The position numbers and the translations under genes were made by a program. Below, piece by piece: positions 1 through 64,000 of a stretch of 64,000 nt of DNA. The stretch covers positions 1,798,001-1,862,000 of the forward strand of contig NZ_AP025592.1 of assembly GCF_023169965.1 (NCBI RefSeq). Reading direction: 5' to 3'. The stretch is from Anaeromyxobacter paludicola. GTDB lineage: Bacteria > Myxococcota > Myxococcia > Myxococcales > Anaeromyxobacteraceae. The number at the start of each line of letters is the position of its first letter. The first letter of the stretch is position 1. Below the pieces are notes generated by a model that worked only from the letters and a program-made list of their open reading frames with translations, had not been told where the DNA came from and ran no database searches.

Positions 1-1
1 T

Positions 2-112
2 CTCTACCGCCGGGGGATCTGCCTGCCGAGCTCGAGCAGCCTCTCGTCGCCCGAGCAGGACCGGGTGATCGACCTCGTCCGGCGCGCGGTCCGGCACGCA
101 AACGGGCAGTAG
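2..112 (+). CDS. DegT/DnrJ/EryC1/StrS aminotransferase, C-terminal end (partial)
   Basis: Only the last 36 codons lie in the window. The reading frame contains GICLPSSSSLSSPEQDRVI, which matches the conserved tail of PLP-dependent sugar aminotransferases (a G-hydrophobic-C-LPS turn, then the 'E-Q-D-x-V' helix). These enzymes put an amino group on keto-sugar nucleotides. That fits the sugar-nucleotide dehydratase that follows about 180 bases downstream on the same strand, whose 4-keto product would be a natural substrate. The catalytic lysine and PLP site lie outside the window, so sugar specificity cannot be judged. The 178-base gap to the next gene shows no clear terminator. Confidence 0.7.
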   Translation, partial: LYRRGICLPSSSSLSSPEQDRVIDLVRRAVRHANGQ

Positions 113-290
113 CCGCGGCGCCCGCCAGTGCAGGCACCGGAGCCTGCGTCCGGAGATCGAGGGACACGACAGGCGACATGTCGTTCCCGCGAGGGGAGAG
201 CCTCACATTGGCCCCCGCCGTGCGTGACGCGGTGAGGCATCTTGGCCGAGGCTGCGCACGAACGACCGTGCGGCCCCCTGGGGTGGACCG

Positions 291-2330
291 ATGCGTTTCA
301 AAGCGGCGAACGAGCTCCTCGCGCGAGTCCCCTTCGCGAAAGGCGCGCGCGACTGGCGAGAGGGCTGGACCGCCCTGCTCGACTCCGGGAGGGCCCTCTC
401 GCAGACCTTCTTCAGCGCGCCCCGGCGGCTCACGCTGCTCGCCTCCGACGCCCTCGCGACGGTGCTCTCGCTGGAGCTCGCGGTCTGGCTCCGCTTCGAG
501 GGTCAGGTGCCCTCGCAGTACCTGCGCGAGCTCCCGGTCGCCCTCGCGGCCGCCGTCGCCTGCCGCCTCGCGTGCAACTGGGCTGCCTCGCTGCACCGCT
601 GGTCCTTCCGCCTCTCGGGGCTGCCGGACGCCGTCCGGGTCGCCCTGGCGGCGGTCGCCGGCAGCGCGCTGTTCATGCTGGTGACGTACGCCGCCATCCC
701 CGGCGGGCTGCCACGAAGCGTGTACGCCCTCGAGCTCTTCCTCTCGACCTCCGCCTTCGGGGTCATCCGGTTCGGGCCGCGCTTCGGCGCGAGCTGGATG
801 GGAGACCGGATGCGCACCTGGTCGGGCGCGGAGCGGGCCATCATCGTCGGCTCGGGCAGCGAGGCGGAGCTCCTCGCGCGCGACCTGCAGCGCACCCCGG
901 ACAGCAAGTACCTCCTGCTCGGGTTCGCCACCACCGACGGCAACATGGTCGGCTGCCGCATCGACGGCCGGCCGGTGCTCTGCCACCTCCGGGACCTGCC
1001 GCGGGTCATCCGGCGCCTCGGCGCCCAGATGGTCCTCTTCGCCGACCCGTGCCTCCCCGCCGCGCTCGTCCGCGAGACCCTCGACCGCTGCGCCGAGAGC
1101 CGCGTCCGCTTCAAGATCATCCCGAACAGGCAGCAGCTGGAGCGGCTCTCGGTGGCCATGCTGGAGGACGTCTCGCCGGAGGACCTCCTCCCTCGCGAGA
1201 GCGTCGCCTTCGAGGACGCCGAGATCCGCGCGCTGGTCCGCGGGCGCCGCGCGCTCGTCACCGGCGCCGGCGGCTCCATCGGCTCGGAGCTCTGCCGTCA
1301 GCTGGCCCGCCACGGCGTCCGCCAGCTCGTCATGCTCGACATGAACGAGAACGCCCTCTACCTCAACAGCCGCAAGCTCGCCGAGCAGTTCCCGGGCGTC
1401 GACGTGCGGGTGGAGGTGGCCGACGTCCGCGAGCAGCAGCCGCTCCTGCGCATCGCCGATCGCTACCGGCCGGAGGACGTGTTCCACGCGGCCGCCCACA
1501 AGCACGTCCCGCTGATGGAGGGCTCGCCCGACGAGGCGGTGAAGAACAACGTGTTCGGCACCCTCCACGTGGCGCGCATGGCGCAGTCGTGCGGCGCCGA
1601 GCGCTTCGTCCTCATCTCGACCGACAAGGCGGTCAACCCGAGCTCGGTGATGGGCGTGACGAAGCGGGTGGCGGAGCAGGTGCTGCTCGAGCTCGCGCAG
1701 AAGTCGCGCACCCGCATGACCGCCGTCCGCTTCGGGAACGTGCTCGGCTCGGCCGGCAGCGTCATCCCCATCTTCAAGCAGCAGATCGCCGCGGGCGGGC
1801 CGGTCACGGTCACCCACCCCGACTGCACGCGCTACTTCATGACCATCCCGGAGGCGGTGGGGCTCGTGCTCATCGCCGGGCTCGGCGGCTACGGCCAGCT
1901 CTGCATCCTCGACATGGGCGAGCCGATCCGGATCGCGGAGCTGGCGCGGAACCTCATCACCATGGCCGGGCACGTGCCCGACCAGGAGATCCCCATCGTC
2001 TACACCGGGCTGCGCCCGGGCGAGAAGCTGCACGAGGAGCTGCTCACGGAGCAGGAGGAGCGGACGCAGACGGTCCGCAACCGCATCAAGGTCGCCTGCT
2101 GCGCCACGCCGCCGCGCGACCTCCCGGTCCGGCTCGCGGGGCTGCGGCGGCTCGCCGACGACGGGGATCGCGAGGGCGTGATCCAGGCGCTGCAGGAGCT
2201 CGTGCCCACCTACCGGCCCGGATCGCTCGCCGAGCCGGCGCCGCGCGAGCTGCCGCGCCCGGCGTCCGTGGTGAGCTGGCGCCGCCCCGCGCCGATCGCC
2301 GCCGCCGCGCCGCCGGCCCCGCCGGCATAG
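291..2330 (+). CDS. Membrane-bound nucleotide-sugar 4,6-dehydratase (CapD/WbpM/EpsC-like)
   Basis: This 679-aa protein has the layout of the large WbpM/CapD family. An N-terminal membrane part (about residues 40-150, four hydrophobic segments) is followed by a CoA-binding-like Rossmann fold (around 180-290, IIVGSGSEAE) and a C-terminal extended SDR domain. The SDR domain has the NAD site TGAGGSIGSELCRQL near residue 323 and an S-M-K arrangement (SSVMGVTK). The family uses Met where ordinary SDRs have the catalytic Tyr. These enzymes convert UDP-GlcNAc-type sugars to 4-keto-6-deoxy intermediates for O-antigen or capsule. A GGGGTGGA box precedes the ATG. The C-terminal 25 residues are low-complexity Ala/Pro. 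It sits between an aminotransferase and a Wzc-type kinase. Confidence 0.9.
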   Translation: MRFKAANELLARVPFAKGARDWREGWTALLDSGRALSQTFFSAPRRLTLLASDALATVLSLELAVWLRFEGQVPSQYLRELPVALAAAVACRLACNWAASLHRWSFRLSGLPDAVRVALAAVAGSALFMLVTYAAIPGGLPRSVYALELFLSTSAFGVIRFGPRFGASWMGDRMRTWSGAERAIIVGSGSEAELLARDLQRTPDSKYLLLGFATTDGNMVGCRIDGRPVLCHLRDLPRVIRRLGAQMVLFADPCLPAALVRETLDRCAESRVRFKIIPNRQQLERLSVAMLEDVSPEDLLPRESVAFEDAEIRALVRGRRALVTGAGGSIGSELCRQLARHGVRQLVMLDMNENALYLNSRKLAEQFPGVDVRVEVADVREQQPLLRIADRYRPEDVFHAAAHKHVPLMEGSPDEAVKNNVFGTLHVARMAQSCGAERFVLISTDKAVNPSSVMGVTKRVAEQVLLELAQKSRTRMTAVRFGNVLGSAGSVIPIFKQQIAAGGPVTVTHPDCTRYFMTIPEAVGLVLIAGLGGYGQLCILDMGEPIRIAELARNLITMAGHVPDQEIPIVYTGLRPGEKLHEELLTEQEERTQTVRNRIKVACCATPPRDLPVRLAGLRRLADDGDREGVIQALQELVPTYRPGSLAEPAPRELPRPASVVSWRRPAPIAAAAPPAPPA

Positions 2331-2340
2331 GCAGAGGACC

Positions 2341-4623
2341 ATGGAGATCCCGAAGAACGTCGTGAACGGCAACGAGCGCGAGCGGGGGGCCACGGTGCGC
2401 CGGGTAGCCCCTCCCCCCGAGCCGCTGCGGGCGCGGGACGGCCTGCGCGGCGCGGAGCCCACCCTCGCCGAGTACGCCTGGACCCTCTCCGAGGGGCGCT
2501 GGACCATCGTCCTGGTCCTGCTCCTGGCGCTCGCCGCGGGCGGCCTCTACCTGTTCGTCACTCCGCCGACGTTCGTCGCGCGGAGCCTCATCCAGGTCGA
2601 GCAGCGGCAGAAGATGCTCGCCGGGCTCGAGGAGCTCACCGCCGCGCTGGGCGAGAAGCCGCCGGCCGACGCCGAGATCGAGGTCATCCGCTCGCGGATG
2701 CTCCTCGGGTCGGTGGTGGACCAGCTCCAGCTCGATCTCGAGGTCTCGCCCCGCTACCTCCCGGTCGTCGGGCAGGCCTTCGCGCGGAGGTACAAGGGGC
2801 GCTCTCCCGCCGAGCCGCGCTTCGGCCTCGCGCGCTTCGCCTGGGGCGGCGAGCGGCTCGGGGTGCAGCGGCTGGAGGTGGGCGGCGAGCTGCTCGACGC
2901 GGAGCTGCTGCTGACCGCGGGAGAGAGCGGCCGGTTCGCGCTCTCGCAGCGCGGCGAGACGCTGCTCGAGGGGGCGGTGGGCAAGGCGGCGGCGGCCGGG
3001 GACGGCCCCCGGCGCGTCGCCATCTTCGTGTCCGAGCTGCAGGCCCGGCCGGGCACGGAGTTCGTGGTCGTCCGCCACCCGCGCGAGGACGTCGTCGATC
3101 GGCTGCAGGGCGAGCTGCGGGTCCAGGAGCGGGGCAAGCGCTCCGGGATCCTGGTGCTCGAGCTGGAGGGCCCGGACCCGGCGAGGCTCGCCGCCATCCT
3201 GAACGCCGCGACCGCGCTGCACCTGCGGCAGAGCGTCGAGCAGAAGTCGGCCGAGGCGACCAAGACCCTCGAGTTCCTCGAGTCGCAGCTCCCCGGCCTC
3301 AAGCAGAACGTGGACGCGGCCGAGTCCGCCCTCAACAGCTACCGGCTCAAGAACGGGACCGTGGACCTGTCCGCCGAGACGAAGGGCATGTTCGACCGGT
3401 CGGCCGCGCTCGAGAAGGACATCTCGGAGCTGGAGCTGAAGCGGTCGGAGCTGCGCCAGACCTTCACCGACAACCACCCGAACGTCATCGCGGTGGCGCA
3501 GAAGCTGGCGCTCCTCCGGGCCGAGCAGGCCCAGGTGAACCAGCGGATGCGGACCCTGCCCGGCGCCGAGGTGAACTCGGCGCGGTTCAACCGCGACGTG
3601 AAGGTGGCCTCGGAGCTCTACACCAGCCTGCTCAACCGGGCCCAGGAGCTGAAGGTGGTGAAGTCCGGCACCCTCGGCGACGTGCGGATCATCGACCGGG
3701 CGCAGCCGCCGCGGCACCGCTTCGCCCCCCGCGCGCCGCCGGTCCTGGCGCTCTCCGCGCTGCTCGGGCTCTGCGGCGGCGTCGGGCTGGTGCTGCTCCG
3801 CCGCGCCCTCGACCAGCGCGCCGAGGACGCCGAGGAGATCGAGACCGCCACCGGCCTGCCGGTCTACGTGAGCATCCCGCACAGCGACGCGGAGGACCGG
3901 CTCGCGCGCGGGTCGTTCCGCAGCCGCGGCCCGGCGCTGCCGTTCCTGGCGGCGATGGACCCGGGCGACACCGCGGTGGAGACGCTGCGCAGCCTGCGCA
4001 CCAGCCTGCAGTTCGCCCTGCTCGACGCGACGAGCAACGTCGTCGCCCTGACCGGCCCGGCGCCCGGGGTGGGCAAGTCCTTCGTGGCGGTGAACCTGGC
4101 CTGGGTGCTCGCCTCCACCGACCGGCGCGTGCTGCTCGTCGACGGGGACCTCCGGCGCGGGCACCTGCACCGCTACTTCGGGATCGACCGGCTGCCCGGG
4201 CTGTCCGACGTGGTGAGCGGGGCCGCCAAGCTCGACGAGGCGCTGCACGCGACCCACGACGGCCAGCTCTGGATCCTGCCCACCGGCCGGATCCCGCCGA
4301 ACCCGGCCGAGCTCCTGTCGAGCGCGCGCTTCGAGGCGCTGCTCGCCGAGCTCTCGCGGCGGTTCGACCTCGTCATCGTGGACACGCCGCCGCTCCTCGC
4401 CGTCACCGACTCGCTGCTCGTGGCGCGGCTCGCCGGCGTGAACCTCCTCGTGCTGCGCTCGCGGCGCCACACGATGCGGGAGATCGCGCTCTCGGCGAAG
4501 CAGTTCTCGCAGGCCGGGGCCCGGCTGCACGGCGCGGTGCTGAACGACGTGCAGGCCACCCACGGCCGCTACGGCCGGCACGGCCGCTACGTCCGGTACG
4601 ACTACGCGTCGCGGCCCGACTGA
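2341..4623 (+). CDS. Polysaccharide co-polymerase / BY-type tyrosine autokinase (Wzc-like)
   Basis: This 760-aa inner-membrane protein controls chain length and export in Wzy-dependent polysaccharide synthesis. The N-terminal Wzz domain begins with a membrane helix at about residues 55-77. A periplasmic coiled region with GNVR-like features follows to about 450, then a second membrane helix at about 465-485. The cytoplasmic BY-kinase domain has Walker A (TGPAPGVGKS, near 573), Walker A' (LLVDGDLRRG) and Walker B (LVIVDTPP). The C-terminus carries a tyrosine cluster (GRYGRHGRYVRYDYA), the expected autophosphorylation tail. An AGAGGA ribosome site lies 3 bases before the ATG, and the gene starts 10 bases after the dehydratase. 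No cognate tyrosine phosphatase is seen in the window. Confidence 0.92.
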   Translation: MEIPKNVVNGNERERGATVRRVAPPPEPLRARDGLRGAEPTLAEYAWTLSEGRWTIVLVLLLALAAGGLYLFVTPPTFVARSLIQVEQRQKMLAGLEELTAALGEKPPADAEIEVIRSRMLLGSVVDQLQLDLEVSPRYLPVVGQAFARRYKGRSPAEPRFGLARFAWGGERLGVQRLEVGGELLDAELLLTAGESGRFALSQRGETLLEGAVGKAAAAGDGPRRVAIFVSELQARPGTEFVVVRHPREDVVDRLQGELRVQERGKRSGILVLELEGPDPARLAAILNAATALHLRQSVEQKSAEATKTLEFLESQLPGLKQNVDAAESALNSYRLKNGTVDLSAETKGMFDRSAALEKDISELELKRSELRQTFTDNHPNVIAVAQKLALLRAEQAQVNQRMRTLPGAEVNSARFNRDVKVASELYTSLLNRAQELKVVKSGTLGDVRIIDRAQPPRHRFAPRAPPVLALSALLGLCGGVGLVLLRRALDQRAEDAEEIETATGLPVYVSIPHSDAEDRLARGSFRSRGPALPFLAAMDPGDTAVETLRSLRTSLQFALLDATSNVVALTGPAPGVGKSFVAVNLAWVLASTDRRVLLVDGDLRRGHLHRYFGIDRLPGLSDVVSGAAKLDEALHATHDGQLWILPTGRIPPNPAELLSSARFEALLAELSRRFDLVIVDTPPLLAVTDSLLVARLAGVNLLVLRSRRHTMREIALSAKQFSQAGARLHGAVLNDVQATHGRYGRHGRYVRYDYASRPD

Positions 4624-4627
4624 GCGG

Positions 4628-5293
4628 TCACGCGGTCAGCGCGAGCACCTCGGCGAAGCTCGCGGCCTCCAGGGCGGGGGCCGGGCCGGCGGCCGCCGGG
4701 TGCAGGTTCTCCGCGTGGCGGAGGAGCACCGCCCTCCACCCGAGCGCGAGCGGCGCCTGGAAGTCCTTCGCCGGGTTGTCGGCCACGTAGCAGAAGCCGT
4801 CCGCGTCCGGGTGGGCCGCCATCACCTGCTCGAAGCCCCAGGGGTGCGGCTTCCAGAACTCCCGGCCGCGCGCGTCGGTGAAGACCACCGGGGCGAACGG
4901 CAGCGCCAGCGCCAGGGCCCGCCACTTCTGCCGCTGCGACTCGAGCCAGCCGTCGCTGAGCAGGGCGAGCCGGTCGCCGCGCGCCACGACGGCCTGGAGC
5001 GCCTCGAGGGCGCCGGGCCGGAGCGCGAGCCGCGGCAGGTGCCCGCGGTAGGCGGCCACGAGCCGCGGGAGCCAGGCGGCGGGATCCGCGCCGCGGGCCT
5101 CGAGCCACTCCTGGAAGAGCGCGCGGCCGCGGGTCTCGCGCCAGCGGCGGACCAGCGCCTCGCCGGCCGGCGCCGGGCCGGGCAGCTCCCGGTCGAGCAG
5201 CGCGCCCGCCGCGCGCAGGCCCGACTCGACGTAGTCGGCCTCGGAGACGAGCGTGTCGTCGAGATCGAAGCAGACGACCCGCGGCCGGCTCAC
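4628..5293 (-). CDS. HAD-superfamily hydrolase
   Basis: This 221-aa protein has all four HAD motifs: I (CFDLDDTLV, nucleophile Asp near residue 10), II (LLSDGW), III (Lys in FWKPHP) and IV (YVADNPAKD). A mobile cap of about 90 residues follows motif I. It probably removes phosphate from a small sugar or nucleotide metabolite. The GTG start overlaps the stop of the upstream ATP-grasp gene by 4 bases (GTGA), so the two are translationally coupled and likely act in one pathway. Members paired with ATP-grasp proteins are often left as predicted phosphatases of unknown substrate. It converges with the Wzc-like gene with only 4 bases between stops. Confidence 0.85.
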   Translation of the reverse strand: MSRPRVVCFDLDDTLVSEADYVESGLRAAGALLDRELPGPAPAGEALVRRWRETRGRALFQEWLEARGADPAAWLPRLVAAYRGHLPRLALRPGALEALQAVVARGDRLALLSDGWLESQRQKWRALALALPFAPVVFTDARGREFWKPHPWGFEQVMAAHPDADGFCYVADNPAKDFQAPLALGWRAVLLRHAENLHPAAAGPAPALEAASFAEVLALTA

Positions 5294-6246
5294 ACCAGCC
5301 CCGGCGCGAAGACCGCGTCGTCGTAGCGCAGCATGACGAGCCCGTCCTGCCAGCCGTCGAACGGCGCCACCGGCTCGCCCCGCGCCAGCCGCAGGATCCA
5401 GCCCGGGTAGTTGGCCCCGGCGGCGTACGAGAGCGGGAAGCCGCCGCCGAAGCGCAGGTTGGCCTCGAAGAAGACCACCCGCCCGTCGGGCGTGCGAAAG
5501 CACTGGACGGTGATGCACCCGCGGCAGCCGCCGAGCGCCTCCACGAGGCCGCTCGCCTGCGCCATGATGGCGGGGTCCTTCACCGTGCGCCCCTTCGAGA
5601 TCTCTCCCCCGCGCACCTCCAGCCGGCGCCGCGGGACGGCGCAGCGGGCCCGCCCCTCGAGGTCGGCGAAGACGTCCACCGTGAACTCCTCGCCGGGGAT
5701 GAGGCTCTGCACCACCGAGTGCGGGACGTGGGCGAGGTGGAAGCGCAGGTCGTCCGGCCCCTCGACCGGCGTGGCCCCGATGCTGCTGCTCCCGTCGAGC
5801 GGCTTGAGGAAGAGCGGATAGTCCAGCGCCTCCGGGCGGGCCAGGAGGTCCGGCGCGATCACGTCCGGCGCGTCGAACCCGAGCTCGCGGAAGCGCTTTA
5901 CGCTCCGCCGCTTGTCCCGCGACAGGGTGACCGCGTCGGGATCGCTCACCAGGGCGAGGCAGCCCTCCCGCTGGAAGAGCTCGCGGTCCCGGGCGAGGAC
6001 GCCCAGCTCCGGATCGATGAGCGGGATGACCACGTCCACCCGCTCGCGTCGCACGATCTCGAGGAGGGCGGGGACGTACTCGGGGCTGGCGCAAGGAGGG
6101 ACCACGTACGCGGCGTCGGCGTCCTGCATGCCGGCGCTCAGCCGGGAGGCGTCCGCCCCGAGCACGCGGCCGCCGCCGGCCAGCTCGCGCCGGAAAGCCC
6201 GCAGCAGGGCGACGCGCCGGCCCACGCTCGTGAGGAGGACGTTCAT
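5290..6246 (-). CDS. ATP-grasp enzyme (carbamoyl-phosphate-synthase-like ligase)
   Basis: This 318-aa protein starts at MNVLLTSVGRR, which matches the beta-strand start of the family; an upstream in-frame ATG would add 14 poorly conserved residues. It has a pre-ATP-grasp Rossmann part (1-100), then the ATP-grasp fold with FLKPLDGSSSIG (phosphate loop) and FFEANLRFGGGFPLS, whose E-N pair binds metal. Such proteins ligate a carboxylate to an amine using ATP. In polysaccharide loci they are thought to decorate sugars with amino acids or small acids. The acceptor is unknown. It is coupled to the downstream HAD hydrolase by a 4-base overlap and lies downstream of two acyltransferase-like genes in the same transcription direction. 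Confidence 0.85.
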   Translation of the reverse strand: MNVLLTSVGRRVALLRAFRRELAGGGRVLGADASRLSAGMQDADAAYVVPPCASPEYVPALLEIVRRERVDVVIPLIDPELGVLARDRELFQREGCLALVSDPDAVTLSRDKRRSVKRFRELGFDAPDVIAPDLLARPEALDYPLFLKPLDGSSSIGATPVEGPDDLRFHLAHVPHSVVQSLIPGEEFTVDVFADLEGRARCAVPRRRLEVRGGEISKGRTVKDPAIMAQASGLVEALGGCRGCITVQCFRTPDGRVVFFEANLRFGGGFPLSYAAGANYPGWILRLARGEPVAPFDGWQDGLVMLRYDDAVFAPGLV

Positions 6247-6318
6247 CTGTCCCCTCATTCTAGGACAGGTCCGGTCGCTTTTCGCCACTCCGAGACGATC
6301 CCGAACGAAGGTACGGGG

Positions 6319-7383
6319 TCAGCCGCGGTACGCGGGGAAGAACCGCTCGTCCGGGGTCCAGGGCGCGCCGCTCCGCTCGGCGAAGGCGCGCCGGTCCCGG
6401 TAGAGCTCCTCGCAGGCGCGCTCGTCGTGCACGAGGCAGGCGACCTGGAAGGGCACCACCCCGTGAGGCGCGAAGCCCTCCTTGTGCCGGAAGATCCCGT
6501 CCCCCTCGGCGTAGCCACCGCCGAGCACGTAGTGCCGCTTGCCCTTCGCCACCGCCCACTCCACCACCCGGTGCCGGAGCAGGTCGTTCGGGCGCGCCTT
6601 GAAGCTCTCCTCCAGCGTCCCGCCGAGATAGGCGTAGACGTTCTCGGCCGAGACCAGCACCAGCTCCGAGGAGACGATCTGGCCGCCGAGCCGCGCGTGG
6701 AAGAAGGCGCACTGCCCCGGCAGGCGCTCGAAGAAGTCCTGGAAGAACCGCCGGGGCAGGAAGTACCAGGCGCTCGCGGCCCGCCGCGACATGGTGCGGT
6801 GGTAGATGTCGAAGAAGGCGTCGAGCCCGGCGCCGGTCTCGTCCACCTCGACCTCGACGCCCGCCTTCTCGGCGTGCTTCACGTTGTTCCGCGCGGAGTG
6901 CTTGTACCCCGCCCACACCGCCTGCAGCCCCTCTCCCACCGGGCAGATCACGTTCGACAGCCGGCGCTCGACCACCGGCGGGACGGACGCGAGCTGCTCC
7001 GGGAAGAGCGAGAGCCGCGCGAAGGTGGAGACCAGCCGCTCGTCGCGGCACCAGGCCGCGTGCGCGGCCCACCAGGCCGCGTCGTCGCGCGCGCCGCCGC
7101 CCCAAGTGAACGGCCCGCCGTAGCCATAGGGGGTGACGGCGTCCCAGCGGTCCTCGCCCGGGCGCGCCCAGGGCTCCGCCGCGAGCGGCCGGAGCAGCAG
7201 CGGGAAGAGGATGGTCCACCCCTCCCCCTCCCCCGTGGCGCAGACCACGCGGTCGCCCGGCCTCGCGAAGAGCCGCGCGTACTCGGGGTGCGCCATCACC
7301 TCGCGTCCCGGCCACGCGCGCCAGAGCTCCAGCCAGGCCGCGGTGTCCGCTCCGCTCGCCGCGTCGAGCACCCGGAACCTCAT
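6319..7383 (-). CDS. FemAB/GNAT-like transferase (BioF2-type acetyltransferase domain)
   Basis: This 354-aa protein resembles the GNAT-fold proteins related to FemAB peptidoglycan-bridge enzymes that occur in exopolysaccharide clusters. Visible features are the central KHSARNNVKHAEKAG segment, in which RN-(V/I)-(R/K) is typical of FemAB/BioF2 proteins, and a C-terminal GNAT-like half with YAYLGGTLEESFKARPND and the GGGYAEGDGIFRHKEGF loop. The start was set at MRFRVLD because a GGGAGGGA ribosome site sits immediately upstream; a further in-frame ATG lies 21 bases earlier. It would transfer an acyl or aminoacyl group to a cell-envelope or glycan acceptor. The substrate is not predictable. Confidence 0.75.
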   Translation of the reverse strand: MRFRVLDAASGADTAAWLELWRAWPGREVMAHPEYARLFARPGDRVVCATGEGEGWTILFPLLLRPLAAEPWARPGEDRWDAVTPYGYGGPFTWGGGARDDAAWWAAHAAWCRDERLVSTFARLSLFPEQLASVPPVVERRLSNVICPVGEGLQAVWAGYKHSARNNVKHAEKAGVEVEVDETGAGLDAFFDIYHRTMSRRAASAWYFLPRRFFQDFFERLPGQCAFFHARLGGQIVSSELVLVSAENVYAYLGGTLEESFKARPNDLLRHRVVEWAVAKGKRHYVLGGGYAEGDGIFRHKEGFAPHGVVPFQVACLVHDERACEELYRDRRAFAERSGAPWTPDERFFPAYRG

Positions 7384-7419
7384 CTTCCCTCCCGCCAGCC
7401 GCATGGGCCTGCCCCACGA

Positions 7420-8193
7420 CTACAGCCGCACCTCCTCGAGCGCGACTCCCATCCGGCGGGACACCCCGCGTGGCTCCCAGCCCGGCGGCGCCGGAGGCCC
7501 CCCTTCCACGGCCGCCACGAGGCGGCGCCCCGGATCGAGCCGCCGGAGGCAGGCGTGCAGCGCGGCGTCGGTGGCGTCGCGCAGCCCGGCCAGCCGGAAG
7601 AAGCCGGCGCCGAGCCGCCCGACGCGCAGGGACCGGCCCGGCCGCTCCAGGGTCAGCTCGGAGAACCCGAACCGCGCGTGGACGGCGTCGGCCTGCGGCA
7701 GGTCCGGCACGCGGAACGGGGGCGCGGCCTCGTCCGGCCGCGGGGCCCCGACGAAGAAGCTCCGCTCGCCTTGCGCGCGCAGCCCGAGCCGCTCGTACCA
7801 GGCGAGCGGCCCGGCGTTGAACGTGAACACGTCGAGCGCGAGCTCCGCGAGCCCGAGCGCGCGCGCCTCGGCCACCATCGACCGCAGGAGCGCGTTCCCG
7901 GCCCCGGCCCCCCGCGCCGCGGGCGACACCGCCACGTAGTTCAGGAAGAGCGTGGCCTCCCGCAGCCGGAACTCGGCCACTCCGAGCAGCCCCCCTCGAC
8001 CGCGGATCACCCGGTACCGGTAGGGCGAGAGCTCGCCCATCCGCAGGTGCTCCGCCACGAAGCGCTCCACGCCGGGGCAGCCGTACAGCGCCAGCTCCAG
8101 CACCGGCGGGTCGAACCCCTCCCGCAGGAGCGCCACGATGGCCTCCGCGTCCGAGGGCGCGGGGGCCTCGACGAGGGGGGCCGGCCCCGTCAC
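7420..8193 (-). CDS. GNAT-family N-acetyltransferase
   Basis: This 257-aa protein has a GNAT domain in its first 150 residues. Beta-4 is FLNYVAVSPAARGAGAGNALL, with the acetyl-CoA pyrophosphate loop R-G-A-G-A-G, followed by LALDVFTFNAGPLAWYERLG, where NAGPLAWYERLG is the usual GNAT motif B. A second part of about 100 residues has no clear assignment. The start codon is GTG, overlapping the stop of the lipoprotein gene by 4 bases. Given its place in the glycan gene run it may acetylate an amino-sugar, but small-molecule or protein acetylation cannot be excluded. Confidence 0.85.
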   Translation of the reverse strand: MTGPAPLVEAPAPSDAEAIVALLREGFDPPVLELALYGCPGVERFVAEHLRMGELSPYRYRVIRGRGGLLGVAEFRLREATLFLNYVAVSPAARGAGAGNALLRSMVAEARALGLAELALDVFTFNAGPLAWYERLGLRAQGERSFFVGAPRPDEAAPPFRVPDLPQADAVHARFGFSELTLERPGRSLRVGRLGAGFFRLAGLRDATDAALHACLRRLDPGRRLVAAVEGGPPAPPGWEPRGVSRRMGVALEEVRL

Positions 8194-8924
8194 TCGCAGA
8201 TCACCAGCGGCTGTCCGATCTGGTTCGAGCCCAGGCACGCGCAGGACAGGCTCACGTAGCGGTTGTCCGACTTGCCGCTGACGGTGTCGCTCACGGTGAA
8301 GGAGAGCTTGCACTGCTCCTCGTTGGCGTCGCTCCAGGTGGCGGTGAGGCCGTCGGTGGGCGTCGAGAAGACGCCGTGGCAGTCCTGGGCCCACTGGTAC
8401 TGGAGCGGGTTCGAGCCGGCGTAGCTCACCGTCGCGGCGAGGCTCACCGGCGTGTTCACCGGCAGGGTGGCCCCGGTGGGCGTGACGACGAACGAGGTGA
8501 TCACCGGGCCGTCGTTGACCGGATCGACCGGGTGCTGGTAGGCGACGATGGTGATCGAGATGCTCGTCTTCGCGCCGCGGGTGGTGGTGATCGGCCTCGC
8601 GTCCTCGGCCTCGCCCTCGCCGAGCGCGACCCCCTGGGCGTCGTACGCCACCGCCTTGAAGACGTAGTCGCCCGGCGCGAGCGCCAGGTCGCCGATGAAC
8701 TCGCGGCCGAGGCCCGCCGGCGAGAAGGTGGTCACCCTCTGGCTCGCCAGCACCGTCGTCGCGTCCTGCGCCGAGAGCGCCTGGAAGGCGAGCGAGGCGG
8801 CGCTGTTCGTGCCGTCCACCGCCATGAAGTGCACCGCCGCCGCGCTGCTCGATCCGCTGTCCTTGCCGCACGCCGCGGTCAGCAGCGCCGCGAGCGTCAC
8901 CACGCCTAGCGTCTTCGCGTTCAT
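8190..8924 (-). CDS. Secreted lipoprotein with Ig-like region, unknown function
   Basis: This 244-aa protein starts with a lipoprotein signal peptide; the lipobox is LTAAC with Cys near residue 19, followed by a Ser-rich linker. The middle (about 60-130) reads as a beta-rich domain. Residues about 145-235 look like an Ig/PKD-type module (VITSFVVTPTGATLPVNTPV ... SNPLQYQWAQDC ... CKLSFTVSDTVSGKSDNRYV) and end in a cysteine-rich tail. It is probably attached to the outer membrane. Both ends overlap neighbours by 4 bases (the sugar transferase upstream, a GNAT downstream), so it is made together with the polysaccharide genes. No enzymatic motif is visible. Confidence 0.75.
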   Translation of the reverse strand: MNAKTLGVVTLAALLTAACGKDSGSSSAAAVHFMAVDGTNSAASLAFQALSAQDATTVLASQRVTTFSPAGLGREFIGDLALAPGDYVFKAVAYDAQGVALGEGEAEDARPITTTRGAKTSISITIVAYQHPVDPVNDGPVITSFVVTPTGATLPVNTPVSLAATVSYAGSNPLQYQWAQDCHGVFSTPTDGLTATWSDANEEQCKLSFTVSDTVSGKSDNRYVSLSCACLGSNQIGQPLVICE

Positions 8925-9643
8925 GTTCCTCTCTCCCCCGTGTTGGCGCCGGAAGGCGCCTTCTGCTTCATCCAGCTCGTCCCCTCCACGTCCCGATCCT
9001 GGTCTCCCAGCCCGAGCACCTTCAGCTCGCGCTCCGGGAAGACGTCCTGCCGGCGCACCACCTGGATCGCCGTGCGCGCGAGGATCCGCAGGTCCAGCCA
9101 GAGGCTCCAGTGGTCCACGTACCAGACGTCGAGCTTGAACCGATCCCGCAGCTCGAGGTTGCAGCGCCCGTTCACGGCCGCCCATCCGGTGATGCCCGGG
9201 AGGACGTCGTGCCGGCGCCACTCCTCCGGCGTGTACTCGGCGAGGTACTCCATCAAGAGCGGCCGCGGCCCGACGAGGCTCATCTCGCCGCGCAGCACGT
9301 TCCAGAGCTCCGGCAGCTCGTCGAGGCTGGTGGCGCGGAGGAGGCGGCCGAGCCGCGTGACGCGCTCCGCGTCGGTCCGGTGCCAGACCTCGCCCGGCCT
9401 GGGCGCGCGCATGGTGCGGAACTTGATGATCCGGAAGGGCCGCCCGTGCAGCCCCGGCCGGACCTGGCGGAAGAGGACCGGCGACCCCATCGTCGCGCGG
9501 ACCGCGATCGCGGTGACCGCGAGGAGCGGCGACGCCAGCAGGAGCCCCGCCGCGGCGGCAACCACGTCGAGCGCCCGCTTCACCGTGTGTGACGCTCGCC
9601 GGCTCGGGCTCCGGACGGCGCCGCGCTGGGTCCCCGTGGTCAT
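8921..9643 (-). CDS. Initiating undecaprenyl-phosphate sugar phosphotransferase (bacterial sugar transferase)
   Basis: This 240-aa membrane protein is of the polyisoprenyl-phosphate hexose-1-phosphate transferase family, in the short form with one N-terminal membrane helix. Diagnostic strings are VKRALDVVAAAAGLLLASPL, SPVLFRQVRPGLHGRPFRI, KFRTMR, SLDELPELWNVLRGEMSLVG and GPRPLLMEYL. The conserved Asp-Glu pair of SLDELP is the catalytic dyad known for the family. It loads the first sugar phosphate onto the lipid carrier at the inner membrane. The start is set at MTTGTQRG; a longer form starting 69 bases upstream is possible. It is first in the minus-strand run, so its promoter should lie in 9650-9880. 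Confidence 0.92.
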   Translation of the reverse strand: MTTGTQRGAVRSPSRRASHTVKRALDVVAAAAGLLLASPLLAVTAIAVRATMGSPVLFRQVRPGLHGRPFRIIKFRTMRAPRPGEVWHRTDAERVTRLGRLLRATSLDELPELWNVLRGEMSLVGPRPLLMEYLAEYTPEEWRRHDVLPGITGWAAVNGRCNLELRDRFKLDVWYVDHWSLWLDLRILARTAIQVVRRQDVFPERELKVLGLGDQDRDVEGTSWMKQKAPSGANTGERGT

Positions 9644-9881
9644 GGAGGAATCTCCGCTCGACAAGCTACCGGCTCGGCGGGCGCCCCTCGTCCTCCCTGA
9701 CGGGCAACCCACCGTCTGGGATTCCCCGAAAAGCCGAGCGCGAGCGCGTCCTCGCCCCTCGCGAGCCGCGCGCGTCGGCCGCCCCGTCCCGTGGCCATGG
9801 TAACGGCGTCCCGGCAGGACCGGGCGCCAGGGGAGCGCACGCTCCCGAGCGTCGCGCGTCGCGAGCCGTTACGACTGGCGC

Positions 9882-10076
9882 GTGGACCTCGATCTCACGA
9901 CCGTGCTCGGCGTGCTCGCCCTCACCGCGCTGGCGGTGCTCCTCACCGGCCCCGGGCTCTGGAGCGAGAGCTGGGGCTGGTGGATGCTCGGCGATCGGAA
10001 GCGCCGCGGGGCGCGGCAGGCGGACGGCCGCCCGCCGGCTCCGCGCGACGCGGGCGCGCCGACCGACCGCCGCTAG
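9882..10076 (+). CDS. Small membrane protein, hypothetical
   Basis: This is a 64-aa reading frame with a GTG start. One hydrophobic helix (residues 6-24, TVLGVLALTALAVLLTGPG) is followed by a Trp-rich turn (LWSESWGWWMLGDRKRR) and a basic, proline-rich tail. It does not overlap a competing gene and ends 10 bases before the convergent stop of the 589-aa gene. The membrane helix with positive-inside tail looks like a real short bitopic protein, but no family was recognised and there is no strong ribosome site. Confidence 0.4.
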   Translation: MDLDLTTVLGVLALTALAVLLTGPGLWSESWGWWMLGDRKRRGARQADGRPPAPRDAGAPTDRR

Positions 10077-10086
10077 TGGACCGCGC

Positions 10087-11856
10087 TCAGGCGAGCTCGA
10101 GCCACTCGAACCAGACCGGGTGGTTCGCCTTGTACCACTCGAGCACCTTGCGGATGGCGGCCTGCTTGTCCTTCGGCATCACCTTCTCGTCCACCCGGTC
10201 GAAGTGGACGCGGATGCGGTCGCCGTCGTGCTCGAGCGCCTGCGAGAGCATGGTCTGCAGCTCGTTCCGGATGCGGCCCGAGTCGGAGATCTTCACCGCG
10301 CGCCGGGTGTGGTCCACGCCGGAGAGGAAGCGCACCAGGAGCGGGCTGAAGACGTGGCGCGCCTCGGCGAGCGGCTCCATGAGCCGGAAGGTGAAGCTGA
10401 TGAGGCTCGAGGCGCTGCGGGTCGCGAGCCGGGTGGTGACCTTGTAGGTGGTCTCGGAGAGCTGCTCCACGCCGGGCGCGCCCGTGTACGGGTCGTCGCA
10501 CATGTAGCCGGTGGAGGCGAGCACCTTCCAGCTCTTCTCGGGGAGGAAGTCGTCGGCGCGCAGCACGCGCTTGCCGAGCGGCATGTTGGACATCTCCGCG
10601 TCCTCGATGGCGTCGGCGTAGCTCTTCACCTTGCCGGCCTCGAGCTCCTTCACCCCGAGCGCCTCGGCGAGCCGGGCCGCGAAGTCGGGCGCGCGCCGGT
10701 CGAGCTGCATGAGCCGCCGCTCCACGTCGCAGGGCTGGTCGAAGGTGGGCGAGAAGATGGCCATCGAGGAGTCCACCTCGAGGACCTCGGAGAGGCTCGC
10801 CGCCTGCATCGCCTCGGCGCTGGCCGCGTAGCCGTCGCAGAGGAACACGTGGGTGGCGCCGGCAGGGTCCTTCCAGCTCCCGACCAGGAAGGTGGGGGCG
10901 TAGGTGCCGGAGTCGGTGAAGACCTCGATCCCGGAGGGCGCCTTCCAGCCGTCCTCGACGAGGTGGGCGCCCACCTGCTTCCACTCCTCCCAGAGCTGGC
11001 CGAGCCGGCCGACGCGGCTCTTGCCGCGCAGCGTCCAGACGTGCACGTTGGCGCGCTGCACGCCGGGGTACGCGGCCTCGATGGCCCGCATCACCTTCTC
11101 GCGCGGCGTGCGGTAGTCGAGCAGCACCGCCGCCTCCTCCGCCGCCTGCGAGACGCGCCGGGGCACGGTGAGGCAGCCCATGTACGACTCGTACGGCCGC
11201 GCCACCGTGAGCGGCGAGTCGAAGAGGTGGAAGACCGCCATCGGCCCGGTCGGCTTCCCCTCGGCGAAGCGCGAGGTGTTCTCGAGCGTGTCGACCGCGG
11301 CGCCCCAGAGCGTGATCCCCTTCTCCTGCAGCTCGCCGTAGAAGCGCTCGTAGGAGTGGGCCGGGTCGTTGAGGAGCCGGTGCACCGCGCGATCGACCAC
11401 CTTCGCGACCTCGGGCCGGCCGTAGACGCGGCCGAAGCCGAGGAGCGGGTTCGCGCCCATCTCCGGCGTCTCGCCCGCCTTCGGCATGAGCCCCTCGCCG
11501 AGCGACACCATGATGGCGTGGTTCTCGGGGATGGTCCGGGTGAGCGACCAGAGCCCCTCGCTCATCACGTAGGCGCTGATGGCGTCGGCCGCCTTCTTCA
11601 CCTGGTTGTAGGCCGACTTGTCCTTGCCGGCGCCCCCGCCGTAGCCGCCGAACAGCCGGGTCCCGAGCGCGGTGGCGGCCGAGGTCATGGCGATGCAGCG
11701 GGCGATGCCGCGCGGCGTGAAGGTGTAGGCCGACACCGGCTCGGGCTGCTGCCGCTCCACCTCGACGTCCTCCAGCCAGAGGTGGAACCGCAGCAGCACG
11801 GGCCGGGTGTCGAAGGCCCACTGCGCGACGAGGTTCCGCTTCTCGATGTCGGTCAT
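10087..11856 (-). CDS. Conserved protein of unknown function, 589 aa
   Basis: I do not recognise the family. The protein is long, soluble-looking, without a signal peptide or membrane helix, and well balanced in composition, so it is clearly a real gene. Notable stretches are FTPRGIARCIAMTSAATALG and LFGGYGGGAGKDKSAYNQVKK (Gly-rich, lysine-following), VEVDSSMAIFSPTFDQPCDVE, and a C-terminal half with helical repeats ending in WYKANHPVWFEWLELA. The glycine-rich loop followed by lysines could bind a phosphate, but no complete Walker or kinase motif is present. It is transcribed alone, divergently from the glycosyltransferase-like gene at 11913. Confidence 0.8.
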   Translation of the reverse strand: MTDIEKRNLVAQWAFDTRPVLLRFHLWLEDVEVERQQPEPVSAYTFTPRGIARCIAMTSAATALGTRLFGGYGGGAGKDKSAYNQVKKAADAISAYVMSEGLWSLTRTIPENHAIMVSLGEGLMPKAGETPEMGANPLLGFGRVYGRPEVAKVVDRAVHRLLNDPAHSYERFYGELQEKGITLWGAAVDTLENTSRFAEGKPTGPMAVFHLFDSPLTVARPYESYMGCLTVPRRVSQAAEEAAVLLDYRTPREKVMRAIEAAYPGVQRANVHVWTLRGKSRVGRLGQLWEEWKQVGAHLVEDGWKAPSGIEVFTDSGTYAPTFLVGSWKDPAGATHVFLCDGYAASAEAMQAASLSEVLEVDSSMAIFSPTFDQPCDVERRLMQLDRRAPDFAARLAEALGVKELEAGKVKSYADAIEDAEMSNMPLGKRVLRADDFLPEKSWKVLASTGYMCDDPYTGAPGVEQLSETTYKVTTRLATRSASSLISFTFRLMEPLAEARHVFSPLLVRFLSGVDHTRRAVKISDSGRIRNELQTMLSQALEHDGDRIRVHFDRVDEKVMPKDKQAAIRKVLEWYKANHPVWFEWLELA

Positions 11857-11912
11857 GGCTCGGCTCCGGGAGGTGGGCGCTTCGGAAGACGGCGCGCATT
11901 CTAGAGCAATCG

Positions 11913-12983
11913 ATGGCAGAATCCACGGGAATGCTGGTCGCTTACGTCACCGGGCACGGATACGGGCACCTCGTGCGGCTCGGGGAGGTGCTGCGGGAGG
12001 TGAGGGCCCGCGCGCCGGGGCTCCCGATGACCCTCGTCGGGGACGTCACGGAGCCCCTGGTCCGGACCCTCGTGCCGGGTCCGCTCGCGCTCCGGCGGGT
12101 CGCGTGCGACGCGGGGCTCGTCCAGCGCGACGCGCTCCAGGTGGACGAGGCGGCGAGCCTGCGCCGCTGCCGGGAGCTCGACGCGACCTTCGAGGCGCGC
12201 TGCGCCGTGGAGACCGGGTTCCTCCGGTCCGTCGGGGCCCGGGCGGTCCTCGCCGACGTCCCGCCGCTCCCCTTCGCCGCGGCGGCCCGGGCGGGCGTGC
12301 CGAGCCTCGCGCTCGCGAACTTCTCCTGGGACTGGATCTACCGCCACCTCGCCGCCCGCGAGCCGGCGTTCGCCGCCTCCGCCGCGCTCGCCGCTTCCGC
12401 CTACCGGGAGGCGGGGCTGCTCCTCGCCCTCCCCTTCGCCGGCGACCTCTCGGCGTTCCCCCGCCGCGTCGAGGTGGGGCTCGTGGCCCGCCACCCGCGG
12501 GTCCCGCGCGAGGAGGTGCGGCGCCGCGCCGGCCTGGACGGGCGGCCGGCGGTGCTCGTCTCCTTCGGCGGCCTGGGCGTCCCGCGCCTCTCGCGCGAGG
12601 TCCTCGCGCGCGACGCCGAGTTCCAGTGGCTCCTCCCGGAGGACGCCACCACCGCCCGCCTCACCGCGCTCGGGCTCATCTACCCCGACCTCGTGGCGGC
12701 GGCCGACGTGGTGGTCTCGAAGCCGGGCTACGGCATCGTGTCCGACGCCGTCGCGGCCGGCGCCCGGCTCGTCTACACCGAGCGCGGCGACTTCCCCGAG
12801 TACCCGGTGCTGGTGCGCGACATGCCCCGCTGGCTCGGCTGCGTCCACGTGTCGAACGCCGACCTCTTCGCCGGGCGGCTCTCGGAGCCGGTGCGCCGCG
12901 CCCTCTCGCTCCCGAGGCCGCCTCCGGCCGACACGGGCGGGGCGGCGCGCGCGGCCGAGCAGGTGCTCGCGGCGCTGGGCTGA
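11913..12983 (+). CDS. Glycosyltransferase-like protein (GT-B fold; resembles the N-terminal domain of L-arabinokinase)
   Basis: This 356-aa protein has a GT-B-like pattern. The N-terminal beta-strand and glycine loop read MLVAYVTGHGYGHLVRLGEV, the middle holds ADVPPLPFAAAARAGVPSLA, and the C-terminal half has VLVSFGGLG and the nucleotide-sugar motif ADVVVSKPGYGIVSDAVAAG. The GHGYGH start and the KPGYG(I/T)(V/I)SE-type motif resemble MurG-related proteins and the glycosyltransferase-like domain fused to plant L-arabinokinases. The start could be 11931 (MLVAYV), which sits exactly at the first beta-strand. No neighbour explains the acceptor. Confidence 0.7.
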   Translation: MAESTGMLVAYVTGHGYGHLVRLGEVLREVRARAPGLPMTLVGDVTEPLVRTLVPGPLALRRVACDAGLVQRDALQVDEAASLRRCRELDATFEARCAVETGFLRSVGARAVLADVPPLPFAAAARAGVPSLALANFSWDWIYRHLAAREPAFAASAALAASAYREAGLLLALPFAGDLSAFPRRVEVGLVARHPRVPREEVRRRAGLDGRPAVLVSFGGLGVPRLSREVLARDAEFQWLLPEDATTARLTALGLIYPDLVAAADVVVSKPGYGIVSDAVAAGARLVYTERGDFPEYPVLVRDMPRWLGCVHVSNADLFAGRLSEPVRRALSLPRPPPADTGGAARAAEQVLAALG

Positions 12984-13095
12984 GCGCGGCCGCGCCGCCA
13001 CGGTCCGCCCCGGGGCGCTGCCAAGCCCAGCCGTTGCCGGCGTGGGCTCCCGCCCCAAGACTCCCCGGAGGGCCGCTCGGCCCGGGGAGGCGCTC

Positions 13096-14115
13096 ATGAC
13101 GCGGCGCGGGTTCGTCGGGTGGACCATGGCGGCGGCGGTGGGGCAGGCGATGAGCCAGTGGCTCGGGTTCGGCGAGGCCCAGGCCGCGGGCGGCCCGCCG
13201 CCGGCGGAGGGCCCGATCCCCAGGCGCCCGCTCGGCAGGACCGGCGAGTCGGTGACCGTCCTCGGCCTCGGCGGCTCGCACATCGGGCGGCAGGCCGACC
13301 CGGCCGAGAGCGTCCGGATCATCCGGGGCGCCGTGGACGGCGGCATCACCTTCCTCGACAACTCCTGGGACTACAACGGCGGCGAGAGCGAGCGGCGCAT
13401 GGGCCGCGCCCTGAAGGACGGCTACCGGGAGCGCGTCTGCCTCATGACCAAGTTCGACGGCCGGGACCAGAAGAGCGCCGCGCGGCAGATCGACGAGTCG
13501 CTCCGGCGGCTCCAGACCGACCACGTGGACCTCCTCCAGTTCCACGAGATCATCCGCCCCTCCGATCCCGAGCGGATCTTCGCGGCCCACGGCGCCATCG
13601 AGGCCGCGCTCGCGGCGCGGAAGGCGGGCAAGGCGCGCTTCCTGGGTTTCACCGGCCACAAGTCGCCCGACCTCCACCTCGCCATGCTGAAGGCCTGCGA
13701 GGCGCACGGGTTCCACCCCGACACCGTGCAGCTGCCGCTCAACGTGATGGACGCGAGCTACGAGAGCTTCGAGGCGAGGGTGCTGCCCGAGCTCACCCGG
13801 CGCGGCATCGGCGTGCTCGGGATGAAGCCGCTCGGCGACGGGGAGCTCCTCCGGAGCCACGCCGTCGCCCCGGAGGACGGGCTCCGGTACGCGATGAGCG
13901 TCCCCGGGGTGAGCGTCACCATCACCGGCGTCGACTCGATGGAGATCCTGGCCCAGGCGCTCGCCATCGCGCGCGGCTTCGAGCCGCTCGACGTGCGCCG
14001 CCGGACCGCGCTGCGCGAGGCGGCCGCGGCCGCCGCGGCCAACGGCCAGTACGAGCTCTACAAGACCTCGCACCACTTCGACTCGACGCACCAGCACCCG
14101 GAGTGGCTCGGGTAG
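13096..14115 (+). CDS. Tat-exported aldo/keto reductase
   Basis: This 339-aa protein begins with a twin-arginine-type signal (MTRRGFVGWTMAAAVGQAM, cleavage probably after AQA near residue 32), so the enzyme is probably exported folded with cofactor. The aldo/keto reductase domain has the tetrad Asp (TFLDNS), Tyr (WDYNGGESERRMG), Lys (LMTKFD) and His (LLQFHEI), plus the barrel strand RFLGFTGH and the C-terminal VPGVSVTITGVDSMEIL. A GGGGAGG ribosome site lies 6-12 bases before the ATG. It would reduce carbonyls with NAD(P)H, or act as a redox partner as some Tat-exported members may. The final tail is His-rich (TSHHFDSTHQH), which is unusual. Confidence 0.88.
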   Translation: MTRRGFVGWTMAAAVGQAMSQWLGFGEAQAAGGPPPAEGPIPRRPLGRTGESVTVLGLGGSHIGRQADPAESVRIIRGAVDGGITFLDNSWDYNGGESERRMGRALKDGYRERVCLMTKFDGRDQKSAARQIDESLRRLQTDHVDLLQFHEIIRPSDPERIFAAHGAIEAALAARKAGKARFLGFTGHKSPDLHLAMLKACEAHGFHPDTVQLPLNVMDASYESFEARVLPELTRRGIGVLGMKPLGDGELLRSHAVAPEDGLRYAMSVPGVSVTITGVDSMEILAQALAIARGFEPLDVRRRTALREAAAAAAANGQYELYKTSHHFDSTHQHPEWLG

Positions 14116-14127
14116 GGCCGGCCTCGG

Positions 14128-15024
14128 TCACGCGGTCGGCTGCTCCGGGCTCGCCACGTCGAGCACGCTCCAGTCCTGCGCGCGGGCCCAGCCGGCGAAG
14201 TCGTGCCAGGCCACCTCCGGGAACCGGCGGCGCAGGGCGGCGAGGTCCACCCGGTAGCCCACCTCGTCGAGCCACTGGAACATCCGGCCGAGATCCTCGC
14301 TGCGGCTGCGCACCGCCTCGACCGGCACCGGGACGTAGTCGATCTGGGTGCGCGCGGCGCGCGAGACGGCCCGGGCCATCTCCGGCCCGGTGAGGTCGTC
14401 CGAGGCGACCTCGATCCGCTCGCCCGCGAACTGCGTCGGCCGCTCGAGCACGATCCGCACCACGCCGGCGAGGTCGGCGAGCGCGACGGTCTGGAGGCGG
14501 CGCGCCGGGGGCAGCGCCAGGGCGAGCTCCCCGGCCCGCAAGCCGGTGAGGTAGGCCGGGCCGGAGAGGTTCTCCATGAAGAAGGCCGGGGCGACGACGG
14601 TGAGGGGGACGCCGAGCCCGGCGAGGCGCCCCTCCACCTCGTGCTTGCTGTCGAAGTGGGGGATCCCGGTGAGCTCGCTCGCGCCGGCCACCGACGAGTA
14701 GACGAGGTGCTTCACCCCGGCGGCGCGGGCCGCCTCGGCCGCGCGCAGGGCCTCCCGCACCTCCGCCTCCGGGCCGCCCTCGAACGGCGTCGCCATCAGG
14801 AAGAAGGCGTCGGCCCCCTGCACCGCCGCCCGCACCGAGGCTCCCTCCTCCAGGTCGGCCTGGGCCACCTCCGCCCCGAGCGCGCGCAGCCGCGCCGCGG
14901 CCGGCGAGCCGGGCCTTCGCGTGAGGCCCACCACCCGGTGCCCCTTCTCGAGCAGCAGCCGGGCGACGGCGCCCCCCTGCTGGCCGGTGGCGCCGGCGAC
15001 GACGACTCGAATCGACCTGGGCAT
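14128..15024 (-). CDS. NmrA-like NAD(P)-binding protein
   Basis: This 298-aa atypical SDR has the Rossmann motif VVVAGATGQQGGAVARLLLE at the N-terminus, LTRRPGS after beta-2 (Arg residues suggest NADP), and VKHLVYSSVAGASE in place of the classical catalytic triad, as in NmrA/HSCARG and quinone-reductase-like members. The start MPRSIRVV is preferred because GGAGG is spaced 5 bases upstream; in-frame ATGs 15 and 27 bases earlier lack good spacing. It probably acts as a redox sensor or NAD(P)H:quinone-type reductase. It converges with the aldo/keto reductase gene with 12 bases between them. Confidence 0.85.
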   Translation of the reverse strand: MPRSIRVVVAGATGQQGGAVARLLLEKGHRVVGLTRRPGSPAAARLRALGAEVAQADLEEGASVRAAVQGADAFFLMATPFEGGPEAEVREALRAAEAARAAGVKHLVYSSVAGASELTGIPHFDSKHEVEGRLAGLGVPLTVVAPAFFMENLSGPAYLTGLRAGELALALPPARRLQTVALADLAGVVRIVLERPTQFAGERIEVASDDLTGPEMARAVSRAARTQIDYVPVPVEAVRSRSEDLGRMFQWLDEVGYRVDLAALRRRFPEVAWHDFAGWARAQDWSVLDVASPEQPTA

Positions 15025-15151
15025 GGGCTCCTCCGACATGGCTCCTGCCATAGCGGGCGCCGGCGCGCGCCGCAGGACGCCGCGGGACCATCCGGCGGCG
15101 CGCCGCCCACCCCCGGGCCGCCCCCGATGGGTGCAGTGCTATGCTGCTCCC

Positions 15152-16339
15152 GTGATCCGACCTCCGCGAACGAACCGCCCGGCCCTGCGCCGCGCCCTGC
15201 CGTTCCTCGCCCTCGCGCTCGGGTGCGCCGCCGCCGGGGCCGTGCCGCGCCCGGCGCCGAAGCCCGAGCCGCCGGGCACCGGCGACCCCGTCGCCCGACC
15301 GATGCAAGTGGCCTGGTCCAAGGACGGGCGTCGGCTCGCGGTGGCGCGGCCGGACGGCGTGCTCCTGCTCGAGGCCGAGACCGGGGCGCAGCGGCTCCTC
15401 CCCGGGCCGGCGGCGCGGACGGTGGACTGGAGCCCGTCGGACCGGCTCCTCCTCGTCGAGGGCGAGGGCGCGGCGCGACGCGCGGTGTCGCTCGACCCCG
15501 CGAGCGGGGAGCGGCGCGAGCTGCGCCGCGGTCCGGCGCTCGCCTCGGCGCGCTGGCTCCACGGCGGCCCCGACTTCCTCGCCGTGGAGGCGGAGCGCGA
15601 GGTGGTGAGCTACGGCACCGACGCGCGGCTCCGGCTGCTCCGCGTCGCCGGCGCGGAGGCCGTGCTCGTGCGGGAGTGGTCGGCCAACCTCCCGACCCGC
15701 GCGCCCGGCGTCGAGCTCGCGGCCGGCTGGGTGGCGGCGGCGCCGAACCCGATCGACGGCGGCCTCGCGCTGCCGGAGCTCCACAAGCCGCCGCTCTTCG
15801 CGGCGCACCTGGCCTTCTTCGGCGTGGACCCGGCCGATCCCGCGCCGGCCGAGGTGGGCCGGATCCCGGCCGCGGTCTGGACCGCCACCTCGAGCTGGTC
15901 TCCCGACGGCGCGCGGCTCGCCTTCGCGAGCGGTGACGGCGCGCTGCAGCTCCTCCGCCGCGACCGCACCGTCGAGGCGGCCCCGGGGCCGGCGCGCGGG
16001 CGGCACCCGAGCTTCAGCCCGGTGGACGACCGGCTCTTCCTCGGCGGCGCCGTCGTGACCGCCCGCGGCGAGGTGATCCGCGAGCTCGTGCCCGGCGCCC
16101 CGGAGTCGCTCGGCGCCTGGTCGCCCGACGGCGCGCGGCTCGCGGTGGTGGAGGGCGGCCGGGTGCTCCTGTTCGGCGGGCTCGATCAGGCGCCGCCGCC
16201 CGCGGTCCGGCAGCGCCGGGAGGCGGCCCGCGAGGCGATCTGGAGGCTCGGCGCGCTGCGCCGGCAGGGGCTCCTCGAGCGGCGGCCCTACGCGCAGGAG
16301 CGGGACAGGCTCCGGCAGCAGGCGGAGGTGGAGCGATGA
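15152..16339 (+). CDS. Beta-propeller lipoprotein with SHOCT-like C-terminal hairpin
   Basis: This 395-aa protein has a GTG start and a lipoprotein signal (LPFLALALGC, Cys near residue 22). The body repeats TolB/WD40-like blade motifs: AWSKDGRRLAVARPDG, WSPSDRLLLVEGE, WSPDGARLAFASGDG, FSPVDDRLFLGG, WSPDGARLAVVEGG. The last 40 residues form a helical hairpin (IWRLGALRRQGLLERRPYA) resembling the SHOCT oligomerisation motif. Its TGA overlaps the ATG of the multihaem cytochrome by 4 bases, so the two are coupled. The propeller may be a scaffold or partner for that cytochrome at the outer membrane or periplasm; this is inference from the overlap and the similar tails. Confidence 0.8.
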   Translation: MIRPPRTNRPALRRALPFLALALGCAAAGAVPRPAPKPEPPGTGDPVARPMQVAWSKDGRRLAVARPDGVLLLEAETGAQRLLPGPAARTVDWSPSDRLLLVEGEGAARRAVSLDPASGERRELRRGPALASARWLHGGPDFLAVEAEREVVSYGTDARLRLLRVAGAEAVLVREWSANLPTRAPGVELAAGWVAAAPNPIDGGLALPELHKPPLFAAHLAFFGVDPADPAPAEVGRIPAAVWTATSSWSPDGARLAFASGDGALQLLRRDRTVEAAPGPARGRHPSFSPVDDRLFLGGAVVTARGEVIRELVPGAPESLGAWSPDGARLAVVEGGRVLLFGGLDQAPPPAVRQRREAAREAIWRLGALRRQGLLERRPYAQERDRLRQQAEVER

Positions 16340-17658
16340 CGGCGATCTGGCTCACCCTGGCGCTCGCGGCGGCCGCGGGCGGGGACCGCAGCGGCGCGGC
16401 GACCTGCCTGCCGTGCCACGAGAAGGAGACCCCGGGCGCGGTGGCGGCCTGGCGCGCCTCGGCGCACGGCCCGCGCTCGAAGAAGCCGGTGGGCTGCGCC
16501 GACTGCCACGGCGCCGACGGCCCGGCGAACCACCCCGCCGCGGGCGCGCGCACCCGCCCGGCGGTGGCGATCGACACCTGCGCCCGCTGCCACGCCCGGG
16601 CGGCGGCCGACCACGCCCGGAGCGACCACGGCAAGGCGATGCGCGCCGGCCGCGGCTGCACCCGCAACCAGGCCTCGACCGGGCCCGAGTGCCTGCTCTG
16701 CCACGAGCCGGGGAGCGCCGCGCCGCGCACCTCGGCCGAGTGCGCCCGCTTCCTCACGCAGAGCCCCGCCATGCAGCGCCAGGGCTGCAACGCCTGCCAC
16801 GACCTCGAGAAGCGCTGCGACGCCTGCCACGGCGCTCACGGCACCTCGGCGGCGGTGGCGCGCGACCCGCTCACCTGCGCCACCTGCCACATGGGGCCGG
16901 ACCACGCGCAGTACGAGATGTGGCGCAGCTCGCGCCACGGCGCGGTCCACGCCGTCGAGGGCGTCGCCCGCGGGCCCGACTGCGTCACCTGCCACATGCC
17001 CGGCCGCTCGCACGACGTGAGCGCCGGGATCACCATGGGGCTCGCCGGCCAGCCCTACCCGCCGGAGCGGCGCGACCGGGAGCGGCAGCGGATGCTCGAC
17101 GTCTGCGCGAAGTGCCACGCCCGCGGCTTCGCGGCCCGGCAGCTCGCCGACGGGGACGCCGTGCAGAAGGAGAGCAAGGCGCTCCTCGACGAGGGCGCCG
17201 CCATCGTGCGACGGCTCGACGGCGCGGGGCTGCTCGAGCCCGCCCCGGCCACGCGCCCGCCCCACCCGCTCTCCGGCGCGAGGCTCGAGCTCGGGCCGCA
17301 GATGCTCTACGAGGACCTCTCCCGCGCCGAGGCCATCTACTTCCGGATGAAGAAGTACGCCTACGTCACCGCCTACAAGGGCGTGTTCCACCAGAACCCC
17401 GACTACGCCCACTGGCACGGCAACGCCGCGCTCAAGCTCGGCCTGTCGGAGCTCCGCAGCGAGGCGGCGCTGCTCGAGCGGCTCCGGCTCCTGGAGCAGC
17501 GGCTCGAGCTCGGCGCCGGGCCGGCCGCGGCCGGGGGCAAGCCTGAGGACCTCGAGCGCGACCTGCGCGCGCTGCGCGAGCTCCGGCTGCGCGGCGAGAT
17601 CGACGCCGCCACGCTCGAGCGGCGGCAGCTCGAGCTGCTGAGGCGCGGGGCGCGCTGA
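16336..17658 (+). CDS. HAO-like multihaem cytochrome c with nine CxxCH motifs
   Basis: This 440-aa exported protein has a signal peptide at residues 1-22 and nine haem c sites: CLPCH, CADCH, CARCH, CLLCH, CNACH, CDACH, CATCH, CVTCH and CAKCH. The segment CATCHMGPDHAQYEMWRSSR and the helical tail MKKYAYVTAYKGVFHQNPDY follow the hydroxylamine-oxidoreductase-like octahaem family, which handles hydroxylamine, nitrite or related compounds; typical members have eight haems, so one is extra. Residues about 400-430 form a SHOCT-like hairpin (LRALRELRLRGEIDAATLE) not expected in HAO. Whether the cross-linking Tyr of true HAO is present cannot be decided by eye. It is coupled to the propeller lipoprotein upstream. 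Confidence 0.88.
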   Translation: MTAIWLTLALAAAAGGDRSGAATCLPCHEKETPGAVAAWRASAHGPRSKKPVGCADCHGADGPANHPAAGARTRPAVAIDTCARCHARAAADHARSDHGKAMRAGRGCTRNQASTGPECLLCHEPGSAAPRTSAECARFLTQSPAMQRQGCNACHDLEKRCDACHGAHGTSAAVARDPLTCATCHMGPDHAQYEMWRSSRHGAVHAVEGVARGPDCVTCHMPGRSHDVSAGITMGLAGQPYPPERRDRERQRMLDVCAKCHARGFAARQLADGDAVQKESKALLDEGAAIVRRLDGAGLLEPAPATRPPHPLSGARLELGPQMLYEDLSRAEAIYFRMKKYAYVTAYKGVFHQNPDYAHWHGNAALKLGLSELRSEAALLERLRLLEQRLELGAGPAAAGGKPEDLERDLRALRELRLRGEIDAATLERRQLELLRRGAR

Positions 17659-17735
17659 GCCAGCCACGCGCTCTCGCCCTGGCGCGAGGGCCACCCGGGA
17701 CGCCGGCGCCCCGGTTCGAGTAGGCTCGCCGCCCC

Positions 17736-18647
17736 GTGCCGCGCCTCGCCGCCTTCGCCGCCATCGTCCTCTGGGGCGTGTCCTTCGTCGCCACCAAGGC
17801 GGTGGTCGGCGAGCTCTCCCCCGCGACCCTGGTCTTCACCCGCGCCGGGCTCGGGACGCTGCTCCTCGCCGGGCTGCTCCGGGCCCGCGGCCGGCCCGTC
17901 CTCCCTCCCCGCCGGGCGCTGCCGTCGCTCGCGCTCATGGGCTTCGTCGGCGTGGCCTTCCACCAGCTCCTCCAGGCCCAGGCGCTCACGCTCACGAGCG
18001 CGGTCAGCGCCGGCTGGCTCGTGGGGCTCACGCCGCTCTGGTCCGCCCTGCTCGCCTGGGGGATGCGCCGGGAGCGGCTCGGGGCCTGGAAGGTGCTGGG
18101 GCTGCTCGTGGGGTTCGAGGGGGCGCTCGTGGTCGTGACCGGCGGCGTCCCGGCGCCGGGCCGGCTCGCCCTCCCCTCCACCCGGGGCGACCTGCTCCTC
18201 CTCGCGAGCACGCTCAACTGGGCCGCCTACACCGTGCTCGGGCACGCCACGATCCGCGGGCTCGGCCCGACGCGCGCGACGGCGGGCGCGATGGGGATGG
18301 GGTGGCTCCTGCTCCTGCCCCTCTTCGTCGCCCGGGGCGGCTGGGCCGAGTACGCGCACCTCTCGCCCGCGGGCTGGGCGGCGGTGGCCTACCTCGGCCT
18401 CGCCTCCTCCGGGCTCGCCTACCTGTTCTGGTACGCCGCCCTGGAGCGGGTGGAGGCGTCGCGGGTGGCGGCCTTCCTCTACCTCGAGCCGCTCACCACG
18501 CTCGGCGCGGCGGTGCTCCTGCTGGGCGAGCGAGCGAGCGCTGGCTCGCTCGCCGGGGGAGCGCTCGTGCTGGCGGGCGTCCTCCTGGTGCAGGCGCCCG
18601 ACCACCTGCGGGCGCTCCGCAGGCCGGCCGGCAGATCGCTTGAATAA
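17736..18647 (+). CDS. EamA/DMT-superfamily transporter
   Basis: This 303-aa integral membrane protein has ten predicted helices in two EamA repeats. The first opens with AAIVLWGVSFVATKAVVGEL and the second with LLLLASTLNWAAYTVLGHA. Typical features are the repeat-1 end LTPLWSALLAWGMRRERL and the repeat-2 end VAAFLYLEPLTTLGAAVLLLGE. These proteins export metabolites or amino acids; the substrate is not predictable. The start is GTG with no clear ribosome site. The stop codon lies in the loop of a perfect inverted repeat just before the sigma factor gene. Confidence 0.88.
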   Translation: MPRLAAFAAIVLWGVSFVATKAVVGELSPATLVFTRAGLGTLLLAGLLRARGRPVLPPRRALPSLALMGFVGVAFHQLLQAQALTLTSAVSAGWLVGLTPLWSALLAWGMRRERLGAWKVLGLLVGFEGALVVVTGGVPAPGRLALPSTRGDLLLLASTLNWAAYTVLGHATIRGLGPTRATAGAMGMGWLLLLPLFVARGGWAEYAHLSPAGWAAVAYLGLASSGLAYLFWYAALERVEASRVAAFLYLEPLTTLGAAVLLLGERASAGSLAGGALVLAGVLLVQAPDHLRALRRPAGRSLE

Positions 18648-18657
18648 ACTTCAAGCG
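18637..18657. promoter_or_regulatory. Perfect 8-bp inverted repeat in front of the sigma factor gene
   Basis: CGCTTGAA-TAAAC-TTCAAGCG forms an 8-bp palindrome with a 5-base loop, ending 20 bases before the sigma factor ATG. The TAA stop of the transporter gene is in the loop. The arm contains CTTGAA on both strands, which equals the -35 core of heat-shock (sigma-32) promoters. No good -10 match was seen at the right distance. It could be an operator, an autoregulatory promoter element or a weak terminator; there is no T-tract. Confidence 0.5.
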
Positions 18658-18677
18658 CCGGACGTTGGTAGGCGACC

Positions 18678-19418
18678 ATGACGAAAGTGACGAAAGGGAA
18701 GATTACCCGCGAGGAGCTGGCCTCGGTGGCGCCGTACCTCGAGGCGGCGCGCGCCCTTCGGCCGATCGGGCCGGAGGAGGAGCGGGCGCTCGCGGAGCGC
18801 GCCCGCGCCGGCGAGGTGGCGGCCCGGGACGAGCTCGTGCGGCGCCACCTGCCGCTCGTGATCGCCTTCGCCCGCAAGCAGTCGCGCGGGGAGCTGCGGC
18901 TCGACGAGCTGGTGCAGGAGGGCAACCTGGGGCTGCTCCGGGCGGTCGAGAAGTTCGACCCCTCCGCCGGCACCCGCTTCTCCACGTACGCGCTCTGGTG
19001 GATCCGGGCCTACGTCTGGAAGCACCTCCGGCAGGCCCGCTCGTCGGTGCGGCCGCGCAGCGGCACCGCGGCGAGGAGCGACCTCTCGCTCGACGCCACG
19101 GTCGGCGAGGAGGAAGGCGACGTGACCTACCTCGAGCGCGTGCCGGACGAGGCGCCCTCCCCGGACGCCCGCTACGCCACCGCCGAGGGGGACGCGCGGG
19201 TCCGCCTGGCGCTCGAGAAGGTCCGCGGCCGGATCGGCGAGCTGGGCTGGGACATCGTGCAGCGGCGCCTCCGCCAGGATCCCCCGGACACCCTCACCGA
19301 GATCGGCGAGCGGTGGGGGCTCTCGCGCGAGCGGGTGCGCCAGGTGGAGCTGCGGACCAAGGCGTTCCTGCGCGACTACCTGCGGCCGGCCAACGACGAG
19401 CGGCAGGAGGCCGCGTGA
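18678..19418 (+). CDS. Sigma-70 family RNA polymerase sigma factor (RpoH-like)
   Basis: This 246-aa protein has sigma region 2 (LVRRHLPLVIAFARKQSRGE, then LRLDELVQEGNLGLLRAVEKFDP and the -10-binding helix FSTYALWWIRAYVWKHLR) and region 4 with the helix-turn-helix TLTEIGERWGLSRERVRQVE. Region 1.1 is absent and the linker between regions 2 and 4 is short and Ser/Arg rich. The protein is somewhat shorter than typical RpoH (about 285 aa). It is most like group-3/RpoH sigma factors and may serve a stress regulon. Autoregulation through the palindrome 20 bases upstream is possible. A likely separate gene for an MqsA-like regulator follows after 25 bases. Confidence 0.88.
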   Translation: MTKVTKGKITREELASVAPYLEAARALRPIGPEEERALAERARAGEVAARDELVRRHLPLVIAFARKQSRGELRLDELVQEGNLGLLRAVEKFDPSAGTRFSTYALWWIRAYVWKHLRQARSSVRPRSGTAARSDLSLDATVGEEEGDVTYLERVPDEAPSPDARYATAEGDARVRLALEKVRGRIGELGWDIVQRRLRQDPPDTLTEIGERWGLSRERVRQVELRTKAFLRDYLRPANDERQEAA

Positions 19419-19443
19419 CCGGCGGAGGGGCCCGGGGGTCGCG

Positions 19444-19914
19444 GTGAGCGGCCGGCGCTGCCGCCGCTGCGAGGGCGAGCTGCGGGAGGTGGTGCAGACC
19501 ATCCCGGTGGCGCTGCCGCGCTGCGACGTGCGGGCGGAGGTGGCCGCCCCGGCGCGCCGCTGCGCCGCCTGCGGCGAGGCGCACGTGGACCCGGCGGTCC
19601 TCTCGCGGGCGCACCTCTCCGTGGGCTGCGCCCTCGCCGACGAGGGCGTGCAGACCGGCGGCGCCTTCCGGCACATGCGGCGCGCGCTCGGGCTGCGCGC
19701 CGCCGACCTGGCGCGGCTCCTCGACCTCACGCCCGAGACGCTGTCGCACTGGGAGACCGGGAAGGTGCGGCCGTCGCGGGCCGCCTTCGTGGCGCTCGCG
19801 GCCATGCTGGAGGACGCGCTCGCCGGCCGGACCACCACGCGCGACCGGCTCCAGGCGCTCGCCCGCGAGCGGCCCCGCCCCGGCGCGCTCTCGGTCGTGC
19901 TCCGCGGCCGCTGA
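19444..19914 (+). CDS. MqsA/YgiT-like zinc-finger + HTH transcriptional regulator (orphan antitoxin-like)
   Basis: This 156-aa protein has a GTG start. The N-terminal zinc domain uses two CxxC pairs (CRRC near residue 6, CAAC near 41), and a C-terminal Xre/Cro HTH is at about 75-130 (FRHMRRALGLRAADLARLLDLTPETLSHWETGK). This order equals the antitoxin MqsA and YgiT-type regulators. No MqsR-like toxin gene is adjacent, so it is more likely a stand-alone regulator than half of a toxin-antitoxin pair. It follows the sigma factor gene closely and may be co-transcribed with it. Confidence 0.8.
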   Translation: MSGRRCRRCEGELREVVQTIPVALPRCDVRAEVAAPARRCAACGEAHVDPAVLSRAHLSVGCALADEGVQTGGAFRHMRRALGLRAADLARLLDLTPETLSHWETGKVRPSRAAFVALAAMLEDALAGRTTTRDRLQALARERPRPGALSVVLRGR

Positions 19915-20016
19915 GCGGGAGGGTCCGGCGCGGGGACCCCGGCCCCCGATGGACCGCTGCGGCCGCCCGCGCTCACGCACAAGAGGTCGGGGCGCCGCGC
20001 GGCGCGGGAGCCACGC

Positions 20017-21357
20017 ATGGGAGACCTCCTCCTCATCCACCGGCTGCACTTCGGCTTCACCCTCGTCTTCCACTACCTGTTCCCGCAGCTCACGATGGGG
20101 CTCGCGCTCCTCATCGCGCTCCTCGAGTCGCTCTCGTACTGGAAGAAGGACGAGGCGCTGCACGAGGCGGCCCGCTTCTGGGCGCGCGTGTTCGGGATCA
20201 ACTTCGTCATCGGGGTGGTGACCGGGATCCCGATGGAGTTCCAGTTCGGCACCAACTGGGCGCCGTTCTCGCGCTACGCCGGCGGCGTCATCGGGCAGAC
20301 CCTCGCGCTGGAGGGGGTGTTCGCGTTCTTCGCCGAGTCCACGTTCCTGGGGCTGTTCCTCTACGGCGAGGGGCGCATCGGCCGGAAGGGCACCTGGGCC
20401 GCCGCGGTGCTGGTGTTCGTCGGGTCGTGGCTGTCGGGCTACTTCATCACCGCGACCAACGCCTTCATGCAGCACCCGGTGGGCTACGCCGTGGACGCCA
20501 GCGGCAAGCTCGCGATGGTGAGCCTCTGGCAGGTGCTCACGAACCCGTGGCTGGTCTGGGAGTACGCCCACGTGATGACGGGCGCCACGCAGACCGGCGC
20601 GTTCGCGATGGCGGGGGTGGGCGCCCTCTACCTCTTGCAGGGGCGCTTCGAGGCGCAGGCGCGCACCTTCGTCCGCACCGGCGTGCTCGTCGGCGCGCTC
20701 GCGAGCGTGCTGCAGATCTTCCCGAGCGGCGACGCGCAGGGGCGGCTCGTGGCGCAGCACCAGCCGGCGACGCTCGCCGCGCTGGAGGGGCTCTTCCGGA
20801 GCGCGCCGGGGGCGCCGCTCGCGTTCGTGGGGCAGCCCGACATGCAGCGGCGCCGGCTCGACAACCCCATCGAGCTGGGACACGCGCTCAGCTTCCTGAC
20901 CTGGCGGCGCTGGACGGCGCGGGTGGAGGGGCTCGACGCCTTCCCGGTGGAGGACTGGCCCACCAACGTCCCGCTCGTCTACTACGCGTACCACGTCATG
21001 GTGGGGCTCGGGACCTTCTTCATCGCCATCCAGCTCGGCGCCGCCTTCCTGCTCTGGCGGCGCAAGCTCTTCGCGTCGCGGCCCATGCTCTGGGTGCTCC
21101 TGCTCGCGATCCCCTTCCCCTACGTCGCCAACACCGCGGGCTGGGTGGCCGCCGAGGCGGGCCGTCAGCCCTGGCTCGTCCACGGCCTCTACCGGACGCC
21201 GCAGGGCGCCTCGTACCACGTGTCGAGCGGCAACGCCCTGTTCAGCCTGCTCGGCTTCACCGGCGCGTACGCCCTGCTCGCCATCCTCTTCCTGTTCCTC
21301 GTCGGGCGCGAGCTGGCCCGGGGCCCGGTCGAGGGCGCGCCGGCGCACGAAGGGTGA
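20017..21357 (+). CDS. cydA: Cytochrome bd-type quinol oxidase subunit I
   Basis: This 446-aa membrane subunit binds haems b558, b595 and d and oxidises quinol with reduction of O2 to water. Key ligands can be placed: His of LVFHYLFPQLTMG (b595 axial ligand), His of WEYAHVMTGA and Met of YHVMVGLG (both b558), and the acidic pair in LALEGVFAFFAEST. The protein is shorter than the E. coli long-Q-loop form (522 aa), which suggests the short-loop (CIO-like) class. It has a high O2 affinity role in microaerobic life. The subunit II gene follows 2 bases after the stop. Confidence 0.95.
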   Translation: MGDLLLIHRLHFGFTLVFHYLFPQLTMGLALLIALLESLSYWKKDEALHEAARFWARVFGINFVIGVVTGIPMEFQFGTNWAPFSRYAGGVIGQTLALEGVFAFFAESTFLGLFLYGEGRIGRKGTWAAAVLVFVGSWLSGYFITATNAFMQHPVGYAVDASGKLAMVSLWQVLTNPWLVWEYAHVMTGATQTGAFAMAGVGALYLLQGRFEAQARTFVRTGVLVGALASVLQIFPSGDAQGRLVAQHQPATLAALEGLFRSAPGAPLAFVGQPDMQRRRLDNPIELGHALSFLTWRRWTARVEGLDAFPVEDWPTNVPLVYYAYHVMVGLGTFFIAIQLGAAFLLWRRKLFASRPMLWVLLLAIPFPYVANTAGWVAAEAGRQPWLVHGLYRTPQGASYHVSSGNALFSLLGFTGAYALLAILFLFLVGRELARGPVEGAPAHEG

Positions 21358-21359
21358 CC

Positions 21360-22385
21360 ATGGGCACGCTCTTCTTCTGCTTCCTCGCCTTCCTCCTCGC
21401 CGCCTACGTGGTGCTCGACGGCTACGACCTCGGCACCGGCATGCTCCACCTCGGCCTCGCCCGCGACGACGCCGAGCGGCGGCAGCTCCTGCGCACCATC
21501 GGCCCGCTCTGGGACGGCAACGAGGTCTACCTGGTCGCCTCCGGCGGCACGCTCTTCTTCGCCTTCCCGGAGCTCTACGCCGTGAGCTTCAGCGGCTTCT
21601 ACCTGCCGCTCATGATCGTCCTCTGGCTGCTCATCGTGCGCGGCGTGTCGATCGAGGTCCGCAGCCACCTCCTCTCGCCGCTCTGGCGCCAGGCCTTCGA
21701 CGTGGGCTTCTCGGCGTCGAGCGGGCTCCTCGCCTTCTTCCTCGGGGTGGCCATCGGCAACGTGGTGCGCGGCGTGCCGGTCGGCGCCGATCGCTGGTTC
21801 CTGCAGCCGCTCTGGACCGACTTCCGGCTCGGGAAGGAGACCGGGATCCTCGACTGGTACACCGTGCTCGTGGGGACCACCGCCACCTTCGTGCTCGCCG
21901 AGCAGGGCGCGCTCTGGATCGCCTGGCGCACGGCCGGCGCGGTCCGCGAGCGGGCGCTGGCGCTCGCCACGCCGGTCTGGGCCGTCTCCGCGGTGCTCAC
22001 GGTGGTGATGAGCGGGGTCACCTTCCTCGTCCAGCCGCACATCCCGGCCGGCCTCGTGCGCGAGCCATGGCGGCTCCTCTTCCCCGCGGCGGGGGTGGCG
22101 GCGCTCCTCGCGGCGCCCCTCGCGATCCGGCGCGGCCAGGAGGGCGCGGCGTTCGCCGCCTGGAGCGCCTTCCTGGCGCTCCTCCTCGCGAGCGTCGCCG
22201 CCGGGCTCTACCCGGTCCTCCTCCCCTCGAGCCTCGACCCGCGGCTCTCGCTCACCGTGGAGGAGGTCCGCGCCGCCGACGGCGCGCTCCGGCTCGGGCT
22301 CGTCTGGTGGCCGCTCGCGATCGGGATCGCGCTCGCGTACACCGCCTACGTGCACCGGCGCTTCTCGGAGCGGGTGGCGCCCTGA
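21360..22385 (+). CDS. cydB: Cytochrome bd-type quinol oxidase subunit II
   Basis: This 341-aa protein has about eight hydrophobic helices and begins with the conserved YVVLDGYDLGTGMLHLGLA and IGPLWDGNEVYLVASGGTLF, both hallmarks of CydB. It forms the heterodimer with CydA and stabilises the haem subunit. Its ATG lies 2 bases after the CydA stop, so the two are translated together. No CydX-like small subunit and no CydDC exporter are found in the window; these could lie elsewhere in the genome. Confidence 0.95.
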   Translation: MGTLFFCFLAFLLAAYVVLDGYDLGTGMLHLGLARDDAERRQLLRTIGPLWDGNEVYLVASGGTLFFAFPELYAVSFSGFYLPLMIVLWLLIVRGVSIEVRSHLLSPLWRQAFDVGFSASSGLLAFFLGVAIGNVVRGVPVGADRWFLQPLWTDFRLGKETGILDWYTVLVGTTATFVLAEQGALWIAWRTAGAVRERALALATPVWAVSAVLTVVMSGVTFLVQPHIPAGLVREPWRLLFPAAGVAALLAAPLAIRRGQEGAAFAAWSAFLALLLASVAAGLYPVLLPSSLDPRLSLTVEEVRAADGALRLGLVWWPLAIGIALAYTAYVHRRFSERVAP

Positions 22386-22442
22386 GCGCCACGCCCCGAA
22401 GGGCGGCGGCTCCACCCGCGCCCCGGATGGCACAATGGGCGC

Positions 22443-25250
22443 GTGGCGCCTCCGCCACAGCCCTGGGCGCTCCCGGTGGACGCCCTGCTCCGGCAGCTCG
22501 GCACCGCGCCCTCCGGCCTGTCCGACGAGGAGGCGCGGCGCCGGCTCGGACGGGCCGGCCCCAACGCCCTGCCGGAGCCCAGGGGGCGCCCCGCCGCGCT
22601 CCTGCTCCTCGACCAGGTGACCCACTTCATGGCCCTCCTGCTCTGGGTCGCGGGCGGGCTCGCCTTCGCCGCGCGCACGCCCGACCTGGGCTGGGCCATC
22701 TGGGCGGTGGTCTGCGTGAACGGGGCGTTCAGCTACTGGCAGGAGCGCCGCGCGGAGCGGGCGCTGCAGGCGCTCCAGGAACGGCTGCCGCTCGACGCGC
22801 GCGCCTGGCGGAGCGGCCGGCTCCTGGTGGTGCCGTCGCGCGAGCTCGTCCCCGGGGACGTGGTCGAGCTGGCCGAGGGCGACCGGGTGTGCGCCGACGC
22901 CCGCCTGCTCTCGGCCGAGTCCCTCCGGCTCGACCTCTCGCTCCTCACCGGTGAATCGGAGCCGGTCGAGCGGCGGCCGAGCCCGGGCGAGCCCGGCGAG
23001 CGGGCGTCGGACGCGGCAGGGGTCGCGTTCGCCGGCTCGAGCGTGGTCTCGGGGCGCGCCCGCGGCGTGGTGTACGCCACCGGGGCCGCGACCGAGCTCG
23101 GGCAGGTGGCCCGGCTCACCGCCCGGGTCAAGCCGGCCCCGAGCACCCTCGCCGCGCAGGTGGCGGCGGTGGTCCGGATGATCACCGCGCTCGCCGTGGC
23201 GATGGGGCTCGCCGTCTTCCTCCTCTCGCGCACGCTCCTCGACGTCCCGGCGCAGGAGGGGCTGCTCTTCGCGATCGGCATCGTCGTCGCCAACGTGCCG
23301 GAGGGGCTCCTGCCGACCATCACCCTCGCGCTGGCCCTGGCGGTGCAGCGGATGGCGCGCCGCCGGGTGCTGGTCCGCCGCCTGCCGGCCATCGAGACCC
23401 TGAGCGCGGTCTCGGTCATCTGCACCGACAAGACCGGGACCCTGACGCTCAACCGGATGGCGGTGCGGGAGGCCTTCCTGCCCGGCGCGGGCTGGCGCCG
23501 CGTGACGCCCGGCGAGGACCCGGGCCCCGCGCTCCGGTTCCTCCTCACCGCCGCCGCGCTCTGCACGGAGGCGGGCGCCCTCCCCGGCGCCGGCCTCGAC
23601 GGCGGGGTCCGCGACGCCATGGACGCGGCGCTGCTCGCGGCGTGGCGCGAGGCGGCCGGGCCCGGCGCCGCCCCCCTCGACGCCGTCGCGACGCGCCTGC
23701 GCGAGCTCCCCTTCGACCCGGCCCGCCGCCGCATGACCGTCCTCGCGCGCTGGGCCGGCGCGGCGCCGTTCGCGCCCGGCGCCGGGGTGGTCCTCACCAA
23801 GGGGGCGCCGCTCGAGCTGCTCGACCGCTGCGGCCGGCTCCTGGAGGGCGGGCGCGCGGCGCCGCTCGACGCCGCAGCCCGCGCCGCGCTGCGGGCGGAG
23901 AACGACCGGCTCGCCGCCCGCGGCTACCGGATGCTCGGGGTCGCCTTCCGCGAGGGGCCCGCCTCGTTGGCCGAGACCGCGCCGGAGGAGGTGGAGCGGG
24001 AGCTCACCTTCGCCGGGCTGCTCGCCATCGCCGACCCGCCCCGGCCCGGCGTCTCGCGGGCGGTCGAGACCTGCCGGCGCGCCGGGATCGCGGTCACCAT
24101 GGTGACCGGCGACTACGGCGTGACCGCGGCGGCCGTGGCGCGCGAGGTGGGCATGGTGGGCGAGCGCGCCCGGGTGGTGAGCGGCGCCGAGCTGGCCGCG
24201 CTCGACGAGGCCGGGCTGCGCGCGCTGCTGGGCGGCGGCGGCGAGCTGGTCTTCGCGCGCGTGCTGCCGGACCAGAAGCTGCGGCTCGTCCGGGCCTACC
24301 AGGCCCTCGGGCACGTGGTGGCGGTCACCGGGGACGGCGTGAACGACGCCCCGGCGCTCAAGGCCGCGCACGTCGGCATCGCCATGGGCGCGAGCGGGAC
24401 CGACGTCGCCCGCGCCGCCGCCGACCTCGTGCTCCTCGACGACGACTTCGCGAGCATCGTCACGGCAGTCGAGGAGGGGCGCGCCATCTTCCAGAACCTC
24501 CGCAAGTTCCTCGCCTACATCCTCGCCTCGAACGTCCCAGAGATCGTGCCGTACCTCGCGATGGTGGCGCTCCGGATCCCGCCGGCGCTCACCATCCTGC
24601 AGATCCTCGGGATCGACCTCGGCACCGACATGGTGCCGGCGCTCGCGCTCGGCGGCGAGCCGCCCGAGCCCGGGCTGATGGACCGGCCGCCGCGGCCCGC
24701 CGGGGCCCGCCTCCTCGACCGCGAGCTCCTGGCGCGCGCCTACCTGCGGCTCGGGCTGGTGCAGGCGGCGGCGAGCATGGCCGTGTTCCTGGGGATGCTC
24801 ACCCTCGCCGGCCTCACGCTGGCGGAGCTGCAGCGGCTCGCGCCGGCCCTCCTCGCGCGCGCCGCCGATCCCGGCGCCACGCGGGCCTACCAGGCGGCCA
24901 CCACCGGCGCCCTCGCGGCCATCGTCCTCTGCCAGGCGGGGAACCTGTTCGCCTGCCGGTCGGAGCGCCTCAGCGCCTTCGCGCCCCACGCGCGGAACCG
25001 GCTGCGCTGGCTGGGGCTCGCGAGCGAGGCGGCCCTCCTCCTCGCGATCGTGTACGCGCCCTCCTTCCAGCACGTCTTCGGGACGGCGCCCCTGCCGGCC
25101 GGTGTCTGGGCCGCGACCCTGGTGGGGCCCGTGGCGCTGCTGGCCGTGGACGAGGCCTGGAAGTGGATGGGCGCGCGCCGCGCGGGCCAGCGGCCGCGGC
25201 GGAGCCCGGGACCGCGCGGCAGCCCCGCGCAGCCCGGTCCCGCGCTCTGA
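22443..25250 (+). CDS. Cation-transporting P-type ATPase, Na+/K+-ATPase-like P2 group
   Basis: This 935-aa P-type ATPase has an N-terminal cation-ATPase domain (LSDEEARRRLGRAGPNALPE), actuator motif SLLTGESEPV, phosphorylation site ICTDKTGTLTLN (Asp near 329), nucleotide-binding LTKGAPLELL and hinge GDGVNDAPALKAAHVGIAMG (near 630). Two segments, VVANVPEGLLPTITLALALA and LGTDMVPALALGGEPPEPGL, match the P2C (Na+/K+- and H+/K+-ATPase alpha) branch better than the Ca2+ branch, which normally has IPEGLP. It starts with GTG. It probably exports Na+ or H+ or exchanges them for K+. No beta subunit is visible. A strong terminator follows. Confidence 0.88.
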   Translation: MAPPPQPWALPVDALLRQLGTAPSGLSDEEARRRLGRAGPNALPEPRGRPAALLLLDQVTHFMALLLWVAGGLAFAARTPDLGWAIWAVVCVNGAFSYWQERRAERALQALQERLPLDARAWRSGRLLVVPSRELVPGDVVELAEGDRVCADARLLSAESLRLDLSLLTGESEPVERRPSPGEPGERASDAAGVAFAGSSVVSGRARGVVYATGAATELGQVARLTARVKPAPSTLAAQVAAVVRMITALAVAMGLAVFLLSRTLLDVPAQEGLLFAIGIVVANVPEGLLPTITLALALAVQRMARRRVLVRRLPAIETLSAVSVICTDKTGTLTLNRMAVREAFLPGAGWRRVTPGEDPGPALRFLLTAAALCTEAGALPGAGLDGGVRDAMDAALLAAWREAAGPGAAPLDAVATRLRELPFDPARRRMTVLARWAGAAPFAPGAGVVLTKGAPLELLDRCGRLLEGGRAAPLDAAARAALRAENDRLAARGYRMLGVAFREGPASLAETAPEEVERELTFAGLLAIADPPRPGVSRAVETCRRAGIAVTMVTGDYGVTAAAVAREVGMVGERARVVSGAELAALDEAGLRALLGGGGELVFARVLPDQKLRLVRAYQALGHVVAVTGDGVNDAPALKAAHVGIAMGASGTDVARAAADLVLLDDDFASIVTAVEEGRAIFQNLRKFLAYILASNVPEIVPYLAMVALRIPPALTILQILGIDLGTDMVPALALGGEPPEPGLMDRPPRPAGARLLDRELLARAYLRLGLVQAAASMAVFLGMLTLAGLTLAELQRLAPALLARAADPGATRAYQAATTGALAAIVLCQAGNLFACRSERLSAFAPHARNRLRWLGLASEAALLLAIVYAPSFQHVFGTAPLPAGVWAATLVGPVALLAVDEAWKWMGARRAGQRPRRSPGPRGSPAQPGPAL

Positions 25251-25268
25251 CGGCGCCCCCCAGACAAG

Positions 25269-25296
25269 AAAAGAGGCCCTGGGGGGGGCCTCTTTT
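25269..25296. terminator. Bidirectional intrinsic terminator
   Basis: An 11-bp stem AAAAGAGGCCC / GGGCCTCTTTT with a G-rich 6-base loop lies 19 bases after the P-type ATPase stop. The A-tract on the left and T-tract on the right let it work for both strands, but only the plus-strand gene ends close by; the ABC transporter gene on the other strand ends about 200 bases away. From here to 25493 I see no gene. Confidence 0.85.
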
Positions 25297-25493
25297 CGGA
25301 CAAGCACTGAGCGCTCTCGGGCGAGCGCTGGTCCGGCTCACGCCGGTGGAGACTGCCAAGCTGTCGGATGTCGCAACGGCTCTGCTATCTCAGCCTCCTT
25401 GCTGGTGGGACTACGATCGGATCGTACGCTCTTTTGCGCCGCTCGCAAGTCCCTCGGGCGACGTTCGCCGCACCGGCGAGCGCCGCGGTGCGC

Positions 25494-26252
25494 TCAGCCC
25501 GGTCCCCCCTGCGAGAACCGCCGCAGGAAGGCCCGGGTCCGCTCGTTCCGGGGGTTGTCGATGAGCTCCCGCGCCGGCCCCTCCTCCACGACGACGCCGC
25601 CGTCGATGAGCATGGCGCGGTCGGCGACGTCGCGGGCGAAGTGCATCTCGTGGGTGACCACCACCATCGTCATCTTCTCGGCCGCGAGGGCCCGGATGAC
25701 CTTCAGGATCTCGCCGGTCAGCTCCGGGTCGAGGGCGCTCGTCGGCTCGTCGAAGAGGAGGACCTGCGGGTCGAGCGCCAGGGCGCGCGCGATGGAGACG
25801 CGCTGCTTCTGGCCGCCGGAGAGCTCGCAGGGATAGGCGTCGGCCTTGCCCGCGAGCCCCATCTTGTCGAGCAGCGAGAGGGCGCGGTCGCGCGCCTCGG
25901 CCTTCTTGCGCCCGAGCACCCGCACCTGCGCCTCGGTGACGTTCCGGAGCACCGAGAAGTGCGGGAACAGGTTGAAGTCCTGGAACACCAGGCCGAGCTT
26001 CAGGAGCGCCCCGCGCAAGGTGGCCGCGTCGGCGTAGACCCCGTCCTTCACGATGGGCGTGCCGGCGATGGCGATGGTGCCGCTCGTCGCCGTCTCGAGG
26101 TGCGTGATGGCGCGCAGGAGCGTGGACTTGCCCGAGCCCGACGGGCCGATGATGGCGAGCACCTCGCCCTGGTGCACCGAGAAGGAGAGGTCCGACAGCA
26201 CCCGGAGGTCGCCGTAGGACTTCGACAGGTGCTCGACGGTGACGACGTCCAT
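25494..26252 (-). CDS. Polar amino-acid ABC transporter, ATP-binding subunit (GlnQ/HisP-like)
   Basis: This 252-aa ATPase has Walker A (IGPSGSGKSTLL, near 40), Q-loop (LVFQDFNLFPH), signature LSGGQKQRVSIARAL, Walker B (VLLFDEPTSALDP) and the switch His (VVTHEMHFA). The Q-loop text and the DEPTSALDPEL motif are typical of the polar amino-acid uptake family. It powers uptake by the permease encoded 13 bases upstream in the same operon. It is last in the order binding protein - permease - ATPase. Confidence 0.95.
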   Translation of the reverse strand: MDVVTVEHLSKSYGDLRVLSDLSFSVHQGEVLAIIGPSGSGKSTLLRAITHLETATSGTIAIAGTPIVKDGVYADAATLRGALLKLGLVFQDFNLFPHFSVLRNVTEAQVRVLGRKKAEARDRALSLLDKMGLAGKADAYPCELSGGQKQRVSIARALALDPQVLLFDEPTSALDPELTGEILKVIRALAAEKMTMVVVTHEMHFARDVADRAMLIDGGVVVEEGPARELIDNPRNERTRAFLRRFSQGGPG

Positions 26253-26265
26253 GCGGCGATCCGGC

Positions 26266-26901
26266 TCAGTGGTAGTAGGCGAGCTTCCGCTCGAGGCGGA
26301 GGAAGAGCTCGGAGACCGCCCAGTTCATGACGAAGTAGAAGGCCCCGGCGATGAAGATGGGCGTGGTGGAGAACTGCCGGGCCGAGGCGTTCTGCGCCAC
26401 CCGGAAGAGCTCGGCGACGCCGATGGTCTGGGCGAGCGCGGTGTCCTTCACGAGCGTGATCACCTCGTTGGCGGTGGCCGGCAGGATCCGCTTCACCACC
26501 TGCGGCAGGACGATCCGGAAGAAGGTGTCGGCCCGGCCGAAGCCGAGCACCTTGGCCGCCTCGTACTGGCCCTTCGGGATCGACTGGATGCCGCCGCGGT
26601 AGATCTCGGCGAAGTAGGCGGCATAGTTGATCGTGAAGGCCACGATGGCCGCCGTGAAGCGGTCGTACGAGGACTCGAAGAGGTAGTACGGCGCGAAGTA
26701 GACGAAGAGGAGCTGCAGGATGAGCGGCGTCCCGCGCATCACGAGGATGTAGGCGTGCACCGGGCCGCGCACGAGCCGGCTGGACGACATCCGTCCGAGC
26801 GCGATCGGCAGGGCCAGCGGCAGCGCCAGCGCGAGGGTCAGGAAGAAGACCTCGAGCGAGACGACGGACCCCTCGGCCATCGCCCCCAGCATCTTCGTCA
26901 T
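26266..26901 (-). CDS. Amino-acid ABC transporter permease (HisMQ type)
   Basis: This 211-aa inner-membrane protein has about five helices. The HEAT-family permease signature ends with the EAA loop QYEAAKVLGFGRADTFFRIVLPQV, and VRGPVHAYILVMRGTPLILQL matches the conserved N-terminal amino-acid permease segment. One permease gene is present, so the functional unit is probably a homodimer. It is preceded by 18 bases from the binding-protein gene and followed by 13 bases to the ATPase. Confidence 0.95.
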   Translation of the reverse strand: MTKMLGAMAEGSVVSLEVFFLTLALALPLALPIALGRMSSSRLVRGPVHAYILVMRGTPLILQLLFVYFAPYYLFESSYDRFTAAIVAFTINYAAYFAEIYRGGIQSIPKGQYEAAKVLGFGRADTFFRIVLPQVVKRILPATANEVITLVKDTALAQTIGVAELFRVAQNASARQFSTTPIFIAGAFYFVMNWAVSELFLRLERKLAYYH

Positions 26902-26919
26902 GCGCGGACGCCCTTCCCG

Positions 26920-27708
26920 CTACTTGCCGACGACGGAGATGTCCGACCCGAACCACTGGGTCGTGATCTTCGCGAGCGTGCCGTCCTTGCGCATCGCCTC
27001 GAGCGCGCCCTGCACGCCGTCGCGGAGGGCGAGGTCGTTCTTGCGGAAGCCGACGCCGAAGACCTCGGGCGAGAGCGACTCGGGGAGGACCACGAGGGCC
27101 TTCTTCGAGCGCTGGATGTTGTCGTTGGCGAGGATGAGGTCCATCACCACCGCGTCCACGCCGCGGGCCTCGAGGTCCATGAGCGCGGTGAGGTTGTCCT
27201 TGAACTCGACCACCTCCTTCAGCGACTTCTTGAACGCCGGCGCCGCGTCGAGGGCGTTGGCGGCCGAGGAGCCGGCCTGGAGCCCCACCTTCTTGCCCTT
27301 GAGGCTGGCGAGCGTGGTGAACGGCGAGCCCTTCTTCACCACCACCACCTGGGCGTTGCGCAGGTAGGGCTTCGTGAAGGCCATCGCCTGCTTCCGCTCG
27401 TCGGTGATGGTGAAGCCGTTCCAGATGCAGTCGATCTTGTGGGTGTTGAGCTCCTGCTCCTTCGCGTTCCAGTCGATCGGCTGGGGGACGAGCTGCACGC
27501 CGAGCCGCTTCGCGACCTCCTTCGCGAGGTCGATGTCGTAGCCGACGATCTGGTTCGACTCGTTCCGGAAGCCCATGGGCGGGAAGGAGTCGTCGAGGCC
27601 GAGGACGAGCTTGCCCTTCTGCTTCACGGCCTGGAGCGAGCCGTCGGCGGCGAGGGCGCGGGACTGGAGGGCGACGAGGCAGAGCGCGGCGAGGAGGATC
27701 CTCTTCAT
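26920..27708 (-). CDS. Amino-acid ABC transporter periplasmic binding protein
   Basis: This 262-aa SBP family 3 protein starts at MKRILLAALCLVALQSRALA, a clear signal peptide, which fixes the start over a longer open frame. Family hallmarks are GKLVLGLDDSFPPMGFRNES, VGYDIDLAKEVAKRLGV and VDAVVMDLILAND. Ligand-contact residues suggest a polar amino acid (the segment NGFTITDERKQAMAFTKPY is typical). It is first gene of the three-gene uptake operon; its promoter should lie between 27710 and 27847. Confidence 0.95.
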   Translation of the reverse strand: MKRILLAALCLVALQSRALAADGSLQAVKQKGKLVLGLDDSFPPMGFRNESNQIVGYDIDLAKEVAKRLGVQLVPQPIDWNAKEQELNTHKIDCIWNGFTITDERKQAMAFTKPYLRNAQVVVVKKGSPFTTLASLKGKKVGLQAGSSAANALDAAPAFKKSLKEVVEFKDNLTALMDLEARGVDAVVMDLILANDNIQRSKKALVVLPESLSPEVFGVGFRKNDLALRDGVQGALEAMRKDGTLAKITTQWFGSDISVVGK

Positions 27709-27847
27709 GGTGCGGGCTCCTTGGAGGGGTCGGCGGGCGTGCCTGACGCCCGGTTCGGGCGCGGACTCTCGCACGCGGCCGCAGCCCCCGCAAGGGCTCG
27801 GCGGGCCGGCGCCGGGGACGCGCCCCCGGCCGGCGCCGCCGCCCGGG

Positions 27848-29608
27848 TCAGGCCGCCCCGACCACCTCGCCGCTGGTCCGCTTGCCGTGCATCAGCGCGA
27901 TGATGGCGTCGTACAGGCGCCGACGGCTGTCGTGCCGCTCGAAGGCGCGGGTGATGTAGCGGACGTCCACCTCCACCCCGCTGCTGGTCGGGATGACGTT
28001 GATCCCGGGCTCGGCCGAGAAGGTGCGCACCCGGTACTTGGTGGTCGCCTTGAGCCACTCCTGCTCGGCGAGCTTGGCGTTCGCCGCCGTCTCCTGCCGC
28101 GCCAGCTTCTGCACCCCGTCGATGATCGGGTACGGGTCCTGGCCGAGCGGGATGAGCACGCGCAGCTCGTCCCACATCCACTGCCCCGAGGTGGAGAAGT
28201 TGAAGAAGTGGCGCTCGATCGCGAAGCTGTTCACGAAGGAGACGCGGCGGCCGGTCGGGTGGCCCGCGTCGCTCCAGCTCCCGGTCTCGAGGAGCACCGT
28301 GCGGAGCAGCCCGATCTCGGCCACCTCCCCGCCCACCCCGTTGATCTCGACCCAGTCGCCCACGCGGATGCCGTTGCGGCCCATGAGGATGAACCAGCCG
28401 AAGAAGGCGACGATGAAGTCCTTCATCGCGACCGTCAGGCCGGCGCCGGCGAGGCCGAGGATGGTGGTGGCCTGCGCCGGGACGCCGAGGAGCATGAAGA
28501 GCACCACCAGGACGCCCGCGAGCTGGACCGCCGCCTTCGCGACCGTGCGCAGGGTGCTCCGCCGGAACTCGTCCCCCTCCTTGCGCCGGAGCGCGCGGTC
28601 GAGGAGGAGGCTCGCCCCGAAGGTGGCGGCGAGCACCAGGAGCGCGAGGAGCACGCCGACGAGGAGCGCGTGCAGCACGCTCCGGGCGCGCGCCTCGGCG
28701 AGCGACGCCCAGTCGGCGTAGACGTCGGCGAGGTCCTGCTGGTTCTGGATGCGCTGGGCGATCACCCCGAGCCGGCGATGGATGGCGGCGGCCGGAGGCG
28801 CGACCCCTCCCGCCGGCGGGGGCGCCCCCGGCTGCAGCTGGGCCGCGAGCCGCTGCTTCCAGCCGCCGAGCAGCTGGGCCTTCTCGCGCGCCTCGCGCTG
28901 GGCCTGGGCGAGCTGGCCGATGGCGGCGCGCTGGTCGGACCAGGCCCGGAGCTTCCCGACCAGGCTGGCTGGCGGACCGCCGGACGCGACCGCCGCCGCC
29001 GCGCGCGGCTCCTTCTGCGCCGCCTCGTAGGCCTCCTTGAGCCGCTTGATGCGGGCCTGGGGATCGCCGCCGGCGCGCTCGAGCGCATCCGAGGCCGCGC
29101 CGAGCTCGTCGCGATCGAGCTCGAGCTGCGCCCGGGCCACCTCCACCTCGTCGAGCCGCTGCTCCTTGTCCTCCGGCGAGGCGGCGGCGGCCTCCCGGGT
29201 GAGCTGCGCCACCCGCTGCTCGCCGGCCTCCACCGCCGCCCGGGCCTTCGACTTGCGGGCCGCGAGCTCGCGGACCTCCGGCGTGGGGGGCGGCTGCTCG
29301 TCCACCGCGCGCCGCATGGCGTCCACGAACGCGAGATCGACCGAGTGGTCGGCCAGCCGCTCGGCCTGCCGCGCCAGCTCCTGCTCCTCGGGCGTGGTGG
29401 CCAGGGCGGCCACGCGCCGGGCGGTGAGGAGCGGGCTCATGTCCACCACCCGCGGGCGGTTTGGCGCCGGCCCGGTGGCGCCGCTGGCCGGGCGGGTCGC
29501 CGCGTCCTTGCTCGTGGCCGGCGCGGGGGCGCGGGTGGACCAGAGCCCGGCCACGGTTCCCGAGAGCGCGAGCGCCCCGGCGAGGAGGAGCCATCTGCTT
29601 GCTTTCAT
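27848..29608 (-). CDS. MscS-family mechanosensitive ion channel with long periplasmic coiled coil
   Basis: This 586-aa protein starts at MKASRWLLLAGALALSG, a signal-like first helix. Residues about 55-260 are charged, Ala/Glu/Gln-rich and predicted coiled coil, presumably periplasmic. Transmembrane helices then lead to the MscS pore helix (ILGLAGAGLTVAMKDFIVAF) and the beta-domain GIRVGDWVEINGVGGEVAEI. The last 150 residues form the cytoplasmic vestibule. It releases osmolytes upon hypo-osmotic shock. It belongs to the large MscK-like/MscM-like class by architecture. The C-terminal tail is short. It is divergent from the VOC gene with about 146 bases between starts. Confidence 0.9.
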   Translation of the reverse strand: MKASRWLLLAGALALSGTVAGLWSTRAPAPATSKDAATRPASGATGPAPNRPRVVDMSPLLTARRVAALATTPEEQELARQAERLADHSVDLAFVDAMRRAVDEQPPPTPEVRELAARKSKARAAVEAGEQRVAQLTREAAAASPEDKEQRLDEVEVARAQLELDRDELGAASDALERAGGDPQARIKRLKEAYEAAQKEPRAAAAVASGGPPASLVGKLRAWSDQRAAIGQLAQAQREAREKAQLLGGWKQRLAAQLQPGAPPPAGGVAPPAAAIHRRLGVIAQRIQNQQDLADVYADWASLAEARARSVLHALLVGVLLALLVLAATFGASLLLDRALRRKEGDEFRRSTLRTVAKAAVQLAGVLVVLFMLLGVPAQATTILGLAGAGLTVAMKDFIVAFFGWFILMGRNGIRVGDWVEINGVGGEVAEIGLLRTVLLETGSWSDAGHPTGRRVSFVNSFAIERHFFNFSTSGQWMWDELRVLIPLGQDPYPIIDGVQKLARQETAANAKLAEQEWLKATTKYRVRTFSAEPGINVIPTSSGVEVDVRYITRAFERHDSRRRLYDAIIALMHGKRTSGEVVGAA

Positions 29609-29754
29609 GTGGCCTAGAACACCACGGAACGGACTTTCGTCCCAGCCCGTCGCGCGCGAGGCGCCCCGAGCGGACCCCGGATCGCGCCCTGGCGCCGCGC
29701 TATGGGGTCCCGGACCCGAGGCGCCCGCCGGCGCCGCCCAGGAGGTCCTGAACC

Positions 29755-30528
29755 ATGGCAAGCGCGAACGTGGGCTCGTTCGTCTGGTACGAGCACCTGA
29801 CCCGGGACGTCCCCGCCGCGGTGGCGTTCTACTCCGAGGTGGTCGGCTGGAAGACCCAGCCGTTCAACGCCGACTACGTGATGTGGGTGGGGAGCCAGGG
29901 GCCGCTCGGGGGCGTGATGGCGCTGACCGACGAGCTCGCGCAGCGGGGCGTGCCGCCCCACTGGATGGCGCACGTCCAGGTCGCCGACGTGGACGCGACG
30001 GCGCGGCTGGCGGCGGAGCTGGGCGGGAAGGTCCACAAGCCGCCCACGGACATCCCGACCGTCGGCCGGTTCGCGGTCCTCGGCGATCCGCAGGGGGCCG
30101 TGCTCTCCACCTTCGCTCCCAATCAGGGGGACATGGCGCCGCACGATCCCGCCAGGCCCGGCGAGTTCTGCTGGAGCGAGCTCATGACGACCGACCACGT
30201 GGCCGGGTTCGACTTCTACGCGAAGCTCTTCGGGTGGAAGCTCCTCGACGAGATGGACATGGGGCCCATGGGGACCTACCGGATCTTCGGCCTCGGCGAG
30301 CGGCGGCTCGGGGGCATGATGCGGATCCCGCAGGGCGCTCCGAGGACGCCGGGGTGGCTCTACTACACCTCGACCGACGACCTCGCGGGCGCCGTCGCGC
30401 GGGCGACCGGCAAGGGCGGGAAGCTCCTGAACGGCCCCATGGACGTGCCCGGCGGCCGCATCGCGCAGCTCCTCGATCCGCAGGGCGCGGCCTTCGCGCT
30501 GCACGAGGCCAGGAAGCAGGCGCCGTAG
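29755..30528 (+). CDS. Two-domain VOC (glyoxalase/bleomycin-resistance) family protein
   Basis: This 257-aa protein is made of two tandem VOC modules: residues 5-120 (FVWYEHLTRDVPAAVAFYSEVVGWK ... VLGDPQGAVLSTF, each shown only in part) and 132-250 (CWSELMTTDHVAGFDFYAKL ... LDPQGAAFALHE). It resembles the CFP30B-like group, which has an uncertain function; metal-binding residues are only partly conserved. A CCAGGAGG ribosome site precedes the ATG. It converges with the histidine kinase gene, with 6 bases between stops. Confidence 0.88.
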   Translation: MASANVGSFVWYEHLTRDVPAAVAFYSEVVGWKTQPFNADYVMWVGSQGPLGGVMALTDELAQRGVPPHWMAHVQVADVDATARLAAELGGKVHKPPTDIPTVGRFAVLGDPQGAVLSTFAPNQGDMAPHDPARPGEFCWSELMTTDHVAGFDFYAKLFGWKLLDEMDMGPMGTYRIFGLGERRLGGMMRIPQGAPRTPGWLYYTSTDDLAGAVARATGKGGKLLNGPMDVPGGRIAQLLDPQGAAFALHEARKQAP

Positions 30529-30534
30529 CGGCGC

Positions 30535-32385
30535 TCAGCGGCCGGCGCCGGTCCGGACCAGGTCGAGGAGCGCCTCCACCGCGGGCGGCTTGGCGACGTG
30601 GGCGTCGAAGCCCGCCTCCTCGGCCCGCCGGCGATCCTCGGGCAGCGCGTAGCCGGAGAGGGCGATGAGCCGCGCGCAGTTGTGGTGGCCGCTCCGGAGC
30701 GTCCGGGCCACCTCGTATCCGTCCACGTCGGGCAGGCCGATGTCGCACAGGATGACCGCCGGCTCCAGCTCGTGAGCCTTCGCGATCCCGGTCTGCCCGT
30801 CGGCCGCGACGTGCACGCGGTGGCCCTCGGCCTCGAGGAGCGCCGCGAGGGAGGCGGCCTCGTCCCGGTTGTCCTCGATGACCAGCACCTCCAGCGCGCG
30901 CCCGCCCTCCGCCCGGACCGGTCCGGGGGCGGACGGCTGGCACGCCGCGGCGAGCGGCAGGCTCAGCACGAACTCGGAGCCGCGCCCCAGCCCGTCGCTA
31001 TGGGCCTCGATCCGGCCGCCGTGCAGCTCCACCAGGCTCTTCGCCAGCGCGAGCCCCAGCCCGAGCCCTCCCCGGCTCCGCGCCAGGCTCACCTCGGCCT
31101 GGACGAACGGCTCGAAGAGCCGCGGCAGCAGGTCGGGCGAGATCCCGGCGCCGTCGTCCCGCACCCGGATCACCGCCTCGCCCTGGACCTGGGCCACCTG
31201 GACCACCACGGTACCGCCCGGGCTGCCGAACTTGGCCGCGTTCTGGAGCAGGTTGCCGATCACCTGCGCGATGCGGGTCGCGTCGGCGTCGACCCAGAGC
31301 GCGCCGGAGCCCTCGACGCGGAGCGCGATGCCCTGGTCCTGGAGCAGGGTCCGGTGGTCCTCGCAGGCGCGCCGGGCGACCTCGCCCAGCTCGAGGCGCG
31401 CGCGCCGGAGCTCGATCTTGCCCTTCGAGATCCGGGTCAGGTCGAGGAGATCGTCCACGAGCCGGGCCAGGTGGCCGGTCTGCCGGCCGAGGACCTCGCG
31501 CGCCAGCGCCGCTTGCCGGCTGCCGCTCGGGTAGCGATCCAGCAGCGCGAGCGAGTTGACGATCGGCGCGAGCGGGTTCCGGAGCTCGTGCGAGAGGACG
31601 GCGAGGAAGTGGTCCTTCCTCCGATCCGACTCGCGCAAGGCCTCGCGCGCCTCGGTGCTGACCTCGAGCAGCCGCTCGAGCTCGCCGGTGCGCTCGCGGA
31701 CGCGCTGCTCGAGGTCGGCGTTGGCGTCCTGCAGGCGCCGCTGCGCCTGGGTGAGGGACTCGAGCAGGACCTCGTTGCGGAACCGGAGCCGGATGGCGTC
31801 CTGGATGGCGCAGCCTCCGCTGCGCGAGATCGCGGCGATGGCGAACCCGAACAGCGCCACCAGGAACGCCATGGAGGCCTGGACCGGCTCGCCCGCCGCC
31901 GCCAGCCGGAGCGCCATCGGCAGGAGCGCGGGGCCGGCGAACGCGAAGAAGGCCGGCGAGTAGCTGGCGTTGCTGGAGGCCGCGCCGGCGGTCATGCCCC
32001 CGAGGACGAAGGCGAGGAACATCTGATGGAGCGGCAGGCTCGGCGTGTAGAAGACGAGGGCGGCGGCGCCCCAGCCGGCTCCCGTGAGGAGGGCCCCCAG
32101 CGTGAAGCGCCGCGCCCAGACCGGCGCCTCGGCGGGGCCTCCGGGGGCTCGGCGGTACCTGCGGAGGAGCCCGAGCCGCAGGGCCGCCAGCGCCCAGAGC
32201 GCGCCCATCCAGGCGAGCGAGAGCGCCGGCGGGACCAGGCGCCGGAAGACCCAGGAGACGATCGCCGCGTTCACCACCACCGTCACCTGCGCGACGGGGG
32301 CGCGCGCGTAGAGGATCCGGACCTGCTCGGCGAGCACGCGCGGCTCGAGCGCCGGAGCCGCCGGGGAGGAGGCGTCGCCGCTCAC
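30535..32385 (-). CDS. Membrane hybrid sensor histidine kinase with receiver domain
   Basis: This 616-aa protein starts with GTG, overlapping the alpha/beta hydrolase stop by 4 bases. Six hydrophobic segments lie at about residues 30-190. A coiled linker (ADLEQRVRERTGELERLLE) follows, then HisKA with FLAVLSHELRNPLAPI (phospho-His near 270), the HATPase (N box VIGNLLQNAAKF, GLGLGLALAKSLVELHGG) and a C-terminal receiver with phospho-Asp in VILCDIGLPDVDGYE. The input signal is unknown, but the membrane part resembles other kinases with integral sensing regions. Its kinase-receiver half closely resembles that of the 1233-aa kinase near 50 kb. Confidence 0.9.
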   Translation of the reverse strand: MSGDASSPAAPALEPRVLAEQVRILYARAPVAQVTVVVNAAIVSWVFRRLVPPALSLAWMGALWALAALRLGLLRRYRRAPGGPAEAPVWARRFTLGALLTGAGWGAAALVFYTPSLPLHQMFLAFVLGGMTAGAASSNASYSPAFFAFAGPALLPMALRLAAAGEPVQASMAFLVALFGFAIAAISRSGGCAIQDAIRLRFRNEVLLESLTQAQRRLQDANADLEQRVRERTGELERLLEVSTEAREALRESDRRKDHFLAVLSHELRNPLAPIVNSLALLDRYPSGSRQAALAREVLGRQTGHLARLVDDLLDLTRISKGKIELRRARLELGEVARRACEDHRTLLQDQGIALRVEGSGALWVDADATRIAQVIGNLLQNAAKFGSPGGTVVVQVAQVQGEAVIRVRDDGAGISPDLLPRLFEPFVQAEVSLARSRGGLGLGLALAKSLVELHGGRIEAHSDGLGRGSEFVLSLPLAAACQPSAPGPVRAEGGRALEVLVIEDNRDEAASLAALLEAEGHRVHVAADGQTGIAKAHELEPAVILCDIGLPDVDGYEVARTLRSGHHNCARLIALSGYALPEDRRRAEEAGFDAHVAKPPAVEALLDLVRTGAGR

Positions 32386-33389
32386 ACGCGCTCCTCGAGG
32401 CGGCCGAGGGCGTCGAGGATCGCTCGCCGCAGCTCGTCCCGGTAGAACAGGTAGCCGGACGCGTGGCCCGCCTCGAGCCAGCGCAGCTCGCAGCGCCAGT
32501 GGGCGGCGAGCCGCTCCATCTCCCGCGGCGGCACGAAGCCGTCGTGGCGCGTCCCCACCACGATGGCCGCGCCCGGTGCGCGAGGGATCGGCAGCAGCGT
32601 CGCGTCGAAGCGCGCCAGCCAGGCGCGCAGCCGCTCTCGCGCGGCCTCCTCGTCGTCGCGCTCGACCGCCAGGGCCCGCAGGTCCGGCCAGACGCGCAGC
32701 GCCCCCTCGGTGAAGACCGGCGCCGGAGAGGCCGAGGGGGCCATCGGGACCGCCGCCACGGCGAAGGGCACGGTGGCGGCCACCACCGCCGTCATGTTGC
32801 CGCCCATGCTGTAGCCCGCGACGCACGTCCGCTCGCACTCGCGCCGCGCCAGCGCGAGCAGCGCCTTCGCCTCCTTCACGGTGGCGAGCCCCATGAGCGA
32901 GAGATCGCAGACCGTCCGCGCCTCGTAGCCGCCCTGGCCGGCAGGGCGCCGCCCGCCGTAGTAGGCGTTCTCGAGCAGGAAGACCGCGACACCTCGCGAC
33001 AGGAGCGGGCGAACCAGCTCGGTCCGCACCAGGTAGCCCTGATCGCCGCTCGAGGCGAGGAGCACCAGCGCGGCCCGCGGTGGCTCGCCGGCCCGCGCCA
33101 GCCGGCGCACCCGGGCCTCGCGCACCCGCGCAGGCAGCCGCCGCTCCGGGCTCTCGAAGACCCCGTCCTGGACCGTGAGCTCCCCGACCCGGCGCGCCGG
33201 ACGCCAGCCCACCTCGGGCGGCGCGGCCGTCGCGAGCAGCTCCTCCTCCGACATCCCTGCCATCAGCGCGCGATCGCCCCATCCATCGCAGAAGAACCTG
33301 CCGCGCGGAAGGGCCAGGGAGACCAGCCAGTCGAGTGGGTGCATTCGCATGAACGGCACCGCCCTCGTCAGCGAGGAGAGCGCCCGCAC
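32382..33389 (-). CDS. Alpha/beta hydrolase, ABHD18-like
   Basis: This 335-aa protein has the nucleophile elbow GYSMGGNMTAVVAATV (Ser near 185) and the strand-loop VLLASSGDQGYLVRTELV, and the catalytic His may lie in WLEAGHASGYLF. This resembles the ABHD18/DUF2048 hydrolase group, whose substrates are unknown. The conserved upstream segment FLLENAYYGGRRP also fits that group. The stop overlaps the kinase GTG by 4 bases, so both are probably made from one mRNA. A signal peptide is not evident. Confidence 0.75.
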   Translation of the reverse strand: MRALSSLTRAVPFMRMHPLDWLVSLALPRGRFFCDGWGDRALMAGMSEEELLATAAPPEVGWRPARRVGELTVQDGVFESPERRLPARVREARVRRLARAGEPPRAALVLLASSGDQGYLVRTELVRPLLSRGVAVFLLENAYYGGRRPAGQGGYEARTVCDLSLMGLATVKEAKALLALARRECERTCVAGYSMGGNMTAVVAATVPFAVAAVPMAPSASPAPVFTEGALRVWPDLRALAVERDDEEAARERLRAWLARFDATLLPIPRAPGAAIVVGTRHDGFVPPREMERLAAHWRCELRWLEAGHASGYLFYRDELRRAILDALGRLEERV

Positions 33390-33594
33390 GCTCGCCGCCC
33401 GGGCGACGCAGCCTCGGCCACTCCGGATGAGGTTTAGGATCGCCCGCCGGAACGTGCAGCCTCATCGGAGGAGCGGCGCCGCGCTCACGGAGGCCCCGCC
33501 CCGGGTCCCGGGACGAGGAAGGTTCTCGTTGCGCGGGGCGGCCGGAGGATCCAGAAGAACCTCGGACCCCGGCATTCCGGCGAGAGGAGCACGC

Positions 33595-33960
33595 ATGGCG
33601 GAGAAGACCTACGAGGGCGGCTGTCACTGCGGCGCGGTGCGCTACCGCGTCACGGCGGAGGTCGAGCGGGCGGTGAGCTGCAACTGCTCGATCTGCTCCA
33701 AGACCGGCGCCCTGCTCGCCTTCGCGCCGGCGGAGCGGTTCGAGCTGCTCCGGGGCGCGGACGCCCTCACCGACTACCAGTGGGGCAAGAAGCGCATCCA
33801 CCACACGTTCTGCCGGCACTGCGGGGTCCGCTCCTTCGCGCGCGGCGAGAAGCCGGGCGGGGGCGAGATGGTGGCCTTCAACCTGCGCTGCGTGGACGGG
33901 GTCGACCTGGGCGCCATCCCGGTGGTGAGCCACGACGGGCGGAGCACGCCGATCGACTGA
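33595..33960 (+). CDS. GFA/CENP-V family zinc protein
   Basis: This 121-aa protein has the zinc-binding cysteines of the GFA fold: GGCHCGAVRY (near 9), SCNCSICSKTG (near 30) and FCRHCGVRSF (near 75). The family was named after glutathione-dependent formaldehyde-activating enzyme, but most members have no proven activity. The ATG is preceded by GAGAGGAG. The frame is open far upstream, but those residues are Arg-rich and not conserved in style. Confidence 0.9.
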   Translation: MAEKTYEGGCHCGAVRYRVTAEVERAVSCNCSICSKTGALLAFAPAERFELLRGADALTDYQWGKKRIHHTFCRHCGVRSFARGEKPGGGEMVAFNLRCVDGVDLGAIPVVSHDGRSTPID

Positions 33961-33970
33961 GCGCCCGCGC

Positions 33971-35350
33971 TCATCGCCCGGACGGGCCGAGCCGCGCTCC
34001 CACGCGCCGGCGCCGGAGGGCGAGGTAGACGGGGACGCTCGCGACGAGGAGCGCCAGCGCGCAGGCGGTCTGGGCCGGGCTCTCCCGGGCGAGCGACGCG
34101 GCGAGGACCGCGTCGGCGGCGCCGAGGACGAGGAGGGTCCAGGGGTAGCCTCGCGCGCGCCAGGGCCGCGGGAGGGACGGGGCGCGCCGGCGCAGCACCA
34201 CCACGGCGCCGGCCATGAGCAGGTCGTTCGCGACCGCCACGCCGGCGAACACGGCGAGCAGCTCGTCGTAGGTTCCCGAGACGAGGAAGCCGATGGCGGC
34301 GAGCGCGACGAGCCAGAGCGCCAGGGCCGGCGTCCCGCCCGCGTTCACGGTCGTGGCCCCGCGCGTCACGAAGCCGTCGCGCGCCAGCGCGTAGAGCGTC
34401 CGCGAGGTGAAGAGCAGGCCCGCGTTCAGCCCGCCCAGCATCGAGACGGCGGAGAGGACCACCACCGCGCCGACCGCGAGCGGGCCGCCCGTCGCGCGCA
34501 GGGCGGCGACCAGCGGCAACGGCGCGGCGCCGAGCCCCTGCATCGTCAGCACGTGGGCCAGCGCCGCGTTCACGACGACGTAGATGACGACGGTGAGGCC
34601 GATGCCGACGAACATGGCGCGAGGGAGCTGGCGCCCCGGGTCCACGTGCTCCTCGGCGAGGTACACCGGGGCGTTCCAGCCGGAGTACGAGAAGAGGATG
34701 AGCCGCTGCGCCGCCGCGAACGCCGCCGCGCCCGGCAGCCAGGCCGGGGCGGCGCCGGGGGCGGCCCCCGCGGGCGCCGGCGCGCTGGCGGGCGCCGGGG
34801 CGACGATCGCCAGCAGGGCGAACGCGAGCAGCACGACGCCCCAGCCGGCCGCGCTGACCTTCTGCACGCGATCTCCGGCGCCGATGCCGGCGTGGTTCAC
34901 CGCCGCCACGAGCACCACCCCGGCGACCGCGATCGCGGTGCTGAAGCGCGTGACCGGCGGCCAGAGCTCGCCCAGGAACCCGCCGACGAGCAGCAGCGGC
35001 GCGGCGAGGCCGCAGGTGTTGATGAGGGTGTCCGCCCAGCCGACGAGGAACCCGCCCCAGGGGCCGTACGCCGCCTTCGCGTACACGTAGGGACCGCCGG
35101 CGCGGGGCAGCATGGTCGCGAGCTCCGCCTGCGCGTTCGCCCCGAGCAGCGCGTAGAGCCCGCCCACCACCCAGGCGGCGATCCAGGGGAGGAGCGACGG
35201 GAGGTGCCGCGCCGTGAGCGACGAGTTCGCGAAGCTGACCGGCACCACCGTGCCGATCACGATGGCGAGGCCGAAGCCGAAGCCCAGGACGGCCCGGAGC
35301 CGGTTCGGGGCCGGCGGGTCGCGCGAGGGGCGGTTCACTTCGGGGAGCAC
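33971..35350 (-). CDS. APC-family amino-acid permease
   Basis: This 459-aa protein has about twelve membrane helices. The first reads GFGFGLAIVIGTVVPVSFAN in place of the canonical GxG(I/V)(I/V)xxG. The second region PRAGGPYVYAKAAYGPWGGF is a hallmark of the family, and helix 6 has LILFSYSGWNAPVYLAEE. The substrate is an unknown amino acid or amine. It converges with the GFA gene with 10 bases between stops. An Ala/Pro-rich linker of about 20 residues lies between helices 5 and 6. Confidence 0.9.
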   Translation of the reverse strand: MLPEVNRPSRDPPAPNRLRAVLGFGFGLAIVIGTVVPVSFANSSLTARHLPSLLPWIAAWVVGGLYALLGANAQAELATMLPRAGGPYVYAKAAYGPWGGFLVGWADTLINTCGLAAPLLLVGGFLGELWPPVTRFSTAIAVAGVVLVAAVNHAGIGAGDRVQKVSAAGWGVVLLAFALLAIVAPAPASAPAPAGAAPGAAPAWLPGAAAFAAAQRLILFSYSGWNAPVYLAEEHVDPGRQLPRAMFVGIGLTVVIYVVVNAALAHVLTMQGLGAAPLPLVAALRATGGPLAVGAVVVLSAVSMLGGLNAGLLFTSRTLYALARDGFVTRGATTVNAGGTPALALWLVALAAIGFLVSGTYDELLAVFAGVAVANDLLMAGAVVVLRRRAPSLPRPWRARGYPWTLLVLGAADAVLAASLARESPAQTACALALLVASVPVYLALRRRRVGARLGPSGR

Positions 35351-35438
35351 TCGGGCAGCCTAGCGGCGGGCGGGGGGCGGCGCTGCGAAGCGGGGCGCCC
35401 CCGTCGAGGCGCTTCGACGCTCGCGCGAGGAACCCCGT

Positions 35439-36374
35439 TCAGGGCTGGGGCGCTCGCGGCGGCGGCGCCCGGCCCTCGATGAGCGCGCGCCGGGCCGCGA
35501 TGGCGCCCGCGAGGAAGTCGCGGACCACGCGCACCCGGGCCGTCGTCCGCAGGTCCTGGTGCGTGAGCACCCAGAGCGGCGTCGCCGCCTCGTGCAGGAG
35601 CCGGAGGCACCGCCAGCCCGCCATCGCGCCGCCGAGCGCGCACGGGAAGGCCGCCACGCCGAGCCCCGCGTCCACGGCGTCGCGCAGGCCCGCCACGGTC
35701 GTCACCGAGAGCGCCACCCGCGCGTCCGGCACGTTCGCCCTCCTCCAAGCGTCGAGCGCCATCGGCGGGGTCGCGTCCCAGGCGATCCAGTCGAGCGCCG
35801 CGAGGTCCTTCGTCGAGCGGCCCGCGAGGTAGCGCTCCGCCCCGTAGACCGCCGCGCCCGCGACGGCGACCCGGCGGCCCACGAGGTCCGGCGGCGGCTC
35901 CGCCGCGACGCGCAGCGCGACGTCGGCCTCCCGGTGCGCCAGGTCCGCGAAGCCGACCGTGCCCGAGACCGTGAGGGCAATGTCCGGGTACGCCTGGCCG
36001 AGCTCGCGCAGCGCCGGGAGGAGCAGCGGCAGGAACGGATCCGGCATCGTCACCCGCACCGGCCCCGACAGGCGGAGGTCGCGCCCCTGGACCCGGCGCT
36101 CGAGCGAGAGCACCACGTCCTCCACCTGGCCCGCCGTGTCGAAGACGTCCTGCCCGGCCGGCGTGAGCTCGTAGCCCGACGCGGTGCGGTCGAAGAGCCG
36201 CACGCCCGCGGCCGCTTCCAGGCCGGCGAGCCGGCGCAGCACCGTCGAGTGGCTGACGCCGAGCGCGCGCGCGGCGCCCCGGACCGACCCCGCCCGCGCC
36301 AGGAAGAGCGCGGTGCGCAGGTCGTCCCAGGCGACCGGGAGCGGCTGGTCCGTTTTTCGACCATAGGAACGCAT
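35439..36374 (-). CDS. LysR-family transcriptional regulator
   Basis: This 311-aa protein has an N-terminal winged helix (about 15-75; ALFLARAGSVRGAARALGVS then HSTVLRRLAGLEAAAGVRLF) and a substrate-binding domain from about 95. It lies divergent from a cupin gene with about 60 bases between starts. In LysR systems the regulator usually controls the divergent gene and itself from that space. The effector is not predictable. The C-terminal 15 residues are Pro/Arg-rich. Confidence 0.9.
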   Translation of the reverse strand: MRSYGRKTDQPLPVAWDDLRTALFLARAGSVRGAARALGVSHSTVLRRLAGLEAAAGVRLFDRTASGYELTPAGQDVFDTAGQVEDVVLSLERRVQGRDLRLSGPVRVTMPDPFLPLLLPALRELGQAYPDIALTVSGTVGFADLAHREADVALRVAAEPPPDLVGRRVAVAGAAVYGAERYLAGRSTKDLAALDWIAWDATPPMALDAWRRANVPDARVALSVTTVAGLRDAVDAGLGVAAFPCALGGAMAGWRCLRLLHEAATPLWVLTHQDLRTTARVRVVRDFLAGAIAARRALIEGRAPPPRAPQP

Positions 36375-36434
36375 CTACGCAGTCTACCGGCGCGGCGGCG
36401 CACCGGCTAGCTTCGAGGGCCAGGAGGTGCCCAC

Positions 36435-36935
36435 ATGCACGCGAACGCCGAGCGTCGGTCCTGCGCCGAAGCCCCCGAGGTCATCGTCCACGCCCCCGGC
36501 GCGGGCGAGGCCATCTGGTTCCTCGACAACCTCGTCACCGTGAAGGCCTCCGCGCGATGCGGCGCGCGGTTCGGGCTGGCCGAGAATTCGCTGCCCTCAG
36601 GCTCCGAGACCCCCTTCCACCGGCACCGGGAGGACGACGAGTCGTTCTACGTGCTCGAAGGTGGGATGACGCTGTTCCTGGAGGGCGGGCGCGCGGTGGA
36701 GGCCGGTCCCGGGGCGTTCGTGCACATCCCGCACGGGGTGGCGCACGGGTTCCGGACCCGCTCGCCGGTGCGGATGCTCGTCCTCTGCGATCCGGCCGGG
36801 TTCCTCGAGTTCGTGCGTGACTTCGGCGTCGCGGCGCCGCGGGCCGAGCTTCCTCCCGCGGCGGCGCCGGACGTGCCGCGGCTCGTGGCGACCGCGGAGC
36901 GGCACGGGATCGAGATCCTGGGGCCCCTCCCCTGA
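36435..36935 (+). CDS. Cupin-domain protein (quercetin-dioxygenase-like)
   Basis: This 166-aa protein has one cupin domain with motif 1 PFHRHREDDESFYVLEGGMT (His, His, Glu metal ligands) and motif 2 FVHIPHGVAHGFRT. Metal-binding residues are intact, so it could be an enzyme, for example a dioxygenase or isomerase. A CCAGGAGGTG ribosome site precedes the ATG. It is likely under control of the divergent LysR regulator. The 237 bases after it hold no convincing gene. Confidence 0.9.
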   Translation: MHANAERRSCAEAPEVIVHAPGAGEAIWFLDNLVTVKASARCGARFGLAENSLPSGSETPFHRHREDDESFYVLEGGMTLFLEGGRAVEAGPGAFVHIPHGVAHGFRTRSPVRMLVLCDPAGFLEFVRDFGVAAPRAELPPAAAPDVPRLVATAERHGIEILGPLP

Positions 36936-37171
36936 TCCTCGAGCCGGCGCTCGGATTCGACCCTCACCTCGTGGAAGCCGCGCCGCCTTAACTCGCGCCG
37001 GCGCGGGGGGTCCTGAGCGACTGCACAGCAAGGTCCGCGGCTCCCACTCCCACTCACGATCCCATCGGGCTCGCGCAGCGCCCGGTGTAGAAGGGGGCCG
37101 CGGATCTTCGAGATGCGTCTCAGGTCCACCGGCGGCGCCGGCGTCAACTGCTCCCCGGGGAAGGGTCGTTC

Positions 37172-37924
37172 ATGCGTTCTTGCTCACCGCCCGAGGTCGC
37201 CGGTTCCATCTCTTCACCGGTCGATCCGCGCGGACTGCGCCCGGCGAGCTCCTTCGGGGACGCCATCCCGGTTCCGCTGCCGGGCCACCCCGCGGGCTGG
37301 CGCAGCGCCGCGGAGCAGGCCTGGATCCGCCTGTGGGCTCCCGCCACGCGCTTCTGCGTGCGGAGGCGGATCCACGCGGACGCCGTCACCGTCGCGAGCG
37401 CCGTCCTGGTCGCCAGCGCGGCGGCGCTGATCGGCTTCGGCGCGATCGGCGTCGGAGGCTGGCTCTACCTCCTGGGGGCGAGCCTCGACGCCCTCGACGG
37501 ACAGGTGGCGCGCGCCTCCGCGCGGAGCACCAGGGCCGGCGCCTTCCTCGACTCGACGCTCGACCGGGTGGGCGAGCTGCTCGTGCTGGGCGCGCTCGCC
37601 ATCCACTATCGCGCGAGTCCAGCGCTCGCCGCCGTCCTCGCGGTCGCGGGCGCGTCCGTCGTCGTCAGCTATGCCCGGGCGCGAGGCGAGGCCCTCGGCG
37701 CCGGGGCGGCCTGCAAGGTCGGTGGGATGCAGCGCCCGGAGCGGGTCGCCGCCGTGGGCGGCGCGTGCGCGCTCTCCCCGCTCGGCGACGTCCTGCTCGG
37801 CGCCGGGGCCGGTGACGTGCTGACCGGTGGCGCGCTGGTCCTCGTGGCGGTCGCCACCGGCGTCACCGCGGCCACTCGGGTCGTCGCGATCTACGCCGCC
37901 CTGTCGGGCGACGAGGGGCGCTGA
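37172..37924 (+). CDS. CDP-alcohol phosphatidyltransferase family protein
   Basis: This 250-aa membrane protein has the full catalytic motif D-G-x2-A-R-x8-G-x3-D-x3-D (LDALDGQVARAS ... AGAFLDSTLD). The enzymes move a phospho-alcohol from CDP-diacylglycerol or CDP-linked donors. About five membrane helices follow. The N-terminus before residue 60 is hydrophilic and not clearly conserved; a later start is possible. No partner phospholipid gene is next to it. Confidence 0.88.
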   Translation: MRSCSPPEVAGSISSPVDPRGLRPASSFGDAIPVPLPGHPAGWRSAAEQAWIRLWAPATRFCVRRRIHADAVTVASAVLVASAAALIGFGAIGVGGWLYLLGASLDALDGQVARASARSTRAGAFLDSTLDRVGELLVLGALAIHYRASPALAAVLAVAGASVVVSYARARGEALGAGAACKVGGMQRPERVAAVGGACALSPLGDVLLGAGAGDVLTGGALVLVAVATGVTAATRVVAIYAALSGDEGR

Positions 37925-37963
37925 GGGCGGCCGGATGACGCATTTCCGTCCGCCGCCGGGCGG

Positions 37964-38461
37964 CTACGGGGCCAGCGCCGCGCAGAGCGCCGCCACGTCG
38001 CCGGACTGTCCCACGTCCGGCGTCACGATGAACTGCGCGTCCGGATGGGCGAGGAGGTCGATGCGCCCGGCGGAGAGGAAGAGGCTTCCGTCCGGGAGCG
38101 GCACCTTCTCGAACTCGCCCTGCTGCACCAGGCCCGTGAGTTCGCCATTCGCGTCGGCCTGCGCGACCTCGAGGTAGGTGTAGGGCAGCCCCTGAAGCGT
38201 CTGCTGGTTGGCGCTGAAGGTGTCCTGCTCCGTCACCTGGAAGGTCGCCATCACCGTCCCGTTCTGGCGGACGAACCGCATCCACGTGAGCGAGACGGTC
38301 GAGTCGATGTCCACCGGGAACGCGCAGAGATCCGTGACCGTGATGGAGGCGGGATAGCCGAAGGTGCGCTTGAACTCGCGGACCGCCTGGGCCGGCGTGG
38401 CCCACGCCGCGAACGCGGCCGCCGCGAGGAGGAGCGAGAGGCTGCGGATCTGCTTCGTCAT
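37964..38461 (-). CDS. Secreted protein of unknown function
   Basis: This 165-aa protein has a signal peptide (MTKQIRSLSLLLAAAAFAAW, cleavage probably after AQA). The mature part has many beta-prone segments and two Cys, near the start (TDLCAFPVD) and end (AALCAALAP), which could form a disulphide. I recognise no family. The signal peptide fixes the start; an in-frame ATG 42 bases upstream is less likely. Confidence 0.7.
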   Translation of the reverse strand: MTKQIRSLSLLLAAAAFAAWATPAQAVREFKRTFGYPASITVTDLCAFPVDIDSTVSLTWMRFVRQNGTVMATFQVTEQDTFSANQQTLQGLPYTYLEVAQADANGELTGLVQQGEFEKVPLPDGSLFLSAGRIDLLAHPDAQFIVTPDVGQSGDVAALCAALAP

Positions 38462-38611
38462 GAGCGGCTCCCAACGGGGCAGGCGCGCCCCGGCTACCGG
38501 CACGAACGCTTGGCGGCGCCGGGGCGGGCGGGCAAGGCCTGGCTGGGGCGGCTGCCAGGAGGTGTCGCATCCTGGCCGCGAGCCCCTACGCCAGGCCGCC
38601 CCCGTCGCGGC

Positions 38612-39694
38612 TCACAGCACGGCGTTGAAGAGCCACCCCACGAGCATGATCCCGGTCGCGACGACGGCGATGAAGGTCCCGAGCAAGCGGGGCTTGAGGA
38701 CGCGCCGCAGGAGCAGGAACTCCGGGAGCGACAGCGCGACGACCGCCATCATGAACGCGAGCACGGTGCCCAGCGCCGCGCCCTTGGCGAGCAGCGCCTG
38801 GACGATGGGGATGAGCGTCGCCGTGCTCGCGTACATCGGGACGCCGAGGCCGACCGCGAGCGGCACGGTCCACCAGGCCGAGCGGCCCATGAAGCTCGCG
38901 AGGAGCCCCTCGGGGACCCAGCCGTGGATGAACGCGCCGACGCCGATCCCGACGATCACGTAGGGCCAGGTCTTGCCGACCACCTTGCGGACCGCCGCCA
39001 CCCCCTCGAGCAGCCGCTCCGGGAGCGCGAGCTCGCGCTCCACGGCGGAGGTGCCCAGCGCGCGACGCTCCCTCACCCACGGCTCGATGTGCCGCTCGAG
39101 GCCGAGCCGGCCCAGGATCAGGCCCGCCAGCATCGCGAGCGCGAGGCCGGTGACGAAGTAGAGGGAGGCGATCTTCCAGCCGAACAGCCCCAGGAGCAGC
39201 ACCAGCGCCACCTCGTTCACGAGCGGCGCGGAGACGAGGAAGGAGAAGGTCACGCCGAGCGGGACCCCGGCCTCGACGAAGCCGATGAAGAGCGGGACGG
39301 CGGAGCAGGAGCAGAAGGGGGTCAGGACGCCGAGCAAGGCCGCGAGCACGTTCCCGACCGACTCGCGCCGACCGGCGAGCAGGGTGCGGACGCGCGCCGG
39401 CGTGAACCAGGTGTTCACGACGCCGATGACGAAGACCACCGCGACGAGGAGCAGGAGGACGTGGGGGACCTCGTAGGCGAAGAAGCGGACCGCGTCGCCG
39501 AGGGCCGTTCCGGGGCGGAGGCCGAGCAGCCGGTACGTCAGGCCGTCCGCGACCGGGCTCGCGAGCAGGAAGGCGGCGGTCCACGCCAGCACGGCGAGCA
39601 CGGGCCGCCGCGGGGCGATGGCCGGCGGCGCGGCCGGCGAGGCTGCCGCGAATCCGGGAAGCGGTGAGCAGCACGTTGCGGCGGGGTCGGCCAT
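38612..39694 (-). CDS. arsP: Permease of the ArsP/COG0701 type
   Basis: This 360-aa protein has eight to ten membrane helices. The characteristic metal-handling motif [18 protein letters not shown] contains the Cys pair, and the second half repeats the fold ([20 protein letters not shown]). ArsP proteins export trivalent organoarsenicals; related COG0701 permeases act on other metals. The N-terminus has an extra Cys pair (ATCCSPLP). It lies divergent from arsR-acr3-arsC, with an ArsR-type palindrome 30 bases upstream of its ATG. This context supports an arsenic role; the symbol is therefore a likely, not proven, assignment. Confidence 0.85.
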
Positions 39695-39723
39695 GGCGTT
39701 CCTCCGGGGTCAGTGGCTTCGTT

Positions 39724-39741
39724 CATCGTCGCTTTACGATG
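39724..39741. promoter_or_regulatory. Candidate ArsR operator 1
   Basis: CATCGT-CGCTTT-ACGATG is a perfect 6-bp inverted repeat with a 6-base spacer. It is centred about 38 bases upstream of the arsP ATG. The core ATCGT-N6-ACGAT occurs again immediately before arsR, with equal spacer. Confidence 0.65.
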
Positions 39742-39867
39742 TAACGAACTCGCACGCAAGCCGGATTCGAGCGGCATTCCACTGTGCCGCGCGATCGTTC
39801 ACGTTTTTACCTCCGCCTCCCGTCCGTCGCGCGCCGATGCGAGGCGGGTTGCGCGCCCCGCGCCGGC

Positions 39868-39883
39868 ATCGTAGAAGAACGAT
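39868..39883. promoter_or_regulatory. Candidate ArsR operator 2
   Basis: ATCGT-AGAAGA-ACGAT, the same core and spacer as operator 1 (143 bases apart), ends 2 bases before the arsR ATG and covers the ribosome-site region. Binding here could block transcription or translation of arsR. Confidence 0.65.
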
Positions 39884-39885
39884 TC

Positions 39886-40236
39886 ATGGCGACCCGACTC
39901 AAGGAAGCACCGGCCTGCGGCCCCGGCGACTCGCGCGAGGAGCCCGATCTCCGCCCGGTGGAGGGCAGCGAGGCCGACGAGGAGCTGGCGACCCTCGCCA
40001 AGGCCGTCGGACACCCCGCCCGCGTGCAGATCCTACGACTGCTGGCGCGGCGCGACGCCTGCGTCTGCGGCGACATCGTGGACGAGCTGCCGCTCGCGCA
40101 GTCCACGGTGTCCCAGCACCTCAAGGTGCTGAAGGAGGCCGGGCTGGTCCGGGGAGAGATCGACGGGCCGCGCGTCTGCTACTGCCTCGAGCCCCGCGCG
40201 CTGCGCCGGCTCAAGTCCCTCGTCGGCAGCCTCTAG
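39886..40236 (+). CDS. arsR: ArsR-family arsenic-responsive repressor
   Basis: This 116-aa winged-helix protein starts at [12 protein letters not shown]; a longer open frame upstream is not supported. The DNA-binding helix contains [20 protein letters not shown] with the As(III)-binding CVC pair, then [19 protein letters not shown]. It should release DNA on binding arsenite and regulate both arms of this locus through the two ATCGT-N6-ACGAT sites. It is followed 8 bases later by acr3. Confidence 0.93.
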
Positions 40237-40244
40237 GAGCCGCC

Positions 40245-41390
40245 ATGTCCCAGTCCCTCGCCGCCGCCCCGGCCCGGGCCAGCGTCGCCCGCCGCCTCTC
40301 CTTCCTCGACCGGTACCTCACCCTCTGGATCTTCCTCGCCATGGGCGCGGGCATCCTGCTCGGCTGGGCCGTGCCCGGCGTGGTCCCCGCGCTGAACGCC
40401 CTGAGCGTCGGGACCACGTCCCTCCCCATCGCGGCCGGCCTGATCCTGATGATGTACCCGCCGCTCGCGAAGGTCCGGTACGAGGAGCTGCCGCGCGTCT
40501 TCCGCAACGGGAAGGTACTCGGCCTCTCCCTCGTGCAGAACTGGGTCGTCGGCCCCGTGCTGATGTTCGTGCTGGCCGTCGTGTTCCTGCGCGACAAGCC
40601 CGAGTACATGGTCGGGCTCATCCTCATCGGCCTCGCCCGCTGCATCGCGATGGTCATCGTCTGGAACGACCTCGCGAAGGGCGACACCGAGTACTGCGCC
40701 GGCCTCGTCGCCTTCAACTCCATCTTCCAGGTGCTCTTCTTCTCGGTCTACGCCTGGCTGTTCATCACCGTGCTGCCCGGGTGGCTCGGCCTGCGCGGCG
40801 CCGAGGTCCACATCACCATCGGCGAGATCGCGCGGAGCGTCTTCGTCTACCTGGGCGTCCCCTTCCTCGCCGGGGTGGCGAGCCGCTTCGGGCTGCGGGC
40901 GCTGAAGGGCGAGGAGTGGTACCGGAAGGTCTTCATCCCGAAGATCTCGCCCATCACCCTCGTCGCGCTGCTCTTCACCATCGTGGTGATGTTCTCGCTC
41001 AAGGGCGAGACCATCGTGCAGGTCCCGCTCGACGTGGTGCGGATCGCCCTCCCCCTCCTCGTCTACTTCCTGCTCATGTTCTTCGCGTCGTTCTTCATGA
41101 GCCGGAAGGTCGGGGCGACGTACGGCCAGACCGCCACCCTCTCCTTCACCGCGGCCTCGAACAACTTCGAGCTCGCCATCGCCGTGGCCGTCGCGACGTT
41201 CGGCATGGGCCACGGGGCGGCCTTCGCCGCCGTCATCGGCCCGCTGGTGGAGGTGCCGGTGCTCATCGGGCTCGTGAACGTGGCGCTGAAGCTCCGCGAC
41301 CGCTGGTTCCCGGGCGAGACCGGCGAGCTCGCCAAGGTGGCGAACTGCGCCGTGGCGGTGGAGGGCCCCGCGGCCGGGAGGGAGCCGTGA
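40245..41390 (+). CDS. acr3: Arsenite efflux pump Acr3
   Basis: This 381-aa protein has ten membrane helices. The start is [12 protein letters not shown], and the first conserved segment is [40 protein letters not shown]-type text carries the Cys essential in Acr3 proteins ([16 protein letters not shown]), and the second half has [20 protein letters not shown]. It exports arsenite by proton antiport. The stop overlaps the GTG of the following ArsC fusion by 4 bases. Confidence 0.95.
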
Positions 41391-42283
41391 CCGAGACCTG
41401 GCGGGAGGAGGCCGAGCGGCTCCGGGCGAGCGCGCCGCGGCACGTGCTCTTCCTCTGCGTGGCCAACTCCGCGCGCAGCCAGCTGGCCGAGGGGATCGCC
41501 CGCGCGCGGGCGCCGGCCGGGGTGAGGATCTCGTCCGCCGGCTCGCAACCGGGGACCCTGAACCCTTTCGCCGTGAAGGCTCTTGCGGAAGTGGGCATCG
41601 ACAGCTCGGGGCAGTTCTCGAAGAGCGTGAGCGAGATCCCGGCCGGCGACGTGGACGCCGTCATCACCCTCTGCGCCGAGGAGGTCTGTCCCGCCTGGCT
41701 GGGAAAGGCGACGCGCCTGCACTGGGGCCTGCCCGATCCCGCGGCCGCCGGCGCCACCGACGCCGAGCGGCTCCAGGCCTTCCGGCAGGTCCGGGACGAG
41801 CTGCGGCGGCGGCTCGCGGTGGTCTTCCCGCAGCCCGACGCGTCGCTGGTGCACATCGAGGTAGCGTCGCCCGGAGACCTGCCCGCGATCCGCGCGCTCC
41901 TCGAGCGGCTCCATCTGCCTGCGGCCGACGTGAGCGGCGCCGGCCAGACCTTCTTCGTGGCCCGGAGCGGCGACGAGCTCGTGGGCGCCGTGGCGCTCGA
42001 GCGGCATGGGGAGGACGCCCTGCTCCGGTCGCTGGCCGTGGCGCCGCGTCTCCAGTCCACCGGGCTCGGGAAGGCGCTGTACCTGCAGGCGCTCGCCGAG
42101 GCTGGGCGCACCGGGACACGCGCGCTCTACCTGCTCACGACCACCGCCGCGCCCTGGTTCGAGGAGGCCGGGTTCCGGCGCATCGACCGGGCGAGCGCGC
42201 CGGCCGTAGTGGCGGGCAGCGAGGAGTTCAGGGCGCTCTGCCCGGCCTCGGCGGTCTGCATGGAGCTGGTGATCGGGGGGTGA
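41387..42283 (+). CDS. arsC: Fusion of arsenate reductase (LMW-phosphatase type) and ArsN-like acetyltransferase
   Basis: This 298-aa protein has a GTG start. Residues about 15-150 are a low-molecular-weight phosphatase-type Ars[19 protein letters not shown] holds the C-x5-R loop, and [11 protein letters not shown] holds the two resolving Cys. Residues about 155-298 are a GNAT domain ([20 protein letters not shown], then [11 protein letters not shown]) resembling ArsN-type acetyltransferases in ars operons. The ArsC half reduces arsenate for export by Acr3. The GNAT half may acetylate amine-bearing arsenicals such as arsinothricin. Overlap with acr3 indicates coupled expression. Confidence 0.88.
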
Positions 42284-42425
42284 GGCGGGCCGGGTAGGAG
42301 CCGCCGCCCGCGCGTGCCGCGGCTGACCCGGCGCCGCGCGACGCCGACGTTAGACTGACTACCTGGAATGTCGTCGGCGCCCCAAGGCGCCCTGTCGATC
42401 TGCCCTGGCTCCGGGAGTCACTCTC

Positions 42426-43091
42426 ATGTCGAGGCTTCGCGTAAACGCATTTGGGATCTCGATCGACGGTTACGGCGCTGGTCCCGACCAGGCTCTCGAG
42501 AGCCCGATGGGCGTCGGAGGCATGGCGCTGCACCAGTGGGTCCTCGGCACGCGGACGTTCCAGAAGCTCCACCGCGACTTCGCCGGGTCGCTCATCGGCG
42601 ATGACGCCGGCAGCACAGGCATCGACGACGACTTCGCCGCGCGCGGCTTCGAGAACGTCGGCGCCTGGATCCTCGGCCGCAACATGTTCGGGCCGGTGCG
42701 CGGGCCCTGGGCGGACGACAGCTGGAAGGGCTGGTGGGGGACGAACCCGCCCTACCACGTGCCCGTCTTCGTGCTCACGCACCACGCGCGCGCGCCCATC
42801 ACGATGGAGGGCGGCACGACGTTCCACTTCGTGACCGACGGGATCCATGCCGCGCTGAGGCGCGCGACCGAGGCGGCTCAGGGGAAGGATGTCCGGCTCG
42901 GCGGCGGGGTCGCCACCGTTCGCCAGTACCTCGCCGCGGGGCTCGTCGACGAGCTGCACCTCGCGATCTCCCCCGTGCTCCTCGGCCGTGGCGAGCACCT
43001 CCTCGCGGGCATCGATACGGTGAGCCTCGGCTACAAGTGCACGGAGCACGTCGGGACGGGCCAGGCTACGCATGTGGTGCTGAGGAAGTAG
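42426..43091 (+). CDS. Dihydrofolate-reductase-like (RibD C-terminal domain) protein
   Basis: This 221-aa protein has the RibD_C/DHFR-like fold signs: MSRLRVNAFGISIDGYGAGP at the start, GAWILGRNMFGPVRGPW in the middle and VRLGGGVATVRQYLAAGLVD with LHLAISPVLLGRGEHLL at the end. The family reduces small pteridine- or riboflavin-like substrates with NAD(P)H, but single-domain members are mostly uncharacterised. A GGGAG ribosome site precedes ATG. Confidence 0.88.
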   Translation: MSRLRVNAFGISIDGYGAGPDQALESPMGVGGMALHQWVLGTRTFQKLHRDFAGSLIGDDAGSTGIDDDFAARGFENVGAWILGRNMFGPVRGPWADDSWKGWWGTNPPYHVPVFVLTHHARAPITMEGGTTFHFVTDGIHAALRRATEAAQGKDVRLGGGVATVRQYLAAGLVDELHLAISPVLLGRGEHLLAGIDTVSLGYKCTEHVGTGQATHVVLRK

Positions 43092-43246
43092 CGGCGGGGA
43101 GCGGTTCGGGCCGAGGTGGGCCGCAGGCAGCGAGACGCACCCGCGGTGGCGTCGGGGTGGTCCAGTAGAAGACGCGACGGGCGCCGGCAGCGCGACTGCA
43201 CGAGCGAGCCACGAGTGCGCCGCTTCCGCCCTGGTTCGCGAGCGCC

Positions 43247-43549
43247 ATGCGTGGCGGCGGCGCAAGCCTCATTAGCCGACGCAGCACCGCCCTCGAGCAG
43301 GCGAAGGTCGTGGTGCTCGTGAACGAAGACACGACCGGAGCTGCCGAAGCGGTGGGGGCGGCACTTCAGGACCACCAGCGCGCGACGGTGCTCGGCTCCA
43401 ACACCGCCGGGCGCGGGAAGGTCACGAGTACCCTCACCTGCTGGGAAGTCCCGATGGAGATTCCGGTGGCACGGCTGGTCCGACCGGGTGGCCGGGCGCT
43501 GGATGGGATCGGCGTGGGGCCAGACTTCCTCAAGGGCGGCCGAGGTTAG
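43247..43549 (+). pseudogene. C-terminal fragment of an S41 (CtpA-like) peptidase
   Basis: The 100-aa frame reads VVVLVNEDTTGAAEAVGAAL then RATVLGSNTAGRGKVTSTL and GIGVGPDFL. This aligns by eye to the catalytic C-terminal part of C-terminal-processing peptidases. The PDZ and N-terminal domains are missing. At the place of the catalytic Ser (normally S-A-S-E) the text is G-A-A-E. It therefore looks like a non-functional remnant. The preceding 150 bases have no continuation in any frame that I could see. Confidence 0.65.
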
Positions 43550-43681
43550 GGCGGCGCGTCCGGATCGGCGCGCGACGCGTGTACCCCATTGGCGTGATGC
43601 GCACGGTGCGTCCGTGCGATGATTTGCTCGCGCGCGCCCGATCATGGCCCCTCGGGGAAGGCGAACGTGTCAGTGTAAGAC

Positions 43682-45520
43682 ATGCGCCTTCTACTCACCG
43701 TCACTGTCGCAATGCTCGTTTTGGCATGCGGGGGATCTCGGAGCCCGAGCCCGACTGACGGGGGGACCACCCCGGCCCAGCTGGCCTCCCTCGAAGTCAC
43801 GCTCCATGGAAACGCGAACGGGGTAGTCGTCGGCGACGGCCTCACCTGCTCGAACGATGTGTGCTCAGGAAGATACCCTCTGGGCAGCACCGTGACCCTC
43901 ACAGCGACGCCATCCACTGGCGCGTTCTTCATGGGCTGGTCGGGTGACTGCGCGGGTTCCGGGGCCTGTCGCCTCACCCTCGATCGTGATCGCGCCGTTG
44001 TTGCGGACTTCGATGCGGGCGTCTCGCTCACGGTAGGGCTGGCCGGAGAGGGAAGCGGGTGGGTAACGGCGGACGGCCTCGCCTGCGCGGTCGGCGCCTG
44101 CAGCGGGACCTATCGAAAGGGCGCTCAGATCACCGTCACCCCGGTGCCCGATCCCACTGACGTGGCATCGTTCTTCTCGGGGTGGGACGGCGTGTGCTCC
44201 GGCACCGGCTCCTGCTCCCTCACGCTCGACGGCGATACGGCCGTGACTGCGAATTTCGGGCTGCTCCGCCACAACCTCTCGGTGTCGATCCGCCATGACG
44301 GTGGCGGGACTGGGAGGGTCGTCTCCGATCCTCCTGGCATCTCGTGCGATGCGGGCACGTGCAGCGGCTCGTTCGTGCTGGGGCGAACCATCAAGCTCAG
44401 CGCCGCACCGGGAAGCGCCCGTTTCGTGCGCTGGGGCGGCGCGTGCAGCGGGACCGGGACCTGCCAGTTCACGGGGACGGCCGATGCGACGGTGAGCGCG
44501 GTCTTCCTCGGCGCGAACTACGTCTTCGCCACCTCCACGGATTTCCTGCCGAACGATGTCTCGCTCACCAGGGCCGACGCCGAGTGCGCCGCGCGCGCGA
44601 CCGCTGCCGGGTTGCCCGGCACCTACGTGGCTTGGATGTCCACCTCGACCGTGGCTGCGCGAGACCGGCTCGGCTCGTCCCAGGGCTGGGTGCGGCTCGA
44701 TGGCCTTCCCTTCGCTGACTCGGTCGCAAGCATCATCGCCGGGCAGCAGAAGTACCCAGTCCTTTTCGACGAGAACCAGCGCCCGCTGGCCCGGCCGGAC
44801 GTGCTCACCGGGACGAACATGGATGGCACTCTGGCAGCGGGCTACAACTGCGGGGATTGGTCGAACACCACCGACAACGTCATCATGGGGAAGGTGACCA
44901 CCGGCGGGCGGAGCTTCAGTCAGGAGGCGTACACCGCCTGCTCCTCGGGCCTGAGGTATCACGTCTATTGCTTCGGCACCGACGTGACCGCGACCCTGCC
45001 GCCTTCCACTCCCCAGGGCAGGATCGCCTTCGTCTCGAACTCCGAGCTTCAGGGAAACGCCAGCGGCCTGCCCGAGTTCGATCTGCTCTGCGAAGAGGAG
45101 GCGATCGCCGCCGGCCTTACCGGCAGCTACAAGGCTCTCGTCGCGACCAGTACGGCTTCGGCGATCTCTCGTTTCGACCTGACTGGTGCACCCTGGGTAC
45201 GACCAGACGGCGTGCAAGTCGCCGCCACGCCGTCCGACCTGGCATCGGGCAACCTGCTCGCCCCCCTGAATCTATGGGCGGACGGAAGCTACCGGCAGCC
45301 CTTCCGCGCCTGGAGCGGTTCGGCAATACCCGCAGCCATCGGCTCGATTGCCACGACGTGCTCGGACTGGACCGACGCCACCCTCGCCTGGCACGGGGCG
45401 TATGGTTCGCCCGACTTCACGTCCGCCTCCGCCTACGAGTATCCGGCCATGTCATTCTTCGGCGGGGGCTTCACCGGCCAGTGCGACTGGTTTGCGAGCG
45501 TCTATTGTCTTCAGGAGTGA
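43682..45520 (+). CDS. Secreted lipoprotein with three InlB-type repeats and two DUF1554-like domains
   Basis: This 612-aa protein has a lipoprotein signal (LLLTVTVAMLVLAC). Three divergent bacterial repeats of about 75 residues follow at about 38-275. Each has the pattern C-x4-CSG, a beta-strand with 'ATP', then F-x-GW-x-G-x-CSG-x-G-x-C (for example FFMGWSGDCAGSGAC). Then come two DUF1554-like modules (about 280-440 and 445-612) with AECAARATAAGLPGTYVAWM, GYNCGDWSNTTDN and the second copy EAIAAGLTGSYKALVATS. It is probably a surface adhesion or display protein. Repeats carry paired Cys that may form disulphides. Confidence 0.8.
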   Translation: MRLLLTVTVAMLVLACGGSRSPSPTDGGTTPAQLASLEVTLHGNANGVVVGDGLTCSNDVCSGRYPLGSTVTLTATPSTGAFFMGWSGDCAGSGACRLTLDRDRAVVADFDAGVSLTVGLAGEGSGWVTADGLACAVGACSGTYRKGAQITVTPVPDPTDVASFFSGWDGVCSGTGSCSLTLDGDTAVTANFGLLRHNLSVSIRHDGGGTGRVVSDPPGISCDAGTCSGSFVLGRTIKLSAAPGSARFVRWGGACSGTGTCQFTGTADATVSAVFLGANYVFATSTDFLPNDVSLTRADAECAARATAAGLPGTYVAWMSTSTVAARDRLGSSQGWVRLDGLPFADSVASIIAGQQKYPVLFDENQRPLARPDVLTGTNMDGTLAAGYNCGDWSNTTDNVIMGKVTTGGRSFSQEAYTACSSGLRYHVYCFGTDVTATLPPSTPQGRIAFVSNSELQGNASGLPEFDLLCEEEAIAAGLTGSYKALVATSTASAISRFDLTGAPWVRPDGVQVAATPSDLASGNLLAPLNLWADGSYRQPFRAWSGSAIPAAIGSIATTCSDWTDATLAWHGAYGSPDFTSASAYEYPAMSFFGGGFTGQCDWFASVYCLQE

Positions 45521-45800
45521 CGACATCAGCCCCTCCGGATCGTCCACGCTGACCAGCAGGTCCCGCAGCCGCACGGGGCACCCCATCCCGTAGGCGCGCT
45601 GCTTCGGCTCGAGCGCGATGGTGACGATGCCTCGCCCCGAACCGTTCACGATCCAGCGGCCCGCGAGGCCGTGGACGCCGCGGCTGACGGGACGGCGATC
45701 GTAAGCCTCGACCGCCGCGACAGCGGACCGGGGGAACTCCGCCCGGAACGCCCAGCCATCCGGTCGCGGATCGCTTCGCCCTCCATCTCGACGAACGACT
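45452..45800 (-). pseudogene. Possible gene remnant, unrecognised
   Basis: A minus-strand frame ends at 45452, antisense to the last 69 bases of the lipoprotein gene. From about 45800 it reads WAFRAEFPRSAVAAVEAYDR, then GVHGLAGRWIVNGSGRGIVT and CPVRLRDLLVSVDDPEGL, which has the composition and strand-turn pattern of a real protein fragment. The frame upstream continues only through the integrase remnant in antisense, so the N-terminal part seems replaced. No family was recognised. Confidence 0.3.
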
Positions 45801-45818
45801 TCGACGGGGGGGGGGAAC

Positions 45819-46065
45819 GCGGTCACGCGCTGTCCAAAGTGCAACTTCAAGCTGTGGGTCACCCCGATCCCGCGGGGCATCACCATCCACAAGCTGAGGC
45901 ACATGGCCGGCACCTTGCTCGCCAAGGCATGGGTCCCCATCCACACGATCCGGAAGGTGCTCGGACACTCGGACATCCGGTGACCGAGGCCCACGACCTG
46001 CACCTGCAGACGAGCGATGCCCGGAGAGCGATCGACGCGAACCTGGTTGTTTTCGAACCTGCCGG
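45819..46065 (+). pseudogene. Tyrosine-recombinase (integrase) C-terminal remnant with frameshift
   Basis: A 54-residue frame contains RCPKCNFKLWVTPIPRGITI then HKLRHMAGTLLAKAWVPIHT and IRKVLGHSDIR, covering the H-x-L-R box and LGH box of tyrosine recombinases; the CPKC insertion may bind zinc. It hits TGA at 45981. The continuation (LQTSDARRAIDANLVVF) is found in another frame, and the place of the catalytic Tyr reads HDLHL, so it seems lost. The N-terminal two-thirds is missing. A run of ten G lies just upstream at 45806-45815. This remnant lies about 100 bases from a tRNA 3' end fragment. Confidence 0.75.
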
Positions 46066-46160
46066 AGAGCTGGCCCGTGGCGCCCCAGGCACAACCCAGG
46101 CACACTCTTCCGGATTCCGGGACGGAGGCTTTCGCCGGCAACTTCAGGGGCTTCGATGAG

Positions 46161-46182
46161 TCGGGGAGACAGGATTTGAACG
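46161..46182 (-). other. tRNA 3'-end fragment, probable attachment-site scar (tRNA-Pro-like)
   Basis: On the minus strand this reads GTTCAAATCCTGTCTCCCCG then A. It equals the T-loop, 3' T-stem and acceptor strand of a bacterial tRNA, most like tRNA-Pro (acceptor 3' side CTCCCCGA). The 5' side of the T-stem does not pair, so it is not a tRNA gene. Such 3' fragments are the att cores left by tRNA-targeting tyrosine recombinases, and a recombinase remnant is next to it. Confidence 0.6.
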
Positions 46183-46351
46183 GACAGTGAACATGATTCC
46201 TAACCAGGCGAAGGCGCTCCACTTCCTCCAGATTCGCCCGTGGACACAGTCATTTCAGCGTTCCCCTCCCCGTCTCGACCCTCCGCCGCATTCCCCTCGG
46301 ATCCTCCTCCGGCGTGGAGCAGGTATGGAGCAGGCTCCGCGGGAAGAACCC

Positions 46352-46654
46352 TCACCCCTTCGCGGCCGCACCCCTGAGCTCGAGCCCGAGCGCTCGGATG
46401 ACCTTCATCACCGTGCCGAGCTCCGGGTTTCCGCCGGGCGAGAGCGCATTGTAGAGGCCCTCCCGCGTCAGCCCGGTCTCGCGCGCGAGCTGCGACATCC
46501 CACGCGCACGAGCGATGGTCCCGAGGGCGGTCGTGATGAAGCTGGGATCGTCGCGGCCCTCTTCGAGACAGGCCTCCCAGTACCGACTGATGTCGGCCTC
46601 CGTCTTGAGGTGCGCTGCCGAGTCCCACTTCTTGAGCGTGAACTTGCCTGCCAT
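46352..46654 (-). CDS. Putative addiction-module antidote protein (HTH), toxin missing
   Basis: This 100-aa protein has the antidote-protein pattern: N-terminal YWEACLEEGRDDPSFITTAL, then an HTH (IARARGMSQLARETGLTREG, LYNALSPGGNPELGTVMKVI). Usually such a gene follows a RelE/HigB-type toxin gene. Upstream there is instead the 3' end of an AbiEii gene, 22 bases away, so the toxin seems lost or replaced. The AbiEii 3' repeat ends 8 bases before this gene's ATG. Confidence 0.8.
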   Translation of the reverse strand: MAGKFTLKKWDSAAHLKTEADISRYWEACLEEGRDDPSFITTALGTIARARGMSQLARETGLTREGLYNALSPGGNPELGTVMKVIRALGLELRGAAAKG

Positions 46655-46661
46655 CTATGCG

Positions 46662-46860
46662 CTGGGCCGAGCGCAACTACTTCCGCCAGAGCCGGTCGAA
46701 TCTGGACAACATGGCCTCGAGGTCGAACGCGGGCGCATCGGCTCGCAGGACGGCTGGCAGATCGTGAGCCAGGCCCGCCTCCACCTTGCGACGTCGGTTC
46801 GCGTCCAGGGCGAACGACCTGCCCTGACGCGAGAGAGGGTCGGCATTCAACTCGGCGAGC
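46662..46860 (-). repeat. 199-bp inverted repeat, copy A (3' end of AbiEii gene)
   Basis: This segment matches 48850-49048 in the opposite orientation, without gaps and with about 11 mismatches counted by eye; most of them are in the first 60 bases. It covers the last 61 codons of the AbiEii toxin gene, its stop, and 15 bases after it. Confidence 0.85.
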
Positions 46861-47536
46861 TTGGCATCGACGAGACCCACGAACGCTGGCGAAGACAGAT
46901 CGGCGCCGGCGTCGAGCAAACGATCGAGGTCGTAGAAATCGCGGATAGCCTCGCGCGTGAAGGCAGCCGCACCTTCTCCGCATGCGCTTCGAGGGCGTCG
47001 AGCGCGAAGCACCTCGCGTCGGTCATGTCGCTCGCAAGCGGATCGGCGAGGAGCTGTCGAAGCCGGCCTTCGCGCACTGGACGCAGCACCGGACGGATGG
47101 AAACCTCGAGCATGATTCCTTGCGGGCCGAACTCGGAGGCGTAGTCGAGCTGCCAGACGCCATGCGCGGCCTTGTTGTGCAGTTCCCCCGCTGGGAACCG
47201 CGCCGACACGCCTACTTCCCCGGCCACGTCCTTGATCGCGTCGCGCACGTGGCGCATGCGGTTGACGTTCTGTAACCCTCGCCGGCTCGGCGTTCCGGGC
47301 AGCACAAGATCCGCGTCCTCCGACATTCGGAAGAAGCCCAGGTCGGCCTTGCTGAGGAGCGTCCCGCCCTTCAGCAGGAGCGCGTCCCCGAACCGCTGGC
47401 CGAGCGCCCAGAGCAGCCTCGTCAGGTAGAAGTCCTTCTCGATGAGCTGCGGCTCGACGCGCTCCCGCGCGGCCGCCTCGCGGCACAGGTCCGCGAGAAG
47501 CGGGCGCTCCGGGAGCGGCGGCGGGCTCACGCTCAC
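46677..47536 (-). pseudogene. AbiEii-type nucleotidyltransferase toxin, broken by a one-base frameshift
   Basis: The gene starts with GTG, overlapping the antitoxin stop by 4 bases. Its first part has LIEKDFYLTRLLWALGQRFG, then the nucleotidyltransferase motif DALLLKGGTLLSKADLGFFR with MSEDADLVLPG (G-G-T-x-L and D-x-D), as expected for AbiEii/AbiGii toxins that transfer nucleotides. After ALEAHAEKVR, near 46968, the frame breaks; adding one G restores AAFTREAIRDFYDLDRLLDA and the frame runs to the stop at 46677. The NTase core is upstream of the break, so a truncated protein could be made, but the C-terminal domain is lost. Copy A of the inverted repeat forms its 3' end. Confidence 0.8.
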
Positions 47537-48354
47537 GCGTCGTTCTCCACGACACGCCAGCTCGGGTTCAGGCGCCCTACCCGAGGAACCCCAGGGCGCA
47601 TCGACAGCACCGACTTCGTCGACCGCACTCTCTCGTGAAGGGCGGCGACTACCCGGCCCGATACGCCCGCTCGCTCGAGCAAGACGCCGAGCCGCTGACA
47701 CGTGCTGCTCCGGGAACCTCTCGCCGCGTACTCGACGAGCTTGCGCGCCGAGACCTTCGGGAGCACGGGCTCGACCAGCCGGAGCGCGTCGTCGCTGGTG
47801 CCCGCGACGGACGGGAAGTCCAGCAGGTCGAGCAGGGTGCGCTCGGGATCGCTGAGCTGCACCGGCACGCCCTCGACCGTTACCGCCGCGATGCCGTAAT
47901 CGAACTGCGCGGCCTGCACCCGGTGAAACGCGAGACGGGCAGCGCCGAGCCGGCGGCCCTGGTGGCGTCGAGCCGCGAACGCGTCCAGCGCGGACGAGTA
48001 CTGCTGCTCGGTCAGGCGGTGAAAGGTCAGCGCCCAGCGGCCGCCAAGGTAGTACGGCTCACCCTGTAACAGCGCTGCCGCCAGGACGGCCGCAGAGGGG
48101 GTCGTCGCCCGGTTGAGCGTGCGGAGAGGGCGTACCAGGTACTTGCCGCGGCCGATGCGCGCCAAGGCCCTCTTCTGGACGAGTCGCCAGGCCACATCCT
48201 GCGCCGCATCGGCCCCCACCGCCTGCCGGATGACGTCCATCGTGAGGATGACGCGCCGCTCCCGCTCCCATTCAGCCAGCAGGCTTACCTCACGCCGCGA
48301 CAGCGGGGCGCTGTAGATGCGTGCGCTGTAGTTCGCAGGCTCTGCGGGTTTCAT
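47533..48354 (-). CDS. AbiEi-type antitoxin
   Basis: This 273-aa protein has an N-terminal winged helix (about 30-90: VILTMDVIRQAVGADAAQDV, ALARIGRGKYLVRPL) and the AbiEi antitoxin domain (GEPYYLGGRWALTFHRLTEQ, then VTVEGVPVQLSDPERTLLDL and SARKLVEYAARG). In type IV toxin-antitoxin systems it represses its own promoter and neutralises AbiEii. The ATG follows at 48354. Here the toxin gene is frameshifted, so the antitoxin might persist alone. Confidence 0.85.
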   Translation of the reverse strand: MKPAEPANYSARIYSAPLSRREVSLLAEWERERRVILTMDVIRQAVGADAAQDVAWRLVQKRALARIGRGKYLVRPLRTLNRATTPSAAVLAAALLQGEPYYLGGRWALTFHRLTEQQYSSALDAFAARRHQGRRLGAARLAFHRVQAAQFDYGIAAVTVEGVPVQLSDPERTLLDLLDFPSVAGTSDDALRLVEPVLPKVSARKLVEYAARGSRSSTCQRLGVLLERAGVSGRVVAALHERVRSTKSVLSMRPGVPRVGRLNPSWRVVENDA

Positions 48355-48492
48355 GACGTCAGTCTACACCTCTCCCGCGCCGAATCCGGTGTGCCCATGC
48401 GGCGGGCTACGCTCATCCCTGGAGACTAGCGGGCAGGCCCCTTTGGGTCTAACCGCCGAGCTGCCGGTATGGTGCCGACCATACACCTCGGA

Positions 48493-48573
48493 ATGGGCGA
48501 AATGCCTGGTTTGTTCGTGATCGCGATGCTCGTCTTCGCGCCGAGCAAGCTCCCTCAACTCGGCATTACCTGA
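48493..48573 (+). pseudogene. TatA/B-like N-terminal scrap
   Basis: This 26-codon frame, MGEMPGLFVIAMLVFAPSKL-PQLGIT, is very similar to the N-terminal membrane helix and FGPxxLPELG hinge of TatA-family proteins. It stops right after the hinge, so the amphipathic helix is absent. It is probably a remnant rather than a working gene. Confidence 0.5.
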
Positions 48574-48659
48574 GCGAGGTCGCCGGCGGCCATCCAGGCG
48601 GCGGTGATAGCTGGGGTCGCTGGCCTTGATCGGCGTGGGCCGCGTCGCGGCTCATAAGT

Positions 48660-48749
48660 GGAGTTGATCCGGTTCCGTGGAGCCTGCGCGGCTTCGTGGA
48701 CTAATCCTCCACCCACAGCGGGAAGGACTCCACAAAACGGATCAACTCC
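48660..48749. repeat. Small palindromic element (MITE-like or structured hairpin)
   Basis: The ends GGAGTTGATCCG (48660-48671) and CGGATCAACTCC (48738-48749) are perfect inverted copies. After a 5/4-base internal loop a second stem GTGGAG / CTCCAC (48677-48682, 48728-48733) follows. The 90-base element is flanked by the 3-base direct repeat AGT. This looks like a miniature inverted-repeat element; no coding capacity is seen. Confidence 0.6.
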
Positions 48750-48849
48750 AGTCAGCGATCAGATCGTGGCATCGGCCGTCGCCGCACAACGAGCGGGCGA
48801 AAGCTGGGGCATGCGGTCGCCAGACCGTCGTGAACGGGCGTCTACGCCG

Positions 48850-49048
48850 GCTCGCCGAGCTGAATGCCGACCGGCTCGCGTGTCAGGACAAGCCGTTCGC
48901 CCTCGACGCGAACCGACGTCGCAAGGTGGAGGCGGGCCTGGCTCACGATCTGCCAGCCGTCCTGCGAGCTGATGCGCCCGCGTTCGACCTCGAGGCCATG
49001 TTGTCCAGATTCGACCGGCTCTGGCGGAAGTAGTTGCGCTCGACCCAG
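48850..49048 (+). repeat. 199-bp inverted repeat, copy B (detached AbiEii 3' end)
   Basis: This is a copy of the last 61 codons of the AbiEii gene plus its stop (49031-49033), in plus orientation, at the other side of the AbiE pair. The frame reads LAELNADRLACQDKPFALDA then RRRKVEAGLAHDLPAVLRAD. It has no NTase domain in front. Together with copy A it encloses about 2 kb with the toxin body, antitoxin, TatA scrap and palindromic element. Confidence 0.85.
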
Positions 49049-49065
49049 TCGACTGCGCCTGGAGG

Positions 49066-52000
49066 CTAAGGGGCCCGCCCGATCGCGCTCCTGAGCTGCT
49101 CGACCGTGGGCGGTTTCGCGAGGTGAACGTCGAAGCCGGCGTCCGTGGCGCGACGCTGGTCGTCGGGGAGCGCGTAACCCGTTAGCGCTATCAGGAACGT
49201 TCCGCGAAGCGCCGGATCGCTCCGCAGCACCTGTGCCACCTTGTACCCGCTCATACCGGGAAGGCCGACGTCGCACACCACGACGTCGGGACGGAACTCG
49301 CGACTCCGCTCGATTCCCCCTGGACCGTCGTGCGCGACCTCGACGGTGTGGCCCTCTAGCTCGAGCACCGCGCGCAGGGTGTCGGCACCGTCGTCGTTGT
49401 CGTCGATGACGAGGACTCGGCGCGCACGAGGCGGTGTGCCCGGTTCGGGCTCACGCGCGTCGGGCGGCGCCGCCGCGAGCGGCAGCCGCACCACGAACTC
49501 GGTCCCCGTGCCCCGGCCGAAGCTCTTTGCCTCGACGTCTCCGCCGTGCGCCTCGACGAGCCCCTTCACGAGCGCGAGTCCGAGTCCCAGGCCGCCAGCA
49601 CTCCGATCGAGCGTGGCGTCGGCCTGACGGAACGGCTCGAAGAGGTGGGGGAGCATCGCGCGCTCGATGCCGACCCCGCTGTCGCGCAGGTGAACCTCCG
49701 CGCGCCCTTGGGCGATCTCGAGGGCGAGCCGGGCCGAGCCTCCTCGAGGAGTGAATTTCGCCGAGTTCTGCAGGAGGTTCCCGATCACCTGCGAGAGGCG
49801 CGTGCGGTCGCCGTCCACCCAGGCGGTGGCCGACGCCGCATCGACGTCGAGGCTCAACCCGCGCGCCGTGAAGATCTCGCGGTGATCCTCGGCCGTGCGC
49901 AGAACGAGATCTCCTAGATCGAGGTGCTCGCGGTGGAGCTGGAGCTTGCCGTGGGAGACGCGCGTCGCGTCGAGGAGGTCGTCCACGAGCCGCGAGAGGT
50001 GTCCCGCCTGGCGCGCGATGATCCGCTGGGCGCGCCGCGCCTCTTCGCCGCCCGGCGGCGTGAGCTCAAGGATGCGGACACCATTCAGGATCGGGGCGAG
50101 CGGGTTTCGGAGTTCGTGCGACAGCACGGCGAGGAACTCGTCCTTGCGGCGGTCGGCGTCCCGCAGCGCCTGCTCGGCGCGCCCGCGCTCCGCCATCGCC
50201 TCACGGAGGGCCGACTCGACCTCCTTCAGCTTCGTCACGTCCGTGAAGGACATCACGACGCCGGCGATGACGTTCGAGGGCGTACGGTAGGGATTTATCC
50301 GCATGAGGAAGAAGCGGCCACCTTCGGCGGTCCGGACCGTTCGATCGATCGGCTCGAGCGTCTGCAGAACCCGCTCGACCTCGCGGGGCACGCCCTCCGC
50401 GTCGAACCGCGCGGCGAAGTCAGAGAGCGCCCGTCCCACGTCCCCCTCGGCGAAGCCGAACATGGCCATCGCCTCGGGCGTGAAGCGCGAGATGCGGAGG
50501 TTTCGGTCGAGGAACACCGTCGCGATCTGCGTGCTCTGGAAGAGGTTCTGGAGGTCGCCGAGGAGGACCTCCATCTCGTCCACCTTCTTGGAGAGCTCGG
50601 CGTTGACCGTGTTGAGCTCCTCGTTCACGGACTGCAGCTCCTCCTGGGACGTCTGCAGCTCTTCGTTGGACGAGTGCAGTTCCTCGTTCGTGGACTGGAG
50701 CTGCTCGTTGGCGGCGCGGAGGGCCTCGTTCGCGTTCTCGAGCTCGTCCACCGTGAACTGTAGGCGCTCCCGGGAATTCGCGAGCTCCAGCTCGAGCCGC
50801 CTGAACCGCTCCACCGTGGGCGCATCGAGCGGTTCGCCCCGAGCGATGGCGGTCGCGCGAAGCTCCTGGAAGACGACGAGGAATAGCTCGTCGGGATCCT
50901 GCTCCGTCGCTGGAACGCGGCGGACGACGACGTTGAGGCGCCGCTCGACGCCGTCCACGAGCACCGTGAGGTCCCTGTGGACGACCGGGCTCGGTTGCCT
51001 CGCGGCGCTGTGGAAAGAGGCCCCGAGCCCCACCTTCAGCTCCGGTCGGACGAGGTGCATCAGGTTGGTCGCGGGCGGACCGGGCTGAGGCGGCAGATAG
51101 ACGCCCAGGTCCGTACCCCAGAGGTAACGGATCTCCCCCCGGCCATCGACCACCACCGATGCCGGCGCGTACTCCTCGAGGACGATCTTCCGGGTACGAT
51201 CGGCGGCGCTGCGCACGTCCGGGCCGCTCCGTCGTGCCAGCGGCGCCACGCCGGAAAGGAGCGCCGACGCCTCGCGCTCGACGATCGCCGGGAGCTCCGG
51301 GCGACGCCCCCCGTCGCGGCGGCGGAACAGCCGATCGGCCTTCTCCACCACCTCGAAGAGCTCGAGCTCCCGGGTGCCCATCATCTCGGCCTTGCCGAGG
51401 AGCAGGTACCCACCGGGCCGGAGCGCGTAATGAAGCGTCTCGAGGACGCGCCGCTGGAGGGCCGGCTCGAGGTAGATGAGGAGGTTGCGGCAGCACACGA
51501 CGTCCATGCGCGAGAACGGCGGGTCCCTCGCGACGTCGTGGGCCGTGAAGATACAGAGGTCCCGAATGTCCTTGGTCACCGTGTAGGATTCGCCACGCTT
51601 CACGAAGAAGCGCGCCAGCCGCTCCGGGCTCACTTGCTTCTCGATGACGCTCCCGTACCGGCCGCGGCGCGCCTCGGCGAGAGCCGACGCGTCGATGTCC
51701 GTCGCGAAGATCTGGGCCTTCGGCGGACGCTTCATGCGGTCCAGCCGCTCGCGCACCAGCATCGCCACCGTATAGGCCTCCTCGCCGGAGGCGCAGGCGG
51801 GCACCCAGATCCGGACGCCCTCGCTGGAGTGGCGCTCCAGCACGTCAGGGATCACCACGCTCTCGAGCGCCTGGAACGGCTCGCCGTCCCGGAAGAACGC
51901 GGTAACGTTGATCATCAGATCGTCGGTGAGCTGGTGGCTCTCGCCCTCGTCGCGCGAGAGCTGCGCGACGTAGTCGCGTATCGTCGCCGTGCTCGTCGCC

Positions 52001-52767
52001 GTCATCCGCCGGTGCAGCCGCCGGAGGATGGTGCTCCGCTTATACCGGCTGAAGTCGTGCCCCGTCTGACGGCTGAGGAGCTCGAACAGCTCCCGCAGCC
52101 CTTCGGACTCGCCGCGCGCGCTCTCCCCGGGGTGCTGCCGCCGCCTCGCGGCGAGCTCCGCGAGCGCCGCCGGGATCTCCTCGACGGTTAGCGTTTGGTC
52201 CACCTGGCCGGTCGCGATCGCGGCCTGCGGCATGCTGTCGTAGCGGGCGTCGCTCGGGAGCTGGGCGAAGGTCGCTCCCCCGTGTCGCTTCACGGCCGCG
52301 ATCCCGAGGGCGCCGTCGGAGCCCGTCCCGGAGAGCACGATCCCCACGGCGTTCTCGCGCTGGTCCTCGGCCAGCGAGGTCAGGAAGGCGTTGATCGGTT
52401 GCCGGGTGCCGCGGGTCTCGGCGGCGACGAGGCGAAGCCTCCCGCGCTCGACGAGGAGGGTCGTGTCCGGCGGAATGACGTGGACGTGGTCGGGCTCGAT
52501 CTCCTGGCCGTCCTTTGCGAACGCGACCGGGATGTCGGTCTCGCGTCCGAGGATCTCGGCGAGGATGCTCTCGTGCTCGGGGTCGAGGTGCTGCACGAAC
52601 ACGAACGCGAGGCCGATCGAGTGAGGAGCCCGACGCAGGAAGCGCTCGAACGCTTCTAGGCCGCCGGCGGAGGCGCCGATGCCGACCACGAGCAGCCGCT
52701 CGCCTTCGGCTGCGCGCCACGAAGTCTCTTGTGCGTCCCTCATCGCCTTGGGATCTGGTTCGGTCAT
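49066..52767 (-). CDS. CheB-CheR-PAS hybrid sensor kinase with receiver
   Basis: This 1233-aa multidomain protein has, in order: a CheB methylesterase domain (25-215; VVGIGASAGGLEAFERF, VQHLDPEHESI, LSGTGSDGALG: Ser, His, Asp triad); a CheR methyltransferase domain (215-490; INVTAFFRD, VPACASGEEAYTVAMLV); a coiled coil (about 640-735; NEQLQSTNEELHSSNEELQ); a PAS domain (about 740-860); HisKA (FLAVLSHELRNPLAPI); HATPase (VIGNLLQNSAKF, GLGLGLALVKGLVEAHGG); and a receiver (VVVCDVGLPGMSGY). CheB and CheR fused in one chain suggests sensing by reversible methylation not tied to classical chemotaxis, as no che genes are near. A second, decayed copy lies at 57362-58170. Confidence 0.92.
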   Translation of the reverse strand: MTEPDPKAMRDAQETSWRAAEGERLLVVGIGASAGGLEAFERFLRRAPHSIGLAFVFVQHLDPEHESILAEILGRETDIPVAFAKDGQEIEPDHVHVIPPDTTLLVERGRLRLVAAETRGTRQPINAFLTSLAEDQRENAVGIVLSGTGSDGALGIAAVKRHGGATFAQLPSDARYDSMPQAAIATGQVDQTLTVEEIPAALAELAARRRQHPGESARGESEGLRELFELLSRQTGHDFSRYKRSTILRRLHRRMTATSTATIRDYVAQLSRDEGESHQLTDDLMINVTAFFRDGEPFQALESVVIPDVLERHSSEGVRIWVPACASGEEAYTVAMLVRERLDRMKRPPKAQIFATDIDASALAEARRGRYGSVIEKQVSPERLARFFVKRGESYTVTKDIRDLCIFTAHDVARDPPFSRMDVVCCRNLLIYLEPALQRRVLETLHYALRPGGYLLLGKAEMMGTRELELFEVVEKADRLFRRRDGGRRPELPAIVEREASALLSGVAPLARRSGPDVRSAADRTRKIVLEEYAPASVVVDGRGEIRYLWGTDLGVYLPPQPGPPATNLMHLVRPELKVGLGASFHSAARQPSPVVHRDLTVLVDGVERRLNVVVRRVPATEQDPDELFLVVFQELRATAIARGEPLDAPTVERFRRLELELANSRERLQFTVDELENANEALRAANEQLQSTNEELHSSNEELQTSQEELQSVNEELNTVNAELSKKVDEMEVLLGDLQNLFQSTQIATVFLDRNLRISRFTPEAMAMFGFAEGDVGRALSDFAARFDAEGVPREVERVLQTLEPIDRTVRTAEGGRFFLMRINPYRTPSNVIAGVVMSFTDVTKLKEVESALREAMAERGRAEQALRDADRRKDEFLAVLSHELRNPLAPILNGVRILELTPPGGEEARRAQRIIARQAGHLSRLVDDLLDATRVSHGKLQLHREHLDLGDLVLRTAEDHREIFTARGLSLDVDAASATAWVDGDRTRLSQVIGNLLQNSAKFTPRGGSARLALEIAQGRAEVHLRDSGVGIERAMLPHLFEPFRQADATLDRSAGGLGLGLALVKGLVEAHGGDVEAKSFGRGTGTEFVVRLPLAAAPPDAREPEPGTPPRARRVLVIDDNDDGADTLRAVLELEGHTVEVAHDGPGGIERSREFRPDVVVCDVGLPGMSGYKVAQVLRSDPALRGTFLIALTGYALPDDQRRATDAGFDVHLAKPPTVEQLRSAIGRAP

Positions 52768-52935
52768 GCGTTGTCTGCTCCCGAGGTAAACTTAGAGGGT
52801 AGTCGCAGCGACTTCCCATGGTGCCGGGCGGACGCTCGAAAGGCGAGCACTCGATCGCGCCGGCGCCGACCCACCCGTCGGGGCCAGCGGAGACTCCGCG
52901 GTGCTAGGGGCTGTACGAGCGACCCGGGTCACACT

Positions 52936-54018
52936 TCAGGCCGGCGATTCGCCGGCCTCCACCGTCGGGTGTTCGCCGGCTCGGGCGCGCGGCGCTGCCT
53001 CGCGGCCGAGAATGGGTCCCACGCGCCCGCGCAGCAGCGCGATGACCTCGGCCTCGCTCCGGGCCGGAGCGCCGGGCAACTGCACGAAGGCCCTCGCCAG
53101 CCGCCGCCAGCGGTGCGTCACGAGCAGGACCCACACCTGGAAGAAGTCGAGCCCCTCGAGGACGATCGCATCGTGACGGCCGTACTCCGGCAGGGTGCGC
53201 TCGAAGCGCTCCGGATGCTCGGTCCAGTGGCAGCGCGGTGTGAGGTGGTGCACCACGTGGTACCCGTCGTTGAAGCAGCGGCGGTTGTAGCGCGTGTTGA
53301 TGCAGGTGAGGCTCGCTCGATACGGGTCCTCGGGCCGATCGGGGCTGACGAACGCATGCTGGGCCCAGTTCCCCATCATCATCAGGGTTCGGATGAGAAC
53401 GAGCGGCGCGAGAAACACCACCAGCGTGGCGGCGGGGTCGAAGAGCAAGAGCGCCAGCACCGCAAGCAGGTAGAGCCCCTCCCCAACCAGCACGCGCCGA
53501 AGCAGCTTTCGCCGCCGGCGGCGCGCCAGGTACCTTGAGAGATCTACGATCCCGAGCGTCATGAACCGGCCCCAGTAGCGGAGCCAGGCTCCAAGGGAGT
53601 CGCGCCGGTACCGCATCGTCGTGCTGAGGTCGCCGGCCAGGTTCTCCTCCTGATGGTGCATGCCGACGTGATGCGCGAAGTACGTCTCGGGTGTCTGCCC
53701 GAAGAACGGGGCGAGCAGCCAGGGGATGATCCGGTTCAACCTCGCGTGACGCCGTGCGAACAAGGGGCGGTGCGAGGTGCAGTGGAGCATGAGCGTGAAT
53801 CGATCCACGAGCCCGAGGCAGAGCACGAGCCAGTAGATCAGCGCTCCGGCCCAGAAGAAGCGCCCGGCGAAGAAGAGCCCCACCCCCGCGAGCGACAGTG
53901 CGGCGCACTGCATCGCCAGCGCGACGAAGACCCCGTCGCGGGGGTCATGAAGTAAGTGGACGGCCCATCGGGCGTATCGCGGAGTCGCCGCCTGGCGGGC
54001 ATCGAGCGTTTGGGGCAC
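52936..54018 (-). CDS. Membrane fatty-acid desaturase
   Basis: This 360-aa integral membrane protein (GTG start) has three His boxes: HCTSH (near 80), HHVGMHHQE (near 115) and HVVHHLTP (near 250), expected to bind a di-iron centre. Four or more hydrophobic helices surround them. It introduces a double bond or hydroxyl into acyl chains using O2. A second desaturase gene of another subtype lies 277 bases upstream in the same direction. Confidence 0.9.
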   Translation of the reverse strand: MPQTLDARQAATPRYARWAVHLLHDPRDGVFVALAMQCAALSLAGVGLFFAGRFFWAGALIYWLVLCLGLVDRFTLMLHCTSHRPLFARRHARLNRIIPWLLAPFFGQTPETYFAHHVGMHHQEENLAGDLSTTMRYRRDSLGAWLRYWGRFMTLGIVDLSRYLARRRRRKLLRRVLVGEGLYLLAVLALLLFDPAATLVVFLAPLVLIRTLMMMGNWAQHAFVSPDRPEDPYRASLTCINTRYNRRCFNDGYHVVHHLTPRCHWTEHPERFERTLPEYGRHDAIVLEGLDFFQVWVLLVTHRWRRLARAFVQLPGAPARSEAEVIALLRGRVGPILGREAAPRARAGEHPTVEAGESPA

Positions 54019-54212
54019 CGTCCATAGAATCTAGCTCGCCGCTGGGCTGCCGGCCGGCGCGGCGGCCCCGGGTCGGGGCGTGACTCGCGCGAGGCCCCTT
54101 TGACGTTTCCGGCCAGCCTCGAGCGCCACCACCGCGCCTCGGAGAAGTAGCCCCCCCAATCGCAGCGGCCGATCCGAACCCCAACGATCGCCAGGTAGGT
54201 GCCGCTCCCGTC

Positions 54213-54287
54213 CAGGAGCACCAGCACCACGTCGATGAGCGGCGTGACGTTGATGTCGGTGACCGGCCGCTTGGTGCCGACTGCCAT
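54213..54287 (-). pseudogene. ExbD/TolR N-terminal fragment
   Basis: The minus-strand frame begins MAVGTKRPVTDINVTPLIDV then VLVLL. That is the conserved DINVTPLIDV(V/M)LVLL start and membrane helix of ExbD biopolymer-transport proteins. After this it turns into unrelated sequence (DGSGTYLAIVG), so about 110 residues are missing. It lies between the two desaturase genes, and no exbB or tonB gene is near. Confidence 0.65.
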
Positions 54288-54295
54288 TCCTATGG

Positions 54296-55444
54296 CTACT
54301 TCTTCTCCTTGATCTCGGAGGCGTCGGGCGAGACGCCCATCACGCGCTCCCCGCTCCCCGGCAGCGCGAAGCGGACGAGCCGTCGCATCGCACTCGCGAA
54401 CTGCGAGGCGAGCGACCCGGTCGCGTACCGAAGGCCGTGACGCTCGCAGATGTCCCGGACGCGCGGCGCCATCTCCGGGTAGCGCCAGGCCGGAAGGTTC
54501 GGGAAGAGGTGATGCTCGATCTGGAACCCGAGGTGTCCGCTCAGGACGTGTACGATCCGGCTCGCCTCGAAGTTCGAGGAGCCGGTCACCTGGCGCGCGT
54601 ACCACCCCGTCCTGTCCTCGGTCGCGAGCTCCTCCTCGGAGAAGGTTGCGGTCCGTTCCGTGAGGTGGCCGCAGTAGATGACGGCGTAGGCCCAGACGTT
54701 CCGGAACCCGTCCGCGAGCGCGTTGCCGAGGAGCACCTTCGGCGCGAAAGGCCCCGCGAGCCCGGGGTAGAGCACGTACTCGACAGCCCCCTTCCGCGCG
54801 ACCTTGCGGGCGAACGCCCACAGGTCTCGCGCCACCTCGTGCGCCGGGCGCCGCCTCGGCCCTTCGCCTCGCGCTGACCGCGGGCCGAGCACGTCGAGGA
54901 GGCCGAGGTCATATGCGCCGATCGAGTACTCGAAGAAGAGCCCGCTGAGCGGGCTCAGCAGTGGCTGGACGAGGTGGAACGGCCTCCACGGCACGTCGGC
55001 CGAGAACCGGAACGCGTCGTACCCGAAGTCGCGGTCTCGCCCGATCACGTTGGTGAAGACGTGGTGCGTCGCGTTGTGGGCTCGCTTCCAACTCTTCGCA
55101 GTGCCGACCATCTCCCACTCGTACGTCGCCGAGCCGAGCAACGGGTCGTGCATGAAGTCGTACTGACCGTGCAGCACGTTGTGGCCGATCTCCATGTTCT
55201 CGAGCACCTTGTAGACGGTGAGCGCGGCGACGCCCGCGCTCCAGGAGATCGGCTCCAGGCTGAAGTGGACGAGGAGCCGTCCTGCGACCTTCGCGCTCCG
55301 TGCGACGGCGCGCACGCCGCGAATGTACTCCGCGTCGGCGGGACCGACCTTCGACGCGTACTCCTGGCGGAGCGCGTCGAGCTCGACGCGTAGGGTGTTC
55401 GGATGCTGGGTAGCGGCGTTCGGCTGCTCGATTGACGGATGCAC
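54296..55444 (-). CDS. Acyl-lipid/acyl-CoA fatty-acid desaturase
   Basis: This 382-aa protein has His boxes HNVLHGQYD, HNATHHVFTN and IEHHLFPNLP (the last has Q before I: FQIEHHLFP), the pattern of front-end/linoleoyl-type desaturases. A GTG start (VHPSIEQ) is chosen because GAGGAGG stands 6 bases before it; an in-frame ATG 84 bases upstream is also possible. It should act on membrane acyl chains together with the other desaturase. The C-terminal end is Lys-rich (IKEKK). Confidence 0.9.
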   Translation of the reverse strand: MHPSIEQPNAATQHPNTLRVELDALRQEYASKVGPADAEYIRGVRAVARSAKVAGRLLVHFSLEPISWSAGVAALTVYKVLENMEIGHNVLHGQYDFMHDPLLGSATYEWEMVGTAKSWKRAHNATHHVFTNVIGRDRDFGYDAFRFSADVPWRPFHLVQPLLSPLSGLFFEYSIGAYDLGLLDVLGPRSARGEGPRRRPAHEVARDLWAFARKVARKGAVEYVLYPGLAGPFAPKVLLGNALADGFRNVWAYAVIYCGHLTERTATFSEEELATEDRTGWYARQVTGSSNFEASRIVHVLSGHLGFQIEHHLFPNLPAWRYPEMAPRVRDICERHGLRYATGSLASQFASAMRRLVRFALPGSGERVMGVSPDASEIKEKK

Positions 55445-55809
55445 AGGCACCTCCTCGGCAGATCGCGTCGCACATCGCGGAGGGAGAATCTGTCGCCGCG
55501 ATGTCATGTGCGCGTCACATCCAAGCAATTGAGGGAGGAATCAGGGGCCCCCTCGACTCGCGGGTCGACGCTTCCGGGTCGACCGCGCCGCAAGCGTTGC
55601 GTGGGGCGCGAACTTCGCGTGGAGAGATGCTCCGGGGGGCTCGCTGGCCGACGGGGTCACGGTGATGAAGATCGCCAGGAGATCGAACGCGCTGCGAACG
55701 GTCGCCCTCTCGACCGTCGTGATCTGATTCCATGGCCAACTCGGCCTCCACCGCGCCCGAGATGGTGAGCGACCCGGTTCGAGCGAGGAGACGACAACGA
55801 GGTGAGGCC
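55445..55809. other. Intergenic stretch without a convincing gene
   Basis: The region between the desaturase start and the BrkB remnant must hold the desaturase promoter. Overlapping open frames on both strands are Arg/Ser/Pro-rich shadows. I see no RNA gene or terminator. Confidence 0.4.
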
Positions 55810-56240
55810 ATGGACCCATTTCGGGATGCCTGGAGATGGGCCACGCAGTTGCTGCTCTTCGCCGGGCGCACCCTGCGCGCGTTCTCGCGCAACTGCGGCG
55901 TCCTGCTCGCCGGCGGCGTCGGCTACAACGCGCTGCTCTCGCTCGTGCCCTTCCTGACGCTGGCGGCAACTGGGCTCTCGATCCTCTTTGACGAGGCATG
56001 CATCCTCGACACCTTGCGCCGGGACTCACGGCGCTCGTCCCTCAGCACGCCGATGCCGTCCTGCAAGCGGCGCAGGCGTTCCTCCACACCAAGGCATCCG
56101 CCCGCGCACTCAGCGTCGTGTCGATGCTGTTCTTCAGCTCGATCGCGTTTCGCATGCTGGAGCAGGCAGTGGCCTTCCACTCGTCCAGCCGAACCGCGCA
56201 CCGGAGCCTCTGGGTCAGGTCGTCACCGAGCTCGAGGCCA
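55810..56240 (+). pseudogene. YihY/BrkB-family membrane protein, frameshifted and truncated
   Basis: From ATG at 55810 (with a GAGGTGAGG ribosome site) it reads LRAFSRNCGVLLAGGVGYNA, LLSLVPFLTLAATGLSILFD and LDTLRRD. Near 56026 one base is missing; the next frame continues LTALVPQHADAVLQAAQAFL, then SVVSMLFFSSIAFRMLEQAV. After HSSSR the similarity ends, so more than half of the usual length (about 280 aa) is gone. Two lesions make this a pseudogene. Confidence 0.75.
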
Positions 56241-56517
56241 GCTCCGCCGCGGGAGTGCGCTGGTACGAGAGGCCTCGCGACGAGACGAATCGACCGAGAT
56301 GGCTGCCGTGAGCCTGGTCCCCTTCCAGCTCCAGCTCCTCTGCGAAGGCGACGAGCGCCCGGGCCATCTGCCGGTGCTTCCAGCGGTTCCACCAGCGCGA
56401 GTGGTCGGTCAGCTCGAGCGCAGCGAGGCGCGCGACGCACGCGGCGACTCGCGTCCCGGTGTCCTGCCCTGCTGAGAAGCTGTTGCTGTCGTAGGCGATC
56501 ATGGCCTTCCCCTTCAC
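56215..56517 (-). CDS. Small hypothetical protein
   Basis: A 100-aa frame starts MKGKAMIAYDSNSFSAGQDT and continues with VARLAALELTDHSRWWNRWK and RALVAFAEELELEGDQ. It is a balanced, helical-looking sequence without signal or membrane helix. It overlaps the end of the BrkB remnant by about 25 bases. It lies 19 bases downstream of the AtpZ-like gene in the same direction. No family was recognised. Confidence 0.45.
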   Translation of the reverse strand: MKGKAMIAYDSNSFSAGQDTGTRVAACVARLAALELTDHSRWWNRWKHRQMARALVAFAEELELEGDQAHGSHLGRFVSSRGLSYQRTPAAELASSSVTT

Positions 56518-56536
56518 GCGCTCCGCGGCGGAACAT

Positions 56537-56830
56537 TCAGGCGCGCAGACGCTTCGCAGCAGCGTCGGCGCGCAACAGTTGTCTGAAGAAGCCGACGAAT
56601 CCGACCGCGACCCCGATCACCGCGCCGGTGACCAGGAACCACTGCACGGTGTGGCCCATCCAGCGGTCGAGCCCGTAGCCGAGCGCCGTGAACCCGCCCA
56701 CGGAGGCCATGAGCGTGCTCGACGCCGCCAGGTATGGCTCCGCCCGCCGGTAAGCGACGGCGGTGCCCGAGAGCCCGCGCTCGGAGTCGGGGACCCCGGG
56801 ACCGGCCCGCGCGTCCCCGCGAGGAGGCAT
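56537..56830 (-). CDS. AtpZ/AtpI-like small membrane protein
   Basis: This 97-aa protein has two membrane helices, as in AtpI/AtpZ proteins: YLAASSTLMASVGGFTALGY then GLDRWMGHTVQWFLVTGAVI and GFVGFFRQLL. These proteins assist F-type ATP synthase assembly or Mg2+/Ca2+ handling, but no atp genes are near, so a role in another membrane process is possible. Its ATG overlaps the stop of the upstream small gene (TGATG). Confidence 0.65.
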   Translation of the reverse strand: MPPRGDARAGPGVPDSERGLSGTAVAYRRAEPYLAASSTLMASVGGFTALGYGLDRWMGHTVQWFLVTGAVIGVAVGFVGFFRQLLRADAAAKRLRA

Positions 56831-57093
56831 CACGCGCTCGCGGGTGGCGTGGGTGCCACGAGCTTCCTCCAGCTGGTGCCGGAACGGGTCGCGGCTCGCA
56901 TCCCGATGCCCCCGCAGAACGGACACGCGCGCTGCACGGGCGGCGGCCCGAGCGAGAGGAACTCGACCAACTGCGCCCACGAGGAGAGCAGGGCGGTCGT
57001 GTCCGCTCCGGCCACATCCCGTCGCGCGAGCAGGCGAGACATCTCGCGGTCCATTCGTTCGACGATCGGCCTCAGGCCATCGGTATGGATCAT
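56830..57093 (-). CDS. Small hypothetical protein with CxxC motif
   Basis: An 87-aa frame starts MIHTDGLRPIVERMDREMSR, then LLSSWAQLVEFLSLGPPPVQ and RACPFCGGIGMRAATR. The CPFCGG motif could bind zinc or be redox-active. It is coupled to the AtpZ-like gene by TGATG. The start has GGGGTGG a few bases upstream. No family was recognised. Confidence 0.5.
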   Translation of the reverse strand: MIHTDGLRPIVERMDREMSRLLARRDVAGADTTALLSSWAQLVEFLSLGPPPVQRACPFCGGIGMRAATRSGTSWRKLVAPTPPASA

Positions 57094-57361
57094 GATCCAC
57101 CCCACTCCACGGGGCGCCGCTCGAAGCGAGGCGGTCCAGGGGCGGGGAGTCGGCAGCTCAGCGCGGGTGGGCGGATGGTCGAGCAGGGCGTCCATTCGCC
57201 CGACCACTTGCAATGCATAAGCCTGAGGGAGCCCCTCCGCACCACGGACTCGCCGGTATGACGGGGCCCCGGCCTGCGACTCTGCGCAGGCGAGAACGGA
57301 AATGTCTGGGTGCTCCCTGCCGGTCGTCGAGTTGTGAGGACACGAGGAGAGAGAACCGATT

Positions 57362-58170
57362 CATGGCGGTCGAGGAACACACTGTGCCGTCGCGAGCTAC
57401 CTGCAAGAAGCCGAGTGGCGGGCGAGCGAAGGCGAGCGCCTCCTCGTCGTGGAGATCGGCACCTCGGCCGGCGGTCTCGAGGCGCTCGAGCGCTTTCTTC
57501 AGCGGGTCTCGCGTGACAGCGGCCTCTCCTATTGTCGTCGTGCAGCACCTCCTCCCGGAGCACGAGAGCAGCCGCGGTGGCCCGGCGGTCCACGATCCTG
57601 CCGCCGGCACGGCGGGCGCTGCCCTTCGAAGTAGCGCCTCCAAGCCGGCGAGCTGGGGAACGAGGCTGTCCGTCTTCCTGCCGCCCGCGTTGGCGCGCCC
57701 GCGACCAACCTGATGCATCTCGCCCGGCAGGAGCTCAGGGTCGAGCTCTCCGCCGCCCCTCACAATGCGCGCCAGGGCGAGCCGGTCACCTACAAGGGTC
57801 GGTGATGGAGGCCGAGGGCATCTAGCGCCGGGGCGACCTCGTGGTCCGACCGCTCCCGCCCACCGACCAGGATCCAGACGCGCTGTTCCTAGTCGTCTTC
57901 GAGGAGTACGTCCAACGAGCAGCTCCAGTCCATGAACGAGGAGATGCACTCCGCCAACGAGGAGCTGCAGTCGGTGAACGAGGAGCTGAACACCTTGAAC
58001 GCCGAGTTGAGCAAGAAGATGGACGAGATCGAGCTGCTCTACGGCGACCTCAGAACCTGTTCCAGAGCACGCAGATCGCCACCATCTTCCTGGACCGCCA
58101 GTCCCGGATCGCACGCTTCACGCCGGCGGTCTCCCGCGGACAGGGGCGGAATTCCCGCGCAACAGAATCC
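57362..58170 (+). pseudogene. Decayed copy of a CheB-CheR-PAS kinase gene
   Basis: Pieces of one gene appear in order but in different frames: GERLLVVEIGTSAGGLEALE then RFLQRVSRDSGLSY and VVVQHLLPEHESS (CheB start, catalytic Ser and His), LARQELRVELSAA (linker), PTDQDPDALFLVVFEEY, and NEEMHSANEELQSVNEELNT then NLFQSTQIATIFLDRQSRI (coiled coil and PAS start). CheR, most of CheB and the kinase are gone. The text parallels the intact 1233-aa kinase at 49066-52767, so it is a dead paralogue. Confidence 0.85.
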
Positions 58171-58238
58171 TGATGACCGGATGGCGCAGTCCCCGAATGG
58201 TTATCTTCTGATCAGCGGTCGCTCCGGCCCAACAATTC

Positions 58239-58886
58239 ATGATCGACCCGGTCCGCCTGCGGAAAGCAAGCGTGTGGCGGACCAAAGACCGGCGACTGCA
58301 GACGCGGTGCCTCTGGGCGGCCGTGGTGGGCCTGTGCTCAGTCGCGCTGGCCATGTGTCCGGTGACGTCTTCGGCCCAGGGGCTCGCTCTCAGCCTGGAG
58401 CCAGGCGTCGCGGTGGGCCGTGCGCGGCCGCGAGGGTCGCCTCTTCCCAGCGCCGCATCTCTGAAGGCGCTTCTCGGGGTAGCACCCTTTCTCGACCTGT
58501 CCGTCGGCGTCGGTTTCGTCGGCCTACCGGACCTGTCCCTCTCGAGCTCGTCCATGTCCGGCATGGCGTCGACGGTGGGCGCGGGCGTGCGGCTCAAGCG
58601 GCCTCGCGATCTACGCTCGTTCCTCGGCGCGTCCCCGTGGGTCGACGTCGAGGCGCTCAGTGTCCAGGGGGGCGCGACGGGCCGGCTCGGCCTTGCGGCA
58701 GGCGCGGGGGCGGCGTTTCCCGTGAACCGTGCGCGCACGATCTGGCTGGGGCCGTTCGTGCGCTACCGCCAGCTCGTCGTACCGGACGGTGCCGGCGACC
58801 GCCCCGCCTCGCACGGCCTCTTCGCGGGGTTGACGCTCGAGGTACGCTCGTCGCAAACCCCGGTCGGACGTGGCGTCTCCCCGTGA
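58239..58886 (+). CDS. Exported beta-rich protein, probably outer-membrane-like
   Basis: This 215-aa protein has a signal peptide (about 24-47: CLWAAVVGLCSVALAMCPVT, cleavage after SSAQ). The mature part has alternating hydrophobic patterns with G-V-G-x-G turns (DLSVGVGFVGLPDLSLSSSS, ASTVGAGVRLK) and ends with GLFAGLTLEVRSS, like a small beta-barrel. No family was recognised. It is the only intact gene between the kinase pseudogene and the defence-like operon. Confidence 0.65.
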   Translation: MIDPVRLRKASVWRTKDRRLQTRCLWAAVVGLCSVALAMCPVTSSAQGLALSLEPGVAVGRARPRGSPLPSAASLKALLGVAPFLDLSVGVGFVGLPDLSLSSSSMSGMASTVGAGVRLKRPRDLRSFLGASPWVDVEALSVQGGATGRLGLAAGAGAAFPVNRARTIWLGPFVRYRQLVVPDGAGDRPASHGLFAGLTLEVRSSQTPVGRGVSP

Positions 58887-59303
58887 CGGCTCCGAAGGCG
58901 TGGATCCAAGGAGTGGGGCGAACGACCTGCCCCGAGGCGGCACGCGATCACGCCGCGAGGTTGGGCCCGGCCGGCTCCTGCGGCCGGATCTCCACCTGCC
59001 GGAAGAGGACCTGAAGCTCGGCATCGGCGAGCGTCTCTGCGTCAAGGAGCTGCCGCACCTTCGCTCAAACTCGCGGCCGGTGTTTCCGGATCGCGATCGG
59101 TCGTTTAGAGGCGGCGTCGAGTGCCTCCGGGTTGAATCCGAGTTCCCGAAAGCTTCTGCTCGGGCGACGGGACCCCGGTCGGCCCCCCCTGGCGGCCAAG
59201 CCGCCCGAGGCGTAGACCTTGGTTGCCCAGAGCCTGGCGCGATCAGACCTGTTGTACGGATCCCTTGCGTCCGTCCGTTCCAGCCAGTACGCTGTTCCAC
59301 GTC
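58887..59303. other. Intergenic stretch with a possible minus-strand remnant
   Basis: I see no complete gene. A minus-strand piece (about 58950-59055) reads KVRQLLDAETLADAELQVLF then RQVEIRPQ, which looks coding but has no start or family match. At 59293-59313 there is the inverted repeat TGTTCC-N9-GGAACA; it spans the ATG of the next gene and may be an operator. Confidence 0.4.
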
Positions 59304-60365
59304 ATGCGGAACACGATACATCCCGGAACAGATGCATCATCTCCCTGGCCGTTAGGTCGGCTCAAGGAGCGCTTGCCACGGACCTGGACGCTCTCTTCCG
59401 CCCCAAGAGCTTCCGCCCGCGCCGGGACGGAATACATCGTCCTGCGTGGGCCCGACGGGCAACAGGCGACGATGGCTGTCATGGCGCGAGCCCGTCTCGA
59501 GCCCCGGGACGTGGCCGCGGCCGTGAAGGCCGCTCGCGCCAGCGGCTACTCTGGAACCGAACTACTCGTGACGGCTCCCTTCCTCAGTGCGAGAGCCATG
59601 GAACTCCTCCGGGCCGAGAACGCAAGCTACATCGACCGGACGGGAAACCTGCGCCTCTCCCTGTCCAGCCCCGCGGTCTTCATCGAGACGCAGGGCGCAC
59701 AGAAGGATCCGGCCGCCACCGTGCGCCCCATCGGCTCTCTCAAGGGACCCGCTGCCGGACGGGTCGTGCGGGCCCTGTGCGACTACCGGCCGCCGTTCGG
59801 CGTGAGGGAACTGGCCAAGCGTTCGCAGACGCCGCTCGGCTCGGTCTCGCGCGCCGTTGCGTTCGTAGAGAAGGAAGCCCTCCTGACTCGCGAGCCGCGC
59901 GGTCCCGTCCTTTCCGTCGACTGGTCCGGCCTCATCCGTCGCTGGACTCAGGAGTATTCGCTGACCGGTTCCAACGAGGCGCTCAGCTTCCTCGAGCCGC
60001 GTGGGCTCGAGGGGCTCCTCGCCAAGCTCAAGAAGGTCGCCTCACGCTACTCGGTCACCGGCTCGCTCGCCGCTGGCATCCGCACCTCGACCGCCCTCTC
60101 CCGCCTCGGCGTGGTGTTCGTGGAAGACATCGAGGTCGCCGCCTCCGAACTCGGCTTGAAACAGAGCGAACGGGGAGCGAACGTCATGCTGGTCCGCCCG
60201 TTCGACCCGGTGGTGTTCGAGCGGGGAGCAGTCGTCGAAGGAGTCCGATACACATGCGCGAGCCAGGTCGCCGCCGACCTCTTGACCAGTCCCGGCCGTG
60301 GCCCCGCCGAGGGCGAGGAGCTGCTTCGCTGGATGCAGGAGCACCGTGATGAGTGGGGAGCCTGA
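59304..60365 (+). CDS. Winged-helix protein paired with nucleotidyltransferase (AbiEi-like role, possible nuclease-like N-terminal domain)
   Basis: This 353-aa protein has an N-terminal domain with the pattern LLVTAPFLSARAMELLRAEN and SYIDRTGNLRLS followed by FIETQGA, a fold-like signature seen in restriction-endonuclease-like regulators. A winged helix lies at about 155-205 (GRVVRALCDYRPPFGVRELA, then GSVSRAVAFVEKEALLTRE) and a C-terminal domain with YSVTGSLAAGI and YTCASQVAADLL. It overlaps the nucleotidyltransferase gene by 17 bases, like AbiEi-AbiEii pairs, so it may be the antitoxin/regulator. A palindrome covers its start codon. The nuclease-like idea is inference. Confidence 0.7.
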   Translation: MRNTIHPGTDASSPWPLGRLKERLPRTWTLSSAPRASARAGTEYIVLRGPDGQQATMAVMARARLEPRDVAAAVKAARASGYSGTELLVTAPFLSARAMELLRAENASYIDRTGNLRLSLSSPAVFIETQGAQKDPAATVRPIGSLKGPAAGRVVRALCDYRPPFGVRELAKRSQTPLGSVSRAVAFVEKEALLTREPRGPVLSVDWSGLIRRWTQEYSLTGSNEALSFLEPRGLEGLLAKLKKVASRYSVTGSLAAGIRTSTALSRLGVVFVEDIEVAASELGLKQSERGANVMLVRPFDPVVFERGAVVEGVRYTCASQVAADLLTSPGRGPAEGEELLRWMQEHRDEWGA

Positions 60366-61152
60366 GGTCTACCAGCAGGCACGCCGCATCTTGCTCGACG
60401 CGCTCGAAGCGCTCGGGGAGCAGCGCAGTGCGATCGTCCTCGTCGGCGCGCAGGCGGTGTACCTGCACACCGGCGACGCCGACATCGCGGTCGCGCCCTA
60501 CACGACGGATGCGGACGTGGCGATCGATCCGGCGCAACTCGGCGCCAGCCCCCTCATCGAGGCGGCGATGCGCGGGGGAGGGTTCCACCCCGGAGCGAAC
60601 CCCGGCTCGTGGATCAAGGAAGACATCGCCTTTGACCTGATGGTTCCGGCCGCGCTCGCCGGTGGCGGCCGACGCGGGGCCGACCTCGGCGTTCACGGAT
60701 GCCGCGCAGCGCGCAAGGCCCGCGGACTCGAGGGTGCGCTGGTGGACAAAGAGGCCCACGAGGTGGCCGCTCTCGCGCAGGGGGATCTGCGGCGGTTCAC
60801 CATCCTCGTGGCCGGGCCCGGCGCCCTGCTCGTGGCGAAGCTCCACAAGATCGCCGAGCGAGTCGGAGCTCCCAGCCGAACGGAGGACAAAGACGCGCTC
60901 GACGTACTCCGGCTCCTTCGCTCGGTCGAGGCCGATCGCCTGGGCAGGCGGGTCCGACTGCTCCTCGAGAGCCCGCTGGCCGGCGAGACGGCCAGCGAGG
61001 CGATTTCTCACTTCAAGAGCCTGTTCGGCACGCCTGAGTCGCCCGGCTCGAACATGGCCGCGAGGGCGGTCGCAGGGCTCGACGACCCGGACACGATCCG
61101 GGCCTCCTGTGCGGCGCTCGCTGAGGAACTGCTGACAGCGCTCGCCCAATGA
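60349..61152 (+). CDS. Nucleotidyltransferase, AbiEii/MNT-like
   Basis: This 267-aa protein begins MSGEPEVYQQARRIL, and its NTase motif is AIVLVGAQAVYLHTGDADIA then TTDADVAIDP (G-x-x-A ... D-x-D), near residues 27-63. A third acidic residue appears in DIAFDLMVP. The later part has LVAKLHKIAERVG and DKDALDVLRLL, as in AbiEii-type proteins. It may transfer nucleotides to tRNA or proteins. It lies between the winged-helix gene (17-base overlap) and the primase-helicase (22-base gap), which makes a three-gene operon. A GTG at 60346 is an alternative start. Confidence 0.8.
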   Translation: MSGEPEVYQQARRILLDALEALGEQRSAIVLVGAQAVYLHTGDADIAVAPYTTDADVAIDPAQLGASPLIEAAMRGGGFHPGANPGSWIKEDIAFDLMVPAALAGGGRRGADLGVHGCRAARKARGLEGALVDKEAHEVAALAQGDLRRFTILVAGPGALLVAKLHKIAERVGAPSRTEDKDALDVLRLLRSVEADRLGRRVRLLLESPLAGETASEAISHFKSLFGTPESPGSNMAARAVAGLDDPDTIRASCAALAEELLTALAQ

Positions 61153-61174
61153 GAGCCTGCACGTCCTCCGCCCG

Positions 61175-62146
61175 ATGCGACATCGCGTGATGACGACCGT
61201 GCGCCAGGATCTTGCGAAGGAACTGGCTCGGCTCGAGGCCCGGCTCGCCGCCGTCGATGCCGAAGGCGCGGCTCTCCGTGAGCAGATCCAGAGGTTGCGT
61301 GACGCACTCTCGGCTGCCGAGCCGGTGGTGGCCGCGGCCGTCCCGACGGCAACGGTCGCCGGGGCAAAGGTTCCCGCGACCGCCTCAGAGAAGGTTACTC
61401 TCTTCTCCTCCCTCTTCCGCGGGCGCGCAGATGTCTATCCGCGCTTCTGGTCGAACGAAAGAAAGGGCACCAAGGGCTACTCCCCCCGGTGCCTCAACGA
61501 GTGGGACCGACCCCTCTGCCAGAAGCCCAAGACGAAGTGCAGCGAGTGCCTCCACCAGGATTTCGAGCCGGTCTCTTCGCAGGTCATCCAGGATCACCTC
61601 CTCGGGCGACACGTGATCGGCATCTATCCCCTCCTCCGGGGCGAAAGCTGCCACCTCCTCGCCGTGGATTTCGACAAGGGCTCTTGGGCCGACGACGTCG
61701 GCGCCTTCGCGGAGACCTGCCGGGCGACAGGGATCTCAGTCGCGGTCGAGCGCTCCCGGTCGGGTGCCGGTGCGCATGCATGGTTCTTCTTCGAGGAGCC
61801 GGTTCCGGCCGCCCTCGCGCGCCGGCTCGGCTGTTACCTGCTCACGGAAACCATGTCCCGCCGTCCCCAGATCGGGATGGATTCGTACGACCGGGCTCTT
61901 CCCGAACCAGGACACCATGCCGCGCGGCGGGTTCGGCAACCTGATCGCGCTCCCGCTTCAGCGAGAGGCGAGGAAGCACCACAACACCGAGTTCCTGGAC
62001 GAGGCGCTCCAGCCGTTCGCGAACCAGTGGGCATTCCTCGCGGCGTTGCCTCGCATCCCTGGGACGACCGTGGAACTCGTCGCCCGGGAGGCCCACCACC
62101 AGGGCCGCGTGCTCGGAGTCCGCTTCGCCGCCGTCGAAGAAGATGA
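61175..62146 (+). CDS. TOTE conflict-system primase-helicase, N-terminal (primase) half before a frameshift
   Basis: The 323-aa frame starts with a coiled coil (LAKELARLEARLAAVDAEGA). It then has the archaeo-eukaryotic primase region of the TOTE conflict systems: RADVYPRFWSNERKGTKGYS, a CxxC zinc site (TKCSEC), HLLGRHVIGIYPLLRG, LLAVDFDKGSW (catalytic D-x-D) and RSGAGAHAWFFFEEPVP (s-x-H). After MDSYDR near 61895 the frame leaves the homologous path; the last 80 codons are non-homologous. One extra G in the GGG at 61893-61895 explains it. The helicase half follows in the other frame. The gene may be inactive, or the break could be a sequencing error. Confidence 0.8.
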   Translation: MRHRVMTTVRQDLAKELARLEARLAAVDAEGAALREQIQRLRDALSAAEPVVAAAVPTATVAGAKVPATASEKVTLFSSLFRGRADVYPRFWSNERKGTKGYSPRCLNEWDRPLCQKPKTKCSECLHQDFEPVSSQVIQDHLLGRHVIGIYPLLRGESCHLLAVDFDKGSWADDVGAFAETCRATGISVAVERSRSGAGAHAWFFFEEPVPAALARRLGCYLLTETMSRRPQIGMDSYDRALPEPGHHAARRVRQPDRAPASARGEEAPQHRVPGRGAPAVREPVGIPRGVASHPWDDRGTRRPGGPPPGPRARSPLRRRRRR

Positions 62147-63653
62147 CTTTCCTTGGGCGCGCTCGCCATCCGGCCGCCCTCCCCCCACGAGCATCGGCGC
62201 GCCACTATCAGCACCGGTACGCCTCGTACGCGGGGAGCGCCTCTTCGTTGAGAAGCATGGGATGCCTGCTGGCCTACTCACCGAACTCCGCCGCCTCGCC
62301 GCATTCCAGAACCCGGAGTTCTACAAGAAGCAGGCGATGCGGCTCTCCACCAACGGAACGCCGCGCGTCCTCACCTGCGCGGAGGACCCCGGCCCGTTCC
62401 TGAGCCTGCCGCGCGGATGCGAGCAAGACGTCGCGTCACTCCTCCGCGAGTGGGGCGGCGGGCTCACAGTCGAGGACCAGCGCAGTTCCGGAAGTCCTCT
62501 GGATGTCGAGTTCCGCGGCGAGCTCTCCGACGTCCAGGCTCGCGCCACCGCGGCCGTCCTCCCCCACGATATCGGCATCGTCGTTGCGCCCCCGGGCACC
62601 GGCAAGACCGTCCTGGGCGCAGCGCTCGTGGCGAAGCGCGGCGTGAGCACGCTGGTGCTCGTGCATCGAAAGCCCCTGCTCGAGCAGTGGGTCGCCCAGC
62701 TATCGGAGTTCCTCGACATCGCCAGGAAGGAGATCGGAGTCGTTGGCGGCGGCAAGCGGCGCCCGACGGGCCGCCTTGACGTCGCGATGATCCAGAGCCT
62801 GGTCCAGAAGGGCGTCGTGGACGACCTCGTGGCCTCCTACGGTCACGTGATTGTGGACGAGTGCCACCATGTCTCGGCGAGCTCATTCGAAGGCGTCCTC
62901 TCGGAGGTCAAGGCGCGGTACGTCCTCGGCCTCACCGCCACGCCGAGGCGCCGCGACGGGCACGACCCCATCATCGAGATGCAACTCGGCCCGGTGCGGT
63001 TCACGGTCACCGCCAAGGCAGCGGCGCAGGCCCGGGGCTTGGCGCACCGCCTCGTCATCAGCGATACCGGATTCTCGTCCGTGTGGAAGCCAGGCGACGC
63101 CGTTCAGGATCTTTACGCCTCGATGGCGAAGGACGAAGCCAGGAACGCCCTCATCATCGACGACGTCCTTGCAGCGCTCGAGCAGGATCGCTCCCCGATC
63201 GTGCTCACCGAGCGCCGCGACCACCTCGAGTATCTGGTGGAGAAGTTGACCCCCTCCACCCCGAACCTCGTCGCCCTCCACGGCGGCCTCTCCGCGAAGC
63301 AGCGCCGCGAGGCGCTGGCCCGATTGGCGGCGATTCCGGCGGAGGTCGAGCGACTGGTCATCGCCACCGGACGTTACGTCGGTGAGGGCTTCGACGACCC
63401 GCGCCTCGACACGCTGGTGCTCGCCTTGCCGGTGGCATGGCGCGGCACCGTCGTCCAGTACGCTGGCCGGCTCCACCGTACCCACGCAGGGAAGACCGAG
63501 GTCCGCATTCACGACTACCGCGACGGCGCGGTGCCAGTGCTGGTCAGGATGCTGGACAAGAGACTCCGGGCGTACCGGGCGATCGGCTATGAGGCTGACT
63601 TCGCCGTCCCCTCGCCGACCCGCGGCGAGCACACCATCGAGTACGACGAGTAG
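61917..63653 (+). CDS. TOTE conflict-system primase-helicase, C-terminal (SF2 helicase) half
   Basis: The 578-aa part from MPRGGFGNLIALPLQREARK (the primase core's end) continues in frame to a full superfamily-2 helicase: Walker A APPGTGKT, motif Ia VLVHRKPLLEQW, motif II VDECHH, motif III LTATPRRRDG, motif V TGRYVGEGFDDPRLD and motif VI YAGRLHRTH. The frame is open further upstream (61764), with LFPNQD joining to the primase text. In TOTE systems primase and helicase sit in one chain and are thought to act on invading nucleic acids. All helicase motifs are intact. Here the join to the primase needs one base removed near 61894. Confidence 0.82.
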   Translation: MPRGGFGNLIALPLQREARKHHNTEFLDEALQPFANQWAFLAALPRIPGTTVELVAREAHHQGRVLGVRFAAVEEDDFPWARSPSGRPPPTSIGAPLSAPVRLVRGERLFVEKHGMPAGLLTELRRLAAFQNPEFYKKQAMRLSTNGTPRVLTCAEDPGPFLSLPRGCEQDVASLLREWGGGLTVEDQRSSGSPLDVEFRGELSDVQARATAAVLPHDIGIVVAPPGTGKTVLGAALVAKRGVSTLVLVHRKPLLEQWVAQLSEFLDIARKEIGVVGGGKRRPTGRLDVAMIQSLVQKGVVDDLVASYGHVIVDECHHVSASSFEGVLSEVKARYVLGLTATPRRRDGHDPIIEMQLGPVRFTVTAKAAAQARGLAHRLVISDTGFSSVWKPGDAVQDLYASMAKDEARNALIIDDVLAALEQDRSPIVLTERRDHLEYLVEKLTPSTPNLVALHGGLSAKQRREALARLAAIPAEVERLVIATGRYVGEGFDDPRLDTLVLALPVAWRGTVVQYAGRLHRTHAGKTEVRIHDYRDGAVPVLVRMLDKRLRAYRAIGYEADFAVPSPTRGEHTIEYDE

Positions 63654-64000
63654 TCGAACGGGGTCATCGGCAGAAGCGGGGCCGGCGATATTGGCGCTCG
63701 ACGTCGGAGCTCGTCCTCAATCAGCGGCTCTTCGAGGATCTCCTCCCACTCCCCCGTGCCGGCCGACCTCGGCGTCGGCCGCTAGCTCGCACTGCAGCAC
63801 AACTGCCTCGGTATCGACCTCCACGGTCGGCTCACGCGCAAGCATTTCCAGCACGAACCCGCAGGTCCGCCTGGCACTCCGGGCGCTACGGTAGGAAACC
63901 GGCCGGCCAGCGGCACGTCGGTGCCAGTGCAAACGGCGAGGTGATGCTGGGGAGTACCTCCTTCGCCCAGGAAGACAGGATCCAGGGTCGCGCACGGAGC
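63654..64000. other. Window end, no assignable gene
   Basis: A minus-strand frame (63717-63995) reads ARRTCGFVLEMLAREPTVEV then DTEAVVLQCELAADAEVG, which looks coding. It is incomplete or degraded and not recognised. Nothing else was found. Confidence 0.3.

Follow-up and report, generated by a model that had tools for sequence, protein, structure and literature searches.

A conserved pair of overlapping genes for a propeller lipoprotein and a nine-haem cytochrome of the HAO family, with SHOCT-like hairpins at both C-termini

Introduction

The nearest characterised relative of the cytochrome described here is Kustc0458 of Kuenenia, which has an HAO-like core without the tyrosine cross-link and a partner encoded with it as a gene pair; nitrite reduction by Kustc0458 was reported but has since been disputed (PMC11897245). 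Absence of the tyrosine, together with a tryptophan at the cross-link position, is the mark of HAOs predicted to be reductive, among them the Campylobacterota Hao, or epsilon-Hao (PMC8940962). OcwA of Thermincola, a nonahaem relative of NrfA and HAO, is a cell-surface terminal reductase, and its authors propose that HAO arose from a nonahaem ancestor by loss of OcwA haem 2 (PMC6703420). OcwA is the only nonahaem relative that turned up in a literature search.

A second strand concerns SHOCT (PF09851), found on many unrelated proteins and proposed as an oligomerisation domain (PMC3581485). A first-pass annotation of the locus treated here gave the same role. The describers' own size-exclusion test with a reporter protein, however, failed to support self-oligomerisation, and no SHOCT function is demonstrated in the describing paper (PMC3581485).

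The locus is in Anaeromyxobacter paludicola, in a stretch of 64,000 nucleotides of contig NZ_AP025592.1 that is termed the window; positions are those of the window.

The gene pair and its distribution

The two genes and the elements that define them are as follows.

15152..16339, plus strand: ORF1, a beta-propeller lipoprotein of 395 amino acids with a GTG start (PD40, E 3.5e-8)
15152..15237, plus strand: ORF1 signal peptide, an N-terminal hydrophobic stretch with a lipobox-like ALGC (Cys25), as read from the sequence
16336..16339, plus strand: ATGA stop/start overlap of ORF1 and ORF2, four bases common to both genes
16336..17658, plus strand: ORF2, an HAO-family multihaem cytochrome c of 440 amino acids with an ATG start, a signal peptide and nine CxxCH motifs

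Related loci were gathered by a related-locus search and by profile searches of 396, 195 and 395 genomes. Both genes are readable in 20 loci, and every one of these has the propeller gene immediately upstream of the cytochrome gene. The four-base overlap reported at first pass is confirmed, in support of translational coupling, and recurs in 18 of these loci; the other two have a one-base overlap. A partial cytochrome gene adjoins the propeller at one additional locus (G409), outside this count, and an ORF1 orthologue lies next to every nine-haem HAO that was found. The first-pass annotation was to be given up if the genes proved unlinked elsewhere and neither tail matched SHOCT; the linkage is found at 20/20 loci, and SHOCT matches among orthologues are given below.

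The pair spans at least three groups, mostly Nitrospirota, plus a Desulfuromonas-type group and the phylum of the window, and the named records that carry it are from Nitrospirota and one Desulfuromonas MAG. It is sparse throughout. Co-occurrence in other Myxococcota, proposed earlier as a check, is seen in the window's phylum, but the pair is rare there (2/195 genomes) and commoner in Nitrospirota (12/396); the Desulfuromonas phylum has it in 5 of 395 genomes. In a tree, the window and its sole phylum-mate (L087) nest among the Nitrospirota members, and because of this nesting lateral transfer of the pair is likely.

The flanking genes in the window, by reading of the open reading frame translations, are aldo-keto-reductase-like, NmrA-like (on the opposite strand) and EamA-like. 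They seem unrelated to the pair, so that the module appears to consist of the two genes alone. In Pfam scans of 20 neighbouring genes, housekeeping, regulatory and transport functions predominate; no partner gene is shared, and no porin or other conduit gene is conserved near the pair. Promoter and terminator scans detected nothing. The sole neighbour that hints at cytochrome or disulfide maturation is a gene for a DsbC-type disulfide isomerase, directly 5′ of the propeller gene in one Nitrospirota MAG (L036:3953-4738); it may relate to two extra invariant cysteines of the cytochrome.

The propeller assignment of ORF1 made at first pass is upheld by its predicted fold (AF2 pLDDT 81), whose top Foldseek hits are WD40-type propellers, in addition to the PD40 match. 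The lipobox claimed with it is in the window the lipobox-like ALGC. Better lipoboxes (LSAC, VVSC, IASC, ITGC) occur in most orthologues; some lack the motif.

The nine-haem cytochrome

ORF2 has exactly nine CxxCH motifs, at residues 24, 54, 82, 119, 151, 161, 181, 216 and 257, which agrees with the earlier count, and it matches PF13447 with an E value of 1.4e-15. Homology to the HAO family covers the whole core, by profile and by structure: PDB matches are 6h5l (E 6e-30), 4n4j and 1fgj, and the top Foldseek hits are exclusively HAO or hydrazine dehydrogenase. The core is poorly modelled by AF2 (pLDDT about 60), so haem placement in the model is impossible. When the family profile is aligned to HAO structures, motifs 1-3 fall on HAO haems 1-3 and motifs 5-9 on HAO haems 4-8. 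The fourth CxxCH, which lies between haems 3 and 4 of HAO, is that of the extra haem. As all eight HAO motifs are kept, with nine motifs present and not eight in HAO order, ORF2 is a variant of the HAO family and not an octahaem HAO. The relevant segments are listed here.

16657..16743, plus strand: fourth-haem segment with Cys108, CxxCH at 119-123 and Cys136, without counterpart in HAO structures
16786..16800, plus strand: CxxCH of the presumed catalytic haem, the fifth motif, which alignment to HAO structures places at HAO haem 4/P460
16894..16905, plus strand: GPDH motif, putative active-site Asp189-His190, aligned to HAO G-x-D-H
17410..17418, plus strand: His359-Trp360 and residue 361, at the position of the HAO cross-linking tyrosine, with an alignment uncertainty of about 2 residues

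Cys108 (in GCTR), the fourth CxxCH (Cys119) and Cys136 (in ECxxFL) are invariant in all 20 family members. The 24 eight-haem HAO paralogues taken from related genomes all lack the GCTR motif. All 20 paired cytochromes have nine haem motifs, and they form a single clade (support 97/93) separate from those 24 paralogues.

The window's genome encodes three different HAO-family proteins. The third (L114), a minus-strand open reading frame at about G000:1173400-1175110, has eight haems and carries a Hao-type Met/Trp signature, SMNAPDYAHW.

Active site and likely chemistry

Asp189-His190, His359 and Trp360 are each invariant in the 20 nine-haem cytochromes. By this alignment, tryptophan stands where nitrifier HAO bears its cross-linking tyrosine, and ORF2 is most likely a reductase whose substrate would be a nitrogen oxide, namely nitrite, NO or hydroxylamine, or else a small oxyanion of similar kind. 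The double marker of Campylobacterota Hao is present only in part: the tryptophan is there, but the methionine eight residues before it is replaced by histidine (residue 352) in 20/20 members. No electron donor gene lies within the two-gene module.

Residue 361 is tyrosine in 19 of the 20 members, close enough to the cross-link position for an oxidative enzyme to be conceivable. An oxidative HAO acting on hydroxylamine or hydrazine, with Tyr357 or Tyr361 as the cross-link, would draw on this residue, which falls inside the alignment uncertainty, and on hydrazine dehydrogenase as the best NCBIfam match, far below threshold (65.8 of 900 bits). Oxidation is nevertheless quite improbable, in that the window protein alone has histidine at 361 (17416-17418) and the invariant Trp360 aligns with the tryptophan of Hao-type reductases.

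The C-terminal tails

Both proteins end in a hairpin.

16199..16327, plus strand: SHOCT-like hairpin at the C-terminus of ORF1, about residues 350-392 (AF2 helices 350-371 and 377-392, pLDDT about 90)
17545..17649, plus strand: SHOCT-like hairpin at the C-terminus of ORF2, about residues 404-438 (AF2 helices 403-418 and 424-438, pLDDT about 84-87)

The helix-Gly-helix motifs quoted at first pass are thus where they were placed, and the AF2 models give both window proteins the C-terminal two-helix hairpin that characterises SHOCT. The HMM search then proposed has a divided result. Pfam SHOCT matches neither window protein, even at E 10, since the window copy is divergent, but it does match 8/12 orthologous propellers (best E 1.9e-4; best bits 21.5) and 8/12 orthologous cytochromes (best E 1.6e-6). 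With 28.1 bits, the L036 cytochrome is the one orthologue above the Pfam cut-off of 27 bits. Further matches occur among family members added later. The SHOCT assignment of the tails is therefore one made on orthologues.

Compared by hhalign, the tail profiles of propeller and cytochrome match one another as well (probability 95, E 3.5e-8). A family tail HMM was built without the window and tested against shuffled sequences. The ORF2 tail scores 32 bits, a value reached by 0/996 shuffles, which rules out a chance tail or an over-read motif for the cytochrome. The ORF1 tail scores 4.6 bits, reached by 13/989 shuffles; by window sequence alone chance is not excluded in the same way, and homology of this degenerate copy is by position. 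Identity in the cytochrome tail is 0.34 versus 0.21 in the preceding linker, and dN/dS is mostly low. Tail charges show no consistent pattern of complementarity.

Two other matches were set aside. The cytochrome tail is also hit by gas vesicle protein G (PF05120) in 12/12 members, below its cut-off wherever bits are shown, and this was taken as a generic hairpin match. Elsewhere in this genome, a lone weak match to SHOCT falls within the core of another eight-haem HAO and is not a tail, a sign that single weak SHOCT matches can be chance.

Natural losses

Among the 396 Nitrospirota genomes scanned, the cytochrome is found in 12, all of them among the 14 that have the propeller. The two remaining propellers (G160, G302) end before the tail and have no cytochrome gene alongside; they represent one lineage of two related genomes. 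The converse case is a second pair in genome G424 (L110:2974-5342), whose cytochrome has eight CxxCH motifs and has lost the extra-haem segment, His190 and His359-Trp360. This pair retains the four-base overlap and both tails, which are SHOCT-like by alignment and receive no score from Pfam SHOCT. The tail is absent from L019, an eight-haem HAO paralogue of the window's genome, as it is from other eight-haem paralogues. Being absent without the cytochrome and kept in L110, the tails appear to track partnership and not the ninth haem, with each of these small natural tests provided by one lineage. That L110 lost the extra-haem segment together with its active-site residues hints at a catalytic role for the ninth haem in the ORF2 family. 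The L110 cytochrome itself may be an electron carrier derived from an enzyme.

Related lipoprotein propellers without SHOCT tail or cytochrome are found at L112:2887-3999 and L113:1748-2873, adjoining fimbrial-subunit-like and usher-like genes. A frameshift or stop interrupts the L113 copy. Positions L112:1-1479 have CRISPR-array-like short repeats with variable spacers (they translate as GVGKQSPLKYN and LENNRRSST).

L110 bears on the chemistry as well, for it keeps partner and tails without the active-site histidine. This, with the precedent of OcwA at the cell surface (PMC6703420), is what could be expected if the cytochrome were chiefly a surface or periplasmic conduit for extracellular electron transfer instead of an N-oxide enzyme, and the propeller its outer-membrane or surface anchor. 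Such a function is rather unlikely for the family: the Asp189-His190 and His359-Trp360 regions are invariant in 20/20 members, as a working active site predicts, and no conduit gene is conserved nearby.

With regard to the tails, it is hypothesized, tentatively, that the SHOCT hairpins are matched docking plugs by which propeller and nine-haem HAO recognise each other. As self-oligomerisation went unsupported in the describers' test, heterotypic docking is the likelier role, although that same test (PMC3581485) also counts against docking, as do the degenerate ORF1 tail and the single lineage of tail-less propellers. The two hairpins could instead be independent and bind a third protein, the membrane or peptidoglycan, or could aid homo-oligomerisation (e.g. 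of an HAO trimer), the proteins being merely co-regulated. The occurrence of SHOCT on many unrelated proteins fits this, and HAO proteins are trimers, with the tail here coming after the C-terminal helices. Independence of the hairpins is held to be doubtful, since eight-haem HAO paralogues, L019 included, manage without a tail, propellers lose theirs where no cytochrome is encoded, and the describers' test does not favour homo-oligomerisation.

Proposed model

From the gene pair, its motifs and tails, their conservation and the clade of cytochromes, a lipoprotein-anchored complex is predicted that probably acts reductively on N-oxides. The propeller would be exported and then lipid-anchored. 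The nine-haem cytochrome would be exported to the same side of the membrane and held by the propeller, most likely via heterotypic pairing of the C-terminal SHOCT-like hairpins, and the translational overlap would keep the two proteins in step. A nitrogen oxide or similar oxyanion would be reduced at the counterpart of HAO haem 4, and the extra haem beside haems 3 and 4 might be an added electron relay or entry point. On balance, a complex of this kind docked via the tails is the favoured reading of the sequences, more so than the strict pairing of hairpins.

Significance

The module is real and conserved: its cytochrome is an HAO-family variant that carries a ninth haem and ends in a SHOCT-like tail, and its propeller lipoprotein has a matching tail. 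It is apparently undescribed. The earlier statement that no HAO-like enzyme with a SHOCT tail is on record agrees with a literature search in which no paper reports nine haems, a SHOCT tail or a propeller partner for an HAO, and none treats SHOCT together with multihaem cytochromes or hydroxylamine; the search was of accessible papers, with subscription papers mostly outside it, and absence there is no proof.

SHOCT is widespread in bacteria, and an operon with tails on both products, in which natural losses uncouple the tail from the haem and the tail from the partner, enables a direct test. If the hairpins do act as docking plugs, SHOCT would gain a demonstrated function, and the cytochromes would make up a new subfamily of HAO, with electrons supplied or removed by an extra haem beside the catalytic one. 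The pair also gives the Nitrospirota and Desulfuromonas-type bacteria an uncharacterised enzyme that probably reduces N-oxides.

Comparison with known systems

The Kustc0457/Kustc0458 complex (PDB 6h5l) is the best match to ORF2 in both sequence and fold. The profile match to 6h5l stops at the end of the solved chain, ahead of any tail. Kustc0458 is an octahaem HAO with a dihaem redox partner, Kustc0457, whereas here a nine-haem cytochrome is paired with a haem-free propeller lipoprotein. Campylobacterota Hao shares with ORF2 the tryptophan at the cross-linking tyrosine position (Trp360) and differs in its methionine, for which the ORF2 family has His352, and in that the ORF2 family has nine haems, a tail and no NapC-type partner in the module.

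OcwA resembles ORF2 in having nine haems and in belonging to the NrfA/HAO superfamily, but the family profile, searched against PDB at E 1e-3, matches no OcwA chain. Haem 2 of OcwA is the one that HAO is proposed to have lost, whereas the extra haem of ORF2 is between HAO haems 3 and 4. The nine-haem clade thus bears on octahaem cytochrome evolution, with its ninth haem at a chain position other than that of OcwA.

SHOCT proteins share with both tails the same short C-terminal two-helix hairpin, with the pattern LKxLxxxGxIxxxEYxxxKxxLL. The describing paper names no cytochrome or propeller among them (PMC3581485); in the pair described here, both partners of one operon carry the hairpin.
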